Below, one piece after another: positions 1-64,000 of a stretch of DNA of 64,000 nt. Under the pieces are notes generated by a model. The model did no database searches and was not told the origin of the DNA. It saw only the letters and a list, made by a program, of their open reading frames with translations. The DNA is from Leptospirales bacterium (GTDB lineage: Bacteria; Spirochaetota; Leptospiria; Leptospirales; Leptonemataceae). Where the stretch lies: NCBI GenBank assembly GCA_019694655.1, contig JAIBBN010000012.1, forward strand, positions 1 through 64,000. The letters run 5' to 3'. Position 1 is the stretch's first letter; each line of letters starts with the position of its first letter. Both the position numbers and the translations under genes were made by a program.

Positions 1-257
1 TGCTCTTGCTTGTAACCGCCTGCCATTCCAAAGCAGACTACTACGACGGTCACACCAGAATCGATATCAAATTTTCCTGCGGCCATTGTCGCACCGAGCG
101 CAATTACTGGATCGACGCCTGCCTGTTCATGACAATGGCTGCGAAGCCATCGCCAGAAAACGAATCGATTGAGTATGCGTGTTTTGAGTACGCCCTCGGC
201 CGTGATGACTATTACTACTACAAACCAGGCAAGGGTCGCGTCGATTTTGTAGATTGA
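1..257 (+). CDS. Small putative lipoprotein, 5' end cut by the window edge
   Basis: The frame is open from the first bases of the window, so the true start lies upstream. The first residues read LLLVTAC, a good lipobox (V-T-A-C). This suggests the visible part begins at the end of a lipoprotein signal peptide, so the TTG at position 6 is probably not the start. The mature part is about 78 residues, with two close cysteines (CGHC) and a tyrosine-rich stretch near the C-terminus. I recognise no family. It is the first of a run of small exported proteins that extends to 5.1 kb. Confidence 0.55.
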   Translation, partial: LLLVTACHSKADYYDGHTRIDIKFSCGHCRTERNYWIDACLFMTMAAKPSPENESIEYACFEYALGRDDYYYYKPGKGRVDFVD

Positions 258-368
258 GCTATTGACTGGGGCCTTGTTCCAGCTTGACTTTGCGCTCGAC
301 TTTGCGAAGCCGCGGCGCCTGGTTGGCTGCCACGGTATGCTGCCGCACCGTCCTGGAGAGCTTTTCAG

Positions 369-1004
369 ATGAGAGTATCCCCTCGTAGCCGATTTCAGAA
401 ACTCCTTCCTGTCGTGGCGTCTCCTGTTTTTGCATTTGTTTCCGCCTGTGCGCTTCCGTCGCAAGCGACGATCTCAGTTGCGGATTCCGCAGCCACGATT
501 CTTGTCATGAATCAGACGCCCTGTCCCAACTACGCGATGCCGCTTCCCGAAGGGTGGCAACACGCCCTCAATCCGCTGGAGGGAATTTCCCTGGTTCTCT
601 GGCCAAAAAGCGCCGGTTTTCAGAATGCAGATCGAAGGATCTTTGTAATCATCCGCCCCTCAACCGAAACTCCGGCTGAATTTCAGCGAGCCGATGCCGA
701 GCAGCATCGCAGCGCGGGACGTATTGTCGAAGTTTTGAAGACGGAATCGATCTCCAGCGCGACGATGGGTCCGCTGGTCCAATCGGCTTTATTGCAACAA
801 GTCCGCATTCACACGGCGCAGCAGGAATCGTTCGACCAGATGATCACGCTTTCCGTCAAAGGCGCCGGCGCCAGCAGCTATATCTTCAACACCTGGCTGG
901 CCTGTGAAACGCGGCAATGTTTTGACCAATGGGCGGAGAGGCACAAGACGGCGATTGCCGGCCGTTTCGTTGTGTTTCAGGGCGCGGCGCCCGGCGCGCT
1001 TTGA
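369..1004 (+). CDS. Putative lipoprotein of unknown function (211 aa)
   Basis: The N-terminus has basic residues, then a hydrophobic stretch ending in FVSAC at about residue 27. This matches a lipoprotein signal peptide with an S-A-C cleavage site, so an inner- or outer-membrane lipoprotein is likely. The rest is a mixed alpha/beta sequence without a motif I can name; four later cysteines could form disulfides. A longer frame of the downstream hydrolase (from 904) overlaps it, but that start is rejected in favour of 1060, leaving about 55 bases between the genes. Family unknown. Confidence 0.6.
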   Translation: MRVSPRSRFQKLLPVVASPVFAFVSACALPSQATISVADSAATILVMNQTPCPNYAMPLPEGWQHALNPLEGISLVLWPKSAGFQNADRRIFVIIRPSTETPAEFQRADAEQHRSAGRIVEVLKTESISSATMGPLVQSALLQQVRIHTAQQESFDQMITLSVKGAGASSYIFNTWLACETRQCFDQWAERHKTAIAGRFVVFQGAAPGAL

Positions 1005-1059
1005 CTTTTTCTGGGAGCAATTTGACAGAGTGCGACGGCCGAGGAGCCTCCGAACAAAG

Positions 1060-1926
1060 ATGACAGTCTTTCCAGAAGATCGCTATATACAGGTCGGCGA
1101 TATCAAGACCCGTTACTGGAGCAAGGGCCGTCGCGGCGCGCCCGTACTACTGATCCACGGCATCGGCGGCTATGTGGAATCCTGGACGCCGACTTTTGAA
1201 GCGCTGGCTTTGCATCACAGAGTTCTCGCCGTCGATCTGCCTGGCCATGGCCGAACGGACAAGCCGCTCGATCTGCCCTACACCATCGAATATCTGGCCG
1301 GTTTCGTTGCCGAATTCATGGACGCGCTCAAGTTGCGCAAGGCGCATATCGTCGGTCATTCGCTGGGCGGCGCCATCAGCACCCGCCTCACTTTGCGTCA
1401 TCCGCATCTGGTAGATCGACTTGCTCTGGTCGGCAGCGCGGGCCTCGGCAAAGAGGGCAGTATCTTTTTGCGTCTGGCGACCATCCCTGGCCTTGGCGAA
1501 CTCTTTACGCGCCCTTCGCTGGCCGGTTCGCGGACGGCCATTCGCATGGGCATGCACGAGGGAACTACAATTACCGAGGAGATGATCCAGATTGATTTTG
1601 CTATGAACTCCATACCTGGGGCGCAGCAGGCCTTCCTCCGGACGCTGCGCGCCAACGTGCAACTGTCCGGTCAGAAGGAAAGTATGTATGTTCCAAATAC
1701 CGAGGAGCTGCCGACCATCCGCCGGCCGCTGCTGGCGATCTGGGGAAAGCAGGATCACGTTATTCCGGCCGATCATGCCAGCGTCGTGGCAAAGGCCCTG
1801 CCCGGGGCCAAATTGCATCTGATGGACCGCTGCGGACATCTTCCGATGTTTGAACACACTGAAGAATTTAACAGAACACTGCTCGCTTTTCTTGAGGGCC
1901 AAGCAGCGCGCTCATTCTGGCGCTGA
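1060..1926 (+). CDS. Alpha/beta hydrolase (288 aa)
   Basis: This is a serine hydrolase of the alpha/beta fold, probably a cytoplasmic esterase or lipase-like enzyme. An HGIGG oxyanion-hole motif lies at 33-37, the nucleophile elbow GHSLGG has Ser101, the acid is Asp232 in GKQDHVIP, and the base is His260 in CGHLPMFE. Cap residues lie at about 130-215. The frame is open back to 904, but family alignment begins near the ATG at 1060 and the upstream part would overlap the previous lipoprotein, so 1060 is chosen. The substrate cannot be told; epoxide hydrolases, haloperoxidases and ring-cleavage hydrolases share this pattern. Confidence 0.9.
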   Translation: MTVFPEDRYIQVGDIKTRYWSKGRRGAPVLLIHGIGGYVESWTPTFEALALHHRVLAVDLPGHGRTDKPLDLPYTIEYLAGFVAEFMDALKLRKAHIVGHSLGGAISTRLTLRHPHLVDRLALVGSAGLGKEGSIFLRLATIPGLGELFTRPSLAGSRTAIRMGMHEGTTITEEMIQIDFAMNSIPGAQQAFLRTLRANVQLSGQKESMYVPNTEELPTIRRPLLAIWGKQDHVIPADHASVVAKALPGAKLHLMDRCGHLPMFEHTEEFNRTLLAFLEGQAARSFWR

Positions 1927-1960
1927 TCTGGCTGACGCGGCCGCCGTCAAAGGACGACGG

Positions 1961-1990
1961 GCGCCACGCATAGGCTGCAATACGTGGCGC
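1961..1990. other. Perfect 8-bp hairpin downstream of the hydrolase
   Basis: GCGCCACG (1961-1968) and CGTGGCGC (1983-1990) form a perfect 8-bp stem with a 14-base loop, 35 bases after the hydrolase stop codon. No T-tract follows on either strand, so it is not a standard intrinsic terminator. It may stabilise the 3' end of the mRNA or act with Rho. Confidence 0.4.
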
Positions 1991-2053
1991 GCGGAGGGCG
2001 GCGGTACAGGCAAAGTCGAATGACGCCACAAACAGCCAATGCACTTCTGCCAG

Positions 2054-2536
2054 ATGAAACTACGGGTCCTCCCTGCTTCCATCTTTGCTTTTGGGCTGGC
2101 CTGTTCGTCGACGCCAATGCAGACCAGGGGCGCAATTGCTGTAGGCGATCCTTTGCCTGCGCTGCAGATCAATGACCAGCATGACCGCGCCTGGAATTCC
2201 GGCCTTGTCCTGAAACTTCTGCTCTTCACCGCCACGCGCAAAGGCGGCGAAGTGGTTCATGAAGTATTTCAAACCAATGGCGCGGAGTTGCTGCAGCAAA
2301 AGAACGCCGCCATCGTTGCTGACATCCATCGTATGCCCTTGATCATTACCAGGCTTGTAGCCTTGCCGCGCATGCGCGACTATTCCTATCCGGTGTATCT
2401 GATTCGCGACGATTCTGGCGGCGCGGCCTTTCCGCAGCGTTCGGATCAGGTGACGGTTCTGCGATTCGTGAATGGCAGGGTTGCGGCAATTGATTTTGCG
2501 GCGGATGCCGAGTCGCTACGAGCGTTGCTCGATTGA
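2054..2536 (+). CDS. Putative lipoprotein with a possible thioredoxin-like fold (160 aa)
   Basis: The chosen ATG at 2054 gives a signal peptide ending in FGLAC at residue 17, a usable lipobox. After it comes a GDPLP segment like the start of peroxiredoxin/YtfJ-type thioredoxin folds, then a beta-rich core (LKLLLFTATRKG) and a late strand reading VTVLRFVNGRV. No CxxC or peroxidatic cysteine is present, so redox activity is unlikely. The fold call is a weak resemblance only. The gene sits in the series of small exported proteins. Confidence 0.55.
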   Translation: MKLRVLPASIFAFGLACSSTPMQTRGAIAVGDPLPALQINDQHDRAWNSGLVLKLLLFTATRKGGEVVHEVFQTNGAELLQQKNAAIVADIHRMPLIITRLVALPRMRDYSYPVYLIRDDSGGAAFPQRSDQVTVLRFVNGRVAAIDFAADAESLRALLD

Positions 2537-2620
2537 CCGCAACCCTGCGATTAGAAAGGACCGCGCAAAGCGAACATTCCCAACTTCTGCGTCGTCAAAC
2601 GAGATCGTTTCCGATCGGCC

Positions 2621-3250
2621 ATGCCTCGTTCTCGGATTGTTCTGATTTGCCTTCTTTGCTGCCTGCAACTGCTGTCTATTTGCAGCTCCTGCTTTTCGGC
2701 CGCATTGCGCCGTAGGCTGGATGATCGACCGGCGCTTGCCGATCTTGATTCGGCCTGCGGGGACTTTGCCCGCGGCATCGATCCTTACGACCGACGCGCA
2801 GCCTGGGGCCCGACGGGGCTGATCGCCGCCATCGTTGGCGTTCTTAGTCTCGACGCTTATGCGATATACGCCCTGGCCATGAGCAATCCCTGGTACGGTT
2901 TTGCCTATTTTGGCTTCGGCTACGCCGGCGCCGCCTACGAAACATTTCCGCCCTTTCCCCTGGGCGGCTGGTGCGGTTCGCCCGTTACGCCCGAAGATCC
3001 GCCTGCCGAATTTTTCTACTTTCTGGTTCCAGGCGGCGAAACGCCCGCCGTCTGCCAGCTTGATGCGCCGCTTCAGCGACAATTGCTTGCCCAGCTTGAA
3101 CTTGGTCCGAGGTCCGGCGACGATCAAGAAATCGATCGCTACATGGTTCAAAGCCGTATTGAGTTTGTTTCTTTACTGGCCGCAAACGGCCGCGATTGTG
3201 TTCTTGCTGTCCGCGCGCCGCCGGAGATACGCAACCTTCAACAAGAGTAA
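2621..3250 (+). CDS. Exported protein of unknown function with a glycine/aromatic-rich middle (209 aa)
   Basis: The N-terminus is a strong hydrophobic segment (residues 5-28) with several cysteines, LSICSSC and then CFSAA, consistent with a lipoprotein or an uncleaved anchor. A second hydrophobic region (about 66-86) is followed by an unusual FAYFGFGYAGAAYE stretch rich in Gly, Phe and Tyr, and then proline pairs. The C-terminal third is charged and soluble. No known family is visible. It lies 84 bases after the previous lipoprotein gene on the same strand and may be cotranscribed. Confidence 0.5.
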   Translation: MPRSRIVLICLLCCLQLLSICSSCFSAALRRRLDDRPALADLDSACGDFARGIDPYDRRAAWGPTGLIAAIVGVLSLDAYAIYALAMSNPWYGFAYFGFGYAGAAYETFPPFPLGGWCGSPVTPEDPPAEFFYFLVPGGETPAVCQLDAPLQRQLLAQLELGPRSGDDQEIDRYMVQSRIEFVSLLAANGRDCVLAVRAPPEIRNLQQE

Positions 3251-3312
3251 CTGCTGCGCTGCATTGTTAGCGCTTGCAGGCTGCTGCCGCTGGCGCAACA
3301 TTCAACATAGCA

Positions 3313-3864
3313 ATGAGCAGCGAATTTGATTCCGGGGAATCGCCCTATCGTCCCGGCGCCGTGCAAAGCGTTGGTGCGGCGACCGTAAGTAATTCAACCA
3401 GGATGTTCCTCATCGTGAGCTGGACAGTTCTTGGCTGGATCCAAACCATTCCCTATATCAACCTGTGGTCTCGTTTGCACAACCGCTTCTGGATAGGCTC
3501 AATATCTCAAATTTTGCAAATGAATCCCTGGCTTACGAGCCACCTTTTCCTTGCGCTATTCGTATGCATTTCCGCTGCATTGTGGGCCCTTCGCCGCTCG
3601 GCTACCTATATCTTTCTGGGCGTCGCCCTGGCAGGGGCCTTTGGCGCCGGCGCGATTGCGTTGTTTCAAGATATGCGACGCTGGCCGCTGGTTGCGCTCT
3701 GTACTGGATTACTGGCTGTCGGCGCCTTACTGGAGTGGCGCAGCAAGCGGCGCGCAGCGCATTCCTCGGGCGGCGACTGGAACCGGGAGCGGTCGGGCCA
3801 GGCAGCGGCTGGCGGAGGTGCAAATAGTGCTGGAACAGAGCAAGGCAGACCCCAAATGAAGTAA
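3313..3864 (+). CDS. Small integral membrane protein, unknown function (183 aa)
   Basis: The start is placed at the ATG at 3313 (MSSEFDSGE), because the longer frame from 3274 only adds an Ala-rich tail. About four hydrophobic segments are visible, near residues 31-52, 75-93, 98-118 and 125-142. A basic and then Gly/Ala-rich, probably disordered cytoplasmic tail follows. No motif points to a function. The stop is 22 bases before the start of the next gene, so the two may be cotranscribed. Confidence 0.5.
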   Translation: MSSEFDSGESPYRPGAVQSVGAATVSNSTRMFLIVSWTVLGWIQTIPYINLWSRLHNRFWIGSISQILQMNPWLTSHLFLALFVCISAALWALRRSATYIFLGVALAGAFGAGAIALFQDMRRWPLVALCTGLLAVGALLEWRSKRRAAHSSGGDWNRERSGQAAAGGGANSAGTEQGRPQMK

Positions 3865-3886
3865 GGTTGTGCCAACAGGTATTACT

Positions 3887-4357
3887 ATGAAAATTGCCGC
3901 TCCAATTCCTGCAATTATTGCTGCTGCATTACTATCTCCGGCCTCCTGTGCATTGGTTACGGCAGATGCGCCGCAGCCGTCCGCACCGCTTTCTGTAGCA
4001 GCGTCCGCCTGCTCGAGATTTCGAACCGGCCACTTTGAAAACGTATGCTCCGACTTTCGATCCAGCTTTGTTCGCTATGCTGGGTACGAAATGCACCGTT
4101 TCCAGGAGTCCTACTATGTCCGCGAGCGGATTCACTGGATCTCGGACTGCGATTACGACCTGATCCTGGAGGATAGCAATTTTCCCGGCCTCGCCCCTCA
4201 ACATCAAATCGGCCGGACCACTCATCAGCGCATCACAAATCCAGGCGCTGACCAATATGAGGAAGCGCATATTACTCCGCTGGGAGCAGAACCCACCGGT
4301 TGTGTGGAGATACTGATTCGCCCGTTAACGGAAGAAGAGCAGCGAGCGCAGACTTGA
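3887..4357 (+). CDS. Putative lipoprotein (156 aa)
   Basis: From the ATG at 3887, the protein starts MKIAAPIPAI and has a hydrophobic core ending at PASC, a usable if loose lipobox. The mature part has paired cysteines (about residues 42 and 53), a tyrosine-rich middle and an acidic C-terminus. The segment YYVRERIHWISDCDYDL, with later strands, looks like a small folded domain. I cannot assign it to a family. The context is the lipoprotein run at 1-5.1 kb. Confidence 0.5.
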   Translation: MKIAAPIPAIIAAALLSPASCALVTADAPQPSAPLSVAASACSRFRTGHFENVCSDFRSSFVRYAGYEMHRFQESYYVRERIHWISDCDYDLILEDSNFPGLAPQHQIGRTTHQRITNPGADQYEEAHITPLGAEPTGCVEILIRPLTEEEQRAQT

Positions 4358-4487
4358 TCGCCGATCCGGCGCCCGGGATGTAGATAAGAAGGTTCGAATC
4401 TGAGCTGAATGCGCCAGTGGGCGCCTGGATTCCAGGAACCTAATACTGCTTGAATTCTCAAATGTTCGGTCGCTATGAAGCATTGAG

Positions 4488-5090
4488 ATGAAATCCAGCC
4501 TGTTTCCTGCCGCCTTAGTCGTCGTTTTTCTGGCAGCCTGCGCTGCCACCTTCTCCGGCGGCGAGCTGACAAACATTGTTTCAGAGGACGCGTCGCCTTT
4601 GGCCGAGGGACCGCGTCCCCTTGCTCTGCAGCTGCAAGTCTGGAACCGCAACGAGCAGGGACCTTCCGTATACCAGACGCTGCTTGTGCCGGATCTGGAG
4701 GCGCTTCTGCGCCATCGCGGCTGGCAGCCGACAGTAATTCAAAAGGTTCCCCCCAGCGGCGATGCCATGGTGCTGAAATACGAAACGGAGTCTACCGGCA
4801 AGATCAGCGGATTCTGCATGGTGTCGCTGCATCTCATCAGTCTGACATTGATTCCTGTGCGCAATAGAACCGACCTTTTGCTGGTTGCCGAATATTACCA
4901 CGATGGCCGGCTGCAAGCACAGCGACGATTTGAGGACCACTATACGACCTGGTTTCATCCGCTGATGTTACTGTATTCGGATGGCCACGATATGCCGGTG
5001 ACGATCGCACTGACTACAATGCGCAATATGGCGCTGCATTTCCTTGTCGCCTTGTCTGAGAATCAGCCGGACGCCGCCCAGCCGCGCTGA
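4488..5090 (+). CDS. Putative lipoprotein (200 aa)
   Basis: A clear lipoprotein signal peptide: MKSS, a hydrophobic core and the lipobox L-A-A-C at residues 15-18. The mature domain begins with a low-complexity linker and continues as an alternating alpha/beta sequence of about 150 residues, with a conserved-looking aromatic patch (YTTWFHPLM). The function is unknown. The 130-base gap before it contains short inverted repeats but no clear ribosome-binding site. It ends about 20 bases before the katG terminator on the other strand. Confidence 0.6.
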   Translation: MKSSLFPAALVVVFLAACAATFSGGELTNIVSEDASPLAEGPRPLALQLQVWNRNEQGPSVYQTLLVPDLEALLRHRGWQPTVIQKVPPSGDAMVLKYETESTGKISGFCMVSLHLISLTLIPVRNRTDLLLVAEYYHDGRLQAQRRFEDHYTTWFHPLMLLYSDGHDMPVTIALTTMRNMALHFLVALSENQPDAAQPR

Positions 5091-5108
5091 GCTGAGGCGA
5101 GTTGCGGC

Positions 5109-5144
5109 AAAAAAAAAGGGCGAGCAAATCATCTTCGCTCGCCC
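5109..5144 (-). terminator. Intrinsic terminator of katG
   Basis: GGGCGAGC (5118-5125) pairs with GCTCGCCC (5137-5144) around an 11-base loop. On the minus strand the stem is followed by nine T residues (the A-tract at 5109-5117), the classic Rho-independent arrangement. It sits 33 bases past the katG stop. The convergent lipoprotein gene ends at 5090, before the hairpin, but on the plus strand no T-tract follows, so it should work mainly for katG. Confidence 0.85.
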
Positions 5145-5177
5145 TCGCGTTTCAAGAGCTGCCTGAGCCCCAAGGAC

Positions 5178-8136
<2,959 letters not shown>

Positions 8137-8148
8137 GAAAGGCAGGGA

Positions 8149-9189
8149 ATGTCATCCACGATCAGAATTGAACGCAAGATTCGCAGCAAGACTCTGCGCA
8201 CAGCATTGAATGCTTCGCTGTTCAGCGGAATTGTCAGCGCGGTGGTCAGCGCCGCGGCTACCGCCATCGCCTACCCCGATCTGCCGCTGCTGGAGTCGGC
8301 GCCGCTGGGAGCGCTTTCCGGGTTGGTAATCGGTTCGTTGATTCCGGCCACGCTGTTCTTGCTCAATTTTACTCTGGTCAATCCCGCGCATTTTCGCAAG
8401 ATGCCGTACTACGCCTTTCTGTTGCTCAGCGGCGGCCTGCTGATCGCTGTTACCATGGCCGTCTACTTTCTGGTAGGCTCCGTGGTTTTCCCGGATCGAT
8501 TGCTGGATTCGTCGCAACTGGCTCTGGCCTTTGGTCTCTCTGGATTTCTCGCGGTTACCATGTCGCTCTCCAGCGTCGTGCGCAGCCTGGCAGGACCTGG
8601 CGTAGTGGGGGCCATCGTCTCCGGTCGCTACCACCAGGCATTTGAAACCGAGTGCGCATTCCTCTTCATCGACCTCAGCTCCTCCACTGGCATTGCCGAA
8701 CGTCTGGGATCAGCGCGTTTCTTCAGGATGATCAATGAATTCCACGCCATTGTTGATTCGTGTTGTCTCTACTATGACGGAACGCTTTACAAATACCTCG
8801 GCGATGGCGCCATTCTGGTCTGGACTGCCGACAGATGTTCACGGGCGCTGCAATGCGTGGAAGAGATCGCTTTGCAGTTGGAGCTTCGCGCCGAAGAGTT
8901 TAACCGTGAATACGGAACGCCGGCAAACTTTACCGCCGGTCTGCATTGCGGCAAGGTCATAACCGGAGAAATCGGCGACCAGCGCCGCGAAATCGGCTAC
9001 TGGGGGGATACGGTCAATGCCGCCGCGCGCATCCAGTCGGCCTGCAAGGAATACAAGACTACCTTCTTGATTTCCGCCGATGCCGTTGCCAGGCTTGCAG
9101 AGTCGGAACGTCCACGCTGTCGCAGCGTGGGCCTTGCCAGCCTGCGCGGCAAGACCCAATCGCTGGAGCTCTTTCGCGCTCTGGATTGA
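8149..9189 (+). CDS. Membrane-bound class III adenylate/guanylate cyclase
   Basis: The N-terminal half (about 20-150) holds four hydrophobic segments. The C-terminal half is a class III nucleotide cyclase domain. The metal-binding aspartates are in FIDLSSST and YLGDG, the specificity lysine is in YKYLGDG, and the transition-state Asn and Arg are in GDTVNAAARI. All core catalytic residues are present, so it should be active and make a cyclic nucleotide in the cytoplasm. The second specificity position, normally Asp or Thr for ATP, reads as Gly in IGYWG, so cAMP versus cGMP is open. Two cNMP-domain proteins at 40.7-42.4 kb are possible targets. Confidence 0.9.
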   Translation: MSSTIRIERKIRSKTLRTALNASLFSGIVSAVVSAAATAIAYPDLPLLESAPLGALSGLVIGSLIPATLFLLNFTLVNPAHFRKMPYYAFLLLSGGLLIAVTMAVYFLVGSVVFPDRLLDSSQLALAFGLSGFLAVTMSLSSVVRSLAGPGVVGAIVSGRYHQAFETECAFLFIDLSSSTGIAERLGSARFFRMINEFHAIVDSCCLYYDGTLYKYLGDGAILVWTADRCSRALQCVEEIALQLELRAEEFNREYGTPANFTAGLHCGKVITGEIGDQRREIGYWGDTVNAAARIQSACKEYKTTFLISADAVARLAESERPRCRSVGLASLRGKTQSLELFRALD

Positions 9190-9235
9190 GCTGTTGCAAA
9201 GCTTGCGACCAGACCGCCTTCCGTGAAAATCGGCT

Positions 9236-9859
9236 ATGGACAAGTCCTGGTTACAGCGCTGGGAGGATCGTTACCGGGATCCACAATTTGCTTTTGGCAA
9301 AGAACCGAATGACTTTCTTTGCCAGCAGCTGCCGCAGCTCGCTCCGGGCCGGATTCTGCTGCCGGCCGACGGCGAAGGCCGCAATGGAGTCTATGCGGCA
9401 GGCCTTGGCTGGCAGGTTTATTCTTTTGATATTAGCAGCGAGGGTCAAAAGAAGGCGCTGCAGCTGGCGGCTGAAAAGCAGGTTGTCATCGACTTTCAGG
9501 TCGGGGAGTTTTCCGCGCTATCCTATGCGCCCGCATCCTTCGATGCTATGGCCTTGATTTATGCCCATTTTCCAGCGGCTATTCGCGCCGAACTGCATCG
9601 CCAGCTGGCAGCCGCACTGCGCCCTGGCGGACATCTGATTCTCGAGGCCTTCAGCAAGAACCACCTTCAATACGTCGATCGCAATCCGCGCGTTGGCGGT
9701 CCGCGCGAGTTGCCGATGTTATTTTCTGCGGAGGAACTGCGCCAGGAATTTCCTGACTTTGAATTCCTTCGATTGTCTGAAGAGATTCTTACGCTCCGCG
9801 AAGGAATCTACCATGATGGGGAAGGCGCCGTACTGAGGCTGCTGGCTCGCAAAAACTGA
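9236..9859 (+). CDS. SAM-dependent methyltransferase, TehB-like
   Basis: A 207-residue class I methyltransferase. Motif I appears as ADGEGRNGVYAA, the acidic ribose-binding end of strand 2 as SFDIS, and motif IV as FDAMALIYAHF, followed by LRPGGHLILE. The opening WEDRYRDPQFAFGKEPNDFL is typical of the TehB/tellurite-resistance and thiopurine methyltransferase-like group. The substrate is unknown. It lies between the cyclase and the Fur-family gene, all on the plus strand with short gaps. Confidence 0.85.
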   Translation: MDKSWLQRWEDRYRDPQFAFGKEPNDFLCQQLPQLAPGRILLPADGEGRNGVYAAGLGWQVYSFDISSEGQKKALQLAAEKQVVIDFQVGEFSALSYAPASFDAMALIYAHFPAAIRAELHRQLAAALRPGGHLILEAFSKNHLQYVDRNPRVGGPRELPMLFSAEELRQEFPDFEFLRLSEEILTLREGIYHDGEGAVLRLLARKN

Positions 9860-9927
9860 TTGAAGCGGCCCCGGCCAGTAGGCTTCTTTTGAAATACCTC
9901 GGGCGTCAGCCGGAATCGATACATCCC

Positions 9928-10386
9928 ATGGAAGCCTTTGCCGAAATCTGTCGAAAGCATGGCGTCAAGGTTACCATGCAGCGAAGGGCTATCTACCAGG
10001 CAGTGCAGCAAGAGGGCGATCATCCCACGGTCGACGCCGTTTTCCAGCGCCTGCATGCCGAGCACCCCAGCATCTCGCGCGATACTGTCTACCGCACGCT
10101 CTCGCTATTTGAGCGCTGGAAACTGCTGGGATCGGTGCAGGTGGGAGGCGACGGCCTGCGCTACGATCTGAACACCGAACGCCATCATCATTTTGTATGC
10201 GATTCTTGCGGCGCGCTTTTCGATTTTCCCTGGAGCGAATTCGATGCGCTGCGTTTGCCGGCCGCCGTCAAACATCTGGGCGCCGCCAGCGAACGGCAGC
10301 TGCAGATCCGCGGGACGTGCAAGCGCTGCCAGTCGCGCCCAAAGAATACGCGCCAGAGCAGGGCTGCTCCGCGCTTCTTTCCTTGA
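9928..10386 (+). CDS. perR: Fur-family peroxide regulator, PerR-like
   Basis: A 152-residue Fur-family repressor with an N-terminal winged helix (SRDTVYRTLSLFERW) and a C-terminal dimer domain. Numbered from the ATG at 9928, the residues His32, Asp80, His86, His88 and Asp99 match the regulatory metal site of B. subtilis PerR (37, 85, 91, 93, 104) at a constant offset of five. The zinc cysteines are at 91, 94, 131 and 134. Asp at the 104 position, not Glu, is the mark of a peroxide sensor as opposed to Fur. A TTG at 9889 is an alternative start. KatG nearby is a natural target. The C-terminal tail is Arg-rich. Confidence 0.85.
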   Translation: MEAFAEICRKHGVKVTMQRRAIYQAVQQEGDHPTVDAVFQRLHAEHPSISRDTVYRTLSLFERWKLLGSVQVGGDGLRYDLNTERHHHFVCDSCGALFDFPWSEFDALRLPAAVKHLGAASERQLQIRGTCKRCQSRPKNTRQSRAAPRFFP

Positions 10387-10419
10387 CCGCCTCCCAGGCG
10401 CCGCGGCGCCCTTCGTATC

Positions 10420-11541
10420 ATGCGAAGACGAGAGTTCCTCAGCCGTAGCGCGGCGGCAGCCGCGGGTCTTGCCGGCCTTGGCCTTGCCGGCGCATGTAAA
10501 TCGGGAAGCGCCGGCGCTGCCTCCCGTTCAGGCAAATCGTATCGTTTGCGGATGGTCACAACCTGGCCTAAGAATTTTCCAGGCCTTGGGGCCGGCGCCA
10601 ATCGACTGGCGCAATCCATCGAGGAAATGAGCGGCGGCCGTATTCAGGTGCGAGTCTATGCGGCCGGCGAACTGGTGCCTGCCCTCGAGTGCTTTGATGC
10701 GGTGGCTAACGGCGTAGCCGATCTGGGGCATGGCGCCGCGTATTACTGGAAGGGAAAAAGCGAGGCGGCGCAGTTCTTTGCGGCCGTGCCCTTTGGACTC
10801 AACGCTCAGGAAATGAGCGGCTGGATTCGCTACGGCGGCGGACAGCAATTGTGGGACGAACTCTACGCCCCCTTCAATCTGAAGGCCTTTGCCTGCGGCA
10901 ATACCGGCGTACAGATGGGAGGCTGGTTTCGCCGCGAGATTCGCTCGCTGTCCGATTGGCGCGGGCTCAAGATGCGCATGCCGGGCCTCGGCGGCGATGT
11001 CATTCGCCAGGCTGGCGCGACGGTAGTACAGCTGCCGGGCGGCGAGATTTTCCAGGCCTTGCAGAGCGGCGCCATCGACGCCACCGAATGGGTCGGCCCC
11101 TACAACGATCTGGCCTTTGGCTTCTACAAAGCGGCGAAGTATTACTACTGGCCGGGCTGGCACGAGCCGGCCACGGCTATGGAATTGCTAATCAATCGTA
11201 AACTATTTGAGGAGCTTTCCGAGCAAGATCAGTCGCTGCTGCGCTACGCTTGCTCGGCCGCCTACGATGACGTGCTTTCAGAGTTTACGGCGCGCAACAA
11301 CCACGCCCTGACCGAGCTGGTACAAAAACATGGCGTACTGCTGCGCCGTTTCTCTGATGACACCCTGGCGGCCCTGGCGCGCATCAGCGATGAGGTGACC
11401 GCGGCAATCGCCGGGAAAGACGCGCTTTCACGCAAAGTTTTCGACTCCTATCGCGCCTTCCGCAAGGACGCCATGGCCTGGGCGCGCATCGGCGAAGAAG
11501 GCTATTCTGTGGCGCGTTCCCTGACGGGGTCGCAGCCATGA
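10420..11541 (+). CDS. dctP: TRAP transporter solute-binding protein DctP/TakP-like, Tat lipoprotein
   Basis: The substrate-binding subunit of a TRAP transporter (373 aa). The N-terminus carries a twin-arginine motif (RRREFLS) followed by a hydrophobic core and the lipobox L-A-G-A-C at residue 26. It is probably exported folded by Tat and then lipid-anchored. The mature part has the DctP fold with MRMPG (substrate arginine) and the segment EWVGPYNDLAFGFY then YYYWPGWHEP, typical of the TakP group that binds 2-oxo acids. The stop overlaps the dctQ start (ATGA), so translation is coupled. The ligand is inferred from family only. Confidence 0.92.
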   Translation: MRRREFLSRSAAAAAGLAGLGLAGACKSGSAGAASRSGKSYRLRMVTTWPKNFPGLGAGANRLAQSIEEMSGGRIQVRVYAAGELVPALECFDAVANGVADLGHGAAYYWKGKSEAAQFFAAVPFGLNAQEMSGWIRYGGGQQLWDELYAPFNLKAFACGNTGVQMGGWFRREIRSLSDWRGLKMRMPGLGGDVIRQAGATVVQLPGGEIFQALQSGAIDATEWVGPYNDLAFGFYKAAKYYYWPGWHEPATAMELLINRKLFEELSEQDQSLLRYACSAAYDDVLSEFTARNNHALTELVQKHGVLLRRFSDDTLAALARISDEVTAAIAGKDALSRKVFDSYRAFRKDAMAWARIGEEGYSVARSLTGSQP

Positions 11542-12104
11542 AGGACTCGTCGCTGAAGCGGCTGCGCTGGCTCATTGCCGGCATTGATGCAGTCAACGTC
11601 AACGTTGGACGCGCCGCCGCCTGGCTCTTGCTGGCCATGGCTGTGCTGGTCTTTCTGATCGCTATCCTTCGCTACCTCTTCAATTTTGGCGCCGTATTCT
11701 TACAAGAAGCAGCGGTCTATTTGCACGCCGGCGCTTTCATGGTCGCCATAGGCTACGCGCTGCTGCGCGGCGACCATGTTCGCGTCGATATCTTCTATCA
11801 CGATCGCAGTGTGCGTCACCGCGCGCTGGTCGATTTGCTGGGCGGTCTGTTGTTGCTCCTCCCCATCTGCCTGGTCGCTCTCTACTATTGCGCTCCCTAT
11901 GTCCTTCAGTCCTGGTTGCGCCTGGAACAGTCACAGGAAAGCGGCGGCATTCCAGCGCTTTTTTTGCTGAAGACCTTTCTGCTTCTGGGACCGGCGCTGC
12001 TGCTTTTGCAGGGGATTGCCCAGATCTTGCGCGCCTGGCTGCGCTATGTCAGCGGCGTAGAAGACTCGCAAAGCGAAATGGAAGGCCGCCAAGAGGGTCT
12101 GTAA
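11538..12104 (+). CDS. dctQ: TRAP transporter small permease DctQ
   Basis: A 188-residue membrane protein with four hydrophobic segments (about 25-47, 62-80, 96-120 and 140-165), as expected for DctQ. The motif GDHVRVDIFY after the second helix is characteristic of the family. It starts inside the stop codon of dctP. DctM is not next: a large secreted-protein gene and an A/T-rich gap intervene, so dctQ ends the first transcription unit or reads through about 2 kb. Confidence 0.92.
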   Translation: MKDSSLKRLRWLIAGIDAVNVNVGRAAAWLLLAMAVLVFLIAILRYLFNFGAVFLQEAAVYLHAGAFMVAIGYALLRGDHVRVDIFYHDRSVRHRALVDLLGGLLLLLPICLVALYYCAPYVLQSWLRLEQSQESGGIPALFLLKTFLLLGPALLLLQGIAQILRAWLRYVSGVEDSQSEMEGRQEGL

Positions 12105-12127
12105 CGTTAGTTATCTTTTATTGAATT

Positions 12128-12156
12128 TTGTTGTTTGAAAATTGTCGCTGTAAATT
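12128..12156 (+). promoter_or_regulatory. Candidate sigma-70-type promoter in an A/T-rich gap
   Basis: The 162-base gap after dctQ is unusually A/T-rich. TTGTTG (12128-12133) and TAAATT (12151-12156) are separated by 17 bases, a fair -35/-10 pair, about 110 bases upstream of the secreted-protein start. This would let the inserted gene, and perhaps dctM, be transcribed apart from dctPQ. Evidence is spacing and sequence only. Confidence 0.35.
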
Positions 12157-12266
12157 GTTCGGCAGCGGATTGCCCGCCGGCAATGGCGACGCACTCTCAT
12201 TTACTCTGAGCATCGGCCCAGAAAAAGGAGATGACTGGACTTTGCTTCCTTGCCACGGGATCGGCC

Positions 12267-14180
12267 ATGAAGTCCTGGATTCGCAAGATCGTACTGGCTC
12301 TCGTTCTGTTGCCCCTGGCCTGGCTGCAGGCGCAGCGCATTGTCCTTGATCGTACTGCCGCTACCGTAAACGTACGTGTTAGCGTGCGCGGCGCGTGGGG
12401 GCCGGATCAAATCCCGCTGCGTCTGGCTTACGTCGCTGTAAGCTACAGGCCCATGGGCCAGCCGGTCTGCAGCCCGATGCTATTCTTTTCGATCCGAGAG
12501 GAGGGCAGTTCCGGATTTGGCTGTCGCAATGGCCAGCGCGACAGTCGCGCCGCTTTGCAGACTGATATCGAAACCTCAGGCAATCGCGGCCTGGAAGCAA
12601 GGTTGATGGTTCCGATGACGCCGTCCGGCCCTGCCATGGCCCAGATTCCAGAGGATAGCGCCTTCATCCCTCAACAACTTGGGACGCTGCAGGTGCTGCG
12701 CGGCCTGCGGGTCCCAGGTGCGCCCGGATCGCGCACGCCCCCCGAAGGGCAGCTCTACTTCAAGCTGAATCCCGACTTCAATGTTGACACGCTCTATGAA
12801 TTTGCCGGCGAACGACGGGCCGCAACGCTGAATGGCCAGCGCGGCATCGTACTCTTGCAGTATTTTCTGGAAACGCCGGAGCCTCCATCGGGCGGTTCCT
12901 GGATGCAATTCTATGATCTGCTGGTGGAGACCGCTGATGCGCGCGGCGCCGCACGCAGCCTGGGTTCCTATTTTGGCTTCGAACATCACAACACGCTTCA
13001 GTCGCTAGCCTATGATCGCGAAAACAAACGCTATGTATTTCAAATTTTTGTAAAGACTGGCGTCAGCGACGATCGAATCAACGAGGCCTTGCAGCGATTT
13101 CGCTTTGGCTTTGCGCGTAGATCCTGGGGCGGTTACGATGATTCCACTCCCTGCACACGCAGCGAATGTATTCTGGATCCGCTGCGCAGCTTTCAGGCCT
13201 CGATGCCTGGACGCCACGGATCGCTCAGCTACCGGATGGACGGACCCCTGGTCTTGCCGGCGCGCCTTTCCTACCGTCTGGCAACCCGCGATCGCCAGGG
13301 TCGACCGGTTGATAACAGCGAACTGGAACTGAGAGTGAGGGCAGTGCGCGAGGGAAGCGAGCGCACTGTGGAATCCGTGGCGCAATCGGGTCGCTGGAAC
13401 CCCTACACCTCAAGAATGCTGGTCGAGCGGCCGGGCGTCTCCTATGGCGAGGTTGGCCCGCTGGCGTCCGAAACTCGCGCGTTGTTGAATCTTGATGATG
13501 TCGACGGCGCCCGCTACAATCTACAAGTGCGCGTCGTTTACCGTGGCGTCGAATTTCCAGCAGAAGCTATCGGGCCGGGCAAGCCCATTGAATCAATCAC
13601 ACTCATTGGAACCGTCCCCGGCGCCACCAGCGCCGCTGCGCGACCCAATTCCATTTTCACCGAAGCGCATCCCTACTGGCAGAGCTATCTGGTTGGCAAG
13701 GGCTTCAGCGATACCTGGCCGGCCAATCAGAGTTTCGATCACTATCCGCTCTTCGAAGTGCTGTTCAAGAAGCCAGAGGCGCGGCGCGAGACGCTACGCT
13801 TTGAACTTGCCCCGGACTCGCTGCCTGGGGTCATTCTCGCCTCGGCCCGGCGGCTTTCGGATAATCGCGTCTTTGAAAGCGTAGCCAGCGGTAATGCTGC
13901 ATTGCTGAACCTCGAGGATATTCCGGGCGCAAAGTACCAGTTGAGTTTTCGCGTTCGCTATGAGGATCGCGATTATCTGCCTGGCCAGCGCCCCGGCCCG
14001 GTGCGTCCAGGCGGCCGATTGCCGCCCGCAGTGTTGTCTATTGAGCGCAACAACAGCGGCCAGCCGGCGCCTGCGACCGATATCAGCTGGCAGGATTTCA
14101 GCATTGGCCAGCGGCAAGAGCACAGCTACCGTGTTCGCTTCGTTGCAATGCTGCCAGTCCGTCCGCAACCGCTGCGCTGA
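12267..14180 (+). CDS. Large secreted protein of unknown function inside the TRAP operon (637 aa)
   Basis: The ATG at 12267 gives a signal peptide (MKSWIRKIVL, then a hydrophobic core) ending near WLQAQ; no lipobox cysteine is present, so the protein is likely periplasmic or surface-exposed. The body is rich in beta strands. Two C-terminal blocks of about 140 residues appear to be repeats: ALLNLDDVDGARYNLQVRV (about 405) and ALLNLEDIPGAKYQLSFRV (about 543), each ending in a short proline/glycine stretch. I recognise no family. The position between dctQ and dctM, on the same strand, is unusual and suggests a role linked to the transporter or chance insertion. Confidence 0.75.
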   Translation: MKSWIRKIVLALVLLPLAWLQAQRIVLDRTAATVNVRVSVRGAWGPDQIPLRLAYVAVSYRPMGQPVCSPMLFFSIREEGSSGFGCRNGQRDSRAALQTDIETSGNRGLEARLMVPMTPSGPAMAQIPEDSAFIPQQLGTLQVLRGLRVPGAPGSRTPPEGQLYFKLNPDFNVDTLYEFAGERRAATLNGQRGIVLLQYFLETPEPPSGGSWMQFYDLLVETADARGAARSLGSYFGFEHHNTLQSLAYDRENKRYVFQIFVKTGVSDDRINEALQRFRFGFARRSWGGYDDSTPCTRSECILDPLRSFQASMPGRHGSLSYRMDGPLVLPARLSYRLATRDRQGRPVDNSELELRVRAVREGSERTVESVAQSGRWNPYTSRMLVERPGVSYGEVGPLASETRALLNLDDVDGARYNLQVRVVYRGVEFPAEAIGPGKPIESITLIGTVPGATSAAARPNSIFTEAHPYWQSYLVGKGFSDTWPANQSFDHYPLFEVLFKKPEARRETLRFELAPDSLPGVILASARRLSDNRVFESVASGNAALLNLEDIPGAKYQLSFRVRYEDRDYLPGQRPGPVRPGGRLPPAVLSIERNNSGQPAPATDISWQDFSIGQRQEHSYRVRFVAMLPVRPQPLR

Positions 14181-14222
14181 GCGCCTTTGTCTTGACGCTG
14201 CAGCCAGGCGCCCGCCCTGGGT

Positions 14223-15701
14223 ATGACTCTGTTGCTGCGGCGGCAAGGCGACTCTGGAAGCGCTTGCTTCGCCTTGCTGCGGCGCAAGGCCGGGTCAGTG
14301 CATTACACGTTCCTTGACATCCTGTTTCCTGTGGCGCTGTTTCTGGTTGTAATCGCCGCGCTGATGAGCGGTTATCACGTCGCCTTCAGTCTGGCCGGGG
14401 TCTCGCTGGCCTTTGCATTTCTGGGCGCTCTGACCGGCCATTTCGATCTGCCGCTGCTGGGCGCTCTGCCGGCGCGACTGTTCGGGATCATGAACAATGA
14501 TACCCTGATTGCCATTCCCTTATTCGTATTGATGGGAGTGCTGTTGGAAAAATCGCGCATCGCCGAGGAACTCCTCGAAACCATGGCATTGCTTTTTGGC
14601 GGTCTGCGCGGCGGACTGGCTATCGCAATCTGTCTGGTTGGCGCGCTGCTGGCGGCGTCGACAGGGATCGTTGGCGCCACGGTAGTCGCCATGGGCCTGA
14701 TATCGCTGCCAGCGATGTTGCGCTACCGCTACCAGCCGGAACTTGCCGCCGGCATTGTCGCCGCCAGCGGGACGCTTGGACAGATCATTCCGCCCAGCAT
14801 CGTACTGATTATTCTCGGCGATCAGATCAGCTCCGCCTACCAGCAGGCGCAGCTTTCAATGGGCAATTATTCAGCGCGCACGGTCACTGTGGGCGACTTG
14901 TTCCTGGGCTCTCTGGCGCCGGGAATTTTGTTGGTAATCTTCTATATACTATTTGTCGGCTGGAAAGCCTGGCGCCATCCAGAATCCGCGCCGGCCGTGC
15001 CGCTTGCGGAGCGCCAGGCTGTTGAGCCGGGCGAGCTTCGCCAAAAAATTATCCATGCTCTGGCGCCGCCGTTGCTTTTGATTCTCGGCGTCCTTGGCTC
15101 AATCATTGCCGGCGTGGCCACTGCGACCGAAGCCGCTTCCGTTGGAGTGATGGGCGCCATTGCGCTGAGCGCGGTGCGTCGCCAGATGGACCTGTCGCGA
15201 CTGCGCAGTTCCCTGGAGGGGGCTCTGCGCATCACTGCCATGGTCTTCATGATCCTGATTGGCGCTTCGCTCTTCTCCCTGGTCTTCCGCGGATTTGAGG
15301 GCGATCTGATGGTGGAAACGGCCCTGAGCGCATTGCCTGGCGGTCGCTGGGCGGCGCTGGCGACGGTCATGCTGGTGATCTTCTTGATGGGCTTCTTTCT
15401 GGATTTCTTCGAAATTGTCTTTATTGTGATCCCTATCGCCGGACCGATTCTACTCGCGATGGGTTTCGATCCAATCTGGCTGGGCGTTCTGGTCGCGCTG
15501 AATCTGCAGACTTCCTTCCTCACTCCTCCCTTTGGATTCGCGCTCTTCTATTTGCGCGGCGTTGCGCCTCCCGAATTGAAAACGGTCCACATCTATCGCG
15601 GCGTTGTTCCCTTCATCGGACTGCAGCTGATCGCGCTGCTGATTACCGTAGTCGCTCCCTCGCTGGCGACCTGGCTGCCGCGCTTGATATACGGAGAATG
15701 A
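14223..15701 (+). CDS. dctM: TRAP transporter large permease DctM
   Basis: The large membrane subunit of the TRAP transporter, with about 12 hydrophobic helices. Family landmarks include the FPVALFLVVIAALMSGY opening, IPLFVLMGVLLEKS, the repeat GTLGQIIPPSIVLI with its mirror LNLQTSFLTPPFG, and LLAASTGIVGATVV. It uses a sodium gradient in known relatives. The ATG at 14223 adds about 25 atypical residues; the GTG at 14298, preceded by AAGG, fits the family start better. It is separated from dctQ by the secreted-protein gene. It ends seven bases from the convergent gene. Confidence 0.93.
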   Translation: MTLLLRRQGDSGSACFALLRRKAGSVHYTFLDILFPVALFLVVIAALMSGYHVAFSLAGVSLAFAFLGALTGHFDLPLLGALPARLFGIMNNDTLIAIPLFVLMGVLLEKSRIAEELLETMALLFGGLRGGLAIAICLVGALLAASTGIVGATVVAMGLISLPAMLRYRYQPELAAGIVAASGTLGQIIPPSIVLIILGDQISSAYQQAQLSMGNYSARTVTVGDLFLGSLAPGILLVIFYILFVGWKAWRHPESAPAVPLAERQAVEPGELRQKIIHALAPPLLLILGVLGSIIAGVATATEAASVGVMGAIALSAVRRQMDLSRLRSSLEGALRITAMVFMILIGASLFSLVFRGFEGDLMVETALSALPGGRWAALATVMLVIFLMGFFLDFFEIVFIVIPIAGPILLAMGFDPIWLGVLVALNLQTSFLTPPFGFALFYLRGVAPPELKTVHIYRGVVPFIGLQLIALLITVVAPSLATWLPRLIYGE

Positions 15702-15708
15702 TACTCGG

Positions 15709-16440
15709 CTATTGTCCGCGGGCCGGTTTCTCAGCGGCGGGTTTTTCGGCCGTCGGATCTGGATTTGGCTGCGCCGTGATCGGAGTCTCCCTTCCGGTAT
15801 GCGGCGGCCGCGTTCCTCCAGCCTCGGCGCCGGCGTCGCTGGCCGCCGGAACCGCCGGCTTGCTCTGATCCTCTGGCGGCGGCGCCGGAGGAAGCGGACG
15901 CTCGGCTGCCGCACGCAGCATGCCGGGCGGCAGAAAACTGACAGTCCAGGCTGCGGCTGATTCCGGCAATGCGGTCAGCTGCAGTCGTCGATTCGGCATG
16001 AAGTTGAGGATCAAGCATTCGCCGGCATCGACCCAATCGAGGCGCGCTTGCAGCGGCGTTGGCTTCTCGCGATCCGCCTTGAATTCGCGTGGCGCAACCG
16101 ATTCCACGCATGCCCAGTACTCCCCACGCACCTGCTGTTTCACTGATAGCTGAATGGCCTGGGCGCCGCTTGTGCCGTACTGACGCGCCAGCAGCACGTT
16201 ATCTGCTTCCACCTGCAAGTAGAGGCCGCCGTCTTCTTGCAGCCAGGCGCCGCGCGGAATACGATAGAAGAGGGGGATCGTCGGCGCGCTATTCTGTGCA
16301 GAAGCAGCTGCGGCCGGCTCAGCGGCGGCAGGCATTGTCGCAGGGCCCGCTCCGAGCAGCGCCAGGGCGCCGACCAGGGCCAGACGGCCTGGCATGGCGA
16401 TTCCGGCCGAAGTCGGCGGCTCAGACCGCAAGAGTCTCAT
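15709..16440 (-). CDS. Exported protein with Pro/Ala-rich C-terminus (243 aa)
   Basis: The start codon overlaps the stop of the upstream DUF327 gene (ATGA at 16437-16440), which supports this start, although MPGRLALVGA at residue 16 begins the signal-peptide core. The folded part (about 50-175) is beta-rich and includes LYLQVEADNVLL and a pair of cysteines. The last 65 residues are dominated by Pro, Ala, Glu and Lys with an imperfect AEKPA repeat, typical of a disordered or wall-spanning tail. The function is unknown. Coupling to the DUF327 gene suggests they work together. Confidence 0.65.
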   Translation of the reverse strand: MRLLRSEPPTSAGIAMPGRLALVGALALLGAGPATMPAAAEPAAAASAQNSAPTIPLFYRIPRGAWLQEDGGLYLQVEADNVLLARQYGTSGAQAIQLSVKQQVRGEYWACVESVAPREFKADREKPTPLQARLDWVDAGECLILNFMPNRRLQLTALPESAAAWTVSFLPPGMLRAAAERPLPPAPPPEDQSKPAVPAASDAGAEAGGTRPPHTGRETPITAQPNPDPTAEKPAAEKPARGQ

Positions 16441-16934
16441 TCACGGACATCGATCAGGATTCCTCTGATTTCTTCCACTGCTTTCAAGATTTGAAAGGCG
16501 GAGTTGCCGCGGGAATGGATCAGGTTAGCCATGCGCTGCAGGCGCTCATCGACAAACTCGACGATGCTCAGCTCGACTTCGTCCCCGGAGCGACTGCGCC
16601 GCCGAATCTTACGAATGCGTGTGTTGCGCCGCAAGGTTTCGCGAGCAATGGCGGCGACCAGCTGCTTGTAGCGTTGCAGATTTTCATCGCTCTGTTTTTC
16701 GATCAGCTGGCGTTCCGCCTCGGGCAACTCGCTCCAGAGTTGCTTCAAATCGCGGGTTTCGCTGCGCTGCGCCGGCATCACTTCTTCCAGAATTTCCTGA
16801 AAGGAAGATCCGGAACGAACGCCACTGGCGGCGGTCTGGGCCCCGGTCTGGCTGGCCCCGCTTGCAGCTCCGCCTCCGGTCGCGGCGCCGCGCAAGCGTC
16901 TCGAGTCGCGAGGTCCTATGGCCGGAGACTGCAT
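16437..16934 (-). CDS. DUF327 (YaaR) family protein
   Basis: A 165-residue cytoplasmic protein. After a Gly/Ala/Ser-rich N-terminus (1-40), the sequence from SSFQEILEEV onward, with the helical KQLVAAIARETL, the strongly basic RRNTRIRKIRRRSR patch and a closing EIRGILIDVRE, matches the DUF327/YaaR family seen in Firmicutes and spirochaetes. The molecular role of the family is not established. It lies upstream of, and is translationally coupled to, the proline-rich exported protein. Confidence 0.75.
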   Translation of the reverse strand: MQSPAIGPRDSRRLRGAATGGGAASGASQTGAQTAASGVRSGSSFQEILEEVMPAQRSETRDLKQLWSELPEAERQLIEKQSDENLQRYKQLVAAIARETLRRNTRIRKIRRRSRSGDEVELSIVEFVDERLQRMANLIHSRGNSAFQILKAVEEIRGILIDVRE

Positions 16935-17004
16935 ACCCTGATTCTATCGGATTTTCGCCTGAAAGCCTGAAGGATTATGTCTCTTCAGTCTTGCTGCCTT
17001 GCGA

Positions 17005-18159
17005 TCAGGGGCGGCCCAGGCGAGTATGGACTAACTGTAGCCAGTAGCGGATCCCAATTTCGAGGGCCTCGTCATTGAAGTCATAGTGGGGACTGTGCAA
17101 GCCGGGCGTGTTTGGTCCGCCGCCGGTTCCAAGCCAGATGTAGCAACCCGGGCGCTGTTGCAAAAAATAGGAGAAGTCCTCGCTGCCCATGCTTGGCGGA
17201 GGGTCGAGGATCAAAGCGTCCTTACCGACCGCAGCCTCGGCGGCGCGACGGCAGTGTTCGGTTGCTACGCGATGGTTGATGGTGGCCGGATAGCCGTGAA
17301 TATAGTTTATGTCGACGCTTGCGCCGTGAGCGCTGCACACCCCTTCGGCGCAGCGTCGGATCTCGGCTTCGATGTGCGTCCGGGTCTCCGCGTTAAGCGT
17401 GCGCACTGTGCCCGCCAGAAACATCTCTTCCGGAATGATGTTGTAGGCCTCGCCGGCGCGCAGCTTCGTCACAGAAAGAACTGCGGATTGCAATGGATCC
17501 AGTCGGCTGACGATACGCTGCAGGGATAGGCATAGCTCGGCGCCGGCCAGGATTGGATCGATCGCCTGTTGCGGCATGGCGGCGTGTCCGCCTCGGCCGC
17601 GGATGGAAATTTCAAAAAAGTCGCAGGCCGCCATCGCCGGCCCGGAGCGCAAGGCGATGACGCCAAGCGGCAGCGCCGGCCAGTTGTGCAGTCCGTAGAC
17701 CTCTTCGATGGGAAATCGTTCCAGCAGGCCCTCTTGCAACATCGCCTGTCCGCCGCCGCCTCGCTCTTCGGCCGGTTGAAAGATGAAGTAAACGCTGCCC
17801 TCAAATGTACGATCGCGCGCCAGCGCTCGCGCTGCACCCAGCAGCATAGCCGTATGACCGTCATGGCCGCAGGCATGCATGCAGCCCTCATGGCGCGATC
17901 GATGCGCAAATTGATTGAGCTCCTGCAGAGGCAGAGCATCCATATCGGCGCGCAAAGCAATGGCCGGCCCCCGGCCGCGGTGCAGGACGCCGACGACGCC
18001 AGTGGCGGCAATCCCGCCGTGGATCTCTTCGAAGCCAAATTCCAGCAGGCGATCGTTGATAAAACTTGCGGCGCCACGCTCTTCAAAAGCCAGCTCTGGT
18101 TGCTGATGCAGATGGCGACGCCAGGTTCGGACGTCGCTGATTTCGATTTCGGCTGGCAT
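17005..18159 (-). CDS. M20-family amidohydrolase (N-acyl-amino-acid / hippurate hydrolase type)
   Basis: A 384-residue metallo-amidohydrolase of the M20D group (hippurate hydrolase, IAA-amino acid hydrolase, N-acetyl-diaminopimelate deacetylase). The metal ligands are recognisable: Cys and His in ACGHDGH, the Glu pair in QPAEERGGG, His in GLHNWP and the C-terminal His in SPHYDF. The dimerisation insert lies at about 185-300. The start at 18159 (MPAEIEISD) fits the family; the longer frame would overlap the divergent GMC gene. It releases amino acids from N-acyl forms; the exact substrate is unknown. Confidence 0.92.
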   Translation of the reverse strand: MPAEIEISDVRTWRRHLHQQPELAFEERGAASFINDRLLEFGFEEIHGGIAATGVVGVLHRGRGPAIALRADMDALPLQELNQFAHRSRHEGCMHACGHDGHTAMLLGAARALARDRTFEGSVYFIFQPAEERGGGGQAMLQEGLLERFPIEEVYGLHNWPALPLGVIALRSGPAMAACDFFEISIRGRGGHAAMPQQAIDPILAGAELCLSLQRIVSRLDPLQSAVLSVTKLRAGEAYNIIPEEMFLAGTVRTLNAETRTHIEAEIRRCAEGVCSAHGASVDINYIHGYPATINHRVATEHCRRAAEAAVGKDALILDPPPSMGSEDFSYFLQQRPGCYIWLGTGGGPNTPGLHSPHYDFNDEALEIGIRYWLQLVHTRLGRP

Positions 18160-18277
18160 GGAGAAAATTCCCTGTTCCGCAATCCGTCTGGCCTGATAGC
18201 GGCCCTCGGTCAAGCTGCGCGCTGCGTCGTTCGCGGTCTTTTTGCGCTTGCAGGACCCAGGGGCGCTCAGCCATGGA

Positions 18278-20035
18278 ATGCAGATGAGCGCAGCAGGCAG
18301 CAAAGACAGTTTTGATTTCGACTACGTCATCATCGGTTCTGGATTTGGCGGCAGCGTTTCCGCCATGCGGCTGGCCCAGAAGGGCTATTCGGTGGCTGTA
18401 CTGGAGTCCGGTAAGCGTTGGAATGAGCAAAGCTATCCGAAGACAAACTGGAACATCTTTAAGTCACTGTGGTTTCCGCGAATCTTCTGCTACGGCATCC
18501 AGCGCATCAACCTGCTCAACCATGTGATGATCTTGAGCGGCGCCGGCGTGGGCGGCGGAAGTCTGGTTTATGCAAACACGCTCTATGTTCCGAAAAAGCA
18601 ATTCTTTGCCCATCGGATAGTAAAGGGCATCGGCGGCGACCGGGCATTGATGCCCTTCTTCCAGCTGGCGCAGCGCATGCTTGGCGTGGTCAAGAATCCG
18701 CAGCTCTGGGAGGTCGATCAGTTGATGCTTGCTACCGCCCGCGATATCAACTGCGAACAGACCTTCACGCCCACGCCGGTCGGCGTCTACTTTGGAGACA
18801 GCGAGCGTGAAAGCGATCCCTACTTTGGCGGCGAAGGTCCGCTGCGGCGCGGTTGCAACTTTTGTGGCGGCTGCATGGTTGGTTGTCGCTACAAAGCCAA
18901 GAATACCCTGGACAAGAACTACCTCTACTTTGCTGAAAAGCTGGGCGCGAAAGTTTTTCCTGAGACGCAGGCGGTGGATCTGATCTCCCTCTCCGAGGAC
19001 GGCAGCGCCGGCTATGAAATTCACACCAGATCGCCGAGCGGGCTTTTTGGCTATCCGCATCGCCGACTGCGCACGCGCGGCGTGGTCTTTTCCGCGGGCG
19101 TTCTGGGAACAGTGTCGCTACTGTTGAAGCTCAAGCAAAATGGGCGACTGCCGCGCCTGTCTGCAACGCTGGGCGGTCTGGTGCGCACCAACAGCGAGTC
19201 CATCGTCGGCGTCCGCGCCGCGGGGCAAAAAGTTGATTACTCCCATGGAATTGCCATCACTTCCAGTGTACACCCCGATGAACATACGCACATCGAACCG
19301 GTGCGCTATTCCGCCGGCTCCGATGTCATGGGCGGGCTATCGACAATTATGACCGACGGCGGCGGCGCCATTCCGCGTCCCATGCGCTTCCTGCTCAATA
19401 TTTTGCGGCATCCGCTGCTTTTCTTGCGCTCCCTTTCTCCCTTTGGCTTTGCAAAAGAGACGATCATACTGCTTGTAATGCAGACCCTGGACAATTCCAT
19501 CCGGCTCGAACGGCGCCGGCGCTGGATCTGGCCGTTCACGAAGTCGCTTACCTCTGAGCATGGTCGCGGCGAAAAGATCCCGACCTATATCCCTGCGGCC
19601 AATGATTTTGCCCGACGCCTGGCGCAAAAAACGGGCGGCTTCCCGGTCAGCAGCTACAATGAAGTGCTGCTCGACGTGCCGACCACGGCGCACATCCTGG
19701 GCGGCGCCTGCATCGGCCAGAACAGCGAGGAAGGCGTCATCGACAGTCAAAACCGCGTGTACGGTTATCAGAATATGCTGGTTTGCGACGGATCAATGAT
19801 TCCGGCAAATCCTGGCGTAAACCCCAGTCTTTCGATCACGGCCTTTACAGAGCGGGCTATGTCCTTTGTTCCGGTCAAGGACAGCGCGAATTACTTTAAG
19901 TTCGAACGAAAGTGGAAAGCGACTCCCGTGCTGGAGGCGAACCTCAAGCGCACGCGGAAAACAGGACAAAAAATCCGCGCCGGAGGCGCTGCAGGCAGCG
20001 CGCTCAAGCGTAAGCAGATCGATAAGCGGGGCTGA
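18278..20035 (+). CDS. GMC-family FAD oxidoreductase, cholesterol-oxidase-like
   Basis: A 585-residue flavoprotein. The FAD-binding [17 protein letters not shown] lies at the N-terminus. A Cys-rich segment, [20 protein letters not shown], is typical of the bacterial cholesterol-oxidase-like branch. The C-terminal GMC signature reads HILGGACIG, then [15 protein letters not shown] and [10 protein letters not shown]. It probably oxidises a sterol-like or long alcohol. Start candidates are the ATGs at 18278 and 18284. Its last 32 bases overlap the end of the convergent aroD. The divergent neighbour is the M20 amidohydrolase. Confidence 0.9.
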
Positions 20036-20735
20036 ATTTCAAAAAAAGTTCGTGCAGTTCGCGGACGCTCAATTGACCGGGCGCATTGGGATGGTCGAGG
20101 TATCCGTAGCTGATCAGACTGCCAAAAAACGGAGCAGCGACGCGCGATAGCAAGCCGGCCTCGCCCATCGCAATCATGACCAGTCCGCGTTCTTTATGTT
20201 TTCCACAGTAGTTCAGGAGCCGCTCCAGTTCCTCGATGTTGCGTGCGCGCACTGCGATCTTGACGATTGCAGCCTGCAGGCGGTCCGCTTCCAGAAGCGT
20301 CAGATCCAATTGCGCGTCCGTTGGGGCGCTTTGAAAATCGTGCGTGGAAAGTAAGAGCAGCTTGCGTTGGTCATGAGCCAGCGCCGCCAGTTCGTCGCGT
20401 TGCAGAGATTCGAATTCTACATCGATTGCATCGACCAGAGGTGCAAGGCTGTGAAAGGCGGCCAATCGCTGCGAACCATGCCAGGCGTCGCCCTCGCGGA
20501 TGGTGGCCAGCAAACCAAAGGACTGGCGCAGAAGCGGGTCGAGCCTCGCGGTAAATTCCGCCGCGCCATGCGGACCGCCCTGGAAGCTGTCGGCTCTCAG
20601 TTCGAGGAGACTGACCCCCGCCGCACTCAATTGCGACAGCTCCGCAGAGGAAAGCGGTCGTTCAAGGATCGCCGCAATATGCGGGCGCGCTCCCAGCTGC
20701 AGCGGACCAAGGCGAATTTCAGGAGGCACAGTCAT
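20004..20735 (-). CDS. aroD: Type I 3-dehydroquinate dehydratase AroD
   Basis: Third step of the shikimate pathway: 3-dehydroquinate to 3-dehydroshikimate. The 243-residue protein shows the type I catalytic set: LLELRADSF (substrate binding), LLSTHDFQS with the catalytic His, and [11 protein letters not shown] with the Schiff-base Lys. A late [16 protein letters not shown] closes the barrel, matching the family's (Y)GxxxxxSAPGQ motif. The ATG at 20735 lies just after the terminator of the upstream OmpA gene; the longer frame from 20747 would start inside the T-tract and is unlikely. It overlaps the GMC gene end by 32 bases. Confidence 0.92.
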
Positions 20736-20740
20736 CGCAA

Positions 20741-20773
20741 CAAACAAAAAGGGCGACCCCTGCGGATCGCCCC
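20741..20773 (-). terminator. Intrinsic terminator of the OmpA lipoprotein gene
   Basis: On the minus strand GGGCGA (complement of 20767-20772) and TCGCCC (complement of 20751-20756) form a GC stem followed directly by TTTTTGTTTG. This is a standard Rho-independent terminator about 30 bases after the OmpA stop codon. It insulates the presumably strong lipoprotein gene from aroD. Confidence 0.75.
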
Positions 20774-20804
20774 TTTGCCATTTCGTTATGAAGTCTGACT
20801 TAGA

Positions 20805-21326
20805 TCAGGGCTTCGGAACGATCTGGAAGGTCACACGGCGGTGAACCTGGCTATCGGAAGCAGCTCCCGAAACAGGCTCGTCGTCCGCTACGCCTTTGGC
20901 AATCATCTTGTCGGCTGGAACGCCGGCACGTACCAGTGCAGCCATCACGCCGCGGGCGCGCTGTTCGCTGTACCATTCGTTTCCGCGACGGCCATCGCCG
21001 GGAGCGGTGCGCGGTCCCGTGCTATCGGTGTGGCCAGTTACTTGAAGAACATAGCCATCGCCCACCTGGCTCAGCGCCTGGTTGATCTGGTCTTTAGCGG
21101 TCGTGACCCATGTGTTTACGTCAGATCCGGGTCCGGTGCTCTTGTAGCCGTAGCCAGCCTGATTTGGCGAATAGTTCAGGACGGCCAGAGCGCGGTTGGC
21201 GAGGCCCAGTGCGCCACTGCCCAGGTTGCCGCCGCGTGAAGACGAGCTGTCGCCCGAGGATTGGCAAGCGGTGAACATAGCGCCGAGAGCAACGGCTACG
21301 CTGACAGTAAGTATCAGCTTTTTCAT
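20805..21326 (-). CDS. OmpA-domain outer-membrane lipoprotein, Loa22-like
   Basis: A 173-residue lipoprotein: a MKKLILTVS signal peptide ending in the lipobox F-T-A-C at residues 18-21, a Ser/Gly-rich linker, then an OmpA-like peptidoglycan-binding domain. The domain includes LQVTGHTDSTGP, the NEWYSEQRARGVMAAL helix with the Asp/Arg-type peptidoglycan ligands, and RRVTFQIVP. It should tether the outer membrane to peptidoglycan. Size and layout resemble the Leptospira surface lipoprotein Loa22, though orthology is not proven. A strong AGGAG site lies before the ATG, and a terminator follows the gene, suggesting monocistronic high expression. Confidence 0.88.
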   Translation of the reverse strand: MKKLILTVSVAVALGAMFTACQSSGDSSSSRGGNLGSGALGLANRALAVLNYSPNQAGYGYKSTGPGSDVNTWVTTAKDQINQALSQVGDGYVLQVTGHTDSTGPRTAPGDGRRGNEWYSEQRARGVMAALVRAGVPADKMIAKGVADDEPVSGAASDSQVHRRVTFQIVPKP

Positions 21327-21375
21327 AATTCGGAGGCTCCTAATTTTGACTCAAGTCGTGGAAGTAGCGGGGAAC

Positions 21376-21454
21376 GGACCAACAAATCCAGGGTATTTCC
21401 GGTTGCTCTGGACCAAGCTCCTCGCCTGCAGGCAGCTATATTGGGACGGACCAA
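21376..21454 (-). promoter_or_regulatory. Triple GGACCAA repeat upstream of the OmpA lipoprotein gene
   Basis: The heptamer GGACCAA occurs three times in the same orientation at 21376-21382, 21410-21416 and 21448-21454, with start-to-start spacings of 34 and 38 bases. Two copies share the longer core ACGGACCAA. They lie 50-128 bases upstream of the OmpA start on its promoter side. This may be an operator or activator array; chance cannot be excluded. Confidence 0.3.
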
Positions 21455-21548
21455 ATCCGGAAACCCTTTTTTCGCTGCATAGATTCCGGAGCATTTCCCA
21501 TAAAGAAGCGGACCTCCCGGCGCGCTTTGCAGTCCTAGAGCATCGGTC

Positions 21549-22496
21549 ATGATATTGAGCGGGCAATGGGTGGTGGCAGACGAAGATGAGGGTCTGCGTC
21601 TGGATCAGTGGTTGGCATCATGCCTGGGCGACCGAAGCAGTCGCAGCCAGATCCAACGCTGCATCGACCTCGGTCTGGTCAGCGGACCCGGAGAAGTCAA
21701 AGCCAGCAGGCAGGTTCGCGCCGGGGAATGCTATGAGCTTGCCAGCGCCCCGCCGGCCATCAGCGAACTGCAGGCCGTGGACCTTGGCCTGCAGTTTGTC
21801 TACGAAGACCCTTACCTGGCAGTCCTGCATAAGCCGCCGGGGATTGCTGTGCATCCAGGACCCGGCGATTCGCGCCCCAGTATCGTCCATGGCCTGCTTC
21901 ACGTCTGGAAGGAACGCTGGAGCGCTGCCTTTGCCGATGCCCCGGAACTTGCGTCGCGCCCGGGCGTTGTGCATCGCCTGGATCGAGACACCGAAGGCTT
22001 GCTGGCCGTGGCCCGCGATCCGGTCACACATCGGAAAATGTCGCGCCTCTTTGCCGAGCGGCAAGTGCAGAAAATCTATTTTGCCTGGCTGCTTGCTGCG
22101 CCGCAACCCTCAGCGGGTCGCATCGAACTGGCCCTCTCTCGTCGAGCTCATGATCGCCGCGGGATGCGCGTCGATCCGGCGGGAAGGCTGGCCATAACCG
22201 AATACAGGGTCCGCGATACAATCGCTTCCCGCCACGGACGAAAGTATTCAGCAGTCGACCTTTCCATTTTGACTGGCCGGACGCATCAGATTCGAGTTCA
22301 TTTAGCGCACCTGGGCGCGCCGGTGGTTGGCGACCCGATCTACTCGCGCTCGGCGGCGCAGTACGAGCGTTTTGGCATGCTGCTCTTGGCTCGCAAGCTG
22401 GCCTTTGAACATCCGCACACCGGCGAGATGCTGCAATTTGAGCTCGCTTTGCCCGAGCGTTTTCTCGAATTCAACCGTAAGGCCGAATATCTCTGA
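21549..22496 (+). CDS. rluD: RluD-type 23S rRNA pseudouridine synthase
   Basis: A 315-residue pseudouridine synthase. Residues about 13-70 form an S4 RNA-binding domain (LRLDQWLASCL), followed by the RluA/RluD catalytic domain. The catalytic Asp lies in HRLDRDTEGLL; other landmarks are LHKPPGIAVHPG, LTGRTHQIRVHLAHLG and the closing LARKLAFEHP. It most likely modifies helix 69 of 23S rRNA, as RluD does, but RluA-family members are hard to separate by eye. The upstream region is shared with the divergent OmpA gene. Confidence 0.9.
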   Translation: MILSGQWVVADEDEGLRLDQWLASCLGDRSSRSQIQRCIDLGLVSGPGEVKASRQVRAGECYELASAPPAISELQAVDLGLQFVYEDPYLAVLHKPPGIAVHPGPGDSRPSIVHGLLHVWKERWSAAFADAPELASRPGVVHRLDRDTEGLLAVARDPVTHRKMSRLFAERQVQKIYFAWLLAAPQPSAGRIELALSRRAHDRRGMRVDPAGRLAITEYRVRDTIASRHGRKYSAVDLSILTGRTHQIRVHLAHLGAPVVGDPIYSRSAAQYERFGMLLLARKLAFEHPHTGEMLQFELALPERFLEFNRKAEYL

Positions 22497-22527
22497 GGTT
22501 TCTGTGAAGGTTTGTAGCTACTCAGCA

Positions 22528-23671
22528 ATGCGCGGCCGATTGCCGGCCGCTTTTTCCCGAGTATCACTGTTCCTTTGCATAACCGCCCTATTTTTTAACA
22601 CATTTTGCAACAGTATCGATTCGTCCTGCAGCAACGCCGATGGCAGCTGCCAGTCTTTGCTGATGGCTTTGAGTTTGCAGCGTTGGCCGACTTGTACTCA
22701 AGAAAGCAATCTTCCCTACCCGCTGCAATTGCAGGGTGTCCTATCGGTGGCGGCAGGCGCGCAGGGCATGATTGGCAGTGTCGACGGCATTGGGGCCGCT
22801 GCTCGGTTTGGACAACCGCGCGGGCTGGTCAGCGATTGTGAATACGTATATATCTTTGATCAGGGGAACCATAACATTCGGCGCATGGACCTGCGTACTG
22901 CTGAGGTCATCACCCTGGCCGGACTGGCCGGTTCGCCAGGCTCGGCCGATGGTTCCGGATCGGTAGCCCGCTTCCAGGGGCTGCGTTCAGGCGTTCCCTT
23001 AGGGGCATTCATTTACGTGGCGGACAGCAACAACCAGCTGATTCGGCGCGTGAACAAGTATACCGGAGATACAATCACCGTAGCAGGACAGGCCGGCGTA
23101 GCGGGCTCGGCGGATGGCGTCGGCACGGCAGCGACCTTTGCGGCGCCTTCGGCCATTGCTCGCATTGGCGACTCCCTCTACGTGGGAGAGAGCACCAATG
23201 CGACGCATTCGCTTGAGCGATTACACAGTTACCACGCTGGCAGGTCAGACGGGGCTCGCTGGAACAACGGATGGAATCGGCCAGGCGGCAACGCTGCCGG
23301 CCATAATCGGAATGGGATACGACTTTCGTTACCTGTATCTGCCCGACTCTGGCTCTCAGGTGATTCGACGCGTGGATGTCGTGACGGCGCGCGTGGATAC
23401 GATTGCCGGCCAGCTGGCAACGACCGGCGCCAATGATGGGCCAGCCTCATCAGCAACCTTCAACAGTCCGCGCGGTGCGGCATCGGATGGTGTGAACGTT
23501 TACATTGGCGCTTACAACAACAATCGCATCCGGGTGATCAACACACTGACCTGGCAGGTAAGTTCGCTGGCGACATTTCCCGCTGCAGCGCTGGAGGGAA
23601 ATCTGGCCATCATTCAAAATGCTATTTTTGCGGCTGATTTTAGCGGGGCCACCATCAAGCGGATCGATTGA
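22528..23671 (+). pseudogene. NHL-repeat putative lipoprotein with a frameshift
   Basis: The N-terminus (MRGRLPAAFSR, then a hydrophobic core and FFNTFCNS) looks like a loose spirochaetal lipoprotein signal. About five NHL beta-propeller blades follow, each with the pattern DGxGxxAxF...YVaDxxNxxIRRV...TlAG. The reading frame breaks near 23197-23205: frame 1 runs through YVGESTN and the next frame resumes at RRIRLSDY exactly where the blade should continue. Either one extra base or two missing bases would explain this. It may be a recent mutation or a sequencing error. A GTG at 22504 is an alternative start. The intact protein would be about 380 residues. Confidence 0.75.
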
Positions 23672-23694
23672 GCCATTTGTGTGGCGGCGCCCTT

Positions 23695-23720
23695 CGGCTG
23701 TGGCAAAAATACCACAGCCG
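23695..23720 (+). other. Perfect 9-bp hairpin after the NHL gene
   Basis: CGGCTGTGG (23695-23703) pairs perfectly with CCACAGCCG (23712-23720) around an A-rich 8-base loop, 24 bases past the NHL stop codon. No T-tract follows, but location and strength suggest a role as a weak terminator or RNA 3'-end stabiliser between this gene and lpxC. A further CCACAG follows at about 23731. Confidence 0.45.
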
Positions 23721-23905
23721 TTGCAGGTATACCACAGGGCTTCCGGGCCTGGATCCTGGCCGGCGTCGCCGCGTCGCATTTGGCAATTGTCGTAGAATTG
23801 CCTGAATGGGGCTATCGGGGCCAGTTTCGGGGCCGCGGCGATTATTGTACGCTGGCAGCCGCCCTGGCACAACCTTTGCTCTGATAGCCTGCAAGGCACC
23901 CGGCC

Positions 23906-24829
23906 ATGGAGACTATGAGCGACCTATCAATGCTTCTTGAGCGGCAGGCGGCAGGCCAGACGAAGGCTGTTTGCCGCCGGCGCACACTCGCGCATACTAT
24001 CGATCTGAGCGGCGTTGGCTTGCACTCTGGAGAGATCGTGCATCTGCGTTGTGAACCGGCGCCTGCCGGCAGCGGTCTGGTATTCCGGCACAATAAGGCC
24101 AGCAACGGTGAAATTCCCGTATCGCCCTTCCACGTTGCAGAAACAGTCAATGCCGTCACTCTGGCCAATCGCAGCTGGCGCGTGCAGACTGTGGAGCATC
24201 TGCTGGCCGCACTGGCGGCGCTGCGCATTACGGACCTCTACCTCTTTCTTGATGCGCAGGAAATTCCAATCATGGATGGTTCGGCAGCGGAATTTTATGC
24301 CGCCTTTGCCAGCGCCGGGATCGTTGAGCTGGACGAGGAGTTGAGTCCCATCCAGTTGAAAAACCCGGCCTGGGTGGTCGATGGCAACAAATACCTGGTA
24401 GCATTGCCGCACGATGGCCTGCGCATCAGTTACACCATCGATTTCAATCATCCTGACTTGCGCGGCCAATCGATGACAATGGATCTGGACGACGAGACAA
24501 TTGCCCGCGAAATCCTGCCGGCGCGCACTTTTGGCTTTTTGCGTGATGTCGAGGCGCTGAAGGCCAGGGGCCTCATCAAAGGCGCATCCGCGGAAAACGC
24601 CGTCGTGCTTACCGATGATGGCTACCTGAATGAGCGTCGTTTCCCGGAAGAATGCGTACGCCACAAAGCCCTGGATCTGATTGGCGATCTATACCTGCTG
24701 GCCCGGCCGGTGGAGGCGCATTTCATAGCCCATCGCGCCGGTCATGCTATGGATGTTGCGCTGGCCCGTAAAATCCAGATGCAAGCGGCCATGGACGAGT
24801 TGGGCCGTCGTAAACTCGAGCGCCGCTAG
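23906..24829 (+). CDS. lpxC: UDP-3-O-acyl-N-acetylglucosamine deacetylase LpxC
   Basis: Committed step of lipid A synthesis: zinc-dependent deacetylation of UDP-3-O-acyl-GlcNAc, in the cytoplasm. At 307 residues it has normal length. The zinc ligands are His98 (TVEHLLAAL) and the His and Asp of VRHKALDLIGD; the catalytic His is in AHRAGH. GVGLHSGE and the IMDGSA substrate loop are also present. The start may be the ATG at 23906 or at 23915. Its presence shows the host makes lipopolysaccharide, which fits Leptospirales and excludes Borrelia and Treponema. Confidence 0.96.
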   Translation: METMSDLSMLLERQAAGQTKAVCRRRTLAHTIDLSGVGLHSGEIVHLRCEPAPAGSGLVFRHNKASNGEIPVSPFHVAETVNAVTLANRSWRVQTVEHLLAALAALRITDLYLFLDAQEIPIMDGSAAEFYAAFASAGIVELDEELSPIQLKNPAWVVDGNKYLVALPHDGLRISYTIDFNHPDLRGQSMTMDLDDETIAREILPARTFGFLRDVEALKARGLIKGASAENAVVLTDDGYLNERRFPEECVRHKALDLIGDLYLLARPVEAHFIAHRAGHAMDVALARKIQMQAAMDELGRRKLERR

Positions 24830-24936
24830 TGCGGCGTAGATCCCTTACATTGCACTGCACCATAAGTCGCGGCTGCGTCCCAGAGCTGCGCCAAATAATT
24901 TCCAATTGACGCGGCCCCCGCTCCGATGATCAAAAA

Positions 24937-24973
24937 GGCGTCCGGGGAAAGCTAAGCCCGGACATACTTCGCC
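24937..24973 (+). promoter_or_regulatory. Structured leader upstream of the SpoIIE operon
   Basis: GTCCGGG (24940-24946) and CCCGGAC (24957-24963) form a perfect 7-bp stem around GAAAGCTAAG. An outer GGCG (24937-24940) could pair with CGCC (24970-24973) across a 7-base bulge. The element ends about 30 bases before the GTG start at 25004, which itself has a strong GGAAGGGGG ribosome-binding site. It could be a regulatory leader RNA; I could not match it to a known riboswitch core. Confidence 0.35.
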
Positions 24974-25003
24974 GGCGGTCGAGTCGCCCGGGAAGGGGGT
25001 CCC

Positions 25004-28000
25004 GTGGATTTTCTCAACCAGTTCTTCTATGGCCTGAACATCTACTTCAACTTCTATGCCTTCGCAAACTTGCTGGCGGGCATCTTCACGCTCCTTGTTG
25101 CCGTCTTCTTACTGACGCTCAAGCATCGTTCGAAGAGCACCACGGCCCTCGGTCTGGTGTTTGCCACCCTGACGCCCTTCAATTTCATCTACTTTCTGGC
25201 GCACGCCTACTACGGACCGCTGGCCAGCTACCATCGCTGGTTCACTGTCGGCTTGATTCTGGCGCCCGCCATCCACATGGCGCAGTGGGCCTACAAGTTT
25301 CCGGAAAACACTCATCCGCGCGCGGCCCGACTTACGTGGGTGCTGCAGTACCTTGTATCGATCACTTTCACTGTCGCCTTCATAGTGATTACCCTCCGCT
25401 CCCATCAGGTTTTCATCCTGAACGGTCAGTTGTGGGATTTTGACGCCGACCTCTTCAGCAAGATCTTTGGCGCAGTAATCATGCTCTTCTTCTTTTACGC
25501 CATCGGCGTTGGCGCCTGGAAGAGCATTAAGACCAAGGGCAAGGATCGCTGGACCATCGCCTTTATCATGGGCAGCATCTTCGTCGCCTTCTTCATCCCG
25601 GCGCTTTTCAATGTGGCTCAGCGCGACGGTCGCATTACCCGCGACACCTTCGTGATTACCTTCACGCTGGCGACGGTCCTCGGTTATTTCGGCATGCTGG
25701 TGCTCTACATCAACCGCACCAAGGATCGCACCTCTTTCATGGCCAAGATCCTTGGCGTTTCGCTGGTTACCTTTCTGTTGATGATGCAGGGCATCAGCTT
25801 TTTTACGCTGCGCGACCGCGAGGAGGAGTATGACTCCTTGCGCATTCAATACGCCGAACGCGCTCTGGAAGGCGGCGAACGTCACGATGATATTCGCTAT
25901 ATTGTGCGTTACAATCCAGGCGATGACAGCATCGCGCCTGCTTTCATGCCGACGCCAGCCGAGGTCGACTTCGAGGGGCACAAAGAGGATCTGGCCAATG
26001 CCATGATCTATGGCCAATTGCGCGCCCTCGATGACGTAAATTTTCGCGAATCAGCGTTGTCCTTGATTGGTCAGACGCGGCAGCCGTTTTTCAGCGGTTA
26101 TCGCGACTTGATCAAGCGCTTTATCGACAGCTCAAATCTAGAAGACGATCAACTGCGCGAAGCATTGTTCGCATTTCTGGCAAAAATCCGCACCGACACG
26201 CAGGTCGCCTCCAACAAAGTACATGCGATGAAGGAGGAGAAGTTTCGAGAGGAACTTCTGGCTTACATTGCCAAGACCGAGGATCGCCTGCAGCCGATAC
26301 AGCTGGCAATGGAAGCCTACCTGACGGCGCACCCGGATCTGCAGGGCGCCGAACTGAAGCGGGATATCATGCGTTTTCTGGCGCCCTTTGAAAAAGAGGA
26401 AACGCGCCACTTTCGGCGTATCATGGGCGAAAACAAGGATCATTACCGCCACTACACTGGGTTTGTTGTTGTCGATGAAAAGCAGAATGTCGCCTACGAG
26501 GTGGGCTTTGATTACCTGACTTACCGACGCTATATGTCGCCGGCGGCGCTGCAGCAGATCCTGATTCTTCTGATTGTGCTGGTTGTTCTACTGTATGCTT
26601 TTCCGCGCTTCTTTTCCGGAAGCTTGATCACGCCGCTGAATGAACTGGTGGGAGGCGTTACCCAGGTGAACGGCGGCGACCTGACGACCAAGGTGCCGGT
26701 CCATGTGCACGACGAAATTGGCTTTTTGGCATCCTCCTTCAACTCCATGGTGGTGTCCATTCGCGACGCCCAGGAGAAACTGCAGGACTACGCCAACAAT
26801 CTGGAAGAAAAGGTCAAGGAGCGTACCGCCGAACTCAAGCAAACGCTTGATGAAGTTCGGGCCTTGAAAACGCAGCAGGATGGCGACTACTTTCTGACTT
26901 CGCTATTGCAGAAGCCGCTCAACTACAATGCTAACAAGTCGAAGCTGATATCAACAGCATTCTATCTGGAACAAAAGAAGAAATTCGAGTTCCGCACGAA
27001 GAAGGCCGACCTTGGCGGCGATATCTGTCTGACCGGCAACCTGCGCCTGGGCACGCCGGAGAAACACAAACGTTACATCGTAGCGCTCAATGGCGATGCC
27101 ATGGGCAAATCGATGCAGGGCGCCGGCGGCTCCCTGGTCATGGGCGTGGTCATGAATACAATCATGGCCCGTTCTGCTAAGAACAACCGCATCATGAATA
27201 CAACGCCCGAGCGCTGGCTGACCGACGTCTACGAAGAGATCCACGGCGTTTTTATGGCCTTCAATGGCTCCATGGTCATCTCCTGCGTGCTGGCTGCTAT
27301 TGACGAGCAGAGCGGCGAGATGTTTTACTTCAACGCCGAGCATCCGCACACTGTACTGTATCGCAACGGGCGCGCTTCCTTCATCGAAGAGGAGCTGCAA
27401 TTGCGCAAGTTGGGCCTCGAGTCCGAAATCCCCTTCAAAGTTCAGTTCTTTCAGCTGCAGCGCGGCGACGTGGTTATCATGGGCTCTGACGGCCGCGACG
27501 ACCTTGATCTTACGCCGGGCGAAGTGGTTCGCACGATCAACGAAGACGAATACCTGTTCTTGCGGCGAGTGGAAGAAGGCGATGGCGACATTCATCGCAT
27601 GGTCGATGCAATCAAGAGTTACGGCGAGCTGACCGACGACCTGTCCTTCGTCCGTATTGGCTTTCACGAGCAGACGGCCGATCTACGGTCAAGCGAGAGT
27701 GTCGTAGAGCCGGAGCGCGTGATCATTGACATCGATATCCATGACGAACTGGAGTCGATGCATGATAAGGCCCTGGAGGGAGCGGACCTTGAATTCGAGG
27801 ATCTGTTCAGCAAAGGTCGCAGCCTGGCGCGCGACGGCAAGTTGGAGGAGGCGCTGCAGTACCTGAATCGCGCCTATACTTTGCGCGCCGATGTGCCCGC
27901 ATTGAATAAAATCATGGGCGTTCTGACCTTCAAGGAACGGGATTACAATCGCGCCGTGGAGATCCTGAGCAGCTACCTGGAGCATGATCCTGGCCTGACT

Positions 28001-28237
28001 GATTTCTGGCTCTATCTATCGATTTCCAACAAGCGTATTGGCGAATACCATCAGGCTCTGGAGGCGGCGCAGAAGGTTTACAATATGAGTCCGGATCGCG
28101 TGGTGAACCTGATCAACCTGGCGGACATCCACCACAAGCTTGGAAATTATGACCGCGCTCGCGAATACATTGAACGTGCGCTGGATATCGATCCGCAGAA
28201 TCGACATGCGCGCCAGCTACAGGCCAGCCTGAGCTGA
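25004..28237 (+). CDS. Membrane sensor SpoIIE-type phosphatase with HAMP and TPR domains (1077 aa)
   Basis: Domain order: seven or eight N-terminal hydrophobic helices (about 15-270), a large charged extracytoplasmic region (about 270-510), another transmembrane helix (about 512-532), HAMP (537-590), a coiled coil (590-630), a SpoIIE/PP2C phosphatase domain (650-895) and C-terminal TPRs (920-1075). Phosphatase metal motifs are KADLGGD, NGDAMGKSM, MGSDGRDD and LTDDLSF. It probably dephosphorylates a STAS-type anti-sigma antagonist in response to an external signal. GTG start with a very strong ribosome site. The next gene (HAMP-only) follows after 13 bases. Confidence 0.9.
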   Translation: MDFLNQFFYGLNIYFNFYAFANLLAGIFTLLVAVFLLTLKHRSKSTTALGLVFATLTPFNFIYFLAHAYYGPLASYHRWFTVGLILAPAIHMAQWAYKFPENTHPRAARLTWVLQYLVSITFTVAFIVITLRSHQVFILNGQLWDFDADLFSKIFGAVIMLFFFYAIGVGAWKSIKTKGKDRWTIAFIMGSIFVAFFIPALFNVAQRDGRITRDTFVITFTLATVLGYFGMLVLYINRTKDRTSFMAKILGVSLVTFLLMMQGISFFTLRDREEEYDSLRIQYAERALEGGERHDDIRYIVRYNPGDDSIAPAFMPTPAEVDFEGHKEDLANAMIYGQLRALDDVNFRESALSLIGQTRQPFFSGYRDLIKRFIDSSNLEDDQLREALFAFLAKIRTDTQVASNKVHAMKEEKFREELLAYIAKTEDRLQPIQLAMEAYLTAHPDLQGAELKRDIMRFLAPFEKEETRHFRRIMGENKDHYRHYTGFVVVDEKQNVAYEVGFDYLTYRRYMSPAALQQILILLIVLVVLLYAFPRFFSGSLITPLNELVGGVTQVNGGDLTTKVPVHVHDEIGFLASSFNSMVVSIRDAQEKLQDYANNLEEKVKERTAELKQTLDEVRALKTQQDGDYFLTSLLQKPLNYNANKSKLISTAFYLEQKKKFEFRTKKADLGGDICLTGNLRLGTPEKHKRYIVALNGDAMGKSMQGAGGSLVMGVVMNTIMARSAKNNRIMNTTPERWLTDVYEEIHGVFMAFNGSMVISCVLAAIDEQSGEMFYFNAEHPHTVLYRNGRASFIEEELQLRKLGLESEIPFKVQFFQLQRGDVVIMGSDGRDDLDLTPGEVVRTINEDEYLFLRRVEEGDGDIHRMVDAIKSYGELTDDLSFVRIGFHEQTADLRSSESVVEPERVIIDIDIHDELESMHDKALEGADLEFEDLFSKGRSLARDGKLEEALQYLNRAYTLRADVPALNKIMGVLTFKERDYNRAVEILSSYLEHDPGLTDFWLYLSISNKRIGEYHQALEAAQKVYNMSPDRVVNLINLADIHHKLGNYDRAREYIERALDIDPQNRHARQLQASLS

Positions 28238-28250
28238 TTTGGGAGGAAGC

Positions 28251-28814
28251 TTGAGTCAGAGCGAATCGCAAAGTCGTCGTAAAAATCCGCGCAGCTTCCA
28301 GCTGGTCGATCGCGGCTTCCAGTTTCGCATGGTCTGGCGTGCGACTTTGCCCTTTCTATTCTCCCTGGGCTTTGCGGCCATTGTTGTTCTCTGGTTCAGC
28401 GATCACGACGAGCCAGTTTCTCCACGCAGCCTGCGCTGGATGGCGCTGCTCGGACTGGCTTTGATTGGCCTGGCCGCCTTTGCCGGCGGCGTATGGAGCA
28501 TGCTGCTCTACTCTTCGCGGGTCGCGGGGCCCCTGCGCAGCCTGGACCGAGCGCTGGCGCGCCTGGAGGCGGGAGATCTGACGGCGCGATTTCAGGTACG
28601 ACAGAAAGACGAACTCCGTCAGCATGCCGAGCGGATGAATCGTTCCTTGCTTTCCATGCAGGAGCGGGTGCGACGTGTGCGTCAATTCTGCCGCTATGCA
28701 CGCGGCGTACTTGAGGAAATGAGCGCAAAAGGCGGCAAGGACGAACGACTGGAAAAGATGCTCGATCTGGTAAGCGCCATCGAAGCATCAGTGGGCGATT
28801 TCAAACTGGAGTAG
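28251..28814 (+). CDS. HAMP-domain membrane protein without an output domain (187 aa)
   Basis: The TTG at 28251 is chosen because GGGAGGA sits just before it. The protein has a basic N-terminus, two transmembrane helices (about 33-50 and 66-90), a HAMP domain (about 93-145: RVAGPLRSLDRAL, LEAGDLTARFQVR, DELRQHAERMN) and a short coiled coil. It then stops, with no kinase, cyclase or phosphatase domain. It lies 13 bases after the SpoIIE phosphatase gene. It may pair with the HAMP of that phosphatase as a signalling partner; this is inference. Confidence 0.8.
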   Translation: MSQSESQSRRKNPRSFQLVDRGFQFRMVWRATLPFLFSLGFAAIVVLWFSDHDEPVSPRSLRWMALLGLALIGLAAFAGGVWSMLLYSSRVAGPLRSLDRALARLEAGDLTARFQVRQKDELRQHAERMNRSLLSMQERVRRVRQFCRYARGVLEEMSAKGGKDERLEKMLDLVSAIEASVGDFKLE

Positions 28815-28834
28815 GCGCGACGCGCGCCCCTGCG

Positions 28835-30151
28835 ATGATAGTAAAGCTCGAACAACTTATTGGAAGAATCAAAGGAATCGATCGCGACATTCTGGAGCTG
28901 CGGCGACTGAAGGCGCGCCTGCCTGCCGGCCGCCAGTACAGTGCGGCGCTGGAAACCGCCTTTGACAAGCAGATCAATGATCTGCTCAACGACAAGATCG
29001 CCATGGAAGAATTGGAAATCGAAAGCCCGCCGGAGGACCTGGTGCATCAGATATTCTCCGCCGACCTGGTGACGGCCTCGCGCATTCGCACCGATCGCCT
29101 GCCGCACGTATCCGAGCCAACCGCCGCCGAGCAGAACCTGGCGGCCTTCATGCGCGAAATGCCGAAAGTAGAAATCCACCTGCACATGGAGGCTTGCATC
29201 AGCAAGGAAACCGTCGCAGCCATGCTGGAAAAGAACGGCGTTCCCTACTCCATGGAGGAGCTGGAGAAGCTCTATAAATTTACAAACCTGCAGGAGTTCA
29301 TCAAGCTCTTTCTATTCATCATCGATTCGGTGAAGACGCCCGACGACTTTGAGCTGATATTCAATAATCTGCGCAAGTACATGGATGATAATTCAGTCCG
29401 TTACGCCGAGGTTTTCCTGGCGCCATCGCGCATGGTGCAAAATGGATTGGATTTCAACGAGATTGCTCAAACCCTGGAACGGCTTTCCAACGAATGTCGC
29501 CGTTCTGGCGGTCCGGAGGTGAAATACCTCATCGATGTCTCGCGAACCTTTGGCGTGGAGAACGCCAGTAAGAACCTGCAGCGCGTTCTGGCAGCGCGAG
29601 CCAGCAATATTATTGGCATTGGTCTGGGCGGCGCCGAATTGATGGGACCGGCGCGCGATTTCAAAGACGTTTTCGCACAGGCCCGCGCCGAGGGTTTGCA
29701 TTGCGTGGCGCATGCCGGCGAGGACGATGGCCCCTGGTCCATACGCGATTCTGTTGAGCTGCTGAAGGCCGAGCGCATTGGTCACGGAACTTCCGCCATT
29801 CAGGACCCAACGTTGATGGAGCTGCTGCGCGAGAAGGGCGTGCCGATCGAAGTATGCCTGACTTCTAACATCTTTACCGGCAAGTACGTACGTCAGGAAA
29901 AAGACCATCCGGTGCGCCGCTACTACGATGAGGGCCTGGTCTGTACGGTGAATACTGACGATCCGGAAATCTTCAATGTCAATCTGAGCCAGGAGTATTT
30001 TAAGTACTATCGGCACCTTGATTTTACGGTAAGCGAGATCATTGACCTGAATCGGCAGACGGTGCAGTCCACCTTCATGCCTGATGCGAGCGCTTACTGG
30101 AAAAAATTTGAACAGCAGATCCTGAAGTTGCGCGAACGCTACGCGGTGTGA
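28835..30151 (+). CDS. add: Adenosine deaminase with an N-terminal helical extension
   Basis: A 438-residue purine deaminase. The zinc site starts with His115 and His117 (EIHLHMEA), then HAGED with the catalytic Glu, RIGHG and NTDDPEIF with the metal Asp. All key residues of the adenosine/adenine deaminase family are present. Residues 1-105 are an added, highly charged helical region that most family members lack; it could mediate partner binding. The usual LDG/LEG after the HxH is MEA here. It sits in the SpoIIE-HAMP operon, 20 bases after the HAMP gene. Adenosine is the likely substrate; adenine or related purines are possible. Confidence 0.88.
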   Translation: MIVKLEQLIGRIKGIDRDILELRRLKARLPAGRQYSAALETAFDKQINDLLNDKIAMEELEIESPPEDLVHQIFSADLVTASRIRTDRLPHVSEPTAAEQNLAAFMREMPKVEIHLHMEACISKETVAAMLEKNGVPYSMEELEKLYKFTNLQEFIKLFLFIIDSVKTPDDFELIFNNLRKYMDDNSVRYAEVFLAPSRMVQNGLDFNEIAQTLERLSNECRRSGGPEVKYLIDVSRTFGVENASKNLQRVLAARASNIIGIGLGGAELMGPARDFKDVFAQARAEGLHCVAHAGEDDGPWSIRDSVELLKAERIGHGTSAIQDPTLMELLREKGVPIEVCLTSNIFTGKYVRQEKDHPVRRYYDEGLVCTVNTDDPEIFNVNLSQEYFKYYRHLDFTVSEIIDLNRQTVQSTFMPDASAYWKKFEQQILKLRERYAV

Positions 30152-30176
30152 GTACGCTCTATATATTGCGCTGGCC

Positions 30177-30917
30177 GTGCCAGAAGGCCTGGCCGGAAGT
30201 GGACCGGTGAGCCGGGTCGGAGACGAAATCGAGGCCCCTAATGCGGGCTGGACCTTTGGCGGAGACGTGCCGCGAACCTTCGATTCGCATGTCAGTCGTT
30301 CGGTTCCGCTCTACAACGAAGGACACGATCTCATCCTGAAGGTTTCCGACTATTTCGTGGGCGACGGCTCATTGGTTTACGATCTGGGTTGTTCCACCGG
30401 CGAACTTCTGCGAAAACTGGCGGCCCGCCACAGCGCTCGTTCGATGCAACTGATTGGGGTCGATCGCGAGGCAGCGATGGTTGCCGAAGCGAGGAGTCGC
30501 GGCGCAGAGGATCCGCGCATCACCTTCGTCCATGAAGAGCTCACGGAATGCGAGCTGCAACCCTGCGACCTTGTCGTCGCCTACTATACCATGCAATTTG
30601 TGCGTCCGGCCTTCCGCCAGGAGCTGTTCGACCGCGTCTACCGAGCGTTGCGCTGGGGCGGCGCTTTTCTGCTCTTTGAGAAGGTGCGCGGGCCCGACGC
30701 ACGCTTTCAAGATATTCTGACCGGACTCTACAATGATTTCAAATCCGAGCGCGGATTTTCCAGCGATGAAATTCTGGCTAAGACGCGCAGTTTGAAGGGC
30801 GTGCTGGAGCCATTCTCCACGCAGGGCAATCTGGAGCTATTGCAACGCTCCGGATTCAAAGACTGTACTACAGTCATGAAGTACATCTGTTTTGAAGGAT
30901 TTCTGGCAATCAAATGA
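30177..30917 (+). CDS. CmoA-like SAM-binding enzyme
   Basis: A class I methyltransferase-fold protein of 246 residues. The order of motifs closely follows CmoA (carboxy-SAM synthase for tRNA cmo5U): VPLYNE, YDLGCSTGELL, GVDREAAMV, VVAYYTMQFV, LFDRVYRALRWGGAFLLFEK, YNDFKSERGFS and a closing CFEGFLAIK. The region where CmoA has KARL before the final strands is LELL here, so carboxy-SAM binding is uncertain. GTG start; a GTG at 30207 with GGAAG upstream is an alternative. The stop overlaps the next gene (ATGA). It could also be an ordinary methyltransferase. Confidence 0.7.
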   Translation: MPEGLAGSGPVSRVGDEIEAPNAGWTFGGDVPRTFDSHVSRSVPLYNEGHDLILKVSDYFVGDGSLVYDLGCSTGELLRKLAARHSARSMQLIGVDREAAMVAEARSRGAEDPRITFVHEELTECELQPCDLVVAYYTMQFVRPAFRQELFDRVYRALRWGGAFLLFEKVRGPDARFQDILTGLYNDFKSERGFSSDEILAKTRSLKGVLEPFSTQGNLELLQRSGFKDCTTVMKYICFEGFLAIK

Positions 30918-31669
30918 AGGCATTCACGCTTCGCTTTGGCAATTTCATCTTTCGCTGGCGGGATACGATCTTCACGCTCATTGTGCTGGGCGGCATTGTC
31001 GCGGTAGCCCTTGACCCGGCAGGCGGAATCGGCGACCGGCAGGCAGAGTTCATGTTCACGCTGCTGGGCGCCGTCGTATTTGTTCTCGGCGAGTTCGTCC
31101 GCTGCATCACCATTGGCTACGCTTACATCAAGCGCGGCGGGTTGAAGAAAGAGATTTTTGCCGAGCGGCTGGTTGTGCGCGGCCTGTTTGCCCATACGCG
31201 CAACCCAATGTACCTGGGTAACATATTGATTGCTCTTGGCGCAATTCTGACGATCAACTATTTGTGGTTCTATATCTTTGTACTTCCGCTGTTCCTCTAC
31301 ATTTATCTGGCTATTACCTATTCGGAAGAGAACTACCTGCGCGGCAAATTTGGTCCGGAATACGATCAGTACTGCCGCGACGTGAATCGCTTTTTGCCCG
31401 GTCGGCTCTCGGGTTTCAAGAAGTCCATTGAGGGCATGACTTTCACCTTTCGTCGCCTGTTGAAAAAGGAACACGGCACCATCACGGCCCTGGGCGTGAT
31501 GGTGGCGCTTTTGAACCTGGTAAAGTTCCATGCACGCTATGCTGTCGGCTGGGATAGCGACTTCGCCTTGAACGTTTATACAATCATCGCGGCACTGCTG
31601 ATCTTTGAGCTGATAACTTATATTCTGGCCAGCACGGGCAAGCTGGAGTGGGATCCGGATCGGCCCTGA
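30914..31669 (+). CDS. Isoprenylcysteine carboxyl methyltransferase-like membrane protein
   Basis: A 251-residue integral membrane protein. Helices lie at about 18-34, 47-62, 98-135 and two near the C-terminus. The core LVVRGLFAHTRNPMYLGNIL followed by a cytoplasmic EENYLRGKFGPEYDQYCRDVNRFLP is the signature of the ICMT/PEMT methyltransferase fold, with Arg-Asn-Pro and the Glu that binds SAM. Bacterial members methylate lipids or small molecules; the substrate here is unknown. It starts inside the stop codon of the CmoA-like gene, so the two are coupled. Confidence 0.82.
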   Translation: MKAFTLRFGNFIFRWRDTIFTLIVLGGIVAVALDPAGGIGDRQAEFMFTLLGAVVFVLGEFVRCITIGYAYIKRGGLKKEIFAERLVVRGLFAHTRNPMYLGNILIALGAILTINYLWFYIFVLPLFLYIYLAITYSEENYLRGKFGPEYDQYCRDVNRFLPGRLSGFKKSIEGMTFTFRRLLKKEHGTITALGVMVALLNLVKFHARYAVGWDSDFALNVYTIIAALLIFELITYILASTGKLEWDPDRP

Positions 31670-31683
31670 GGGGGAGCGCCGCT

Positions 31684-32244
31684 TCAGTAGGAGCGCGGCG
31701 AGCAACTGTAGAGGAGCGCTACACGGCAGCTCTCCGGTTCGTCAGTGTAGAATCCCTGTTCGGAGGCCTCGTCCAGGCAATCGCTCCACAGTCCGCGAGC
31801 GCCCATGTTCAGGCGCAGCTTCCACTCGCCAGGGTCCTGCCACTCGCGATCGGTCAATGACAGCCATTTAGAATGGGCATCGATGGTTGCAGCTGCACGG
31901 CAGCGCTGCAGCCGCTCCTCGAAGCTGAGAAATCGAAGCTCAGATTTCGAATTGCCCTGGAGATCATCAGCGGGAAGGATCGCGCGTGGAGCTGGCATCG
32001 GGGCCCGTCCCTGGATCAGGACGGCGCCGCCGGCAAAGTAGTAATCATTGTCCAAACGCTCGTCTGCAATGCGAACGCTTAGAAAACAAGAAGCCGACAG
32101 GAGAGTTGGCAGCAAAGACGCGGCAAGGCGCAGCCTGCTCGTTGGGCGCGCAGTCCTGTGCCTGATCCTGTGCCTGATCCTGGGCCTGACTGCCTCCGGT
32201 GCGAAACGCACTTTGCAAGCGCAATCTGTTTCTCGCAACGGCAT
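31684..32244 (-). CDS. Putative lipoprotein overlapping the start of the vWA gene (up to 186 aa)
   Basis: A minus-strand frame encodes RLRLAASLL, a hydrophobic core and LLSASC, a good lipobox, then about 130 residues of mature protein with four cysteines and an acidic, aromatic character. The only ATG in a sensible place (32244) gives a very basic 50-residue lead-in and an overlap of 176 bases with the plus-strand vWA gene. A TTG at 32115 lies too deep in the signal peptide. The coding call rests on the convincing lipoprotein signal; the start is unsettled. Family unknown. Confidence 0.5.
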   Translation of the reverse strand: MPLRETDCACKVRFAPEAVRPRIRHRIRHRTARPTSRLRLAASLLPTLLSASCFLSVRIADERLDNDYYFAGGAVLIQGRAPMPAPRAILPADDLQGNSKSELRFLSFEERLQRCRAAATIDAHSKWLSLTDREWQDPGEWKLRLNMGARGLWSDCLDEASEQGFYTDEPESCRVALLYSCSPRSY

Positions 32245-33811
32245 GCTGGCCCTACCCTTCCTGGTCGAGGGCGACACAGTGCGCGCCGGACTCGACCTGC
32301 CAGATCTGCCGGGCGAGTTCGCTGCGGCCACTCGCTTTCTGTTCAGCCTGCGCAGCGACTATCCGGTCCTGTCGGTTGAAGCGGCAACGCGCGCCTTGCG
32401 CGCCGCTTCTTTCCAGCCTCAGACGCCCTTTACCGATCGCGTGGCGCGCTCCGTTTGCGCTGAAAGCGGCGCCGGCTATTTACTGGCGGGAAGCGTGCGG
32501 GCCGTGGATCAGAATCAGGTCATGCTGCGCGCCTCTGTCTTTGGCTGTCGCTCGGCGCGCATCGAGGCGCGCGGCGCACAGTTGACTTCCGTTCAGCGTC
32601 TGCAGCGCGGATTGGGATCGCTGCTTGATCAGGCCATGCGCGGTTGGGCGCCGCCCGCCGCTCATCCCGAGCAGCATGGCGGGCTCGGCTCGGAGCGCAT
32701 CGATCTGGCGGCAATCATCGACTACTCTGGCAGCATGGTCTATGATCTTCCTGCCATCCACGCAGCGCTTGCGGCAATTGGTCCACAGTTGCCGCAAGGT
32801 TCGCGCCTGGGCGCGGTGGCTCTGGAAAGCGGCGACCAGACTGATATCCTTCCCTTCAGCGAGCAGTGGACCCCGCTGTTGCGAGTACTGGGCCAGAAAG
32901 GCGCGCGTGGCGAAACGACAGTGCGCGGTCTGGACAATGCGCTTTCCATTGTGGAACGCTATCGCGACTGGCGCGGCGACACTCGCCTCCTGGTTTTTAG
33001 CGATGCATCCCTTGGCGGACGACGCAATCCAGGAATGGAAAGCAGACTCCGTCGACTGCGCGGACGCGGAGTTAAGACGCTGTTCTTTTCGCTCTTGAAT
33101 CAACGCTACGCAGATCGTCAGGAATGGACGCGTCTCTCTCGTTCTGTTTCGACGGAGACAACGCAACCGCTCTATGCTCGCGAGGCGGCCTTCGTCGACG
33201 GGCGGCGACTCAATTTTGTAGTAGCCGGATCGCGCTTCTATACGACGGAGCAATCGATTCGACCGGCGCAACTGAGCGGCGATTTGCGTGAACTGCAGCT
33301 TCAGCCGCTGGAAACGGTGAGTTATCGACGCGAGGAATTGAACCTCAACGATCTTCCGCTGGCATTTGCCAGACTCGGCGGTACGCGCCTCAGTTCGGCT
33401 TCCGCCATCGTTTCCAATCTTGAATTGTGCATTGCGCGCGGCGTCGAGGGCCTGCGCCGGCAGAGTCCGGCGGCCGGTCGAGCCTTGCTCAAAAACGATG
33501 GACTTTCCTTTACGATCGACGTGGGCGATGCTGCAATCCTGGCCCGCCTGCAGGCGGAGCGCGGACGCCGCCTCTATGTTGGCTTACGATTGTCGCCCGC
33601 GCCGGCCGCCGAGAGCGCCGCCGCAGTGGTAAACGAGCCCGGCGATGTTTATATTGTGAACCAGGGGGAAGTGCCGCGTCTATTTGTCGATAGCTGGTCG
33701 CAGGTTTTGCGCCGCGCGCCGGAGGGAATCGATCGGCAGAATATTGTCTTCTTCCTGGTAGAACCAATCGAGGCTGGCCGAACTGGCGATGTCAGAGATC
33801 TCCGCGAATGA
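32069..33811 (+). CDS. Exported von Willebrand factor A domain protein (580 aa)
   Basis: The N-terminus has a basic region and a long Leu/Ile/Cys-rich hydrophobic stretch (about 22-44), a signal peptide or anchor. Residues 60-200 resemble the exported TolB-N/CsgG-like fold (ALPFLVEGD, AESGAGYLLAGSV). A vWA domain follows from about 212, with an intact MIDAS: DYSGS at 218, Thr in GETTVRG and Asp in FSDASLGG. The last 200 residues are beta-rich and unassigned. The gene overlaps the NtrB-like kinase gene by 23 bases, so it may be the sensing partner of that two-component system. Start at ATG 32069. Confidence 0.82.
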   Translation: MRTLRKQEADRRVGSKDAARRSLLVGRAVLCLILCLILGLTASGAKRTLQAQSVSRNGMLALPFLVEGDTVRAGLDLPDLPGEFAAATRFLFSLRSDYPVLSVEAATRALRAASFQPQTPFTDRVARSVCAESGAGYLLAGSVRAVDQNQVMLRASVFGCRSARIEARGAQLTSVQRLQRGLGSLLDQAMRGWAPPAAHPEQHGGLGSERIDLAAIIDYSGSMVYDLPAIHAALAAIGPQLPQGSRLGAVALESGDQTDILPFSEQWTPLLRVLGQKGARGETTVRGLDNALSIVERYRDWRGDTRLLVFSDASLGGRRNPGMESRLRRLRGRGVKTLFFSLLNQRYADRQEWTRLSRSVSTETTQPLYAREAAFVDGRRLNFVVAGSRFYTTEQSIRPAQLSGDLRELQLQPLETVSYRREELNLNDLPLAFARLGGTRLSSASAIVSNLELCIARGVEGLRRQSPAAGRALLKNDGLSFTIDVGDAAILARLQAERGRRLYVGLRLSPAPAAESAAAVVNEPGDVYIVNQGEVPRLFVDSWSQVLRRAPEGIDRQNIVFFLVEPIEAGRTGDVRDLRE

Positions 33812-34583
33812 ACAATTGCCCGCGCTGCCGGACTCAGGGGCCAGCCTTGGCGTAGCAGAACTGCCGGCGCTGGCCGCCGGTCTGGTGCACGAGGTCAAGA
33901 ATCCGCTGGCGGCGATTCACATGCACCTGCAGCTGCTGGAGGGCTATCTCGATGAAATTGGAGACGTCGAATCGCGGCAGCGTGCACAGCAAAAGATCAC
34001 GCTGATCAAACGCGAAATCTCCGGATTGAACAAGACCTTGCACGATTTTATCTCGCTGCTCCGTCCTCAAGCGCGCGAAAAGGACATTCATGTCGATCTC
34101 AATCAACTTCTCCAGGAGGTGATTGCTTTGATTGAGCCCCAGGCCTTGCGCGAGGGAATTGAGCTTAGATTTCAGGGCGGGGAAACGCCCCTGCTGAGTA
34201 ATGTTGATAGCAGCTTTATCAAGCAAATCGCGCTGAACTTAGTGCTCAATGCAATTCAGGCGCTGCAGGAATCCGATCTACCTATGGAGGAACGGCGCAT
34301 TGCTGTTCGCACGGCGGCTGCGCCTGGCGGCGCGCTGCTGCGCGTCGAGGATAACGGCCCGGGGGTTCCGGCGGAGTTGCAGGCCAAGATCTTTCAACCG
34401 TTCTTTTCTACCAAGCAGGGCAAGGGCAGCGGCCTCGGTCTGGCGCTGGTACAGAAGATGGCGGCAGAGCTGGGCGGTCGGGTCAGTCTTGACAGCTCCG
34501 CCGGGCGAGGGGCGCGCTTCGAGGTATTCTTGCCCGCAGATGGCGCCCGCCCGCAACTGAAAGCCCCGAATCCCGGCGACTGA
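33789..34583 (+). CDS. Soluble NtrB-like histidine kinase
   Basis: A 264-residue kinase with almost no input domain: the phospho-acceptor His34 is in GLVHEVKNPLAAIHMHLQLL, directly after a short linker. The ATP-binding part has the N box (LNLVLNAIQALQ), G1 (VEDNGPGVP), F box (FQPFFSTKQ) and G2 (GSGLGLALVQ). No transmembrane segment is present, so the signal must come from a partner, most likely the vWA protein encoded by the overlapping upstream gene. The response regulator gene follows after seven bases. H-box type and neighbour place it with NtrB/AtoS-like kinases. Confidence 0.93.
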   Translation: MSEISANEQLPALPDSGASLGVAELPALAAGLVHEVKNPLAAIHMHLQLLEGYLDEIGDVESRQRAQQKITLIKREISGLNKTLHDFISLLRPQAREKDIHVDLNQLLQEVIALIEPQALREGIELRFQGGETPLLSNVDSSFIKQIALNLVLNAIQALQESDLPMEERRIAVRTAAAPGGALLRVEDNGPGVPAELQAKIFQPFFSTKQGKGSGLGLALVQKMAAELGGRVSLDSSAGRGARFEVFLPADGARPQLKAPNPGD

Positions 34584-34590
34584 TTCTGTC

Positions 34591-35960
<1,370 letters not shown>

Positions 35961-35964
<4 letters not shown>

Positions 35965-36746
35965 GCCAGATCTTACTCAGCGATGCCATCGTTCTTCGCC
36001 GCCGCCGACTTGGCGAGGCGGACCTGGCTGCAGATCTGCTGGCCCAAAGCGGTCAGCGCCTGTGCGTACGCGGTCATGGCCTGGCCGCTACCCGTCGACG
36101 CAGCGCCCTCCTGCTCGAGCCGGGCGCACTGGTTCGCCTGCACTACTATGCCCGCAGCAGCGAAACGCTACAGTCGATCAAGGAAGGACAGGTGCTTGAA
36201 GCCTTTGCGGAATGGAAGGGCGACTACGCCAGCATGACCATGTTGGCGCATTTGCTGGAGGTTGCCGATATCGCCGCCGATGGCGAGGCGCAGCCAGCGC
36301 GCTATCAATTGCTTCTGGGAGCGCTGCGCAGCCGGCCCGATACGCCGCAAACCGCGCTGGCTATTGAAGATCGTCGCGCTGCGGGCTTGTGGCTTTGCGC
36401 CTTTTTTAAACTGCGCACTCTGAAATTATCCGGATTGCTGGGCGATCTGCAGCATTGCTCGCAATGCGGCGCTGCACTTGGCGATGACGCCTGCTGGAAT
36501 CTGCCGGAGGCCTTCTTCAGCTGCGCGCGCTGCCACCCCGATGCAAATCGCGATGGCGCAAGGTCGGCTCGTTTGCTGCACGCCATGGCAACGCAGCGCT
36601 TTGGCGATTTTCTTGCCGCCTGTCGACAGTCAGGCATGGAAATGCGCGCCGAGGACGGACTGCTGCGCTCGTTGGACGCTGGTTTGCATCGCTGTCTGGA
36701 GCAGGGCTTTGGACGTCCGCTGAAGACGCGACCGGAGACTGATTGA
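35961..36746 (+). CDS. recO: DNA repair protein RecO
   Basis: RecO mediates RecA loading and single-strand annealing in RecF-pathway repair. The N-terminal OB fold reads DAIVLRRRRLGEADLAADLL then SGQRLCVRGHG. A helical domain and a CxxC pair (CSQCG) with a second CxxC (CARC) form the zinc finger typical of many RecO proteins. At 261 residues the length is normal. The GTG start overlaps the response-regulator stop (GTGA), so a housekeeping repair gene is translationally coupled to a signalling operon. Confidence 0.85.
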
Positions 36747-36777
36747 CATTGGGCATCGCAGCTTTGCATTGCTGTGC

Positions 36778-36993
36778 GTGCGCGCTGGATTGATCAGACA
36801 GACCCTGCTGGCCTTGCTTTTTCTGTCGCTACCGTCGCTGGCCCTTGTTCGCTGGCAGGCGCCGGAGTGGAGCGGCCGCGCCGGGGCCATGACCGAAGAA
36901 CGCGTAAAAAAACATCTGGCGGAATTGCATGCGCTGCTTGGGGATTGGGCGGCTCGCCAATCGCAACTCTTGCGCTCCGGGCCGCGGCGCTGA
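36778..36993 (+). CDS. Small exported or membrane-anchored protein (71 aa)
   Basis: This short frame starts with GTG and encodes VRAGLIRQ, a strong hydrophobic helix (LLALLFLSLPSLAL) and an amphipathic, charged helix (RVKKHLAELHALLGDWAARQSQLL). This is a plausible small membrane-tethered protein between recO and argS. A TTG nine bases upstream is another possible start. No family is recognised; the call rests on the ordered hydrophobic/amphipathic layout and the otherwise empty 340-base gap. Confidence 0.45.
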   Translation: MRAGLIRQTLLALLFLSLPSLALVRWQAPEWSGRAGAMTEERVKKHLAELHALLGDWAARQSQLLRSGPRR

Positions 36994-37083
36994 AATTGGA
37001 GCGGCGTCCGATGCTGGGCTGGGACGCCGTTGACGCTTGCCCGGCGCTTCGAAATCCTGGCCGGGCCCGCCACAGGATCTGGC

Positions 37084-38952
37084 ATGCTACGCCAAACAAT
37101 TGTTGAACACATCGGACGCGCATTGGAGGCGCTCAATCCGTCGATTGCCGCGCCAAACATTCGCCTGGAATACGCGCGCGAGGAGCAGTTTGGCGACTAT
37201 GCCTGTACCATTGCGATGGATCGCAGCATTCGCGATCTCTATGCGGCAGAGCAGGCAGCGTTCAAGAATCCGCGCAACTTTGCCGGCGCCATACAGGAAC
37301 GCCTGCAATCAGATCCTGGCGCATCTGCCTTCTTCGAACGGGTCGAAGTGGCCGGACCCGGATTTCTCAATCTTTTTGTTGCTCCGCAGCAATACTACAC
37401 GCTGGCGCTTGCCGCCGCCGCAGAGGGCGGCGGCTACGGTCGCAGCAAACGTTCCGATGCGCGAAACATTATCTTTGAGTTCGTTTCGGCCAACCCCACC
37501 GGCCCACTGAATGTCGTTTCGGCCCGAGCGGCGGCGCTGGGCGATTGCTGCTGCAACTTACTGGAAGCAGCTGGCGATCAAGTTCACCGGGAATTCTACG
37601 TCAATGACTACGGCAATCAGGTCAATCTGCTGGGACGCAGCTGCCTTTTGCGCTATCTTGAATCGCGCGGGGCCCTGCTTAAGTTCGCAGAACGCGAAAC
37701 GCCGCCAGATGAACAAGCAGCCGAGGACGCGCTGAGCACGCCGGCAGCACACTACAAAGAAGGTCCCGGTCTGCGCTTCCCCGCTGAGGGATACCACGGC
37801 GAGTATATCAAAGAGGCCGTCGCCGCCATTTGCAAGAGCCAGCCACGCCTGGAATTGTCGGCGGAATTGCTCGCCGAACTTGTGGATCGCAGCGCAAGGA
37901 CTGATCTTGCAGAGGACTTCACTGCGACCGAAACCCTGCAGCCGGTTGCAGAACGCTTTGGCCTCGCCGCGATAGCCTATTTTCTGGAATCACAACGAGC
38001 GGATCTCGATCGGTTTCGCGTTCGCTTCGATAATTTTTTCAGCGAGCGCGAACTCCACATGAAAGGCGCCGTGCTGGAGGCCCGGACGGCGCTGGGAACG
38101 CAGACCAAAGAAAGCGAGGGCAAGGTCTTCTTTCGCAGCAGCGAATACGGCGATGACAAGGACCGCGTAATCGTTCGCGAGGATGGCCGCCCCACCTATT
38201 TGCTGGCGGACATCGCCTATCACAAGAGCAAGGCCGACCGGGGATTCAGCCATATCTTCAACGTGTGGGGCCCTGACCACCACGGCTACATCAAGCGCCT
38301 GGCCGGCGCGATGCAAGCAATGGGCTTTCCGCAACCAAACTTTCAAGTGCTCATTGCGCAGCAGGTCAATCTGCTCGAGCAGGGCAAGCCGCTGCGTATG
38401 AGCAAGCGCGCCGGCCGCCTGATTACCATGCGCGAGCTGATCGAGGAAATTCCGGTGGATGTTTCCCGTTACTTCTTTGTAATGCGCGCCTTTGAATCGC
38501 ACCTGGACTATGACCTGGCCGAAGCCAGAGACACTTCGGAAAAGAATCCATATTACTACGTCGCCTACGCTCACGCCCGGATTGCTTCCATATTTCAGGC
38601 GGCAAAAGAACGAGGTTTGGAAGCGGAGCAGCAAGGCGAGTTACAGATTGAATTGACGCCCGAGCGTCGTCGTCTGCTGGTCCTTGCCGCTCGTTTTCCG
38701 GAGGAAGTGCAGGATGCCGCCGCATCTCTGGAGCCCCATCGATTGTTAACATATCTCTATCATCTGGCGACGGCCCTTTCCCAATTTTACGCCCCGCGCG
38801 AAAATCGCATCATACAACAGAGCCCGGAAATTGCCGCCCAGCTGCTGGCAATTCTTGCGGCGGTAAAGTTGAGCCTGGCCAATGGGCTGCGGCTGCTCGG
38901 CATGGACGCGCCTGAGCGCATGACCCGCGAGGAAGATGGAGCGCAAAGCTGA
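37084..38952 (+). CDS. argS: Arginyl-tRNA synthetase ArgS
   Basis: Charges tRNA-Arg. The 622-residue protein has the N-terminal Add-1 domain (FGDYACTIAMD), the class I Rossmann core, and the C-terminal anticodon-binding domain with YVAYAHARIASIFQ. The signature region is VSANPTGPLNVVSAR where other ArgRS read PLHVGHAR, so both His residues of HIGH are replaced by Asn and Ser. The KMSKS-like loop reads RMSKRAG. WGPDHHGYIKR is intact. The start at 37084 gives a normal N-terminus; the frame is open 54 bases further up. It overlaps the ATL gene by 17 bases. Confidence 0.93.
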   Translation: MLRQTIVEHIGRALEALNPSIAAPNIRLEYAREEQFGDYACTIAMDRSIRDLYAAEQAAFKNPRNFAGAIQERLQSDPGASAFFERVEVAGPGFLNLFVAPQQYYTLALAAAAEGGGYGRSKRSDARNIIFEFVSANPTGPLNVVSARAAALGDCCCNLLEAAGDQVHREFYVNDYGNQVNLLGRSCLLRYLESRGALLKFAERETPPDEQAAEDALSTPAAHYKEGPGLRFPAEGYHGEYIKEAVAAICKSQPRLELSAELLAELVDRSARTDLAEDFTATETLQPVAERFGLAAIAYFLESQRADLDRFRVRFDNFFSERELHMKGAVLEARTALGTQTKESEGKVFFRSSEYGDDKDRVIVREDGRPTYLLADIAYHKSKADRGFSHIFNVWGPDHHGYIKRLAGAMQAMGFPQPNFQVLIAQQVNLLEQGKPLRMSKRAGRLITMRELIEEIPVDVSRYFFVMRAFESHLDYDLAEARDTSEKNPYYYVAYAHARIASIFQAAKERGLEAEQQGELQIELTPERRRLLVLAARFPEEVQDAAASLEPHRLLTYLYHLATALSQFYAPRENRIIQQSPEIAAQLLAILAAVKLSLANGLRLLGMDAPERMTREEDGAQS

Positions 38953-39292
38953 GTCGAAACTGGCGGCATTCACAGAGCGCGTTTGTCGAATCGCCGCTGC
39001 AATTCCTGCCGGCCGCTTGATGAGCTATGGGATGCTGGCCGCGTGCGCCGGCAATCCTCGCGGCGCGCGTCAGGTGGCGCGAATTCTGCACAGTCTCTCC
39101 CGCAAGCGTCGCCTGCCATGGCACCGTATTGTGAACCGCCAGGGGCGCATTTCCCTGCCGCTCGATTCCGGCGGCCGCCGTCAACAGCAGCTGCTTGCCC
39201 GCGAGGGGCTGTTGCCAAACGCCAGCGGCGTGTTTGACCTGCAGGCGCGGCAGTGGCAGCCTGACGGGGTTCCCGAAGCTGCGGGCCATTGA
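38936..39292 (+). CDS. Alkyltransferase-like DNA repair protein (ATL)
   Basis: A 118-residue protein of the MGMT/ATL family. The methyl-acceptor motif PCHR is PWHRIVNRQG, with Trp for Cys, so it cannot transfer alkyl groups. It should bind O6-alkylguanine and flag it for nucleotide-excision repair, as known ATLs do. The helix-turn-helix with the Arg finger region reads LMSYGMLAACAGNPRGARQVARIL. It starts inside argS (17-base overlap), so it is probably translated from the same mRNA. Confidence 0.9.
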   Translation: MERKAESKLAAFTERVCRIAAAIPAGRLMSYGMLAACAGNPRGARQVARILHSLSRKRRLPWHRIVNRQGRISLPLDSGGRRQQQLLAREGLLPNASGVFDLQARQWQPDGVPEAAGH

Positions 39293-39301
39293 ACCCTGAC
39301 C

Positions 39302-40636
39302 ATGCTTGCCGCGCGTTACAGTCGTATCATTTCCGTTTCCCTGCCCATCATTGGCGGCATGCTCTCGCAAAACGTTCTGAACATGGTGGACTCGGCTATG
39401 CTTGGCCGATTGCCGGCGGACGTACGCGTGGCCGGTCTCGCCGCAGTGGGACTTGCTGGATTTGCTAACTTCCTGGCCGCATCACTGATCCTCGGGCTCA
39501 GTGCAGGCGTGCAAGCCATTGCCGCCCGGCGCGTCGGCGAAGGCCGACTTGCAGATACAGCCGAGCCGTTGCACGCTGGAATCGTTGTATCGATATGCTT
39601 CGGAGCGCCAGTCGCTGTGGCGCTCTACGCGCTGACACCTTCTATCTTTCCCTTTTTGCACCCCGACCCGCTGGTCTCGGAGTTGGGCTCGCCCTATCTG
39701 CAGGCTCGCTTGATTGCCATGCCCATCATGGGCGTCAATTTTTCCTTTCGCGGTTTCTGGAATGGCGTCCAGAAGTCCTGGGTCTATATGGCCACGCTCC
39801 TGACAATGCACGCTTCGAACATATTTCTAAATTATTGTTTGATCTATGGTAATTTGGGGGCGCCGGCGCTTGGCGTCGCCGGCGCCGGCATTGCTACCGC
39901 GGTCTCCGTCTACCTCGGCACCGGACTCTACATATTCCTTGGCTGGAAAGAGGCCCAGCAGTACGGCTTCCTTCATGCTCGGCCCTCGCTACAAACTTTC
40001 CGCAGCCTGCTGCGGCTGGCGCTGCCGGGGAGTATGCAGCAGTTATTCTTTTCCGGCGGCTTGCTGGCGCTCTTCTGGATTATCGGACGCGTTGGCACAG
40101 CGGAGAGCGCTGCTGCTAAAATTATGACGGACCTCTTGCTTCTGGCTTACTTGCCGGGCATGGGCCTGGGCATGGCGGGCGCCAGTCTGGTAGGCGAGGC
40201 CCTTGGCAAGAAGGATCACGACGATGCTGCGCGCTGGGGCTGGGATGTAGCTCGTACCGGCGGCGCGTTGCTTGGCTTGATTGGACTGCCGCTGGTCCTT
40301 GCGCCCGATTGGTGCGTTTCGCTTTTCTTAAATGATCCAGCGGTAGTGGAGCTTGCTCGCTGGCCCTTGCGCATGGCGGGTGTCTGCATGTTCATCGAGG
40401 GCGTTGGCTTCGCCCTGATGAACAGCCTGCTGGGCGCAGGCGATAGTCGTCGGGTGATGATGATTTCTATCGGCCTGCAGTGGGGGCTTTTTTTGCCGCT
40501 GGCCTATGCGCTTGGGCCAAGCATGAAACTTGGATTGCTGGCGATCTGGGCGGCAAATGTATTTTACCGCATGTTGCTGGCTGGAGCGTTTTACCTGAGC
40601 TGGCGCGGCGGACGCTGGAAGCATATCCGCCTTTGA
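39302..40636 (+). CDS. MATE-family efflux transporter
   Basis: A 444-residue membrane protein with about 12 hydrophobic helices in two homologous halves. The start SLPIIGGMLSQNVLNMVDSAMLGRL is the typical MATE first helix with the VDxxMLG motif. The second half begins LALPGSMQQLFFSGGLL and carries NSLLGAGDSRRVM. It probably exports drugs or metabolites using a Na+ or H+ gradient. It lies ten bases after the ATL gene and ends convergent with the cNMP regulator. Confidence 0.93.
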   Translation: MLAARYSRIISVSLPIIGGMLSQNVLNMVDSAMLGRLPADVRVAGLAAVGLAGFANFLAASLILGLSAGVQAIAARRVGEGRLADTAEPLHAGIVVSICFGAPVAVALYALTPSIFPFLHPDPLVSELGSPYLQARLIAMPIMGVNFSFRGFWNGVQKSWVYMATLLTMHASNIFLNYCLIYGNLGAPALGVAGAGIATAVSVYLGTGLYIFLGWKEAQQYGFLHARPSLQTFRSLLRLALPGSMQQLFFSGGLLALFWIIGRVGTAESAAAKIMTDLLLLAYLPGMGLGMAGASLVGEALGKKDHDDAARWGWDVARTGGALLGLIGLPLVLAPDWCVSLFLNDPAVVELARWPLRMAGVCMFIEGVGFALMNSLLGAGDSRRVMMISIGLQWGLFLPLAYALGPSMKLGLLAIWAANVFYRMLLAGAFYLSWRGGRWKHIRL

Positions 40637-40657
40637 GCAAGACAGCCCGTCGCCAAA

Positions 40658-41296
40658 TCAGGCAAGAGCCTTGCGCCGCGCCTGAACTATTCGCGTAAAG
40701 TCATTCAGATTCTTGACCACGATGCGATCGGCAAAGAGCTCGATTTTGGCCTGCTTTACAAAAGCGCTGATCACGCGCTGTACATCGGCGGGCGGCATGC
40801 CGCACCAAGCCGCAACATCGTCAACAGTGACATTGAATACCATCTGCGCCGAATGGCCGTACTGCGAATCTTTTTCCGCAAGCATACAGAATACATCGGA
40901 GACTCGCGCCTGCGGTTCATCCAGCAACAAGATCTGCAATCGTCGTCTGGCATCAAAGATACGACGGGCAAAGATCATCATCAATCGATAGGCCAGTTGC
41001 GGCTGTCCGTTCATCAGCGAATCGAAATTCACCCGATTGAGCTTCAGCGCCCGAATATGATCGATGGCGATCGCCGAGGCGCTTCTCGGCTCCTCCTCAA
41101 GAATCGCCATCTCGCCAAAAAAGTCGCCGTTGGTAAGCACATCCAGGGTCTTCTGCGTATTGCCTACGGTCTTGGTGATCTTCACCCGGCCATCGAGAAT
41201 AAAATAGCATTCGTTCCCCGGCTCATATTCACAGAAGATGATCTGTCCAGGCTCGAAGCCGATGCCAAATTTTTCGTACAGGGACTCGGGGAGCAT
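40658..41296 (-). CDS. Crp/Fnr-type cNMP-binding regulator
   Basis: A 212-residue protein. The N-terminal cyclic-nucleotide domain has a good phosphate-binding cassette, GDFFGEMAILEEEPRSASAIA, with the Glu and Arg that contact ribose and phosphate. After a C-helix (LMMIFARRIFDARRRLQIL), a C-terminal winged helix is visible (VTVDDVAAWCGMPPADVQRVISAF). It likely regulates transcription in response to cAMP or cGMP, possibly from the cyclase at 8.1 kb. It follows two bases after the second cNMP-domain gene, so they form an operon. Confidence 0.88.
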   Translation of the reverse strand: MLPESLYEKFGIGFEPGQIIFCEYEPGNECYFILDGRVKITKTVGNTQKTLDVLTNGDFFGEMAILEEEPRSASAIAIDHIRALKLNRVNFDSLMNGQPQLAYRLMMIFARRIFDARRRLQILLLDEPQARVSDVFCMLAEKDSQYGHSAQMVFNVTVDDVAAWCGMPPADVQRVISAFVKQAKIELFADRIVVKNLNDFTRIVQARRKALA

Positions 41297-41298
41297 AC

Positions 41299-42381
41299 TC
41301 AGTGCAGCGCCTCTATTCGCTTGCGCGCTTCCATGGACACATCATCGGGCGGCGGCATGGTGGCTACTTTGTGGAAAAGAGTGCGCGCTCGCTCGCTATT
41401 GCCCTGGGCCTCGGCGACGGCGCCCAGCTGAAATATGCTGCTCTTTACGCTCTCCCCCGTTGGGAACTTCTTGAGATAGAGCGAAAAGGCCGCACTGGCA
41501 TCAGCGTGGCGTTCCAGCGCCAGCAATTCTACGCCGCGCTCATAGTGCGCCTGTGCAAAAACGTCCTGCTCGTCGGAGTTGCGCAGGTTGGAAAAACCCA
41601 GGCACTCTTCGTAAGCGGAAAGGGCGTCGTCATGGCGTCCATCCATGGCAGCGGCTTGCGCCTTTTCATAGATAGTATGCAGACTGCGCTCCACTTTTGC
41701 AGCAGGCGCCGGTCCGCCGTCAAAGGCAAAGGGATCGTCGAGCGCCTGATCGGCCAGTCGCATGCCGCTTTCCAGAGTTCGCGTCCGCACCTCATCCGGT
41801 TCGGCGTCGGAGTCCTCAGGTTCGGGCGGCGCCATGTTGGGCGGATAGATCATCCCCTTGCGCGCCATCTGCAGCAAGTCCTGGGCGCGCTTGACATTGC
41901 GGCCATTGGGGTTGTATTCCAGATAACGTGAGAAGGCGTAAACGCAGTGTTCAATGGCGCCGTTCTTGTAGAAACTCTCTGCGACATTCAACAATTCCGA
42001 GGCGGGATTCTTGGCGGCGCCGGCTTTGAGTATGTCGCGCACCTGGCGGTGGATCTCGCGTAGCTGACGGGAGAATACGCGCAGCATCTTCATGATCAGG
42101 CGCGTATTCTTCATTACAAATTGTTCAAATTCGGGGACTTTGAAGACAATCAGCGAGGTCTTGCCCATGACCTGCGCCGTTTCCTCGCGGCCCAGCCGGG
42201 TCAGCGCCGACTTTACGCCAAAAAACTCGCCAAGCTTTACCTCTTCTTTGATCTCTTCGCCGGTATCAAGGGCGGTTGCAATCAGGGCGACGCGCCCCTT
42301 CTGAAGAATATAGACCTCATCGCCTACATCTCCCTGGAAGTAGACAATGGAACCGCCATTGTAATTTCGCGCTATGGGCAT
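41299..42381 (-). CDS. cNMP-domain protein with TPR repeats (360 aa)
   Basis: Residues 1-115 form a cyclic-nucleotide-binding fold (VYFQGDVGDEVYILQKGRVAL). Its binding cassette is GEFFGVKSALTRLGREETAQV, lacking the standard P-R-S/A-A pattern, so nucleotide binding is doubtful. Residues about 125-200 and 240-355 carry TPR-like helix pairs (AESFYKNGAIEHCVYAFSRYLEYNPN and SLYLKKFPTGE), separated by an acidic Pro-rich linker. No DNA-binding domain is present, so it may act as a scaffold. It lies upstream of the Crp-type gene. Confidence 0.85.
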   Translation of the reverse strand: MPIARNYNGGSIVYFQGDVGDEVYILQKGRVALIATALDTGEEIKEEVKLGEFFGVKSALTRLGREETAQVMGKTSLIVFKVPEFEQFVMKNTRLIMKMLRVFSRQLREIHRQVRDILKAGAAKNPASELLNVAESFYKNGAIEHCVYAFSRYLEYNPNGRNVKRAQDLLQMARKGMIYPPNMAPPEPEDSDAEPDEVRTRTLESGMRLADQALDDPFAFDGGPAPAAKVERSLHTIYEKAQAAAMDGRHDDALSAYEECLGFSNLRNSDEQDVFAQAHYERGVELLALERHADASAAFSLYLKKFPTGESVKSSIFQLGAVAEAQGNSERARTLFHKVATMPPPDDVSMEARKRIEALH

Positions 42382-42408
42382 GATTGTTGTAACGATTCAG
42401 CGATCGCT

Positions 42409-43659
42409 TTACCCCTGGGCCAGTTCCGCCGGCAGGAATGAGAAATTGACTCTGCGACCCAGCGTCTTGTTTGCCTTCTCAATGGCTTCGCGAAAGCCGC
42501 GCTGGATCAGCTTGCGGCTGCCGCGCACCGTAATGCGATCAAAGGTCAGGCCGTGCTCGGTGAATGCTTTCTCCAGCGTCTCCTCGCCATAAACCGGTTG
42601 TCCATTGCGGATCACCAGATAAATTTCATCCAGCTCCGCCGTTACAAATGAAGCCAGGGCGTCCTGGGGCCGCTTACCCCGCAGAACGACCAGATCGGCG
42701 CGCGCCCCGCTGCGCAGTTGCCCCCTGTCCTTGAGACGGAAGGCGCGCGCCGCATTCACGGTGACCATGGCCAGCAATTGCGCCGGATCCAGGTCCTGTC
42801 CCAGTTGCGATTGGAAATAGCCGCTGGCTGCGTGAACATCTTGAAGCAGGTTCTGGCTGCCATACATTGCCGCGTCGCTGCCCAGAACGACATTGATGCC
42901 GCGCTGCAGGGCTCGCTCTACCGGGGCGGTCTTACCGTAGATGTGCAAATTGGCTGCCGGACACCAGACCAGGCTGGCCTTGCGCTCAGCTATGCGGTCC
43001 AGATCGCTCTCCGAGAGTGCAAGGCCGTGAACCAGAACGCTTCGTTCGCCCAGGGCGCCCATCTCATCGAGCCGGGCCAGCGACTGTCGACTTTCCGGAT
43101 CGAAGCCCTCGGCGATATGCGTGATGTAGGCAAGGTCCAGCTTCTCCGCCCGTTCGTACTCGCGGCGCGGCCCGTCGCCCCAGCGCAAATCGTAGCTACA
43201 GATGGAATGGGAGATGCCATAGTCGGCCAGCAGCTCGACCGGCAGCTTGCCGACAAAAGGGCCGCGGACAAACTCAGGGATATGGTCCACGACGGTGGTA
43301 GCGCCGCTGATCAGATTGCGGTAGGCCCCCAGTCGATAGAGGTCCGAGACCTCAAGAAACATCCGTTCTTTGAATAGCGCCGAGCTTTTGAGTTCTGTGT
43401 CCCATGCCAGCCAGTTCAAGTAGGGGGCGCGCTCCCCCTTAAACGGAAGATAGCTGGCAATCAGCGAGTCGTGGCCATTGATCCAGCCGGGAAAAACAAA
43501 CAGACCGTGCAGGTTCAGTGTCAGCAGATTGTCTTCGGATTCGGCCGGCGCCAGCTCACGCTCAATCTTGCCGCCAGAAAGCAGCAGCCCCGAGGCGCGG
43601 CGGGAGCTGTCAGCCTCGACCAGAGTAGCATTGGTGATTTGCCAGCGGATGCGGGACAT
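42409..43659 (-). CDS. Amidohydrolase-superfamily protein, ATZ/TRZ-like, with altered metal motif
   Basis: A 416-residue TIM-barrel hydrolase-like protein. Later motifs fit the ATZ/TRZ (triazine/cytosine-deaminase) group: LVHGLALSESDL, WCPAANLHIYG, VLGSDAAMYG and NAARAFRLKDRGQLRSGARADLVVL. The first metal motif, normally HxH in NAHTHL, is NGHDSL, so one of the two His ligands is missing. The enzyme may bind metal differently or be inactive. The start at 43659 (MSRIRWQITNA) is preferred to the frame opening at 43722. It is 27 bases upstream of the cNMP/TPR gene on the same strand. Confidence 0.82.
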   Translation of the reverse strand: MSRIRWQITNATLVEADSSRRASGLLLSGGKIERELAPAESEDNLLTLNLHGLFVFPGWINGHDSLIASYLPFKGERAPYLNWLAWDTELKSSALFKERMFLEVSDLYRLGAYRNLISGATTVVDHIPEFVRGPFVGKLPVELLADYGISHSICSYDLRWGDGPRREYERAEKLDLAYITHIAEGFDPESRQSLARLDEMGALGERSVLVHGLALSESDLDRIAERKASLVWCPAANLHIYGKTAPVERALQRGINVVLGSDAAMYGSQNLLQDVHAASGYFQSQLGQDLDPAQLLAMVTVNAARAFRLKDRGQLRSGARADLVVLRGKRPQDALASFVTAELDEIYLVIRNGQPVYGEETLEKAFTEHGLTFDRITVRGSRKLIQRGFREAIEKANKTLGRRVNFSFLPAELAQG

Positions 43660-43776
43660 AGCCAGGGGTGTCCTTGCATTGTCGGAAGCCCCGGCCAGAG
43701 TGCGACATAATCCAGCAGACAAAGCTGAGGGCCGGATCCGCAGCCTTTGCTTGACCTTGCAGGCCCTGCCCGAACT

Positions 43777-43798
43777 CTGACCTTTGATTCCAGGTCAG
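43777..43798 (+). promoter_or_regulatory. Hairpin just upstream of rpsT
   Basis: CTGACCT (43777-43783) pairs with AGGTCAG (43792-43798) around an 8-base loop. It ends ten bases before the GTG start codon and overlaps where a ribosome-binding site would be; no clear AGGAGG is seen. S20 is known to control its own translation in E. coli, so a control element here is plausible but unproven. Confidence 0.35.
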
Positions 43799-43808
43799 GC
43801 AGCGATCC

Positions 43809-44096
43809 GTGGCAAATATCAAGTCATCCAAGAAAGACATCCGGCGTATCAAGCGCCGTCATGCATTGAACACCAGCCAGCGTTCCCGTTTGCGTACGCT
43901 GGATAAGAAAATCCGTCGGCTGGCCGGCGAAGGCCTGCTCGATGAAGCCAGGCTGGCGCTTCGCGAATACAGCGGCGCGCTGGACCGCGCCGGTCGGCGT
44001 AACTTAATCCATCCTTCGCAAGCCAGCCGCCGTAAAAGCCGCATGCAGCTGTTTTTGAATCGCAGCGCCGCCGAGGCTGCGCCTGCGGCAGGCTGA
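43809..44096 (+). CDS. rpsT: Ribosomal protein S20
   Basis: A 95-residue basic protein of the 30S subunit. It starts MANIKSSKKDIRRIKRRHALN, the typical S20 opening, and continues with LRTLDKKIRRL and the late NLIHPSQASRRKSRMQ that contacts 16S rRNA. The start codon is GTG, weak like the UUG used by E. coli rpsT, which fits translational autocontrol. A tRNA gene follows 45 bases downstream and may share the transcript. Confidence 0.95.
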   Translation: MANIKSSKKDIRRIKRRHALNTSQRSRLRTLDKKIRRLAGEGLLDEARLALREYSGALDRAGRRNLIHPSQASRRKSRMQLFLNRSAAEAAPAAG

Positions 44097-44141
44097 AAAG
44101 TCGAACTCATATCGCGAAGCATCGCGAATCATTGAGAAAAA

Positions 44142-44214
<73 letters not shown>

Positions 44215-44218
44215 CAAG

Positions 44219-44258
44219 AAGGCCGCGCGTCGATTGCGATGCGCGGCCTTTTCTTTTT
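44219..44258 (+). terminator. Intrinsic terminator after tRNA-Val
   Basis: GGCCGCGC (44221-44228) and GCGCGGCC (44241-44248) form a perfect 8-bp GC stem with a 12-base loop, followed by TTTTCTTTTT. It ends the rpsT/tRNA-Val transcript and separates it from hisD, which starts 39 bases later and so needs its own promoter or some read-through. Confidence 0.92.
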
Positions 44259-44297
44259 GAATGGCGGCGCCAGCGCTGCAGGCGCCCGCTGACACAC

Positions 44298-45593
44298 ATG
44301 TTGCGCATCTATCGCGATTCCGAGCTCAGCATCGCCGACCGCCAGCAGTTGATGCAGCGAGCATCCATGGCGGATCAGGCTGCTGTCCAGCGCGTCGAAG
44401 CCATTGTTGATGGCGTGCTGCAACGCGGCGCAGCTGCGGTACGCGAATTTGCTGAGGAATTTGATGGCGGGGCGCCTGAAACGCTGCTGCTCGATGCCAC
44501 GCAAATTGCCAGCGGCGGCCAGCAACTCTCAGCGGAACTGCGCGAGGCTTTTGGACAGGCCTACCAGAACATCAAGCGCTATCACCAAATGCAGCGCGAA
44601 GCGCTGCGCGATCAGGAGCAGGAAATTGACGGCGCCCGTCTGGGATTCCGTTACCAGCCAGTGGAGAGCGCCGGGATCTACGTTCCTGGCGGTCGCGCCC
44701 GTTATCCATCCTCGGTGCTGATGGGCGTTACGCCGGCGCAATTGGCGGGAGTACAGCGTATTGTCGTAATCACGCCGGCGGCGTCGGACGGCGCCGTGGA
44801 TCCGGCGGTGCTCTACTGCGCCAGCCTGGCCGGCGCCACAGAACTTCTGCGCGTCGGCGGAGCGCATGGCATTGCCGCAGCGGCGGCCGGCGTTGGCGGG
44901 CGTCGCGTCCGCGTCATTTCCGGACCAGGCAATCGTTACGTGACGGCGGCCAAGGCGCTGCTGGCAGCGCGCGGATTGGTGCGCATCGACATGCCGGCCG
45001 GACCCAGCGAGGTCGTCGTAGTTGCCGATCGCAGCGCTCGTCCTGAATTTGTGGCCGCAGATCTGCTCAGTCAGGCGGAACACGGCGAAGATAGCCCGGC
45101 CGTGTTGCTGACCGACTCCAGCGAACTGGCGCAGGAAGTGGACCGCGCCATTCAGCGCGGCCTGGAGCAGCGCCCCCAGCGGCGCGCGATGAAGGAGCGA
45201 TCCATCCGCGAACATTCCTTTGCCGTCGTTTTTGCTTCGATCGATCGGGCGCTGGAATTTGCTAACGAGTATGCGGCCGAGCATCTTGAGCTCTGCACCA
45301 GCGATCCGGAAGGCGATTTGCAACGGGTGCACAATGCCGGCAGCATTTTTGTGGGACACTACGCGCCAGTGGCGCTTGGCGATTATTACAGCGGCACAAA
45401 CCATGTGTTGCCAACTGGCGGCGCAGCTCACGCTTATTCCGGACTTGGCGTGGAGTTCTACATGAAGCGCCTCAGCTACCAGATCCCTACAAAGGAAAGC
45501 TTGCGGCGGGCTCTGGATCCGATTCTCAAGATGAGCGCTCACGAAGGCTTCGATCAAGAGCACGGCAACAGCGTTGCTGTTCGCTTTCGCTGA
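44298..45593 (+). CDS. hisD: Histidinol dehydrogenase HisD
   Basis: The last two steps of histidine synthesis: histidinol to histidine with two NAD. The 431-residue protein shows the zinc ligands Gln and His in LLSQAEHGEDS, Asp in GDYYSGTNHVLPT and His in HEGFDQEHGNS. The catalytic Glu-His pair is in EYAAEHLEL, and the NAD-site signature is GPGNRYVTAAK. The gene stands apart from any other his gene in this window, as in many genomes where the his operon is dispersed. It ends 12 bases before the DUF72 gene. Confidence 0.96.
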   Translation: MLRIYRDSELSIADRQQLMQRASMADQAAVQRVEAIVDGVLQRGAAAVREFAEEFDGGAPETLLLDATQIASGGQQLSAELREAFGQAYQNIKRYHQMQREALRDQEQEIDGARLGFRYQPVESAGIYVPGGRARYPSSVLMGVTPAQLAGVQRIVVITPAASDGAVDPAVLYCASLAGATELLRVGGAHGIAAAAAGVGGRRVRVISGPGNRYVTAAKALLAARGLVRIDMPAGPSEVVVVADRSARPEFVAADLLSQAEHGEDSPAVLLTDSSELAQEVDRAIQRGLEQRPQRRAMKERSIREHSFAVVFASIDRALEFANEYAAEHLELCTSDPEGDLQRVHNAGSIFVGHYAPVALGDYYSGTNHVLPTGGAAHAYSGLGVEFYMKRLSYQIPTKESLRRALDPILKMSAHEGFDQEHGNSVAVRFR

Positions 45594-45605
45594 GCGCGGA
45601 AGGCT

Positions 45606-46541
45606 ATGGACTACGGTCGCCTTGCGTCACTGGAGGGCGTTGACTTTCGCTTCCCGGCGGACGACCCCGCTAACGCCGGCCGCGTGGCCCAGGCAGTCGC
45701 CGGCCGCGACGCCGCGCCCGCTCGGCCCGCGCAACTCTTCTGCGGTCCGCCCATCTGGAACCACGTCGGATTTGCAGGAAAGGTCTATCCGACAGGGTCC
45801 AGGCGCAGCGAGTTCCTGCGGCATTTCTCCGAGGCCTTCAATTCTATTGAGTTGAATCCGACCTACTACGGCGTAGATGTCCTCAAGCTGCAGTCCTGGG
45901 CCAGGCAGGTTCGCCCGGGCTTTGTGTTTGCGCCCAAGTTCCCGCGCCAGGCTACCCACGATGCAATGCTGGAGGGCGTGGAACGAGAGACTGAAGCATT
46001 CTATGCCGCCGTTCGCCAACTGGGCGCCGCGCTGGGGCCGCTGTTTGCCGTGCTCCATCCGCGCTTTGAACCGCAGCATTTGCCGCGCCTGCAGCGCCTG
46101 CTGGCGAGCCTGCCCGACGATCTGGAAGCGGCCATCGAGTTTCGGCATCCAAAGTGGTTCAGCGATGCGGGGGCGTGGCGCGAGGCCATTGCCTTGCTCC
46201 GACAGACGCGCGCCATGACGGTGATTACCGATTCAGCCGGTCGGCGCGATGCTGTGCATCAAAGCTTGAGCACGACAGCGGTATTCATCCGCTTTCTGGC
46301 CAACAACCTGCACCCTACAGATGCCTTGCGAGTGGAGCGCTGGATCATCAGGCTATCCGAATGGATTGAGATTGGATTGAAGCGAATCTACTTCTACGTC
46401 CACCAACCAAGCGAACCCCTGGCGGTGGAACTGATCGAGCAATTGATTCGCGGATTGGGCCAGCGTTTTGGTCCGCAGCGGCTGCAACTGCCGAAGCTGC
46501 CGCCGCGCTATGATGAGGGCGAACAAAGGCTGCTGTTCTAA
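45606..46541 (+). CDS. DUF72 (YecE-like) family protein
   Basis: A 311-residue TIM-barrel-like protein of the DUF72 family. Family landmarks: LFCGPPIWNHVGFAGKVYP, HFSEAFNSIELNPTYYG, FVFAPKFPRQATHD, a central barrel strand AAIEFRHPKWF and the late RIYFYVHQPSEP. Biochemical function is unknown. It follows hisD by 12 bases and is probably cotranscribed. Its last four bases overlap the end of the convergent NlpC/P60 gene. The first 45 residues are less typical and the start could be later. Confidence 0.88.
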   Translation: MDYGRLASLEGVDFRFPADDPANAGRVAQAVAGRDAAPARPAQLFCGPPIWNHVGFAGKVYPTGSRRSEFLRHFSEAFNSIELNPTYYGVDVLKLQSWARQVRPGFVFAPKFPRQATHDAMLEGVERETEAFYAAVRQLGAALGPLFAVLHPRFEPQHLPRLQRLLASLPDDLEAAIEFRHPKWFSDAGAWREAIALLRQTRAMTVITDSAGRRDAVHQSLSTTAVFIRFLANNLHPTDALRVERWIIRLSEWIEIGLKRIYFYVHQPSEPLAVELIEQLIRGLGQRFGPQRLQLPKLPPRYDEGEQRLLF

Positions 46542-47149
46542 TCGGGCTGCGTACGGAAAGTGCGCGCGCCAGCAAATCGCTCCTGCCAGTAGTTTGCGTT
46601 CAAATCGGCGAATTCTACCTGCCGCCCGGGTCGCGGGGCGTGGACAAACAGGCCGCCGCCAATGTACAGACCGACATGGCTTACCGTTCGACGGTTGATT
46701 CGAAAGAAAATCAGGTCGCCAGTGGCGGGCGTCTGTGTCAGTCGCAGCGTCGTATCATCGAATTGATCCTTTGCGCTGCGCGGCAGGTCGTAGCCAAATA
46801 GCTTGTAGACGTAGCCGGAAAGTCCGGAGCAATCAAAGCCGCTTTCCGGCGCGCTGCCGCCGGTGCGATAAGCAATTCCAATGTAGCGTCGCGCATAGGA
46901 GGCGATCAGCTCGCCGCGCTGTTCATCGCTGAATAGCTGATCCGGCTGCGGCGCAACTTCTGGCTGAGTTGAATCACGCTGGGCGAAATCGAGCAAGGCG
47001 CGGGCATCGACGGGCGGCTCCGGCATATCCGCCCCCGGCAATTCATCGCCCTGCGGTGCGCCGGTCACGGCGCCGCCCAATATCAATGCCACGCTGATGC
47101 AGGCAAAATATCGAAGGCTCATCTGAAGATTAGACGTTGCTGTAGCCAT
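46538..47149 (-). CDS. NlpC/P60 cell-wall peptidase
   Basis: An exported cysteine peptidase of about 203 residues. From the ATG at 47149 (or 47122) a signal sequence is seen (RYFACISVALILGGAVTGA). After a Pro-rich linker the NlpC/P60 domain has catalytic Cys in FDCSGLSGYVYKLFG, His in VSHVGLYIGGG and a third polar/His residue in LFVHAPRPG. It cleaves peptide cross-links or stems in peptidoglycan, in the periplasm. The longer frame from 47287 would overlap the methyltransferase gene upstream, so it is rejected. Confidence 0.9.
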   Translation of the reverse strand: MATATSNLQMSLRYFACISVALILGGAVTGAPQGDELPGADMPEPPVDARALLDFAQRDSTQPEVAPQPDQLFSDEQRGELIASYARRYIGIAYRTGGSAPESGFDCSGLSGYVYKLFGYDLPRSAKDQFDDTTLRLTQTPATGDLIFFRINRRTVSHVGLYIGGGLFVHAPRPGRQVEFADLNANYWQERFAGARTFRTQPD

Positions 47150-47228
47150 CGGGTTCGGTCCGGCGGGCCTTGCTGAGCTGCCCCTTCCCTGCAATTTCGG
47201 TTCTCGGGCCGCAAGCTTTAGCAAGGGC

Positions 47229-48053
47229 TCAGGGAAGTCGAAGGGCGCTGCCTTCCATCGTATCGCCAAAGGCCCGTGCGTCTGCATACATTCTGTAGAA
47301 GGGACGAAAGAAGAGCGCGCCGCGCCAATCGCGAGCGCGTAGCGGATGATAGCTAGCCGGCCGTAGGGCGCCCAGCGTCATCCCGTAAACGTTCAGGGTG
47401 CGTTGCAGAGAGCTCGGGGAATAGTCAGCAAAGTGATCGACGGGATGCGTGTCCGCCCACTGTGCGCGCTGCGTACAGAACAGCGGACCGAAGGAAGAAG
47501 GAAGTGCAAAGAGCAGCGCGCCGCCCGGCTTCAGAGCCGTCGATAGCCATTGAAACAACTGCCGTTGCTGTGGAAAATGCTCCAGAACGTAAAAAGCGGC
47601 AATCACATCATAGCGCTTGGTCGGCGCCGGCAGTTCCAGCAGTCCTGCGTTTTGTACTGATAGCTGCAGCTTCTGGCGAGCATAGCTGGATGCGTAGGTC
47701 GAAATTTCTACTCCCTCGGTTTCAAATCCGATGCGTCGAGCTTCATCGAGAAAAAATCCAGCGGCGCAACCGATCTCCAGCAGGCGCGGCGCGGACGCAA
47801 GGCGACGGCGCAGCGCTGCACGACCAAGCAGTCGAAGTCGTCGCTGCGCCAGGCGGCGAAGATGTGCTTCGTCTTCCATGTAGCTGCGGCCGTACTGAGT
47901 GCGGTACTCTTCAAGAAAGTAGTCCGGGCCGTAGTCCACGCTGCGAGCGTTTTCATAGTAAATGGTTGCAGTCGACTGACCGACGCTGAACTGCGGCGCA
48001 TCAGATAGCGGCAGGCGTTGTTCGTCGCCGGGATGAAACTCTCGCTGGCTCAT
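47229..48053 (-). CDS. SAM-dependent methyltransferase (class I)
   Basis: A 274-residue protein. Motif I is LLEIGCAAGFFLDEARRIG, strand 2 ends TEGVEIS, motif IV reads DVIAAFYVLEHFP and LKPGGALLFALPS follows. The N-terminal region DYGPDYFLEEYRTQYGRSYMEDE is common in methyltransferases linked to sugar or cell-surface synthesis. The ATG at 48053 overlaps the stop codon of the upstream J-domain gene (ATGA), which fixes the start. The substrate is unknown; the GT-C glycosyltransferase upstream hints at a cell-envelope role. Confidence 0.88.
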   Translation of the reverse strand: MSQREFHPGDEQRLPLSDAPQFSVGQSTATIYYENARSVDYGPDYFLEEYRTQYGRSYMEDEAHLRRLAQRRLRLLGRAALRRRLASAPRLLEIGCAAGFFLDEARRIGFETEGVEISTYASSYARQKLQLSVQNAGLLELPAPTKRYDVIAAFYVLEHFPQQRQLFQWLSTALKPGGALLFALPSSFGPLFCTQRAQWADTHPVDHFADYSPSSLQRTLNVYGMTLGALRPASYHPLRARDWRGALFFRPFYRMYADARAFGDTMEGSALRLP

Positions 48054-48721
48054 GCCGAGAATTCGGCCACAACGGCGCTCGTGAATTCCGCCGGGCACAG
48101 CCGCCACTCGTCGCCGCGACGCAGCCAGAGGCCCTCGCGCCAGGGCGCCGGATTGTTGCGCCGCAGGCTCGCTTCATCCATCTGCAGAATCGACTCAAAG
48201 CGTACGCGACGATGCAAAGGAATGGCCAGCTTTCCGCGTTGCGCCCGAGCAAAAAGTACAAAACCGATCTCCGAAGCCGGCAGTTCGCCCATCAAAGAGC
48301 TGAGCGGATAGATCTCGCCTTGCAGAGAGGCGCAGGGCAAGGGCGGCGCCAGACGCAGTCCTGCTTCCAATCGACTGTGGACGCGGACGATGGCAGATAC
48401 CGGTATGGCCAGTCCGTGCACCCCATCCTGAATCGTCTGGAAGGAGACGCTGCGCGCCGGACGCGGACTCTCGGAGGCCTCTGGCGGCGCCGATGGCGCG
48501 GCCGTTTGCTGCAAGAGCGCCTCGAGATTGCGTGCAGCTCGAATGACGCGCCGGCTCTTCTGTGTGGCCCACTCCACCCGCCCCGGATTGGCATCGGGAT
48601 GGTAGAGTTTGATCAAACGTTTGAATTGCCGTTTTAATCCGGCGAGGTCGGGCAGCTCGCGAAGTTCAAGCTCGCTGAGCAGCTCGGCGGAGGCAGCTGC
48701 CGGCGCAGAATGTACGGCCAT
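48050..48721 (-). CDS. J-domain protein with a CheW-like C-terminal domain (223 aa)
   Basis: Residues 20-72 look like a J domain: helix II (LKRQFKRLIKLYH), the invariant HPD motif (HPDANPG) and helix III. This should stimulate an Hsp70. From about 90 to 220 the layout follows CheW: LAIPVSAIVRV, then PLPCASLQGEIYPLSSLMG, GKLAIPLHRRVRFESILQM and a final GLWLRRGDEWRLC. In CheW these are the strands that bind receptor and kinase. The CheW resemblance is by eye. The stop overlaps the start of the methyltransferase gene. Confidence 0.7.
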   Translation of the reverse strand: MAVHSAPAAASAELLSELELRELPDLAGLKRQFKRLIKLYHPDANPGRVEWATQKSRRVIRAARNLEALLQQTAAPSAPPEASESPRPARSVSFQTIQDGVHGLAIPVSAIVRVHSRLEAGLRLAPPLPCASLQGEIYPLSSLMGELPASEIGFVLFARAQRGKLAIPLHRRVRFESILQMDEASLRRNNPAPWREGLWLRRGDEWRLCPAEFTSAVVAEFSA

Positions 48722-48764
48722 CCTTCAGCTGATCGGCAGTTTGCGGGGCTTTTTGTCGAAGTTT

Positions 48765-50342
48765 TCAGAATCGGCGGCGCCAGAGCCAAGCGGCTTCGAG
48801 GTGCTCAATGGCTGGCAGCCTGCGCACCTCCCACTGTCCGGCCTGCGACCAGAGGTATAGATGCAGCAGAGGTTCCCAGCTGTGGTTTGCGTCCAGCAGG
48901 AAGCAATCAATCTGCTCATAGCGCTGAATCAGAAAGGCTGCCGGCGATTTGCCGCTTTCCGGATCGACGCCAAAGCGCAGTTTTCCGGGCACAAATTCCA
49001 AACGCTCGACGCGAGGATGGTTCCGGCCCAATTCGAAGTAAGGGTCGGGTCGCACGCGCAGATAGACGCGGCGGCATTCGGCGGCCGCTGCGCTTTCGTC
49101 CTGCAAGCGTTGCCGGTAGGCCGACGCCAGATGTCGCTGGCTGGCGTGATGGACGTAGTAAGCGCTCAGCGCCGGAAAGAGCAAAAAGGCCAGAGCAGCC
49201 GGCGCGACGCGCCAGCTGCCGGTCTCTGCAATCATCGCAGCCAGCAGAATCAAATAGGCGTTGAATTGCAGAGGATACCACATTTCCGAGGCGGCCAAAG
49301 TCATGGCAAAGAGCGCCGCACTCATTATGCTGAAGCGCAGCAATTCTGGCGGCCGACGCCAGAATTGCTGCGCCGGAAAACGCAGCAGGTTGCGCCAGGT
49401 CAGCGGACGCCCGGCGCCTTCCTTGTGCAGCAGGCGCCAACCCTGCCACAGCCCCAGCGCCAGACTGGCGCCGATCAACAATGCAACCAACATCATGCCC
49501 GGTCGGCGCAGCGAATACTGGGCAAGATAGACGACAAATACTCCGCCGGTGTCGCCGCCGCTCCACTGGACAATATCGCTCTTGCGACGAAGCTGAGAGA
49601 GAAACTGAACTTGAAACAAGGACCAGTTGCTCAGGATGTAATAAATCCAGGCGCAGGAAGTCAGGAGTGCGCCAATAACCGCCGCCCGCAGCCCGCGCCA
49701 GTGCGGCCAGAGCGCTACCACGGCCAGCGGCGCCAGCACGATGGCAATGGGATGACTGCAAGCAGCGCCGCCAATGGCCATTCCGCCCAGCAGCGCATAG
49801 CGCAGCGATCGCGGCTGTTCTTGTTCGAGCAGCGCCAGTCGACTGGAACGCAATAGCGCCCACATTGCCGTGAGCGACAGTCCAAGGGCCAGCATGTCCA
49901 TGCGTGCAGCATTGGCCGAGCGTAGAAACAATGGATCCAGTGCAACGGCGACGCCGGACAATGCTGCCAGCAGCGACGAGCGCAGCAGGTCGCGGGCCAG
50001 CATCTGGAAGGCCAGCAGGGTCATGGCGGCAAGTGCTGTGGAAAGCCATCGCGCCGCTTCCAGGCTTTCGCCGCTGAACTGGTAAACGGCGGAAAGTAAG
50101 AGCATATACAGCGGAGAATTCCAGAGTGTGGCCTGGTCCATTCCCGGGATCAAGCCGCTGAGCACGCGCGTAGCAAAAGGACCGCCAGCTGCCAGACTGG
50201 CCGCAGGACTGGAAAACAAGGCTTCGTCAGGCCAAACAGGCGGCAAAAAGGAAGCTGTAAAATGGCGCCCAAGCAGGAGGGCCGCAATGCTCGGCAAGGC
50301 AATGACCAGACTGCGGCGCAGCCCCAGGAGCGCCCCTTTCAT
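48765..50342 (-). CDS. GT-C family membrane glycosyltransferase (PMT/ArnT-like)
   Basis: A 525-residue protein with about ten hydrophobic helices in the first 400 residues and a soluble C-terminal part. The first periplasmic loop has PVWPDEALFSSPAASLAAGG, matching the acidic catalytic motif (D-E) of PMT_2/ArnT/GT39 glycosyltransferases, and then LIPGMDQATLWNSPLYMLLL. It would transfer a sugar from a lipid carrier onto a lipid or protein in the periplasm. The acceptor is unknown. It sits four bases after the STAS gene on the same strand. Confidence 0.82.
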   Translation of the reverse strand: MKGALLGLRRSLVIALPSIAALLLGRHFTASFLPPVWPDEALFSSPAASLAAGGPFATRVLSGLIPGMDQATLWNSPLYMLLLSAVYQFSGESLEAARWLSTALAAMTLLAFQMLARDLLRSSLLAALSGVAVALDPLFLRSANAARMDMLALGLSLTAMWALLRSSRLALLEQEQPRSLRYALLGGMAIGGAACSHPIAIVLAPLAVVALWPHWRGLRAAVIGALLTSCAWIYYILSNWSLFQVQFLSQLRRKSDIVQWSGGDTGGVFVVYLAQYSLRRPGMMLVALLIGASLALGLWQGWRLLHKEGAGRPLTWRNLLRFPAQQFWRRPPELLRFSIMSAALFAMTLAASEMWYPLQFNAYLILLAAMIAETGSWRVAPAALAFLLFPALSAYYVHHASQRHLASAYRQRLQDESAAAAECRRVYLRVRPDPYFELGRNHPRVERLEFVPGKLRFGVDPESGKSPAAFLIQRYEQIDCFLLDANHSWEPLLHLYLWSQAGQWEVRRLPAIEHLEAAWLWRRRF

Positions 50343-50346
50343 CTGG

Positions 50347-50688
50347 CTAATCCTGAAGCGCCAGCTGGATGGCTTCCGGTTCGCGCAGCGCGCTCTTGAA
50401 AAGCTGACCGAGCTCGACTACATCGAGCAGTTTTTGCACTGCCGGCGAAATCTCGCAGAGCACCAGTTGCTTGCGATGCTCGCCCATGAAGCGATAGATG
50501 CCCAGCAAAGCGCCAACGCCGGAACTTGAAATATAGGTGACGCGCGCCAGATTGATCACCAGCGGCTGCATATTTTCTTTCAGCCGATTGCGCACCGCGG
50601 TCTCCAGCGTATCGCTGCGCGATATGTCAAGACGGCCGCTGAGTTTCAGCACCCATACTCCGCGCGTTTGTTCCCAGGTGGCGTCCAT
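50347..50688 (-). CDS. STAS-domain anti-sigma-factor antagonist
   Basis: A 113-residue single-domain STAS protein. It opens with GVWVLKLSGRLDISRSDTLE, and the phosphorylation loop reads YISSSGVGALLGIYRFM, with the conserved Ser before Gly. This is the SpoIIAA/RsbV type: when dephosphorylated it binds and sequesters an anti-sigma kinase. The SpoIIE phosphatases at 25 and 54-58 kb are possible partners. The ATG at 50688 is chosen; upstream codons are GC-rich and atypical. Confidence 0.9.
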   Translation of the reverse strand: MDATWEQTRGVWVLKLSGRLDISRSDTLETAVRNRLKENMQPLVINLARVTYISSSGVGALLGIYRFMGEHRKQLVLCEISPAVQKLLDVVELGQLFKSALREPEAIQLALQD

Positions 50689-50746
50689 GGCTCTACGGGG
50701 GGCAGGGTTACATCGCCGGGCGGGCAACGCGAGAAAAAAAGTCCCG

Positions 50747-50968
50747 CTATGCTACGCGGCCAGTGTCGCCAGGAGCGGCGGCGATTGGCGCCAGCAGACG
50801 CAAGCTTTCGTCATCCAGCCACTGGCGACGCCAGCGATGGCTGTATTCGCGCCAGGCATCGCGCCGCGCTCGGTTGAGGGCCAGCTCCTCCGCAGTACGC
50901 TCCGTAAGGCGATGCAGTGCGCCGCCCAGACTGGAGACCCTTCGCCAGTGTTCCAGAGGAGCATCCAT
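50747..50968 (-). CDS. Small charged helical protein (73 aa), hypothetical
   Basis: The 363-base stretch between the STAS and glycosylase genes holds this frame from an ATG at 50968. The product is rich in Arg, Glu, Leu and Trp, with an amphipathic pattern (LHRLTERTAEELALNRARRDAWREYSHRW is its helical core in two parts), as in real small proteins. No signal or family is seen. It would be the first gene of the STAS-glycosyltransferase minus-strand unit. Other frames here look like noise. Confidence 0.45.
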   Translation of the reverse strand: MDAPLEHWRRVSSLGGALHRLTERTAEELALNRARRDAWREYSHRWRRQWLDDESLRLLAPIAAAPGDTGRVA

Positions 50969-51051
50969 TCCGCTTTAAGTATCGACGTCGGCAGCGCCCG
51001 GTCCTGAGTGCAATTTGTCGCCCTTGCGCCACACTGGCGGCGTCGCAGGAG

Positions 51052-51732
51052 ATGATTCAATTCGCGCCCGTCTATCGCCGGCTGCTGGAAGCTCGCGGTC
51101 CCCTTGGCTGGTGGCCCGGCCGTACGCCTTTCGAAATCATGGTCGGGGCAATTTTGACGCAGAATACCAGCTGGCGGAATGTGGAGCTGGCCATTGCAGA
51201 ACTCCGCCGTCGCGGCTGGCTGAATCCGCGTCGCATGGCAGCTGCCGATCCAGAGCAGCTTGCCCTCGCAATTCGCAGCTCAGGCTACTACAACCAGAAG
51301 GCGCAAAAACTCAAGACCCTCTGTCGCTGGTTTTGGCGATATGGATATTCCACAAGGCGTCTGCAACTGCAGTTCGCCAGTGATCCCGAGCATCGTCTGC
51401 GTGCGGAGCTGCTTGCCTTGCGTGGAGTCGGACCAGAGACGGCGGATTCTATACTTTGCTATGCATTGCAGCTGCCTTACTTCGTAGTGGATGCCTACAC
51501 CATGCGCTGGTTGCGGCGTTACGCGCCACAGACCGGACACTTGCGCTATGAAGAGTTGCGCGTAGCGGTGGAGGGTCAATTTCGGCGCCGATTTGCCGCT
51601 GCCGAATTGCCCGGCCACTTCAATGAGTTTCACGCGCAGCTGGTGCATCATGGAGCTCGCGTTTGTACTGCGCGCAATCCAGATTGTGCGCAATGCGTTT
51701 TGCGCAAGCGCTGTCGTCGCCAGCTGGAATGA
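51052..51732 (+). CDS. HhH-GPD DNA glycosylase, MagIII-like with an Fe-S cluster
   Basis: A 226-residue base-excision repair enzyme. The helix-hairpin-helix reads LRGVGPETADSILCYALQLP and the catalytic Asp is in VVDAYTMRWLRR. Endonuclease III has Lys in GVGxKTA; here it is Glu, so a lyase reaction is not expected. The pattern resembles Helicobacter MagIII (3-methyladenine glycosylase). The [4Fe-4S] cysteines C-x6-C-x2-C-x5-C are complete at the C-terminus (CTARNPDC...CVLRKRC). ATG at 51052 follows CAGGAG. With the ATL protein, it suggests alkylation repair capacity. Confidence 0.85.
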   Translation: MIQFAPVYRRLLEARGPLGWWPGRTPFEIMVGAILTQNTSWRNVELAIAELRRRGWLNPRRMAAADPEQLALAIRSSGYYNQKAQKLKTLCRWFWRYGYSTRRLQLQFASDPEHRLRAELLALRGVGPETADSILCYALQLPYFVVDAYTMRWLRRYAPQTGHLRYEELRVAVEGQFRRRFAAAELPGHFNEFHAQLVHHGARVCTARNPDCAQCVLRKRCRRQLE

Positions 51733-51829
51733 TCAGGCGCAGCTTCAGGCCATGTTCGCGGCTGCGCGGCTAATCCGTTCTAAAAAATCCGGTGGACGAG
51801 AACATGCCAGCTCGTCCAAAATCCGCAGC

Positions 51830-52780
51830 ATGTTGCGCCCTGCTGGATCGCTGCACGTCGTGCGCAAGCTTTTGTTTCAGGCAATCCTCGTCCTGAGCTT
51901 CTCTGCGCTGGTTGCCGCGCCTGAACATTTCTCCGGCGGCGATCAGGAAGCGACGGGCAACGAAGTTGACCAGGATGAGTTTCGCGACCTGAAGCCATTT
52001 CCGACGCCCTCGCCGGCGATTCGGCGCATTGCGGCCGCAGGCGAAATTCGCATCGGCCTGCAGCGCGACTACCAGCCCTTCCATATTGAAGACGGGCGTC
52101 CCGGCTATCCCGGGATCGATCCCGAATTTGCTGAAGCGCTTGCCGGGGCGATGAATGTTCGTCTGCGCTACGAGTTCTCCGACGTGGCGACTTTGATGCG
52201 CATGCTGCAGGACGGTCGCATCGATGCGGCCTTTGGCGGCATCTCCAGCAGCCCGGAGCGCGCCCGCTACGTACGTTTCAGCGATCCCTATTTGGTCTCC
52301 GGGCCGGCGGCCTTGCTTTCCAGGCGCAGCCTGCCGGCAGAATCGGAATCAGTGGAGTTTTCACGCGTGCGCCTGCGCAGTGTCGGCGACCTGGCGACCC
52401 TGGAATCGCTGAACGTGGCAGTGCGACGCGGAACGACAACAGAGCAGTTCTTGAATATGGAAGCTTCGCTCCATCGACATCGCCTGCATAGCTTTACGGC
52501 GCGCGAAGACGCTTTGACCGCCCTGCTGGACTCTCAGGTTGACGCCCTGGCGGCCGACCGCCTTTATCTGCAGGCTCTGCTGCTACGGCGACCGGAGCTG
52601 CTGGGCCGATTTCTGCCCCTACTTGAACTTTACCGGGAGGAGCATCTGTGCATCGTCCTGGCCCAAGGCGATCCGGAGTTTGCCAGCTACTTGAATTTCT
52701 TTTTGCGAGAAATGCGGCGCACGGGCGCACAAGCGGCAATCCAGCGTCGCTACCTTGAAAATCGCGAGTGGATCCCTTGA
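51830..52780 (+). CDS. Periplasmic solute-binding protein, SBP_bac_3 type
   Basis: From the ATG at 51830 the protein has a signal peptide (VVRKLLFQAILVLSFSALVAAP) and then a family-3 binding fold: IRIGLQRDYQPFHIED, GIDPEFAEALAGAMNVRLRYEF, MLQDGRIDAAFGGISSSPERARYVRFSDPYL and LNVAVRRGTTTEQFL. Members bind amino acids or similar ligands for ABC importers or sensors; no permease is encoded nearby. Its stop overlaps the start of the outer-membrane-barrel gene (TGATG), so the two are made together. The longer upstream frame overlaps the glycosylase and is rejected. Confidence 0.85.
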   Translation: MLRPAGSLHVVRKLLFQAILVLSFSALVAAPEHFSGGDQEATGNEVDQDEFRDLKPFPTPSPAIRRIAAAGEIRIGLQRDYQPFHIEDGRPGYPGIDPEFAEALAGAMNVRLRYEFSDVATLMRMLQDGRIDAAFGGISSSPERARYVRFSDPYLVSGPAALLSRRSLPAESESVEFSRVRLRSVGDLATLESLNVAVRRGTTTEQFLNMEASLHRHRLHSFTAREDALTALLDSQVDALAADRLYLQALLLRRPELLGRFLPLLELYREEHLCIVLAQGDPEFASYLNFFLREMRRTGAQAAIQRRYLENREWIP

Positions 52781-54354
52781 TGGGCTCAGGCGCCTTGACC
52801 GCCCGATGGCAACGCATTGCCGCGGCGCTTGCCCTCTGGCTGACCTTTGCCTCATTGGCCGCCGAAGGCGCCGGGCAAAGCGAGGATTCGGAGCGGTTGC
52901 AATACAATGGCGAGGTCTTTGCGCGGGGATTTGTTCTAACCCGTGATTTGCCGGCCGCCGGGTCGGCAAACGGCGCGGGGGGTTTGCGTGCGCCGCAGAG
53001 CTACGCTGAATACATTCGCTGCAACATTTCTCCGGAGCTCTGCAAGCAATCGCCACAGCGAGAATCTCAAGATTACTATGGCATGCGCTTGCGCCTCGAC
53101 GCCAGTTTTCGCGCCAGCGATTACGTGGACGCGTTGTTTGGCATCGAAGTTGGCGAATTTGTTTTTGGTCGGGAGCAGAGTCGCAGCGGGCCGGGATCTG
53201 GCGGTCGCGGCGAAGGCGCATCCAATCTGGAGACGCGGCGTCTGCTGCTGCGCGCACATGATCGCGAGAATTTGCGCGTCCTGGATATTGGCGTCTTTTC
53301 TTTCAGTACTCCGGGGGGTCTCGTGCTGGCGCGCAGCGGCGCCGGGGCCCGCTTCTACCTGGATCCAGATCTTGCCGACCTCAGCCTCGACACGGTTTAC
53401 TTCCGGGCTGTCGACTCCTCGCAGATTGATGGCGATTCTAACGGCTTTTCCGACCGAAACTTCGCGGACATTGACATTGCGGCGTTTCGTCTGCGCTACA
53501 GCGGCCTGCGCTGGATTCGACCGGAGCTTTATGCAGTCTACCGTAACGATGGCGACCTTTCCCGGGAGGATCCGCTGCAAACGGATGCCGAACGTTCTCG
53601 CGTTTACTGGGCCGGACTGTACGCACAGTTTCAGCGCGATTGGTTCGAGGCCACCCTTCATGGCGTCGGCAACTGGGGGCGATTTGAGCGACCTTTGAGT
53701 GAAAACCCTCGATTGATTCGTATCGCCGTAGATCGCTCCGATCCGCTTTCAGCGCCGCTGGCCTCCGCTCTACAGGCGCCGATTCAGAAGCAGTACCGGA
53801 TCAATGCTGGCGCCTGGCAAATTGAGATCGCGGCGCGTATCTTCGATCAACTTCGTCTGGCGCTGGTGAGTACCGGCGCCAGCGGCCGGCCCGAAGGCGA
53901 TCAGGAACCAGACGGCAGTTCGCCGGCCTACCGCGCGGATCAATTTCGCACCGCCGGCTCGTCCTATCAGTTTTCAGAAATCGCAATCGATGATTCCGGC
54001 GGCTACTCCTTGTTTGTTTCGGGACGACTGACCGGGGTTGCTGCGGAGGGCATCCGGATTCGCTATCGACCGCTGGAGCAGCTGGAGATCAAGCTGGCCT
54101 ACTATCGCCTGCGCAGCATCCATCCAATTACGCTGCGCTACAATTCGAACTACAATTTTCTCCAGCTGCGATCGCCCAGCTCCTTTCTGGGGGAGGAAAG
54201 CAACCTGCGCTTGCAGTACGACATATTTCGCGACTTGAAGCTCTTTGCGAGTTTTGCCTGGTTCAATGCCGCCGCCGGCTACAAGAGTCTGGCCGACGCC
54301 CGTTATGGAGATTATCTGGCCGAAGCTCAATTTGGCGTGACACAAGAGTTCTGA
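52780..54354 (+). CDS. Putative outer-membrane beta-barrel protein (524 aa)
   Basis: A signal peptide (WQRIAAALALWLTFASLAAEG) precedes alternating amphipathic strands typical of a porin-like barrel: MRLRLDASFRASDYVDALFGIEV, FRLRYSGLRWIRPELYAVYRN, IRIRYRPLEQLEIKLAYYRLR. It ends LAEAQFGVTQEF, with the C-terminal aromatic that marks proteins for the BAM machine. It resembles alginate-export-type (AlgE-like) barrels, but identity is uncertain. The ATG at 52780 overlaps the stop codon of the solute-binding protein, implying a joint role in uptake or secretion. Confidence 0.78.
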   Translation: MGSGALTARWQRIAAALALWLTFASLAAEGAGQSEDSERLQYNGEVFARGFVLTRDLPAAGSANGAGGLRAPQSYAEYIRCNISPELCKQSPQRESQDYYGMRLRLDASFRASDYVDALFGIEVGEFVFGREQSRSGPGSGGRGEGASNLETRRLLLRAHDRENLRVLDIGVFSFSTPGGLVLARSGAGARFYLDPDLADLSLDTVYFRAVDSSQIDGDSNGFSDRNFADIDIAAFRLRYSGLRWIRPELYAVYRNDGDLSREDPLQTDAERSRVYWAGLYAQFQRDWFEATLHGVGNWGRFERPLSENPRLIRIAVDRSDPLSAPLASALQAPIQKQYRINAGAWQIEIAARIFDQLRLALVSTGASGRPEGDQEPDGSSPAYRADQFRTAGSSYQFSEIAIDDSGGYSLFVSGRLTGVAAEGIRIRYRPLEQLEIKLAYYRLRSIHPITLRYNSNYNFLQLRSPSSFLGEESNLRLQYDIFRDLKLFASFAWFNAAAGYKSLADARYGDYLAEAQFGVTQEF

Positions 54355-54449
54355 TTTTGACGGTCGCCCGCCGGAGCCCGGGCCGGATGAAATAATTCTT
54401 GAAATCGGAGAGAACCCATCCCGACCTTCGGTTGGCAGTGTGGTCAGCG

Positions 54450-55973
54450 ATGAACAGGTTATTCCGCATACAGGGGAAAATCCTGGTTCTGGCCCTGATT
54501 GTTGGCGCCCTGAGCGCCGGCATGGTGGCGGCTGCAGCGCTCACTCGTTCGCGTTCGGTGCTCGTCGATAAGACTCTCGAGGTTTGCCGGAATCTATCGG
54601 TGAACATTTCTCGCGCCGCGCGCGAGGAACTGTTGCTCGATACGATTTATGATAATACGCGCGCCGCTGTCAGCGGACTCAGCGATCGCGACGGTCGTAT
54701 CGAGGGACTTGCGGCCTCCTTTGTGATCAATCGCGAGGGCCTGATCGTTGCCCATACCGATCCGGCCCGCCTTGGCGGACGGGTCAGCGCAGGCGAACTG
54801 CAGAACTGGCGGGGTCTCGAATCGCTAACCCAGAGCGAAGTACGAGCGGATGGCAAGGCCTACCTGCGCTTTGCACAACCCATTCGAATTCCATTTGAGA
54901 ACCGATCCTACTGGGTTGGGGCCGCTATTTTTGATTTTGACCGGGATACGATCTACGCGCCTGTCTTCCGCATCCAGCGCGACATCATTCTTCTGGCGGC
55001 GCTGGCGCTGATTCTGGCGGCGGCAATCAGCTATGCCCTGGCCCGCCGACTTTCGCGACCAATTGTTGATCTTGCCGGGGCCGCCGACCGCATTGGCCGG
55101 GGCGACTTCAGCGTCCGCCTCAAAGCCACGGGACGCGATGAAATTGCGACGTTGACCGAGGTCTTCAACTCAATGTCGGTGCGCTTGAAAGCCAGCGAAG
55201 CGCAACGCGCTCAGCAGGCGGCAATGAAGCGCGAGTTTGAAATTGCCCGCGGCATCCAGATGGGCTTGCTGCCTGCCAACGGCGATTATGGTCCCTACTA
55301 TTTCCAGGGTTTGATGCGCACTGCGGACGAGGTCGGCGGCGACTACTTTGACTGCATTCCACACGGCGCGGGTCGCGATCGCGGCTGGTGGTTTATCATT
55401 GGCGATGTCTCCGGCCACGGACTGTCCGCCGGACTGACCATGTTGATGGCGCAAACAGCGCTCCATGCCGCCCTGCTGCACGATGCAAAACTCGATCCGG
55501 CCCGGGCTTACGAGGTCGTCAACCGTACGCTCTACCGAAACCTGAATCTCCTGCAGCAAAACCGCTACATGACCGCCGCCTTCTACCGCGCGGACTCCGC
55601 TGGACGCTTTCGTGGCGCCGGCTTGCATCTTGACGCGCTGATCTGGCGCAAACGCAGCCACAAGGTGGAAAGCGCGCAGACCGATGGACTCTGGCTTGGC
55701 GTGGAACCGGACCTGCGCGGAATTCTCCGTCCGCTGCGCTTTCAGTTGCAATCTGGCGACGCCGTTCTGTTGTACACGGATGGTCTGGTGGAAGCCGCCA
55801 GTCCCTCGGGCGAGCTGTTTGGGGATGAGCGCCTGATCGCAGCCGTAGCCGAATTTGGCGATCTGCCCGAAGAGCAATTTTGTAAGCGACTGAATTCCGC
55901 ACTCGAAAAATTTACGGGCGGGGCGGCGCTGGCAGACGATGTAAGTTTTGCCTTTGTGCGGCGCAGGAAGTAG
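54450..55973 (+). CDS. Membrane HAMP-SpoIIE-type phosphatase (507 aa)
   Basis: Two transmembrane helices (about 9-31 and 180-200) bracket a periplasmic sensor (about 32-178) with a dCache/PAS-like core (ASFVINREGLIVAHTDP). A HAMP domain follows (RRLSRPIVDLAGAADRI, GDFSVRLKATGRDEI), a short coiled coil, then a SpoIIE phosphatase domain with TADEVGGDYFD, IGDVSGHGLSAGL, LYTDGLVEA and LADDVSF. All metal-binding acids are present. It should dephosphorylate a STAS antagonist, possibly the one encoded at 56476. ATG 54450 is preferred to the TTG at 54399. Confidence 0.93.
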   Translation: MNRLFRIQGKILVLALIVGALSAGMVAAAALTRSRSVLVDKTLEVCRNLSVNISRAAREELLLDTIYDNTRAAVSGLSDRDGRIEGLAASFVINREGLIVAHTDPARLGGRVSAGELQNWRGLESLTQSEVRADGKAYLRFAQPIRIPFENRSYWVGAAIFDFDRDTIYAPVFRIQRDIILLAALALILAAAISYALARRLSRPIVDLAGAADRIGRGDFSVRLKATGRDEIATLTEVFNSMSVRLKASEAQRAQQAAMKREFEIARGIQMGLLPANGDYGPYYFQGLMRTADEVGGDYFDCIPHGAGRDRGWWFIIGDVSGHGLSAGLTMLMAQTALHAALLHDAKLDPARAYEVVNRTLYRNLNLLQQNRYMTAAFYRADSAGRFRGAGLHLDALIWRKRSHKVESAQTDGLWLGVEPDLRGILRPLRFQLQSGDAVLLYTDGLVEAASPSGELFGDERLIAAVAEFGDLPEEQFCKRLNSALEKFTGGAALADDVSFAFVRRRK

Positions 55974-55993
55974 CAGCAGGAGTAGATTGAGTC

Positions 55994-56479
55994 ATGTCCT
56001 TTTCGCTTAAGATTGAGCCGGAATGGAACGTAATCAAGAGGATCAAAGAAATGATCCTGAAAGACGAGGCCGTCGCCGCCTATGGCAAGGATTTTCAGGA
56101 ACAGGCGTTGCTGGCGGCGATTGAGCTGGTTGAGAATGGACTCAAATACTCCGATGGTCCTCAGGCCTTTCCCGTTGATTTTCGTTTTGAAATGAGCAAA
56201 GAGCAATGCTTGATTGAAGTTCGCAACCGCACCAGCAGCGAGCTGCATCGCCAGGCGCTGCGCGAGACTTTGGACAAGATGCGCAGCGGAGATCCATTCG
56301 AGATGTATGTGGAACGTCTGGAGCAGGTCAAGCACCGGCCGGACGGCTTCAGTCGTATGGGATTGATTCGAATCATTTACGAAGCGGAGTTTGAGCTGTC
56401 GGCCGATATCCAGGGCGACCAGATAGTGATGCGCGCCGTTCGGAAGCTTGAGCCTCAGGGCACAGTCGGGAAAGAATGA
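55994..56479 (+). CDS. HATPase-like regulator (anti-sigma-kinase-like, slr1658-type)
   Basis: A 161-residue protein. The segment LLAAIELVENGLKYSDG is an N-box as in GHKL/HATPase domains (Glu and Asn present), and GFSRMGLIRIIYEAEF may be the G2-type loop. The classical G1 DxGxG is not seen, so kinase activity is uncertain. Size and position, just before a STAS-like protein, match the regulator pair described in cyanobacteria as slr1658/slr1659. The stop overlaps the next start (ATGA). Confidence 0.72.
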   Translation: MSFSLKIEPEWNVIKRIKEMILKDEAVAAYGKDFQEQALLAAIELVENGLKYSDGPQAFPVDFRFEMSKEQCLIEVRNRTSSELHRQALRETLDKMRSGDPFEMYVERLEQVKHRPDGFSRMGLIRIIYEAEFELSADIQGDQIVMRAVRKLEPQGTVGKE

Positions 56480-56844
56480 AGCTGAAGAATCTGGCCATTG
56501 ACGAGTTTTCAGTCGAGCCCTCCGTGGAGGAGGGGCGGATGAATCTGCATTTTCGCGGGGCGATCCACGCTGCGCAGCCGGAAGAGTTTCTATCGCCGTA
56601 CCTGGACCGGGCTCTGGAAGAAGCAAGCGAGGGCAAACTACGTTTGGTCTGCGACTTCCGTGAGCTGGAGTACATGAATTCGGCCAGTATTCCGCCGCTG
56701 ATCCACCTTCTGCGGCGCATGGCCGAACTGCAGGTAGAGGGCGAGTTTATCTATGACGCATCGAGAAAGGTTCAGACGGCTTCCTTTCGCGCCCTTGATG
56801 TGATTGCACGGAAGTCAGAGTTCACCAGCGTTCGGGGAGTTTGA
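56476..56844 (+). CDS. STAS-like regulator (slr1659-type)
   Basis: A 122-residue single-domain protein. The pattern MNLHFRGAIHAAQPEEFLSPYLDRAL, LRLVCDFRELEYMNSASIPPLIHLL fits a STAS fold, with Ser residues in NSASIPP at the phosphorylation loop. It is a likely substrate of the flanking SpoIIE phosphatases and partner of the HATPase-like protein. It overlaps both neighbours: ATGA with the gene before and TGATG with the gene after, so all three are translationally coupled. Confidence 0.78.
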   Translation: MKLKNLAIDEFSVEPSVEEGRMNLHFRGAIHAAQPEEFLSPYLDRALEEASEGKLRLVCDFRELEYMNSASIPPLIHLLRRMAELQVEGEFIYDASRKVQTASFRALDVIARKSEFTSVRGV

Positions 56845-58043
56845 TGGAATTGCCCGGCGTCGATCAACTGTGGCAGCTTTCGCCAGCAGCGCAGCTGATC
56901 ATTGATCGGGAGTTTGTTCGCGAGGCGAATGCGGCGGCGCTGACCATGCTGGGAATGCGGCGCGAAGACTTGATCGACGCCAGCGATTGGAGCGAACGAT
57001 TGTTTGGCGACCTGGAGCAATCCTATCGGTTCTCCCGGTTCTTGTATGGCGATCGGCGGCAGAAGCATCTCGACCTGCACTTACGCCGCGGTGCGCTCCG
57101 TCACGTCCGCGTATTCTGCACTACGCTGGAAGAAGGCGAACTGTTTCACCTTGCCCTGCAAGATATTACGGACCTGCTGGAGGATGCTCAAGTTTATCAG
57201 GCCGGCTACGATGAGTTCTTGAAAGTAACTACCGAGCTGGAAAAGGCGCTGAAGGTTATCGAGCGGCAGAACGAATTGCTGGAGCGGCAGAAGCACACCC
57301 TGGAAAGCGAGCTGTCTATCGCGCACAATGTTCAGGTGCAACTGGTCGCCGAGGAGTTCTCCCGATTCACAACGGTGCGAATCGCCGGCCACTACGCCAC
57401 CATGGCTGATCTGGGCGGAGACACCTGGGAATTCTACGAGGAGGACGGCGAGTTCTATGGCGTCATCGGCGATGTCATGGGCCACGGCGTCGCCGCCAGC
57501 CTGATTGGAATTGCCGCCAAAACGCTGTTCAAGCAGGGATTCGCGGAGACGGCGCGCAACAAAACCGATCTTGCGCGTTTGACCGGCTCGCTCAATAAAG
57601 AGCTGAATGAGATTACCCGGGGAAATTACTATGTGACAGCTTGCATGCTGCACATCAGTCCGAACGGTCGCATGGAGTACCTGACCTGCGGACATCCGCC
57701 TTTTTTCATCGTACGGCGCAAAGCCGGCCTCGGCGAGCAGGTCTTTACGTCGCAGCCAATGCTTGGCATCTTTCATCCGGTAGAATTTGTAAGCGAAGTC
57801 GTCCAGTTGCATCCCGGCGACCGCGTGCTGATGTATACTGACTGCCTGCTGGAAAGTATGGACCCATCCGGAAATCCGCTGAAGCTTGAAGAAGTTACGG
57901 ATATGATCCGCTATGCGCCCAACGTAAATGTGGAAGAAGCGCTGCAGCGCGTGCTGGAGTTCCGCCGGGCGCACGCTCAGACTGCGGAACTCCCCGACGA
58001 TCTGGCCCTCGCCTTGCTGGAACTTCCGCCCGGCGGCGGCTGA
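56844..58043 (+). CDS. PAS-coiled-coil-SpoIIE phosphatase, soluble (399 aa)
   Basis: Domain order: an N-terminal PAS-like domain (about 5-115: LSPAAQLIIDREFVREANAAALTMLG), a coiled coil (about 120-165) and a SpoIIE-type phosphatase domain (about 170-395). Phosphatase motifs: MADLGGDTWEFYEE, IGDVMGHGVAASL, CGHPPFFIV, and LPDDLALALL. The usual TDG is TDC (MYTDCLLES), but the Asp is kept. No membrane segment is present. The ATG at 56844 overlaps the stop codon of the STAS gene. It is the second phosphatase of this module. Confidence 0.92.
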   Translation: MELPGVDQLWQLSPAAQLIIDREFVREANAAALTMLGMRREDLIDASDWSERLFGDLEQSYRFSRFLYGDRRQKHLDLHLRRGALRHVRVFCTTLEEGELFHLALQDITDLLEDAQVYQAGYDEFLKVTTELEKALKVIERQNELLERQKHTLESELSIAHNVQVQLVAEEFSRFTTVRIAGHYATMADLGGDTWEFYEEDGEFYGVIGDVMGHGVAASLIGIAAKTLFKQGFAETARNKTDLARLTGSLNKELNEITRGNYYVTACMLHISPNGRMEYLTCGHPPFFIVRRKAGLGEQVFTSQPMLGIFHPVEFVSEVVQLHPGDRVLMYTDCLLESMDPSGNPLKLEEVTDMIRYAPNVNVEEALQRVLEFRRAHAQTAELPDDLALALLELPPGGG

Positions 58044-58047
58044 TCGC

Positions 58048-58479
58048 CTAAAACGGTTTGAAAACTGCGAGCAGTACGATTGCAATCAAAAGCAGCGTCG
58101 GAACCTCATTCAACACTCGAAACTGGCGCGAAGTGAAGCGTTCGCCGGCTTCCAGGCGTTGGCGATAGCGGCCGGCCAGATATTGCAGGAAAAATAGGCC
58201 GCCAATCAATGCGAGCTTAGACCAGATCCAGAGCGAAGTTGCGTAAGCTTGCCAGCGCATGGCAAACAGGCCAATGCCAAAGACAAGTGTGGCAATAGAG
58301 GCTGGAGTAAGAATGATGCGATGCAGCTTGCGCGCCATGACCTGCAGCGTGGCAATCGTCTCTGGCGACTCGCTTTCCGCCTGGTAAACAAAGAGCCGCC
58401 AGATGTAAAACATGCCAGCAAACCACGCCACGAAAGCAATGATGTGCAGGGCTTTGAGAGTCAGCAGCAGTCCGATCAC
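58048..58479 (-). CDS. hemJ: HemJ-type protoporphyrinogen oxidase
   Basis: A 143-residue membrane protein with four helices. LKALHIIAFVAWFAGMFYIWRLFVYQAE is the HemJ signature with the haem-ligand His, and ARKLHRIILTPA holds the conserved Lys/His/Arg segment. HemJ oxidises protoporphyrinogen IX to protoporphyrin IX in haem synthesis, replacing HemY/HemG. Its product would supply haem for KatG. The GTG start (58479) is the only good one. It converges with the PAS-SpoIIE gene, four bases apart. Confidence 0.9.
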   Translation of the reverse strand: MIGLLLTLKALHIIAFVAWFAGMFYIWRLFVYQAESESPETIATLQVMARKLHRIILTPASIATLVFGIGLFAMRWQAYATSLWIWSKLALIGGLFFLQYLAGRYRQRLEAGERFTSRQFRVLNEVPTLLLIAIVLLAVFKPF

Positions 58480-58553
58480 CGGAGCAGCTCTTTTCTGGCG
58501 AGGATCGCCTGCAAGCGGATTGCCGCGGGACGAAGCAGATCTTACTCTGACCT

Positions 58554-58973
58554 ATGGTCCAGCTGGATGAAGAGGCTGCGGCATTCCTGGCCTCACAGCG
58601 CGTCCTCTCGCTGGCCGCCGCCAGCGGCGCCGGACCCGTGGTCTGCAATTGCTTCTACGCCCTGCGGCCGGAAAAGGCGCGCTTGATCTTCTGTCCACAA
58701 AATGAGCCGCGCATGGTCGAAGAACTGGCGCGCAGCCCGGCGGCGTCTGCTGCCATTTTTCTCGAAGCGAATGAGCAATCGCCGCTACGCGGTGTACAGA
58801 CTACCGGCCGGGTCGCTCCAGCCAGCGCTGCTGATATCGAACTCTACTATGCTTCCTTCCCCTATGCCCGCGAAGCCGGACAGACGCTCTGGCGCCTGGA
58901 CATGGACTGGCTGCGCTTTGCAAACGATCCCCCGCTACTGGAGGAAAGCCGCCGCTGGAGCCGCGCCCAATGA
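58554..58973 (+). CDS. PNPOx-like (split-barrel flavin-binding type) protein
   Basis: A 139-residue protein with the layout of the pyridoxamine-phosphate-oxidase-like split barrel: AFLASQRVLSLAAASGAGPVVCNCFYAL, LIFCPQNEPRMVEELARSPAASAAIFL and GVQTTGRV, then AREAGQTLWRLDMDWLRFANDP. The group (YhbP/HugZ-like and others) binds FMN, F420 or haem; the substrate is not clear from sequence. Its stop overlaps the start of the NYN gene (ATGA), implying joint translation. Confidence 0.75.
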   Translation: MVQLDEEAAAFLASQRVLSLAAASGAGPVVCNCFYALRPEKARLIFCPQNEPRMVEELARSPAASAAIFLEANEQSPLRGVQTTGRVAPASAADIELYYASFPYAREAGQTLWRLDMDWLRFANDPPLLEESRRWSRAQ

Positions 58974-59470
58974 TTCTGATTATTGATGGTTTCAATTTGA
59001 TCTATAAGGTCTCAGATCTCGAGGACTGCATGCACCGCGGCGATCTGGAAGCGGCTATGCAGGGTCTAATCGCTTTGCTGCGTCGAGCCAATATAGCCCT
59101 GGAAGCAAAATACCAATGGCGCATCTTTTTTGACGGCAAGCGGCGACGCGGCGATGAAACGCGCCAGATCGACGAAGCCGGTCTTCAGGTCTACTTCAGC
59201 CACGATCTTTCTGCGGATTTTCTCATTCAGCAATTTGTCCGCCAGTATTCTACTCCTGCCGACCTGAAGGTGGTCAGCAGCGACAAGAAGCTCCAGGAAT
59301 CGCTGCGCAAGTTCAAGGTGCGGCGGCAGAGCTCAGAGGAATTTGCCGCCTGGTTGCAGGGCGTACTCGAGGCCGGCGTCCCGGCGGCGCCGGAAAAGCC
59401 GGAACGGGCGCCCGACGCTGCGGAAGTCGACTACTGGCGGCGCATGTTCTCCCGCCGTTCGCAAAGCTGA
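58970..59470 (+). CDS. NYN-domain RNase, YacP-like
   Basis: A 166-residue protein of the YacP/Rae1 NYN family. The first acidic motif is IIDGFNLIYK, the second IFFDGKRRRGDE, and the third reads ADFLIQQFV with SSDKKLQESL. These acids form the PIN/NYN metal site. In B. subtilis, Rae1 (YacP) is a ribosome-associated mRNA endonuclease, so a similar role is possible. It is coupled to the PNPOx-like gene and ends 18 bases from a convergent gene. Confidence 0.85.
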   Translation: MILIIDGFNLIYKVSDLEDCMHRGDLEAAMQGLIALLRRANIALEAKYQWRIFFDGKRRRGDETRQIDEAGLQVYFSHDLSADFLIQQFVRQYSTPADLKVVSSDKKLQESLRKFKVRRQSSEEFAAWLQGVLEAGVPAAPEKPERAPDAAEVDYWRRMFSRRSQS

Positions 59471-59488
59471 ATGCATCAAGATGCTGGC

Positions 59489-60265
59489 TCAAGCCTGGGA
59501 ATCGGGCTCGGCCATCCGCAGGCGATCGTACCAATCATTTTCAATGATCCGGATCGTTTCCAGAATCAGTCGATCCTGTCCGCTGGACAGAGACAGAAAC
59601 AAATCGTAGCCGCCGCGCAGAATGCTCTCGCCATATTCCAGCCCGGCGCGCTCGCGGTCGCTGTACAGCTGGGGATGCGCCAGCATCACGGCGCGCGAAC
59701 TCGACATGATGTCCAGGGTGGAGCGCAACAACTGGACATTGGCCAGCGCTTCAAACAGGGCCATGGTCTCTTTCTGGAAGCGGCGCACCCGCGCTTCCGG
59801 TATGGAGCGAATCAAGTCAGCAACTCGCTGTCGGTCGAGCAAATCGCCGCTGTCCCAGCCGCGCTCGGTTGCTTTCCTGGCCAGCTCGCGCTCCAGGGCC
59901 TCGCTCTCCAGATACGCTTCCAGAGTATGGTAGGCTGCTTTCAGCGCAGTACTGATCATCCTGCCCATCTTGAAAACAGTAAAAATGGTTCCGCCAACAA
60001 GCGGCACAAGTTTACGCGGCGATTTTAGAACGCTGCCCAGATTCTGAAAGGCCTGGTCGCGCGTCATCCTTCGATCCGCCGGAGGATACACGCGATCCAG
60101 AAAGAACTCGCGCAGGCGATCAATTACCTCATCGGAGGCTTCGGCCACGCTGCGAAAGCGACGAACATTTGCTACTGTATAGCGATCGTGCAGTTCGATC
60201 CAGTAGGCGGCAGTTACGGCATCGCGCAGCGATTCGGCGTTGCTTTGCAGTGTGTCGCTGCTCAC
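59489..60265 (-). CDS. Helical protein of unknown function, third gene of the MoxR operon (258 aa)
   Basis: A mostly alpha-helical, charged protein with one short hydrophobic stretch (about 86-98, LVPLVGGTIFTVF) that might sit on or in a membrane. Long amphipathic helices follow (LEAYLESEALERELARKATERG, IPEARVRRFQKETMALFEALANVQLL). I recognise no domain. The GTG start overlaps the stop codon of the 651-residue protein (GTGA), so it is made with the two upstream proteins and is probably a subunit of the same system. Confidence 0.7.
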   Translation of the reverse strand: MSSDTLQSNAESLRDAVTAAYWIELHDRYTVANVRRFRSVAEASDEVIDRLREFFLDRVYPPADRRMTRDQAFQNLGSVLKSPRKLVPLVGGTIFTVFKMGRMISTALKAAYHTLEAYLESEALERELARKATERGWDSGDLLDRQRVADLIRSIPEARVRRFQKETMALFEALANVQLLRSTLDIMSSSRAVMLAHPQLYSDRERAGLEYGESILRGGYDLFLSLSSGQDRLILETIRIIENDWYDRLRMAEPDSQA

Positions 60266-62217
60266 CAGATGTAGTCTCCCGCTTCATCGCGTCGCTCGCG
60301 CGAATCCAGGACGTGGAAGCGCCGTATCCGGCCAAGGCGCACCGGGCTGACCTGTGCCAGCGGTATGTGAACTACTTTCTGCCCCAGCCGGGCAGCAATT
60401 TGCGTCAATCGTCTGGAAGGCGCCCTCGCCGAAAGGTGAACTACGGCGCGACGTTCGTTGTATTCGATAGCGGCGGCCAGCAGTCGATCCGCCGGTCGCG
60501 TAAATTCGGCATAGGAAGGGTCGGACCAGATATCGTGGAGCCTTCCGGGCGGGTGCGTAAGCATCAGTCCGCCATAGCGGCTCTGCAGTATGCCAGGTCC
60601 GACAATGCGGCGGGCGGGGTCGCTTGCAAAAAATGCCATATCGCTTTCGCCGCTGTGCTCGCCCCACCAGACGACGCGCCACGGATGCTCGTCTTCGTCC
60701 TCATTGAAGATAATCACGACCGCGCCGGCATCCGCTGCGCGCTGGTGCGCGTCCTTGACAAAGATTCGACCCAGATGAAGATTGCGAATCGTTTCGCGAT
60801 AGTCGATCCCGTCCATCAAGCTGGAGCTGAATGGCAGCGTTCGCGACTCCAGCCCGCGCAACAGGGCGCTGGCGCTCTTCTGCAGGGTGCGGCCAAAATC
60901 TTCAATGACCACATCTTCCGGAGGATAAGAACACATTCCGCCGCGCGACGCCTCGCGCCATTGTCCCGGATATCGTTCGCGCTCGAATCTGCGTTTCAGC
61001 CGCTGCGGAGCATCGCGCTTCTTGCGTTTGATCGGCAGCCGAAAGCGAATCATTCGACTGTCGCGAAATAGCTCTTCCAGCGTGATCTCGCGTTCCGGGA
61101 GACGATTGCCGCGCAAGGGCGGAAGGACGTTCATCACATCGTAAAAAACGCGGGCGAAGTTATCGCCGCCAAAACCGCGGGCGGCCATTAACAGGCGGTA
61201 GGCCGAAGGCAGCACGTCGCCTTCCAGCAGACTCCAGTTACGAGCAAATCGAAAGAAGAGCTTTTCGCGCTGCGGCGGCGTCAGTTCGCCGCTATCCCTG
61301 TCGTAGCGTTCCACGACGTCGCGGTACAGTCGCCGCTGTAGCGTCTGTCGACGAAAGCGCAATACCTGTTGTAGACCGCGGCGTGCAAACAGCCACGCTG
61401 TGTTGAAGTAGCCGGGTTGTACCAGCGAGGCCGCTGATTTTCGGGCAAGGGCCGAGATCGTTGGCGCCAGTTGAGCCCCGCCCTCGCTCATTCGCTGCTG
61501 GCTGGAAAGCATTGCCTCCAGCGGCTCCTCCTCCAATACGCGATCGGGGGCCAACGCTGCAACGCGCAAACGCTCGACCTCAAAGGGGCCGTCCTCCATT
61601 TGAAAGAAGCGGCGCACTCCGCGAAGGTGACGCATTCCACAAACCAGCAGCAGCGGCCTTCGTTCGCTCAAGGTGTCGCCATAAACCTGCGCAAGGTTTC
61701 GCAACTCGGCGGCCATCTGGATTTCGCGCAGTTCATCAATCGCCTGGACTTCCTCCCCGCCGGGATGTAACTGCTGCACGGCAGCATAGGCCTCCCACAT
61801 TGCCGGCGGCATCATTGCCTCCGATGCTGCAACTGTGTCCGGAAACGACTCGCCGATCCAGGCCAGCAGCCGGTCGTGAAAAAAATCTATGGGGTGGATG
61901 GGCAGGCCAGCGTCTTTGGCCGAACGCAGGGCTTCAACCAGCGGTTCCAGCGGTTCCAGGATAAAATGCAGCGGCGGCCGTTCTTCAGTCTGCTCCAGGG
62001 TGACGACCGGAATCTGGTCGGCGTGTTCGAGCGCTGCATCGATGGCTGGCCACATCAATTCCGGAATTTCGATGGCCAGCGCGTATGGCGGCGCCTGGAG
62101 AAACAGACGACGGAGCAGGGTTGTAAACTCCACCGCGCCATGCACAATCGGCAACGCGCGCAGGCCGCTGGCCAGCGGCACTGTCAGCGACTGATAGAGC
62201 AGTTCCGGTTCGTTCAC
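60262..62217 (-). CDS. 651-aa protein with a TraB/TIKI-like N-terminal domain
   Basis: The first 230 residues follow the TraB/PrgY/TIKI pattern: IVHGAVEFTTLLRRLFLQAP then YALAIEIP at the start, and a REIQMAAELRNLAQVYGD helix leading into LLLVCGMRHLRGVRRFF, where the family has a conserved R-x-x-M-A and a Gly-x-x-His-x-x-Gly. Such domains are metal-dependent proteases in eukaryotic TIKI. Residues 270-651 are unassigned; they are basic around 380-420 and later include acidic NEDEDEHPW. GTG start overlaps the MoxR stop codon (GTGA). The TraB link is by motif only. Confidence 0.7.
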   Translation of the reverse strand: MNEPELLYQSLTVPLASGLRALPIVHGAVEFTTLLRRLFLQAPPYALAIEIPELMWPAIDAALEHADQIPVVTLEQTEERPPLHFILEPLEPLVEALRSAKDAGLPIHPIDFFHDRLLAWIGESFPDTVAASEAMMPPAMWEAYAAVQQLHPGGEEVQAIDELREIQMAAELRNLAQVYGDTLSERRPLLLVCGMRHLRGVRRFFQMEDGPFEVERLRVAALAPDRVLEEEPLEAMLSSQQRMSEGGAQLAPTISALARKSAASLVQPGYFNTAWLFARRGLQQVLRFRRQTLQRRLYRDVVERYDRDSGELTPPQREKLFFRFARNWSLLEGDVLPSAYRLLMAARGFGGDNFARVFYDVMNVLPPLRGNRLPEREITLEELFRDSRMIRFRLPIKRKKRDAPQRLKRRFERERYPGQWREASRGGMCSYPPEDVVIEDFGRTLQKSASALLRGLESRTLPFSSSLMDGIDYRETIRNLHLGRIFVKDAHQRAADAGAVVIIFNEDEDEHPWRVVWWGEHSGESDMAFFASDPARRIVGPGILQSRYGGLMLTHPPGRLHDIWSDPSYAEFTRPADRLLAAAIEYNERRAVVHLSARAPSRRLTQIAARLGQKVVHIPLAQVSPVRLGRIRRFHVLDSRERRDEAGDYIW

Positions 62218-63092
62218 TGCAGATAGCGCAGGGCATCGTCGCCGAGTACGCCCATCACCGAATCGTGCATCAGTCCGCGCAACTGCGAAGGCTCGCTGCG
62301 CAGGACTTCGCCCAGCGACTCCGGCGTCGCCGGCAGTTCTTCCCGTTGACGGCGGGCGACGCCAAGCTTCAAGGCCATGCGCGTGATGTTGATGCCGTCG
62401 CGAACGGAGTAAGGCTCGTCGCTGGAATGAGCGCGTTGCAAAAAATCGACAACGTAGCGCACCAGCTCTTCGGGCGCATAGGGCATCTGGGCGCGGAGTA
62501 TTTCCAGTTCCTCGTCGGCGTCGGCAAAGTCGATATAGATTTGCGGCTGCAGGCGACTCTGGATATACTCCGGGACTTCGTAGGTGGAAGCATCCTCATT
62601 CATCGTAGCGCAAAAACGAAATTCAGGATGCGCCTTTACTTTTACGCCAGCTACAATGGACTCAATGTAGCGACGATGATCGAGCAGGGGCGCCAGGGAA
62701 GCCCAGGACTTTTCACCCATCCGGTTTCCTTCGTCCAGCACAGCGACTCCGCCAGCGACCATGGCACTGACCAGCGCCGAGGCGACGTACTTGATTCGTC
62801 CGTTCTCGCCAAGTACCGGCGTGATCAGCAGATCTTCCGGTCGGGTATCCATAGTGGCCTGAAAGATGTAAACTGGACGTTGCAACTCCGCCGCCGCCGC
62901 ACAGGCCAGAGTTGTTTTGCCAACGCCAGGGCGGCCAATCAAACGTGGATTCAGCGGCAAGTCCTCGGGATGCACCTGCATCCAGCAGGCCAGCAGCTGG
63001 TGCAGCACATCGCGATTGCCCACCCATTCGGCGCGGATCTCGTCAGGTCGTCCCAGTTCGATGGAAACGCCGTCAACCAGAAGGGAGTGCAT
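62214..63092 (-). CDS. MoxR-type AAA+ ATPase
   Basis: A 292-residue ATPase. Walker A GRPGVGKT (53-60), Walker B VAVLDEGNRM (from 116), sensor-1 CATMNEDAS with Asn165 and an Arg finger in YIQSRLQPQ (Arg180). MoxR proteins usually act as chaperones with a vWA-domain partner; none is in this operon. The ATG at 63092 is chosen because the longer TTG frame (63146) would leave only 30 bases to the divergent gene. It is the first gene of a three-gene operon with GTGA overlaps throughout. Confidence 0.9.
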   Translation of the reverse strand: MHSLLVDGVSIELGRPDEIRAEWVGNRDVLHQLLACWMQVHPEDLPLNPRLIGRPGVGKTTLACAAAAELQRPVYIFQATMDTRPEDLLITPVLGENGRIKYVASALVSAMVAGGVAVLDEGNRMGEKSWASLAPLLDHRRYIESIVAGVKVKAHPEFRFCATMNEDASTYEVPEYIQSRLQPQIYIDFADADEELEILRAQMPYAPEELVRYVVDFLQRAHSSDEPYSVRDGINITRMALKLGVARRQREELPATPESLGEVLRSEPSQLRGLMHDSVMGVLGDDALRYLQ

Positions 63093-63176
63093 CACTGGCA
63101 GGACGCCCTTGCCCCAGGGGCCCGTCAATTTGGATTGTCCTTTCAAGCCCTGGGCCGACGGGCCGCCATGTAGAAA

Positions 63177-64000
63177 ATGGTCGCCCCTGAACCAACGGAG
63201 CTCTATCGCCGAGCAGCATGGCGTCTGCGCAGTGAAAAACTGGAGCTTGGCTTTCTGCCTGGACCGGGCGGTCGTTTGATTTCATTGCGCTTCGAGGGCA
63301 TGGAGTTGCTCTACGCTGATCTGGATCTGCAGCAGATATCTCCTGCTGATACGCTTCGAGCTTACGACAATGGCGGCTTTCCCTTGTGGGGCGGCGACAA
63401 GACCTGGGTAGCCCCGCAGGCGGCGTGGCCAGGTTCGCGTCCGTTGCGCGATCTGGATGGCGGCGAATACAGAAGGATCGAGAGCAAGGACTCCTTTATC
63501 CTTGAAAGCGCGCCTTGCTCTGAAACCGGCCTGCAAGTTCGACGGGAGTTCAGGCTGCAAGCCAATGTGGCGCATCTTGAGGAAAGCATTGTCAATTGCA
63601 GCGGCCATGTGCGTGCGCTTGGCGTCTGGAATGTCAGCCAATTTCTGCGACCAGCTCTGGTGTTCGTGGCGGTTGAACCGCAGCAGCTGATCGCCCATGC
63701 CAATGAGGGGCAGTCTGTACAGTTGCTCTCGCAGCGAGTGCGCGCTGCGGCGTCCGGATGGTCGCAAATCGACTGTCAAAGTCCGGCCCATTTCAAGTAC
63801 GGCGCAGTGACCGGCGCAGCGCCGCTCTACGCCCTGCTCATCCGCCAGCACAAGTGCGTTGGCGTGGAGCGAAGTTCGGCGGCCTTGCCCGGCGCCCGTT
63901 TTGCCCACGGCGCCGATGTGGAAATATACAACTCTCCAGATCGCAACTATCTGGAGCTGGAGCGCCACAGCGCGATGGTCGATCTGGCGCCGGGGGAATG
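63177..64000 (+). CDS. DUF4380-like protein, 3' end cut by the window edge
   Basis: A continuous frame runs from the ATG at 63177 to the last base of the window (at least 274 residues) without a stop. It begins MVAPEPTELYRRAAW and has a galactose-mutarotase-like opening (LGFLPGPGGRLISLRFEGMELLY) and the segment GGDKTWVAPQAAWPG, which matches the DUF4380 family. Such proteins share the aldose-epimerase beta-sandwich and probably bind a sugar. The remaining part is beta-rich and ends in MVDLAPGE. It diverges from the MoxR operon across 84 bases, which must hold both promoters. Confidence 0.8.
   Translation, partial: MVAPEPTELYRRAAWRLRSEKLELGFLPGPGGRLISLRFEGMELLYADLDLQQISPADTLRAYDNGGFPLWGGDKTWVAPQAAWPGSRPLRDLDGGEYRRIESKDSFILESAPCSETGLQVRREFRLQANVAHLEESIVNCSGHVRALGVWNVSQFLRPALVFVAVEPQQLIAHANEGQSVQLLSQRVRAAASGWSQIDCQSPAHFKYGAVTGAAPLYALLIRQHKCVGVERSSAALPGARFAHGADVEIYNSPDRNYLELERHSAMVDLAPGE

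Follow-up and report, generated by a model that had tools for sequence, protein, structure and literature searches.

The locus lies within a 64,000-nt stretch of Leptospirales DNA (hereafter the window) and consists of three genes on the minus strand, encoding a MoxR-type AAA+ ATPase, a 651-aa protein that we refer to as its partner, and a 258-aa helical protein. The features of the locus are as follows:

62214..63092, minus strand: gene for the MoxR-type AAA+ ATPase (292 aa, ATG start at 63092)
62214..62217, minus strand: GTGA overlap of the MoxR stop and the partner start
60262..62217, minus strand: 651-aa partner gene, GTG start, with a TraB-like N-terminus, a helical middle and a conserved, novel C-terminus
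61570..62181, minus strand: predicted TraB/TIKI-fold domain, about residues 13-216 of the partner
61132..61524, minus strand: helical middle region, about residues 232-362 of the partner
60262..60990, minus strand: C-terminal conserved domain, about residues 410-651 of the partner
60262..60265, minus strand: GTGA overlap of the partner stop and the start of the 258-aa gene
59489..60265, minus strand: gene for the 258-aa helical protein, GTG start, apparently an independent passenger

All three open reading frames, and the GTGA overlaps at both junctions (CTGCAGTGAACG and ATCTGGTGAGCA), were confirmed at the locus, and the existence of relatives for each frame indicates that none of them arose by chance. 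The longest MoxR open frame spans 62214-63146 on the minus strand (TTG start, 310 aa); the ATG at 63092, which is also the end coordinate given in an earlier, sequence-only reading of this DNA, is most likely the start, because the homology of relatives begins at residue 19 of this longer frame. The overlaps suggest translational coupling of the genes. The sequence-only reading had taken them to mean production in a fixed ratio, which over-reads them, as they point to coupling and not to stoichiometry.

The ATPase matched Pfam AAA_5 (PF07728; 1.5e-18, over the cut-off), and its nearest solved relatives were midasin, CbbQ and NorQ. Across 69 aligned sequences the Walker A (GRPGVGKTT), Walker B (LDEGNR) and sensor 1 (TMN) motifs were kept, as were the R-finger (SRLQP) and sensor 2 (RDGI) regions; at the sequence level the AAA+ motifs are intact, and with the family match they uphold the earlier assignment to the MoxR-type ATPases. 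The protein scored below the GvpN cut-off and matched PHROG 249, a family named for porphyrin biosynthesis (3.2e-24).

A search for relatives of the partner in GTDB species contigs returned 459 candidate stretches. In the 80 best partner loci of these, a MoxR gene occurred within the retrieved stretch in 76 and was adjacent, that is, within ~400 bases upstream of the partner, in 70, with the adjacent loci spanning Spirochaetota, Desulfobacterota, Omnitrophota, Chlamydiota, Armatimonadota and others. The four loci without a nearby MoxR (4/80), together with a spirochaete of another family (G055), have the cognate MoxR elsewhere in the genome (55-67% identity, E 1e-85 to 1e-111); genomes without the partner contain only remote AAA+ proteins (best E about 1e-9 or worse). 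Presence of the two genes was also compared in 137 genomes, 61 from Spirochaetota and 76 from the Pelotalea chapellei family. Both genes were found in 67 of these and neither in another 67, with two genomes having the partner only and one having MoxR only, so that MoxR is present in 67 of the 69 genomes having the partner. One of the two partner-only genomes carries a fragment, and the lone MoxR is a distant one (31%). Fisher P values were 7e-15 and 2e-18 in the two groups, without correction for common descent, from which both co-occurrence and synteny stem in part. In the Pelotalea chapellei family the pair occurs in 50 of the 76 genomes, nearly always in single copy.

The 258-aa gene is distributed independently of the pair. 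Its relatives occur in 15 other genomes; it adjoins the pair only in the window and in G011, is unlinked to it in G003, G005, G015 and G018, and turns up in all eight genomes sampled from a sister family in which the pair is missing. Judged by these sequence comparisons, the conserved unit comprises two genes, MoxR and the 651-aa protein, and not the trio proposed earlier, which co-occurrence across genomes did not bear out; the 258-aa gene appears as an operon passenger in two lineages. Its product gave a weak match to a FFLEELY-motif family (8e-5, below the cut-off) that its relatives did not give, and matches to Cas8e/Cse1 (E 0.015-0.056) were taken as chance. Separately, many Leptospirales-type genomes were seen to carry the gene but not the MoxR pair.

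The N-terminus of the partner had been read as TraB/TIKI-like, and family models, profile comparison and structure prediction agree with this reading. Among 50 relatives, 14 matched NCBIfam traB (TIGR00261; best 2.8e-6), 25 matched Pfam DUF5682 (best 1.7e-9) and six matched Pfam TraB (PF01963; best 0.0037), while the window's own protein, taken alone, stayed below threshold for the TraB family models. An hhalign comparison of the partner's N-terminal profile with E. coli YehM and its relatives (DUF5682) gave E = 1.6e-17, as against 0.41 or worse in five column-shuffle controls. An AlphaFold2 model of the full partner (mean pLDDT 82, with 80-98 for most of residues 1-220 apart from about 110-160) aligned by VIA-align with ChaN (Z 8.2 over 157 residues), with the erythromycin esterase EreC (Z 6.7) and with other members of the fold group; the top rows were complex IV subunits from Tetrahymena, of unassigned family. 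The TraB/TIKI fold is thereby predicted by VIA-align together with the profiles, and without support from Foldseek, which by itself returned nothing below E 0.001 for the model. A model lacking this fold would have spoken against the sequence-only reading, and that is not the outcome obtained.

The superfamily hallmark is a pair of GxxH motifs with a conserved Glu. The invariants of the partner's domain are an H in a PxxH motif, E, ExxR, D, RE and GxxH, corresponding, in 650-residue numbering, to H25, E49, E94, R97, D110, R163, E164 and G193xxH196; the invariance of H25, E49 and G193xxH196 holds across 50 sequences. The partner has in common with TraB/PrgY, TIKI, ChaN and EreA/EreC the predicted fold, the second GxxH motif, the conserved E and the RExxMA motif; it differs from the superfamily in its first motif, which is PxxH and aligns to GIRH in YehM, in its fused helical and C-terminal domains, and in its operonic association with MoxR.

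The remainder of the partner holds its most conserved part. The middle region is modelled mostly at pLDDT 85-95 from residue 251 on and resembles the helical part of the Mg-chelatase ATPase (Z 8.1, 71 residues), a likeness that may amount to no more than a common helical bundle. An AAA+-lid-like identity for it was rejected, given that bundles match easily and that a comparison with the partner MoxR gave no profile support (E 0.34). The C-terminal ~240 residues, by column statistics, are the best conserved: mean column identity is 53%, compared with 30% in the N-terminal domain, and 29 positions are invariant across 51 sequences, among them S, E, D, E, D, E, T, R, W, E, D, H and R. Its motifs are CSYPPED, DGIDxRETxRN, ESDMAFY, VGPGI and FHVL. 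As stated in the sequence-only reading, this region belongs to no known family: Pfam, NCBIfam and PDB sequences contained no relative of the domain, and searches of solved-structure sequences with the whole partner and with both end domains returned nothing significant. The order of its strands and helices fits an RNase H-like fold, and weak Foldseek rows to RuvC, integrase and Argonaute (E 0.6 or more) were seen; sequence comparison gave this fold no support, and we treat it as a lead from the model.

The MoxR rule, by which these ATPases have a vWA-domain gene as neighbour or a vWA protein as cofactor, is general and not universal (PMC3893208), so that a missing vWA neighbour does not expel the ATPase from the family. 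The absence of such a partner next door, noted earlier, holds both at the locus and across genomes: we found no vWA gene next to the window's MoxR and none among the conserved neighbours of the pair. A vWA domain hidden in the partner's C-terminus was considered and rejected (hhalign against YehP-type vWA, E 0.24), and viral Foldseek matches of the partner to vWA/CobT-like proteins were not significant (E 0.3-2.4). Pelotalea chapellei (G064), which has the pair, gave no VWA_CoxE, VWA_2 or VWA match at E 0.001. The window's own genome does encode unlinked, free-standing vWA proteins, and one of these could yet act as a distant partner of its MoxR.

No third conserved gene accompanied the pair beyond close relatives in the neighbourhood comparison. 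Neighbours vary by phylum, being NYN-like in Leptospirales relatives, J-domain-like in Desulfobacterota, and TtcA-like and SurE-like in Chlamydiota. Ten Desulfobacterota loci (L055, L058, L060, L061, L068, L072, L077, L079, L086 and L099) have a gene for a 140-aa J-domain-like protein after the pair and in the same orientation, and in seven loci of the Geobacter group (L071, L073, L082, L091, L094, L102 and L118) a gene recognized by eye as ferrochelatase-like precedes the pair on its upstream side.

Our best reading is that MoxR and the TraB-fold protein are a stand-alone remodelling pair with a thematic kinship to YehL–YehM; the two genes probably make up a dedicated ATPase–partner module in which the 651-aa protein, and not a vWA protein, serves MoxR. 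MoxR would form a ring-shaped, ATP-driven remodelling ATPase, and the partner would substitute for the vWA cofactor of other MoxR ATPases. The TraB/TIKI domain, a putative metal-dependent hydrolase, keeps both histidine motifs (the first as PxxH) and the glutamate, and the highly conserved C-terminal domain would be the probable business end of the partner. ATP hydrolysis by MoxR would most likely remodel, load or activate the partner or else a client of the partner, much as in CbbQ–CbbO, NorQ–NorD or CobS–CobT. The sequence comparisons show the near-obligate pairing and co-occurrence, the intact AAA+ motifs, the predicted TraB fold and the conservation of the C-terminus; physical contact between the two proteins, the direction of action, the client and any hydrolase activity are what we infer here. 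Several partners of CGN-type and related MoxR ATPases are vWA proteins. The systems CbbQ–CbbO, NorQ–NorD, GvpN and CobS–CobT resemble the window's pair in having an AAA+ protein of the same broad group, with one ATPase and one dedicated partner, and differ from it in that the window's partner has a predicted TraB fold and no detectable vWA.

One of the closest parallels is the E. coli yehL–yehM–yehP–yehQ cluster, which encodes MoxR, DUF5682, vWA and SWIM proteins. The pair might be a reduced form of this system that uses a vWA and a SWIM protein encoded elsewhere: the TraB-like domain is common to YehM and the 651-aa protein, each follows a MoxR gene directly upstream, and plasmid DUF5682 loci keep MoxR together with vWA, SWIM or DUF4132 neighbours. 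We consider this unlikely. The window's pair has two genes only, without a vWA, SWIM or DUF4132 gene; the partner's C-terminal region is unrelated to that of YehM (profile E 0.54), and BLAST comparison of the pair's MoxR with YehL gave nothing significant (E 0.23). DUF5682 (PF18934) had no match in the window's own genome, relatives of the partner match the profile only in part, over about its first 82 positions, and by full-length match the partner appears to fall outside DUF5682, the YehM family. Two genomes, G018 and G055, own a true DUF5682 gene in addition to the pair, and G064, as noted, matched none of the three vWA families. Another explanation is that the pair is a maturation factor, in which MoxR inserts a metal or cofactor into an enzyme, with ligand binding left to the TraB/ChaN-like domain. 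The matches of MoxR to PHROG 249 (3.2e-24) and to CbbQ/NorQ, the haem-binding ChaN having the partner's N-terminal fold, and the ferrochelatase-like gene seen by eye upstream in 7 Geobacter-group loci are consistent with it; the neighbours, however, differ among phyla and no cofactor enzyme consistently comes after the pair, and we give this explanation little weight.

The sequence-only reading had also suggested an NTP-driven conflict system. MoxR–vWA ternary conflict systems are hypervariable and combine MoxR, vWA and a variable third component (Kaur et al. 2020, PMC7159879; eLife 2020), and that paper makes no mention of TraB, TIKI or YehM. By analogy, the window's MoxR could set the threshold for an effector located in the TraB-fold or C-terminal domain. 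Both arrangements place a MoxR ATPase in an operon with a large partner protein, and structure-comparison rows include effectors and toxins that contain TIKI-fold domains. A divergent branch of the pair (2/395 genomes, with partners of 786 and 782 aa) does occur in immune-like gene clusters: in G111 (L156:2616-11837) the divergent MoxR and partner are followed by TPR, cyclic-phosphate receiver (cREC) and DUF4062–STAND genes, and in G284 (L163:5052-9311) TIR-like/NB-ARC-like and WD40-like sequence is encoded nearby on the opposite strand, the TIR-like parts being read by eye at the two ends of an NB-ARC-like core. In this branch, however, Walker A of both MoxR proteins reads GKN and not GKT, a change of Thr/Ser to Asn, and both partners keep the [DG]GID core and have lost RET. 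The window's branch differs from the ternary systems in having neither a vWA nor a variable effector neighbour and in a single-copy, stable distribution within families. A phage or plasmid origin was not supported, as phage records contained no instance of the pair, 72,556 plasmid records contained one (a Chlamydiota plasmid) and IMG/VR contigs gave two hits. PADLOC has no family or model for the partner. Because the pair is single-copy, lineage-stable, absent from phages and nearly absent from plasmids, a conflict role at this locus is improbable, and the suggestion was not sustained; a resident cellular function, not mobile defence, is the best reading.

MoxR ATPases are generally held to act via vWA partners. 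The pair, whose range takes in spirochaetes, Geobacter and environmental chlamydiae with no vWA gene kept alongside, suggests another coupling of ATPase and client, and its 240-residue domain, which shows the kind of conservation seen in enzyme active sites, is unnamed in the family libraries searched. A bolder view, which we offer tentatively and with more doubt than belief, is that the pair represents an undescribed class of MoxR machine, with a TraB/TIKI-fold enzyme instead of a vWA protein as obligate partner, a new, ultra-conserved C-terminal catalytic domain and a divergent form in TIR/STAND clusters; if true, YehM-type DUF5682 proteins would have TraB logic in common with it. The papers searched made no mention of DUF5682 or of a MoxR paired with a TraB-domain protein. 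DUF5682/YehM can be read as a TraB/TIKI-domain protein.

In E. coli yehM itself (L121:11696-13975), the N-terminus of the product appears to be of TraB/TIKI type, with GIRHH, IEGP, RExxMA and GGWH motifs, and the DUF5682 family name carries no mention of a domain of this kind. Near the locus, at 55994-58043 of the window, HATPase anti-sigma-like, STAS-like and PP2C-like genes were read by eye; they form a cluster of the RsbW/RsbV/RsbU partner-switch type, as judged by eye, that is kept in G011 (L028).
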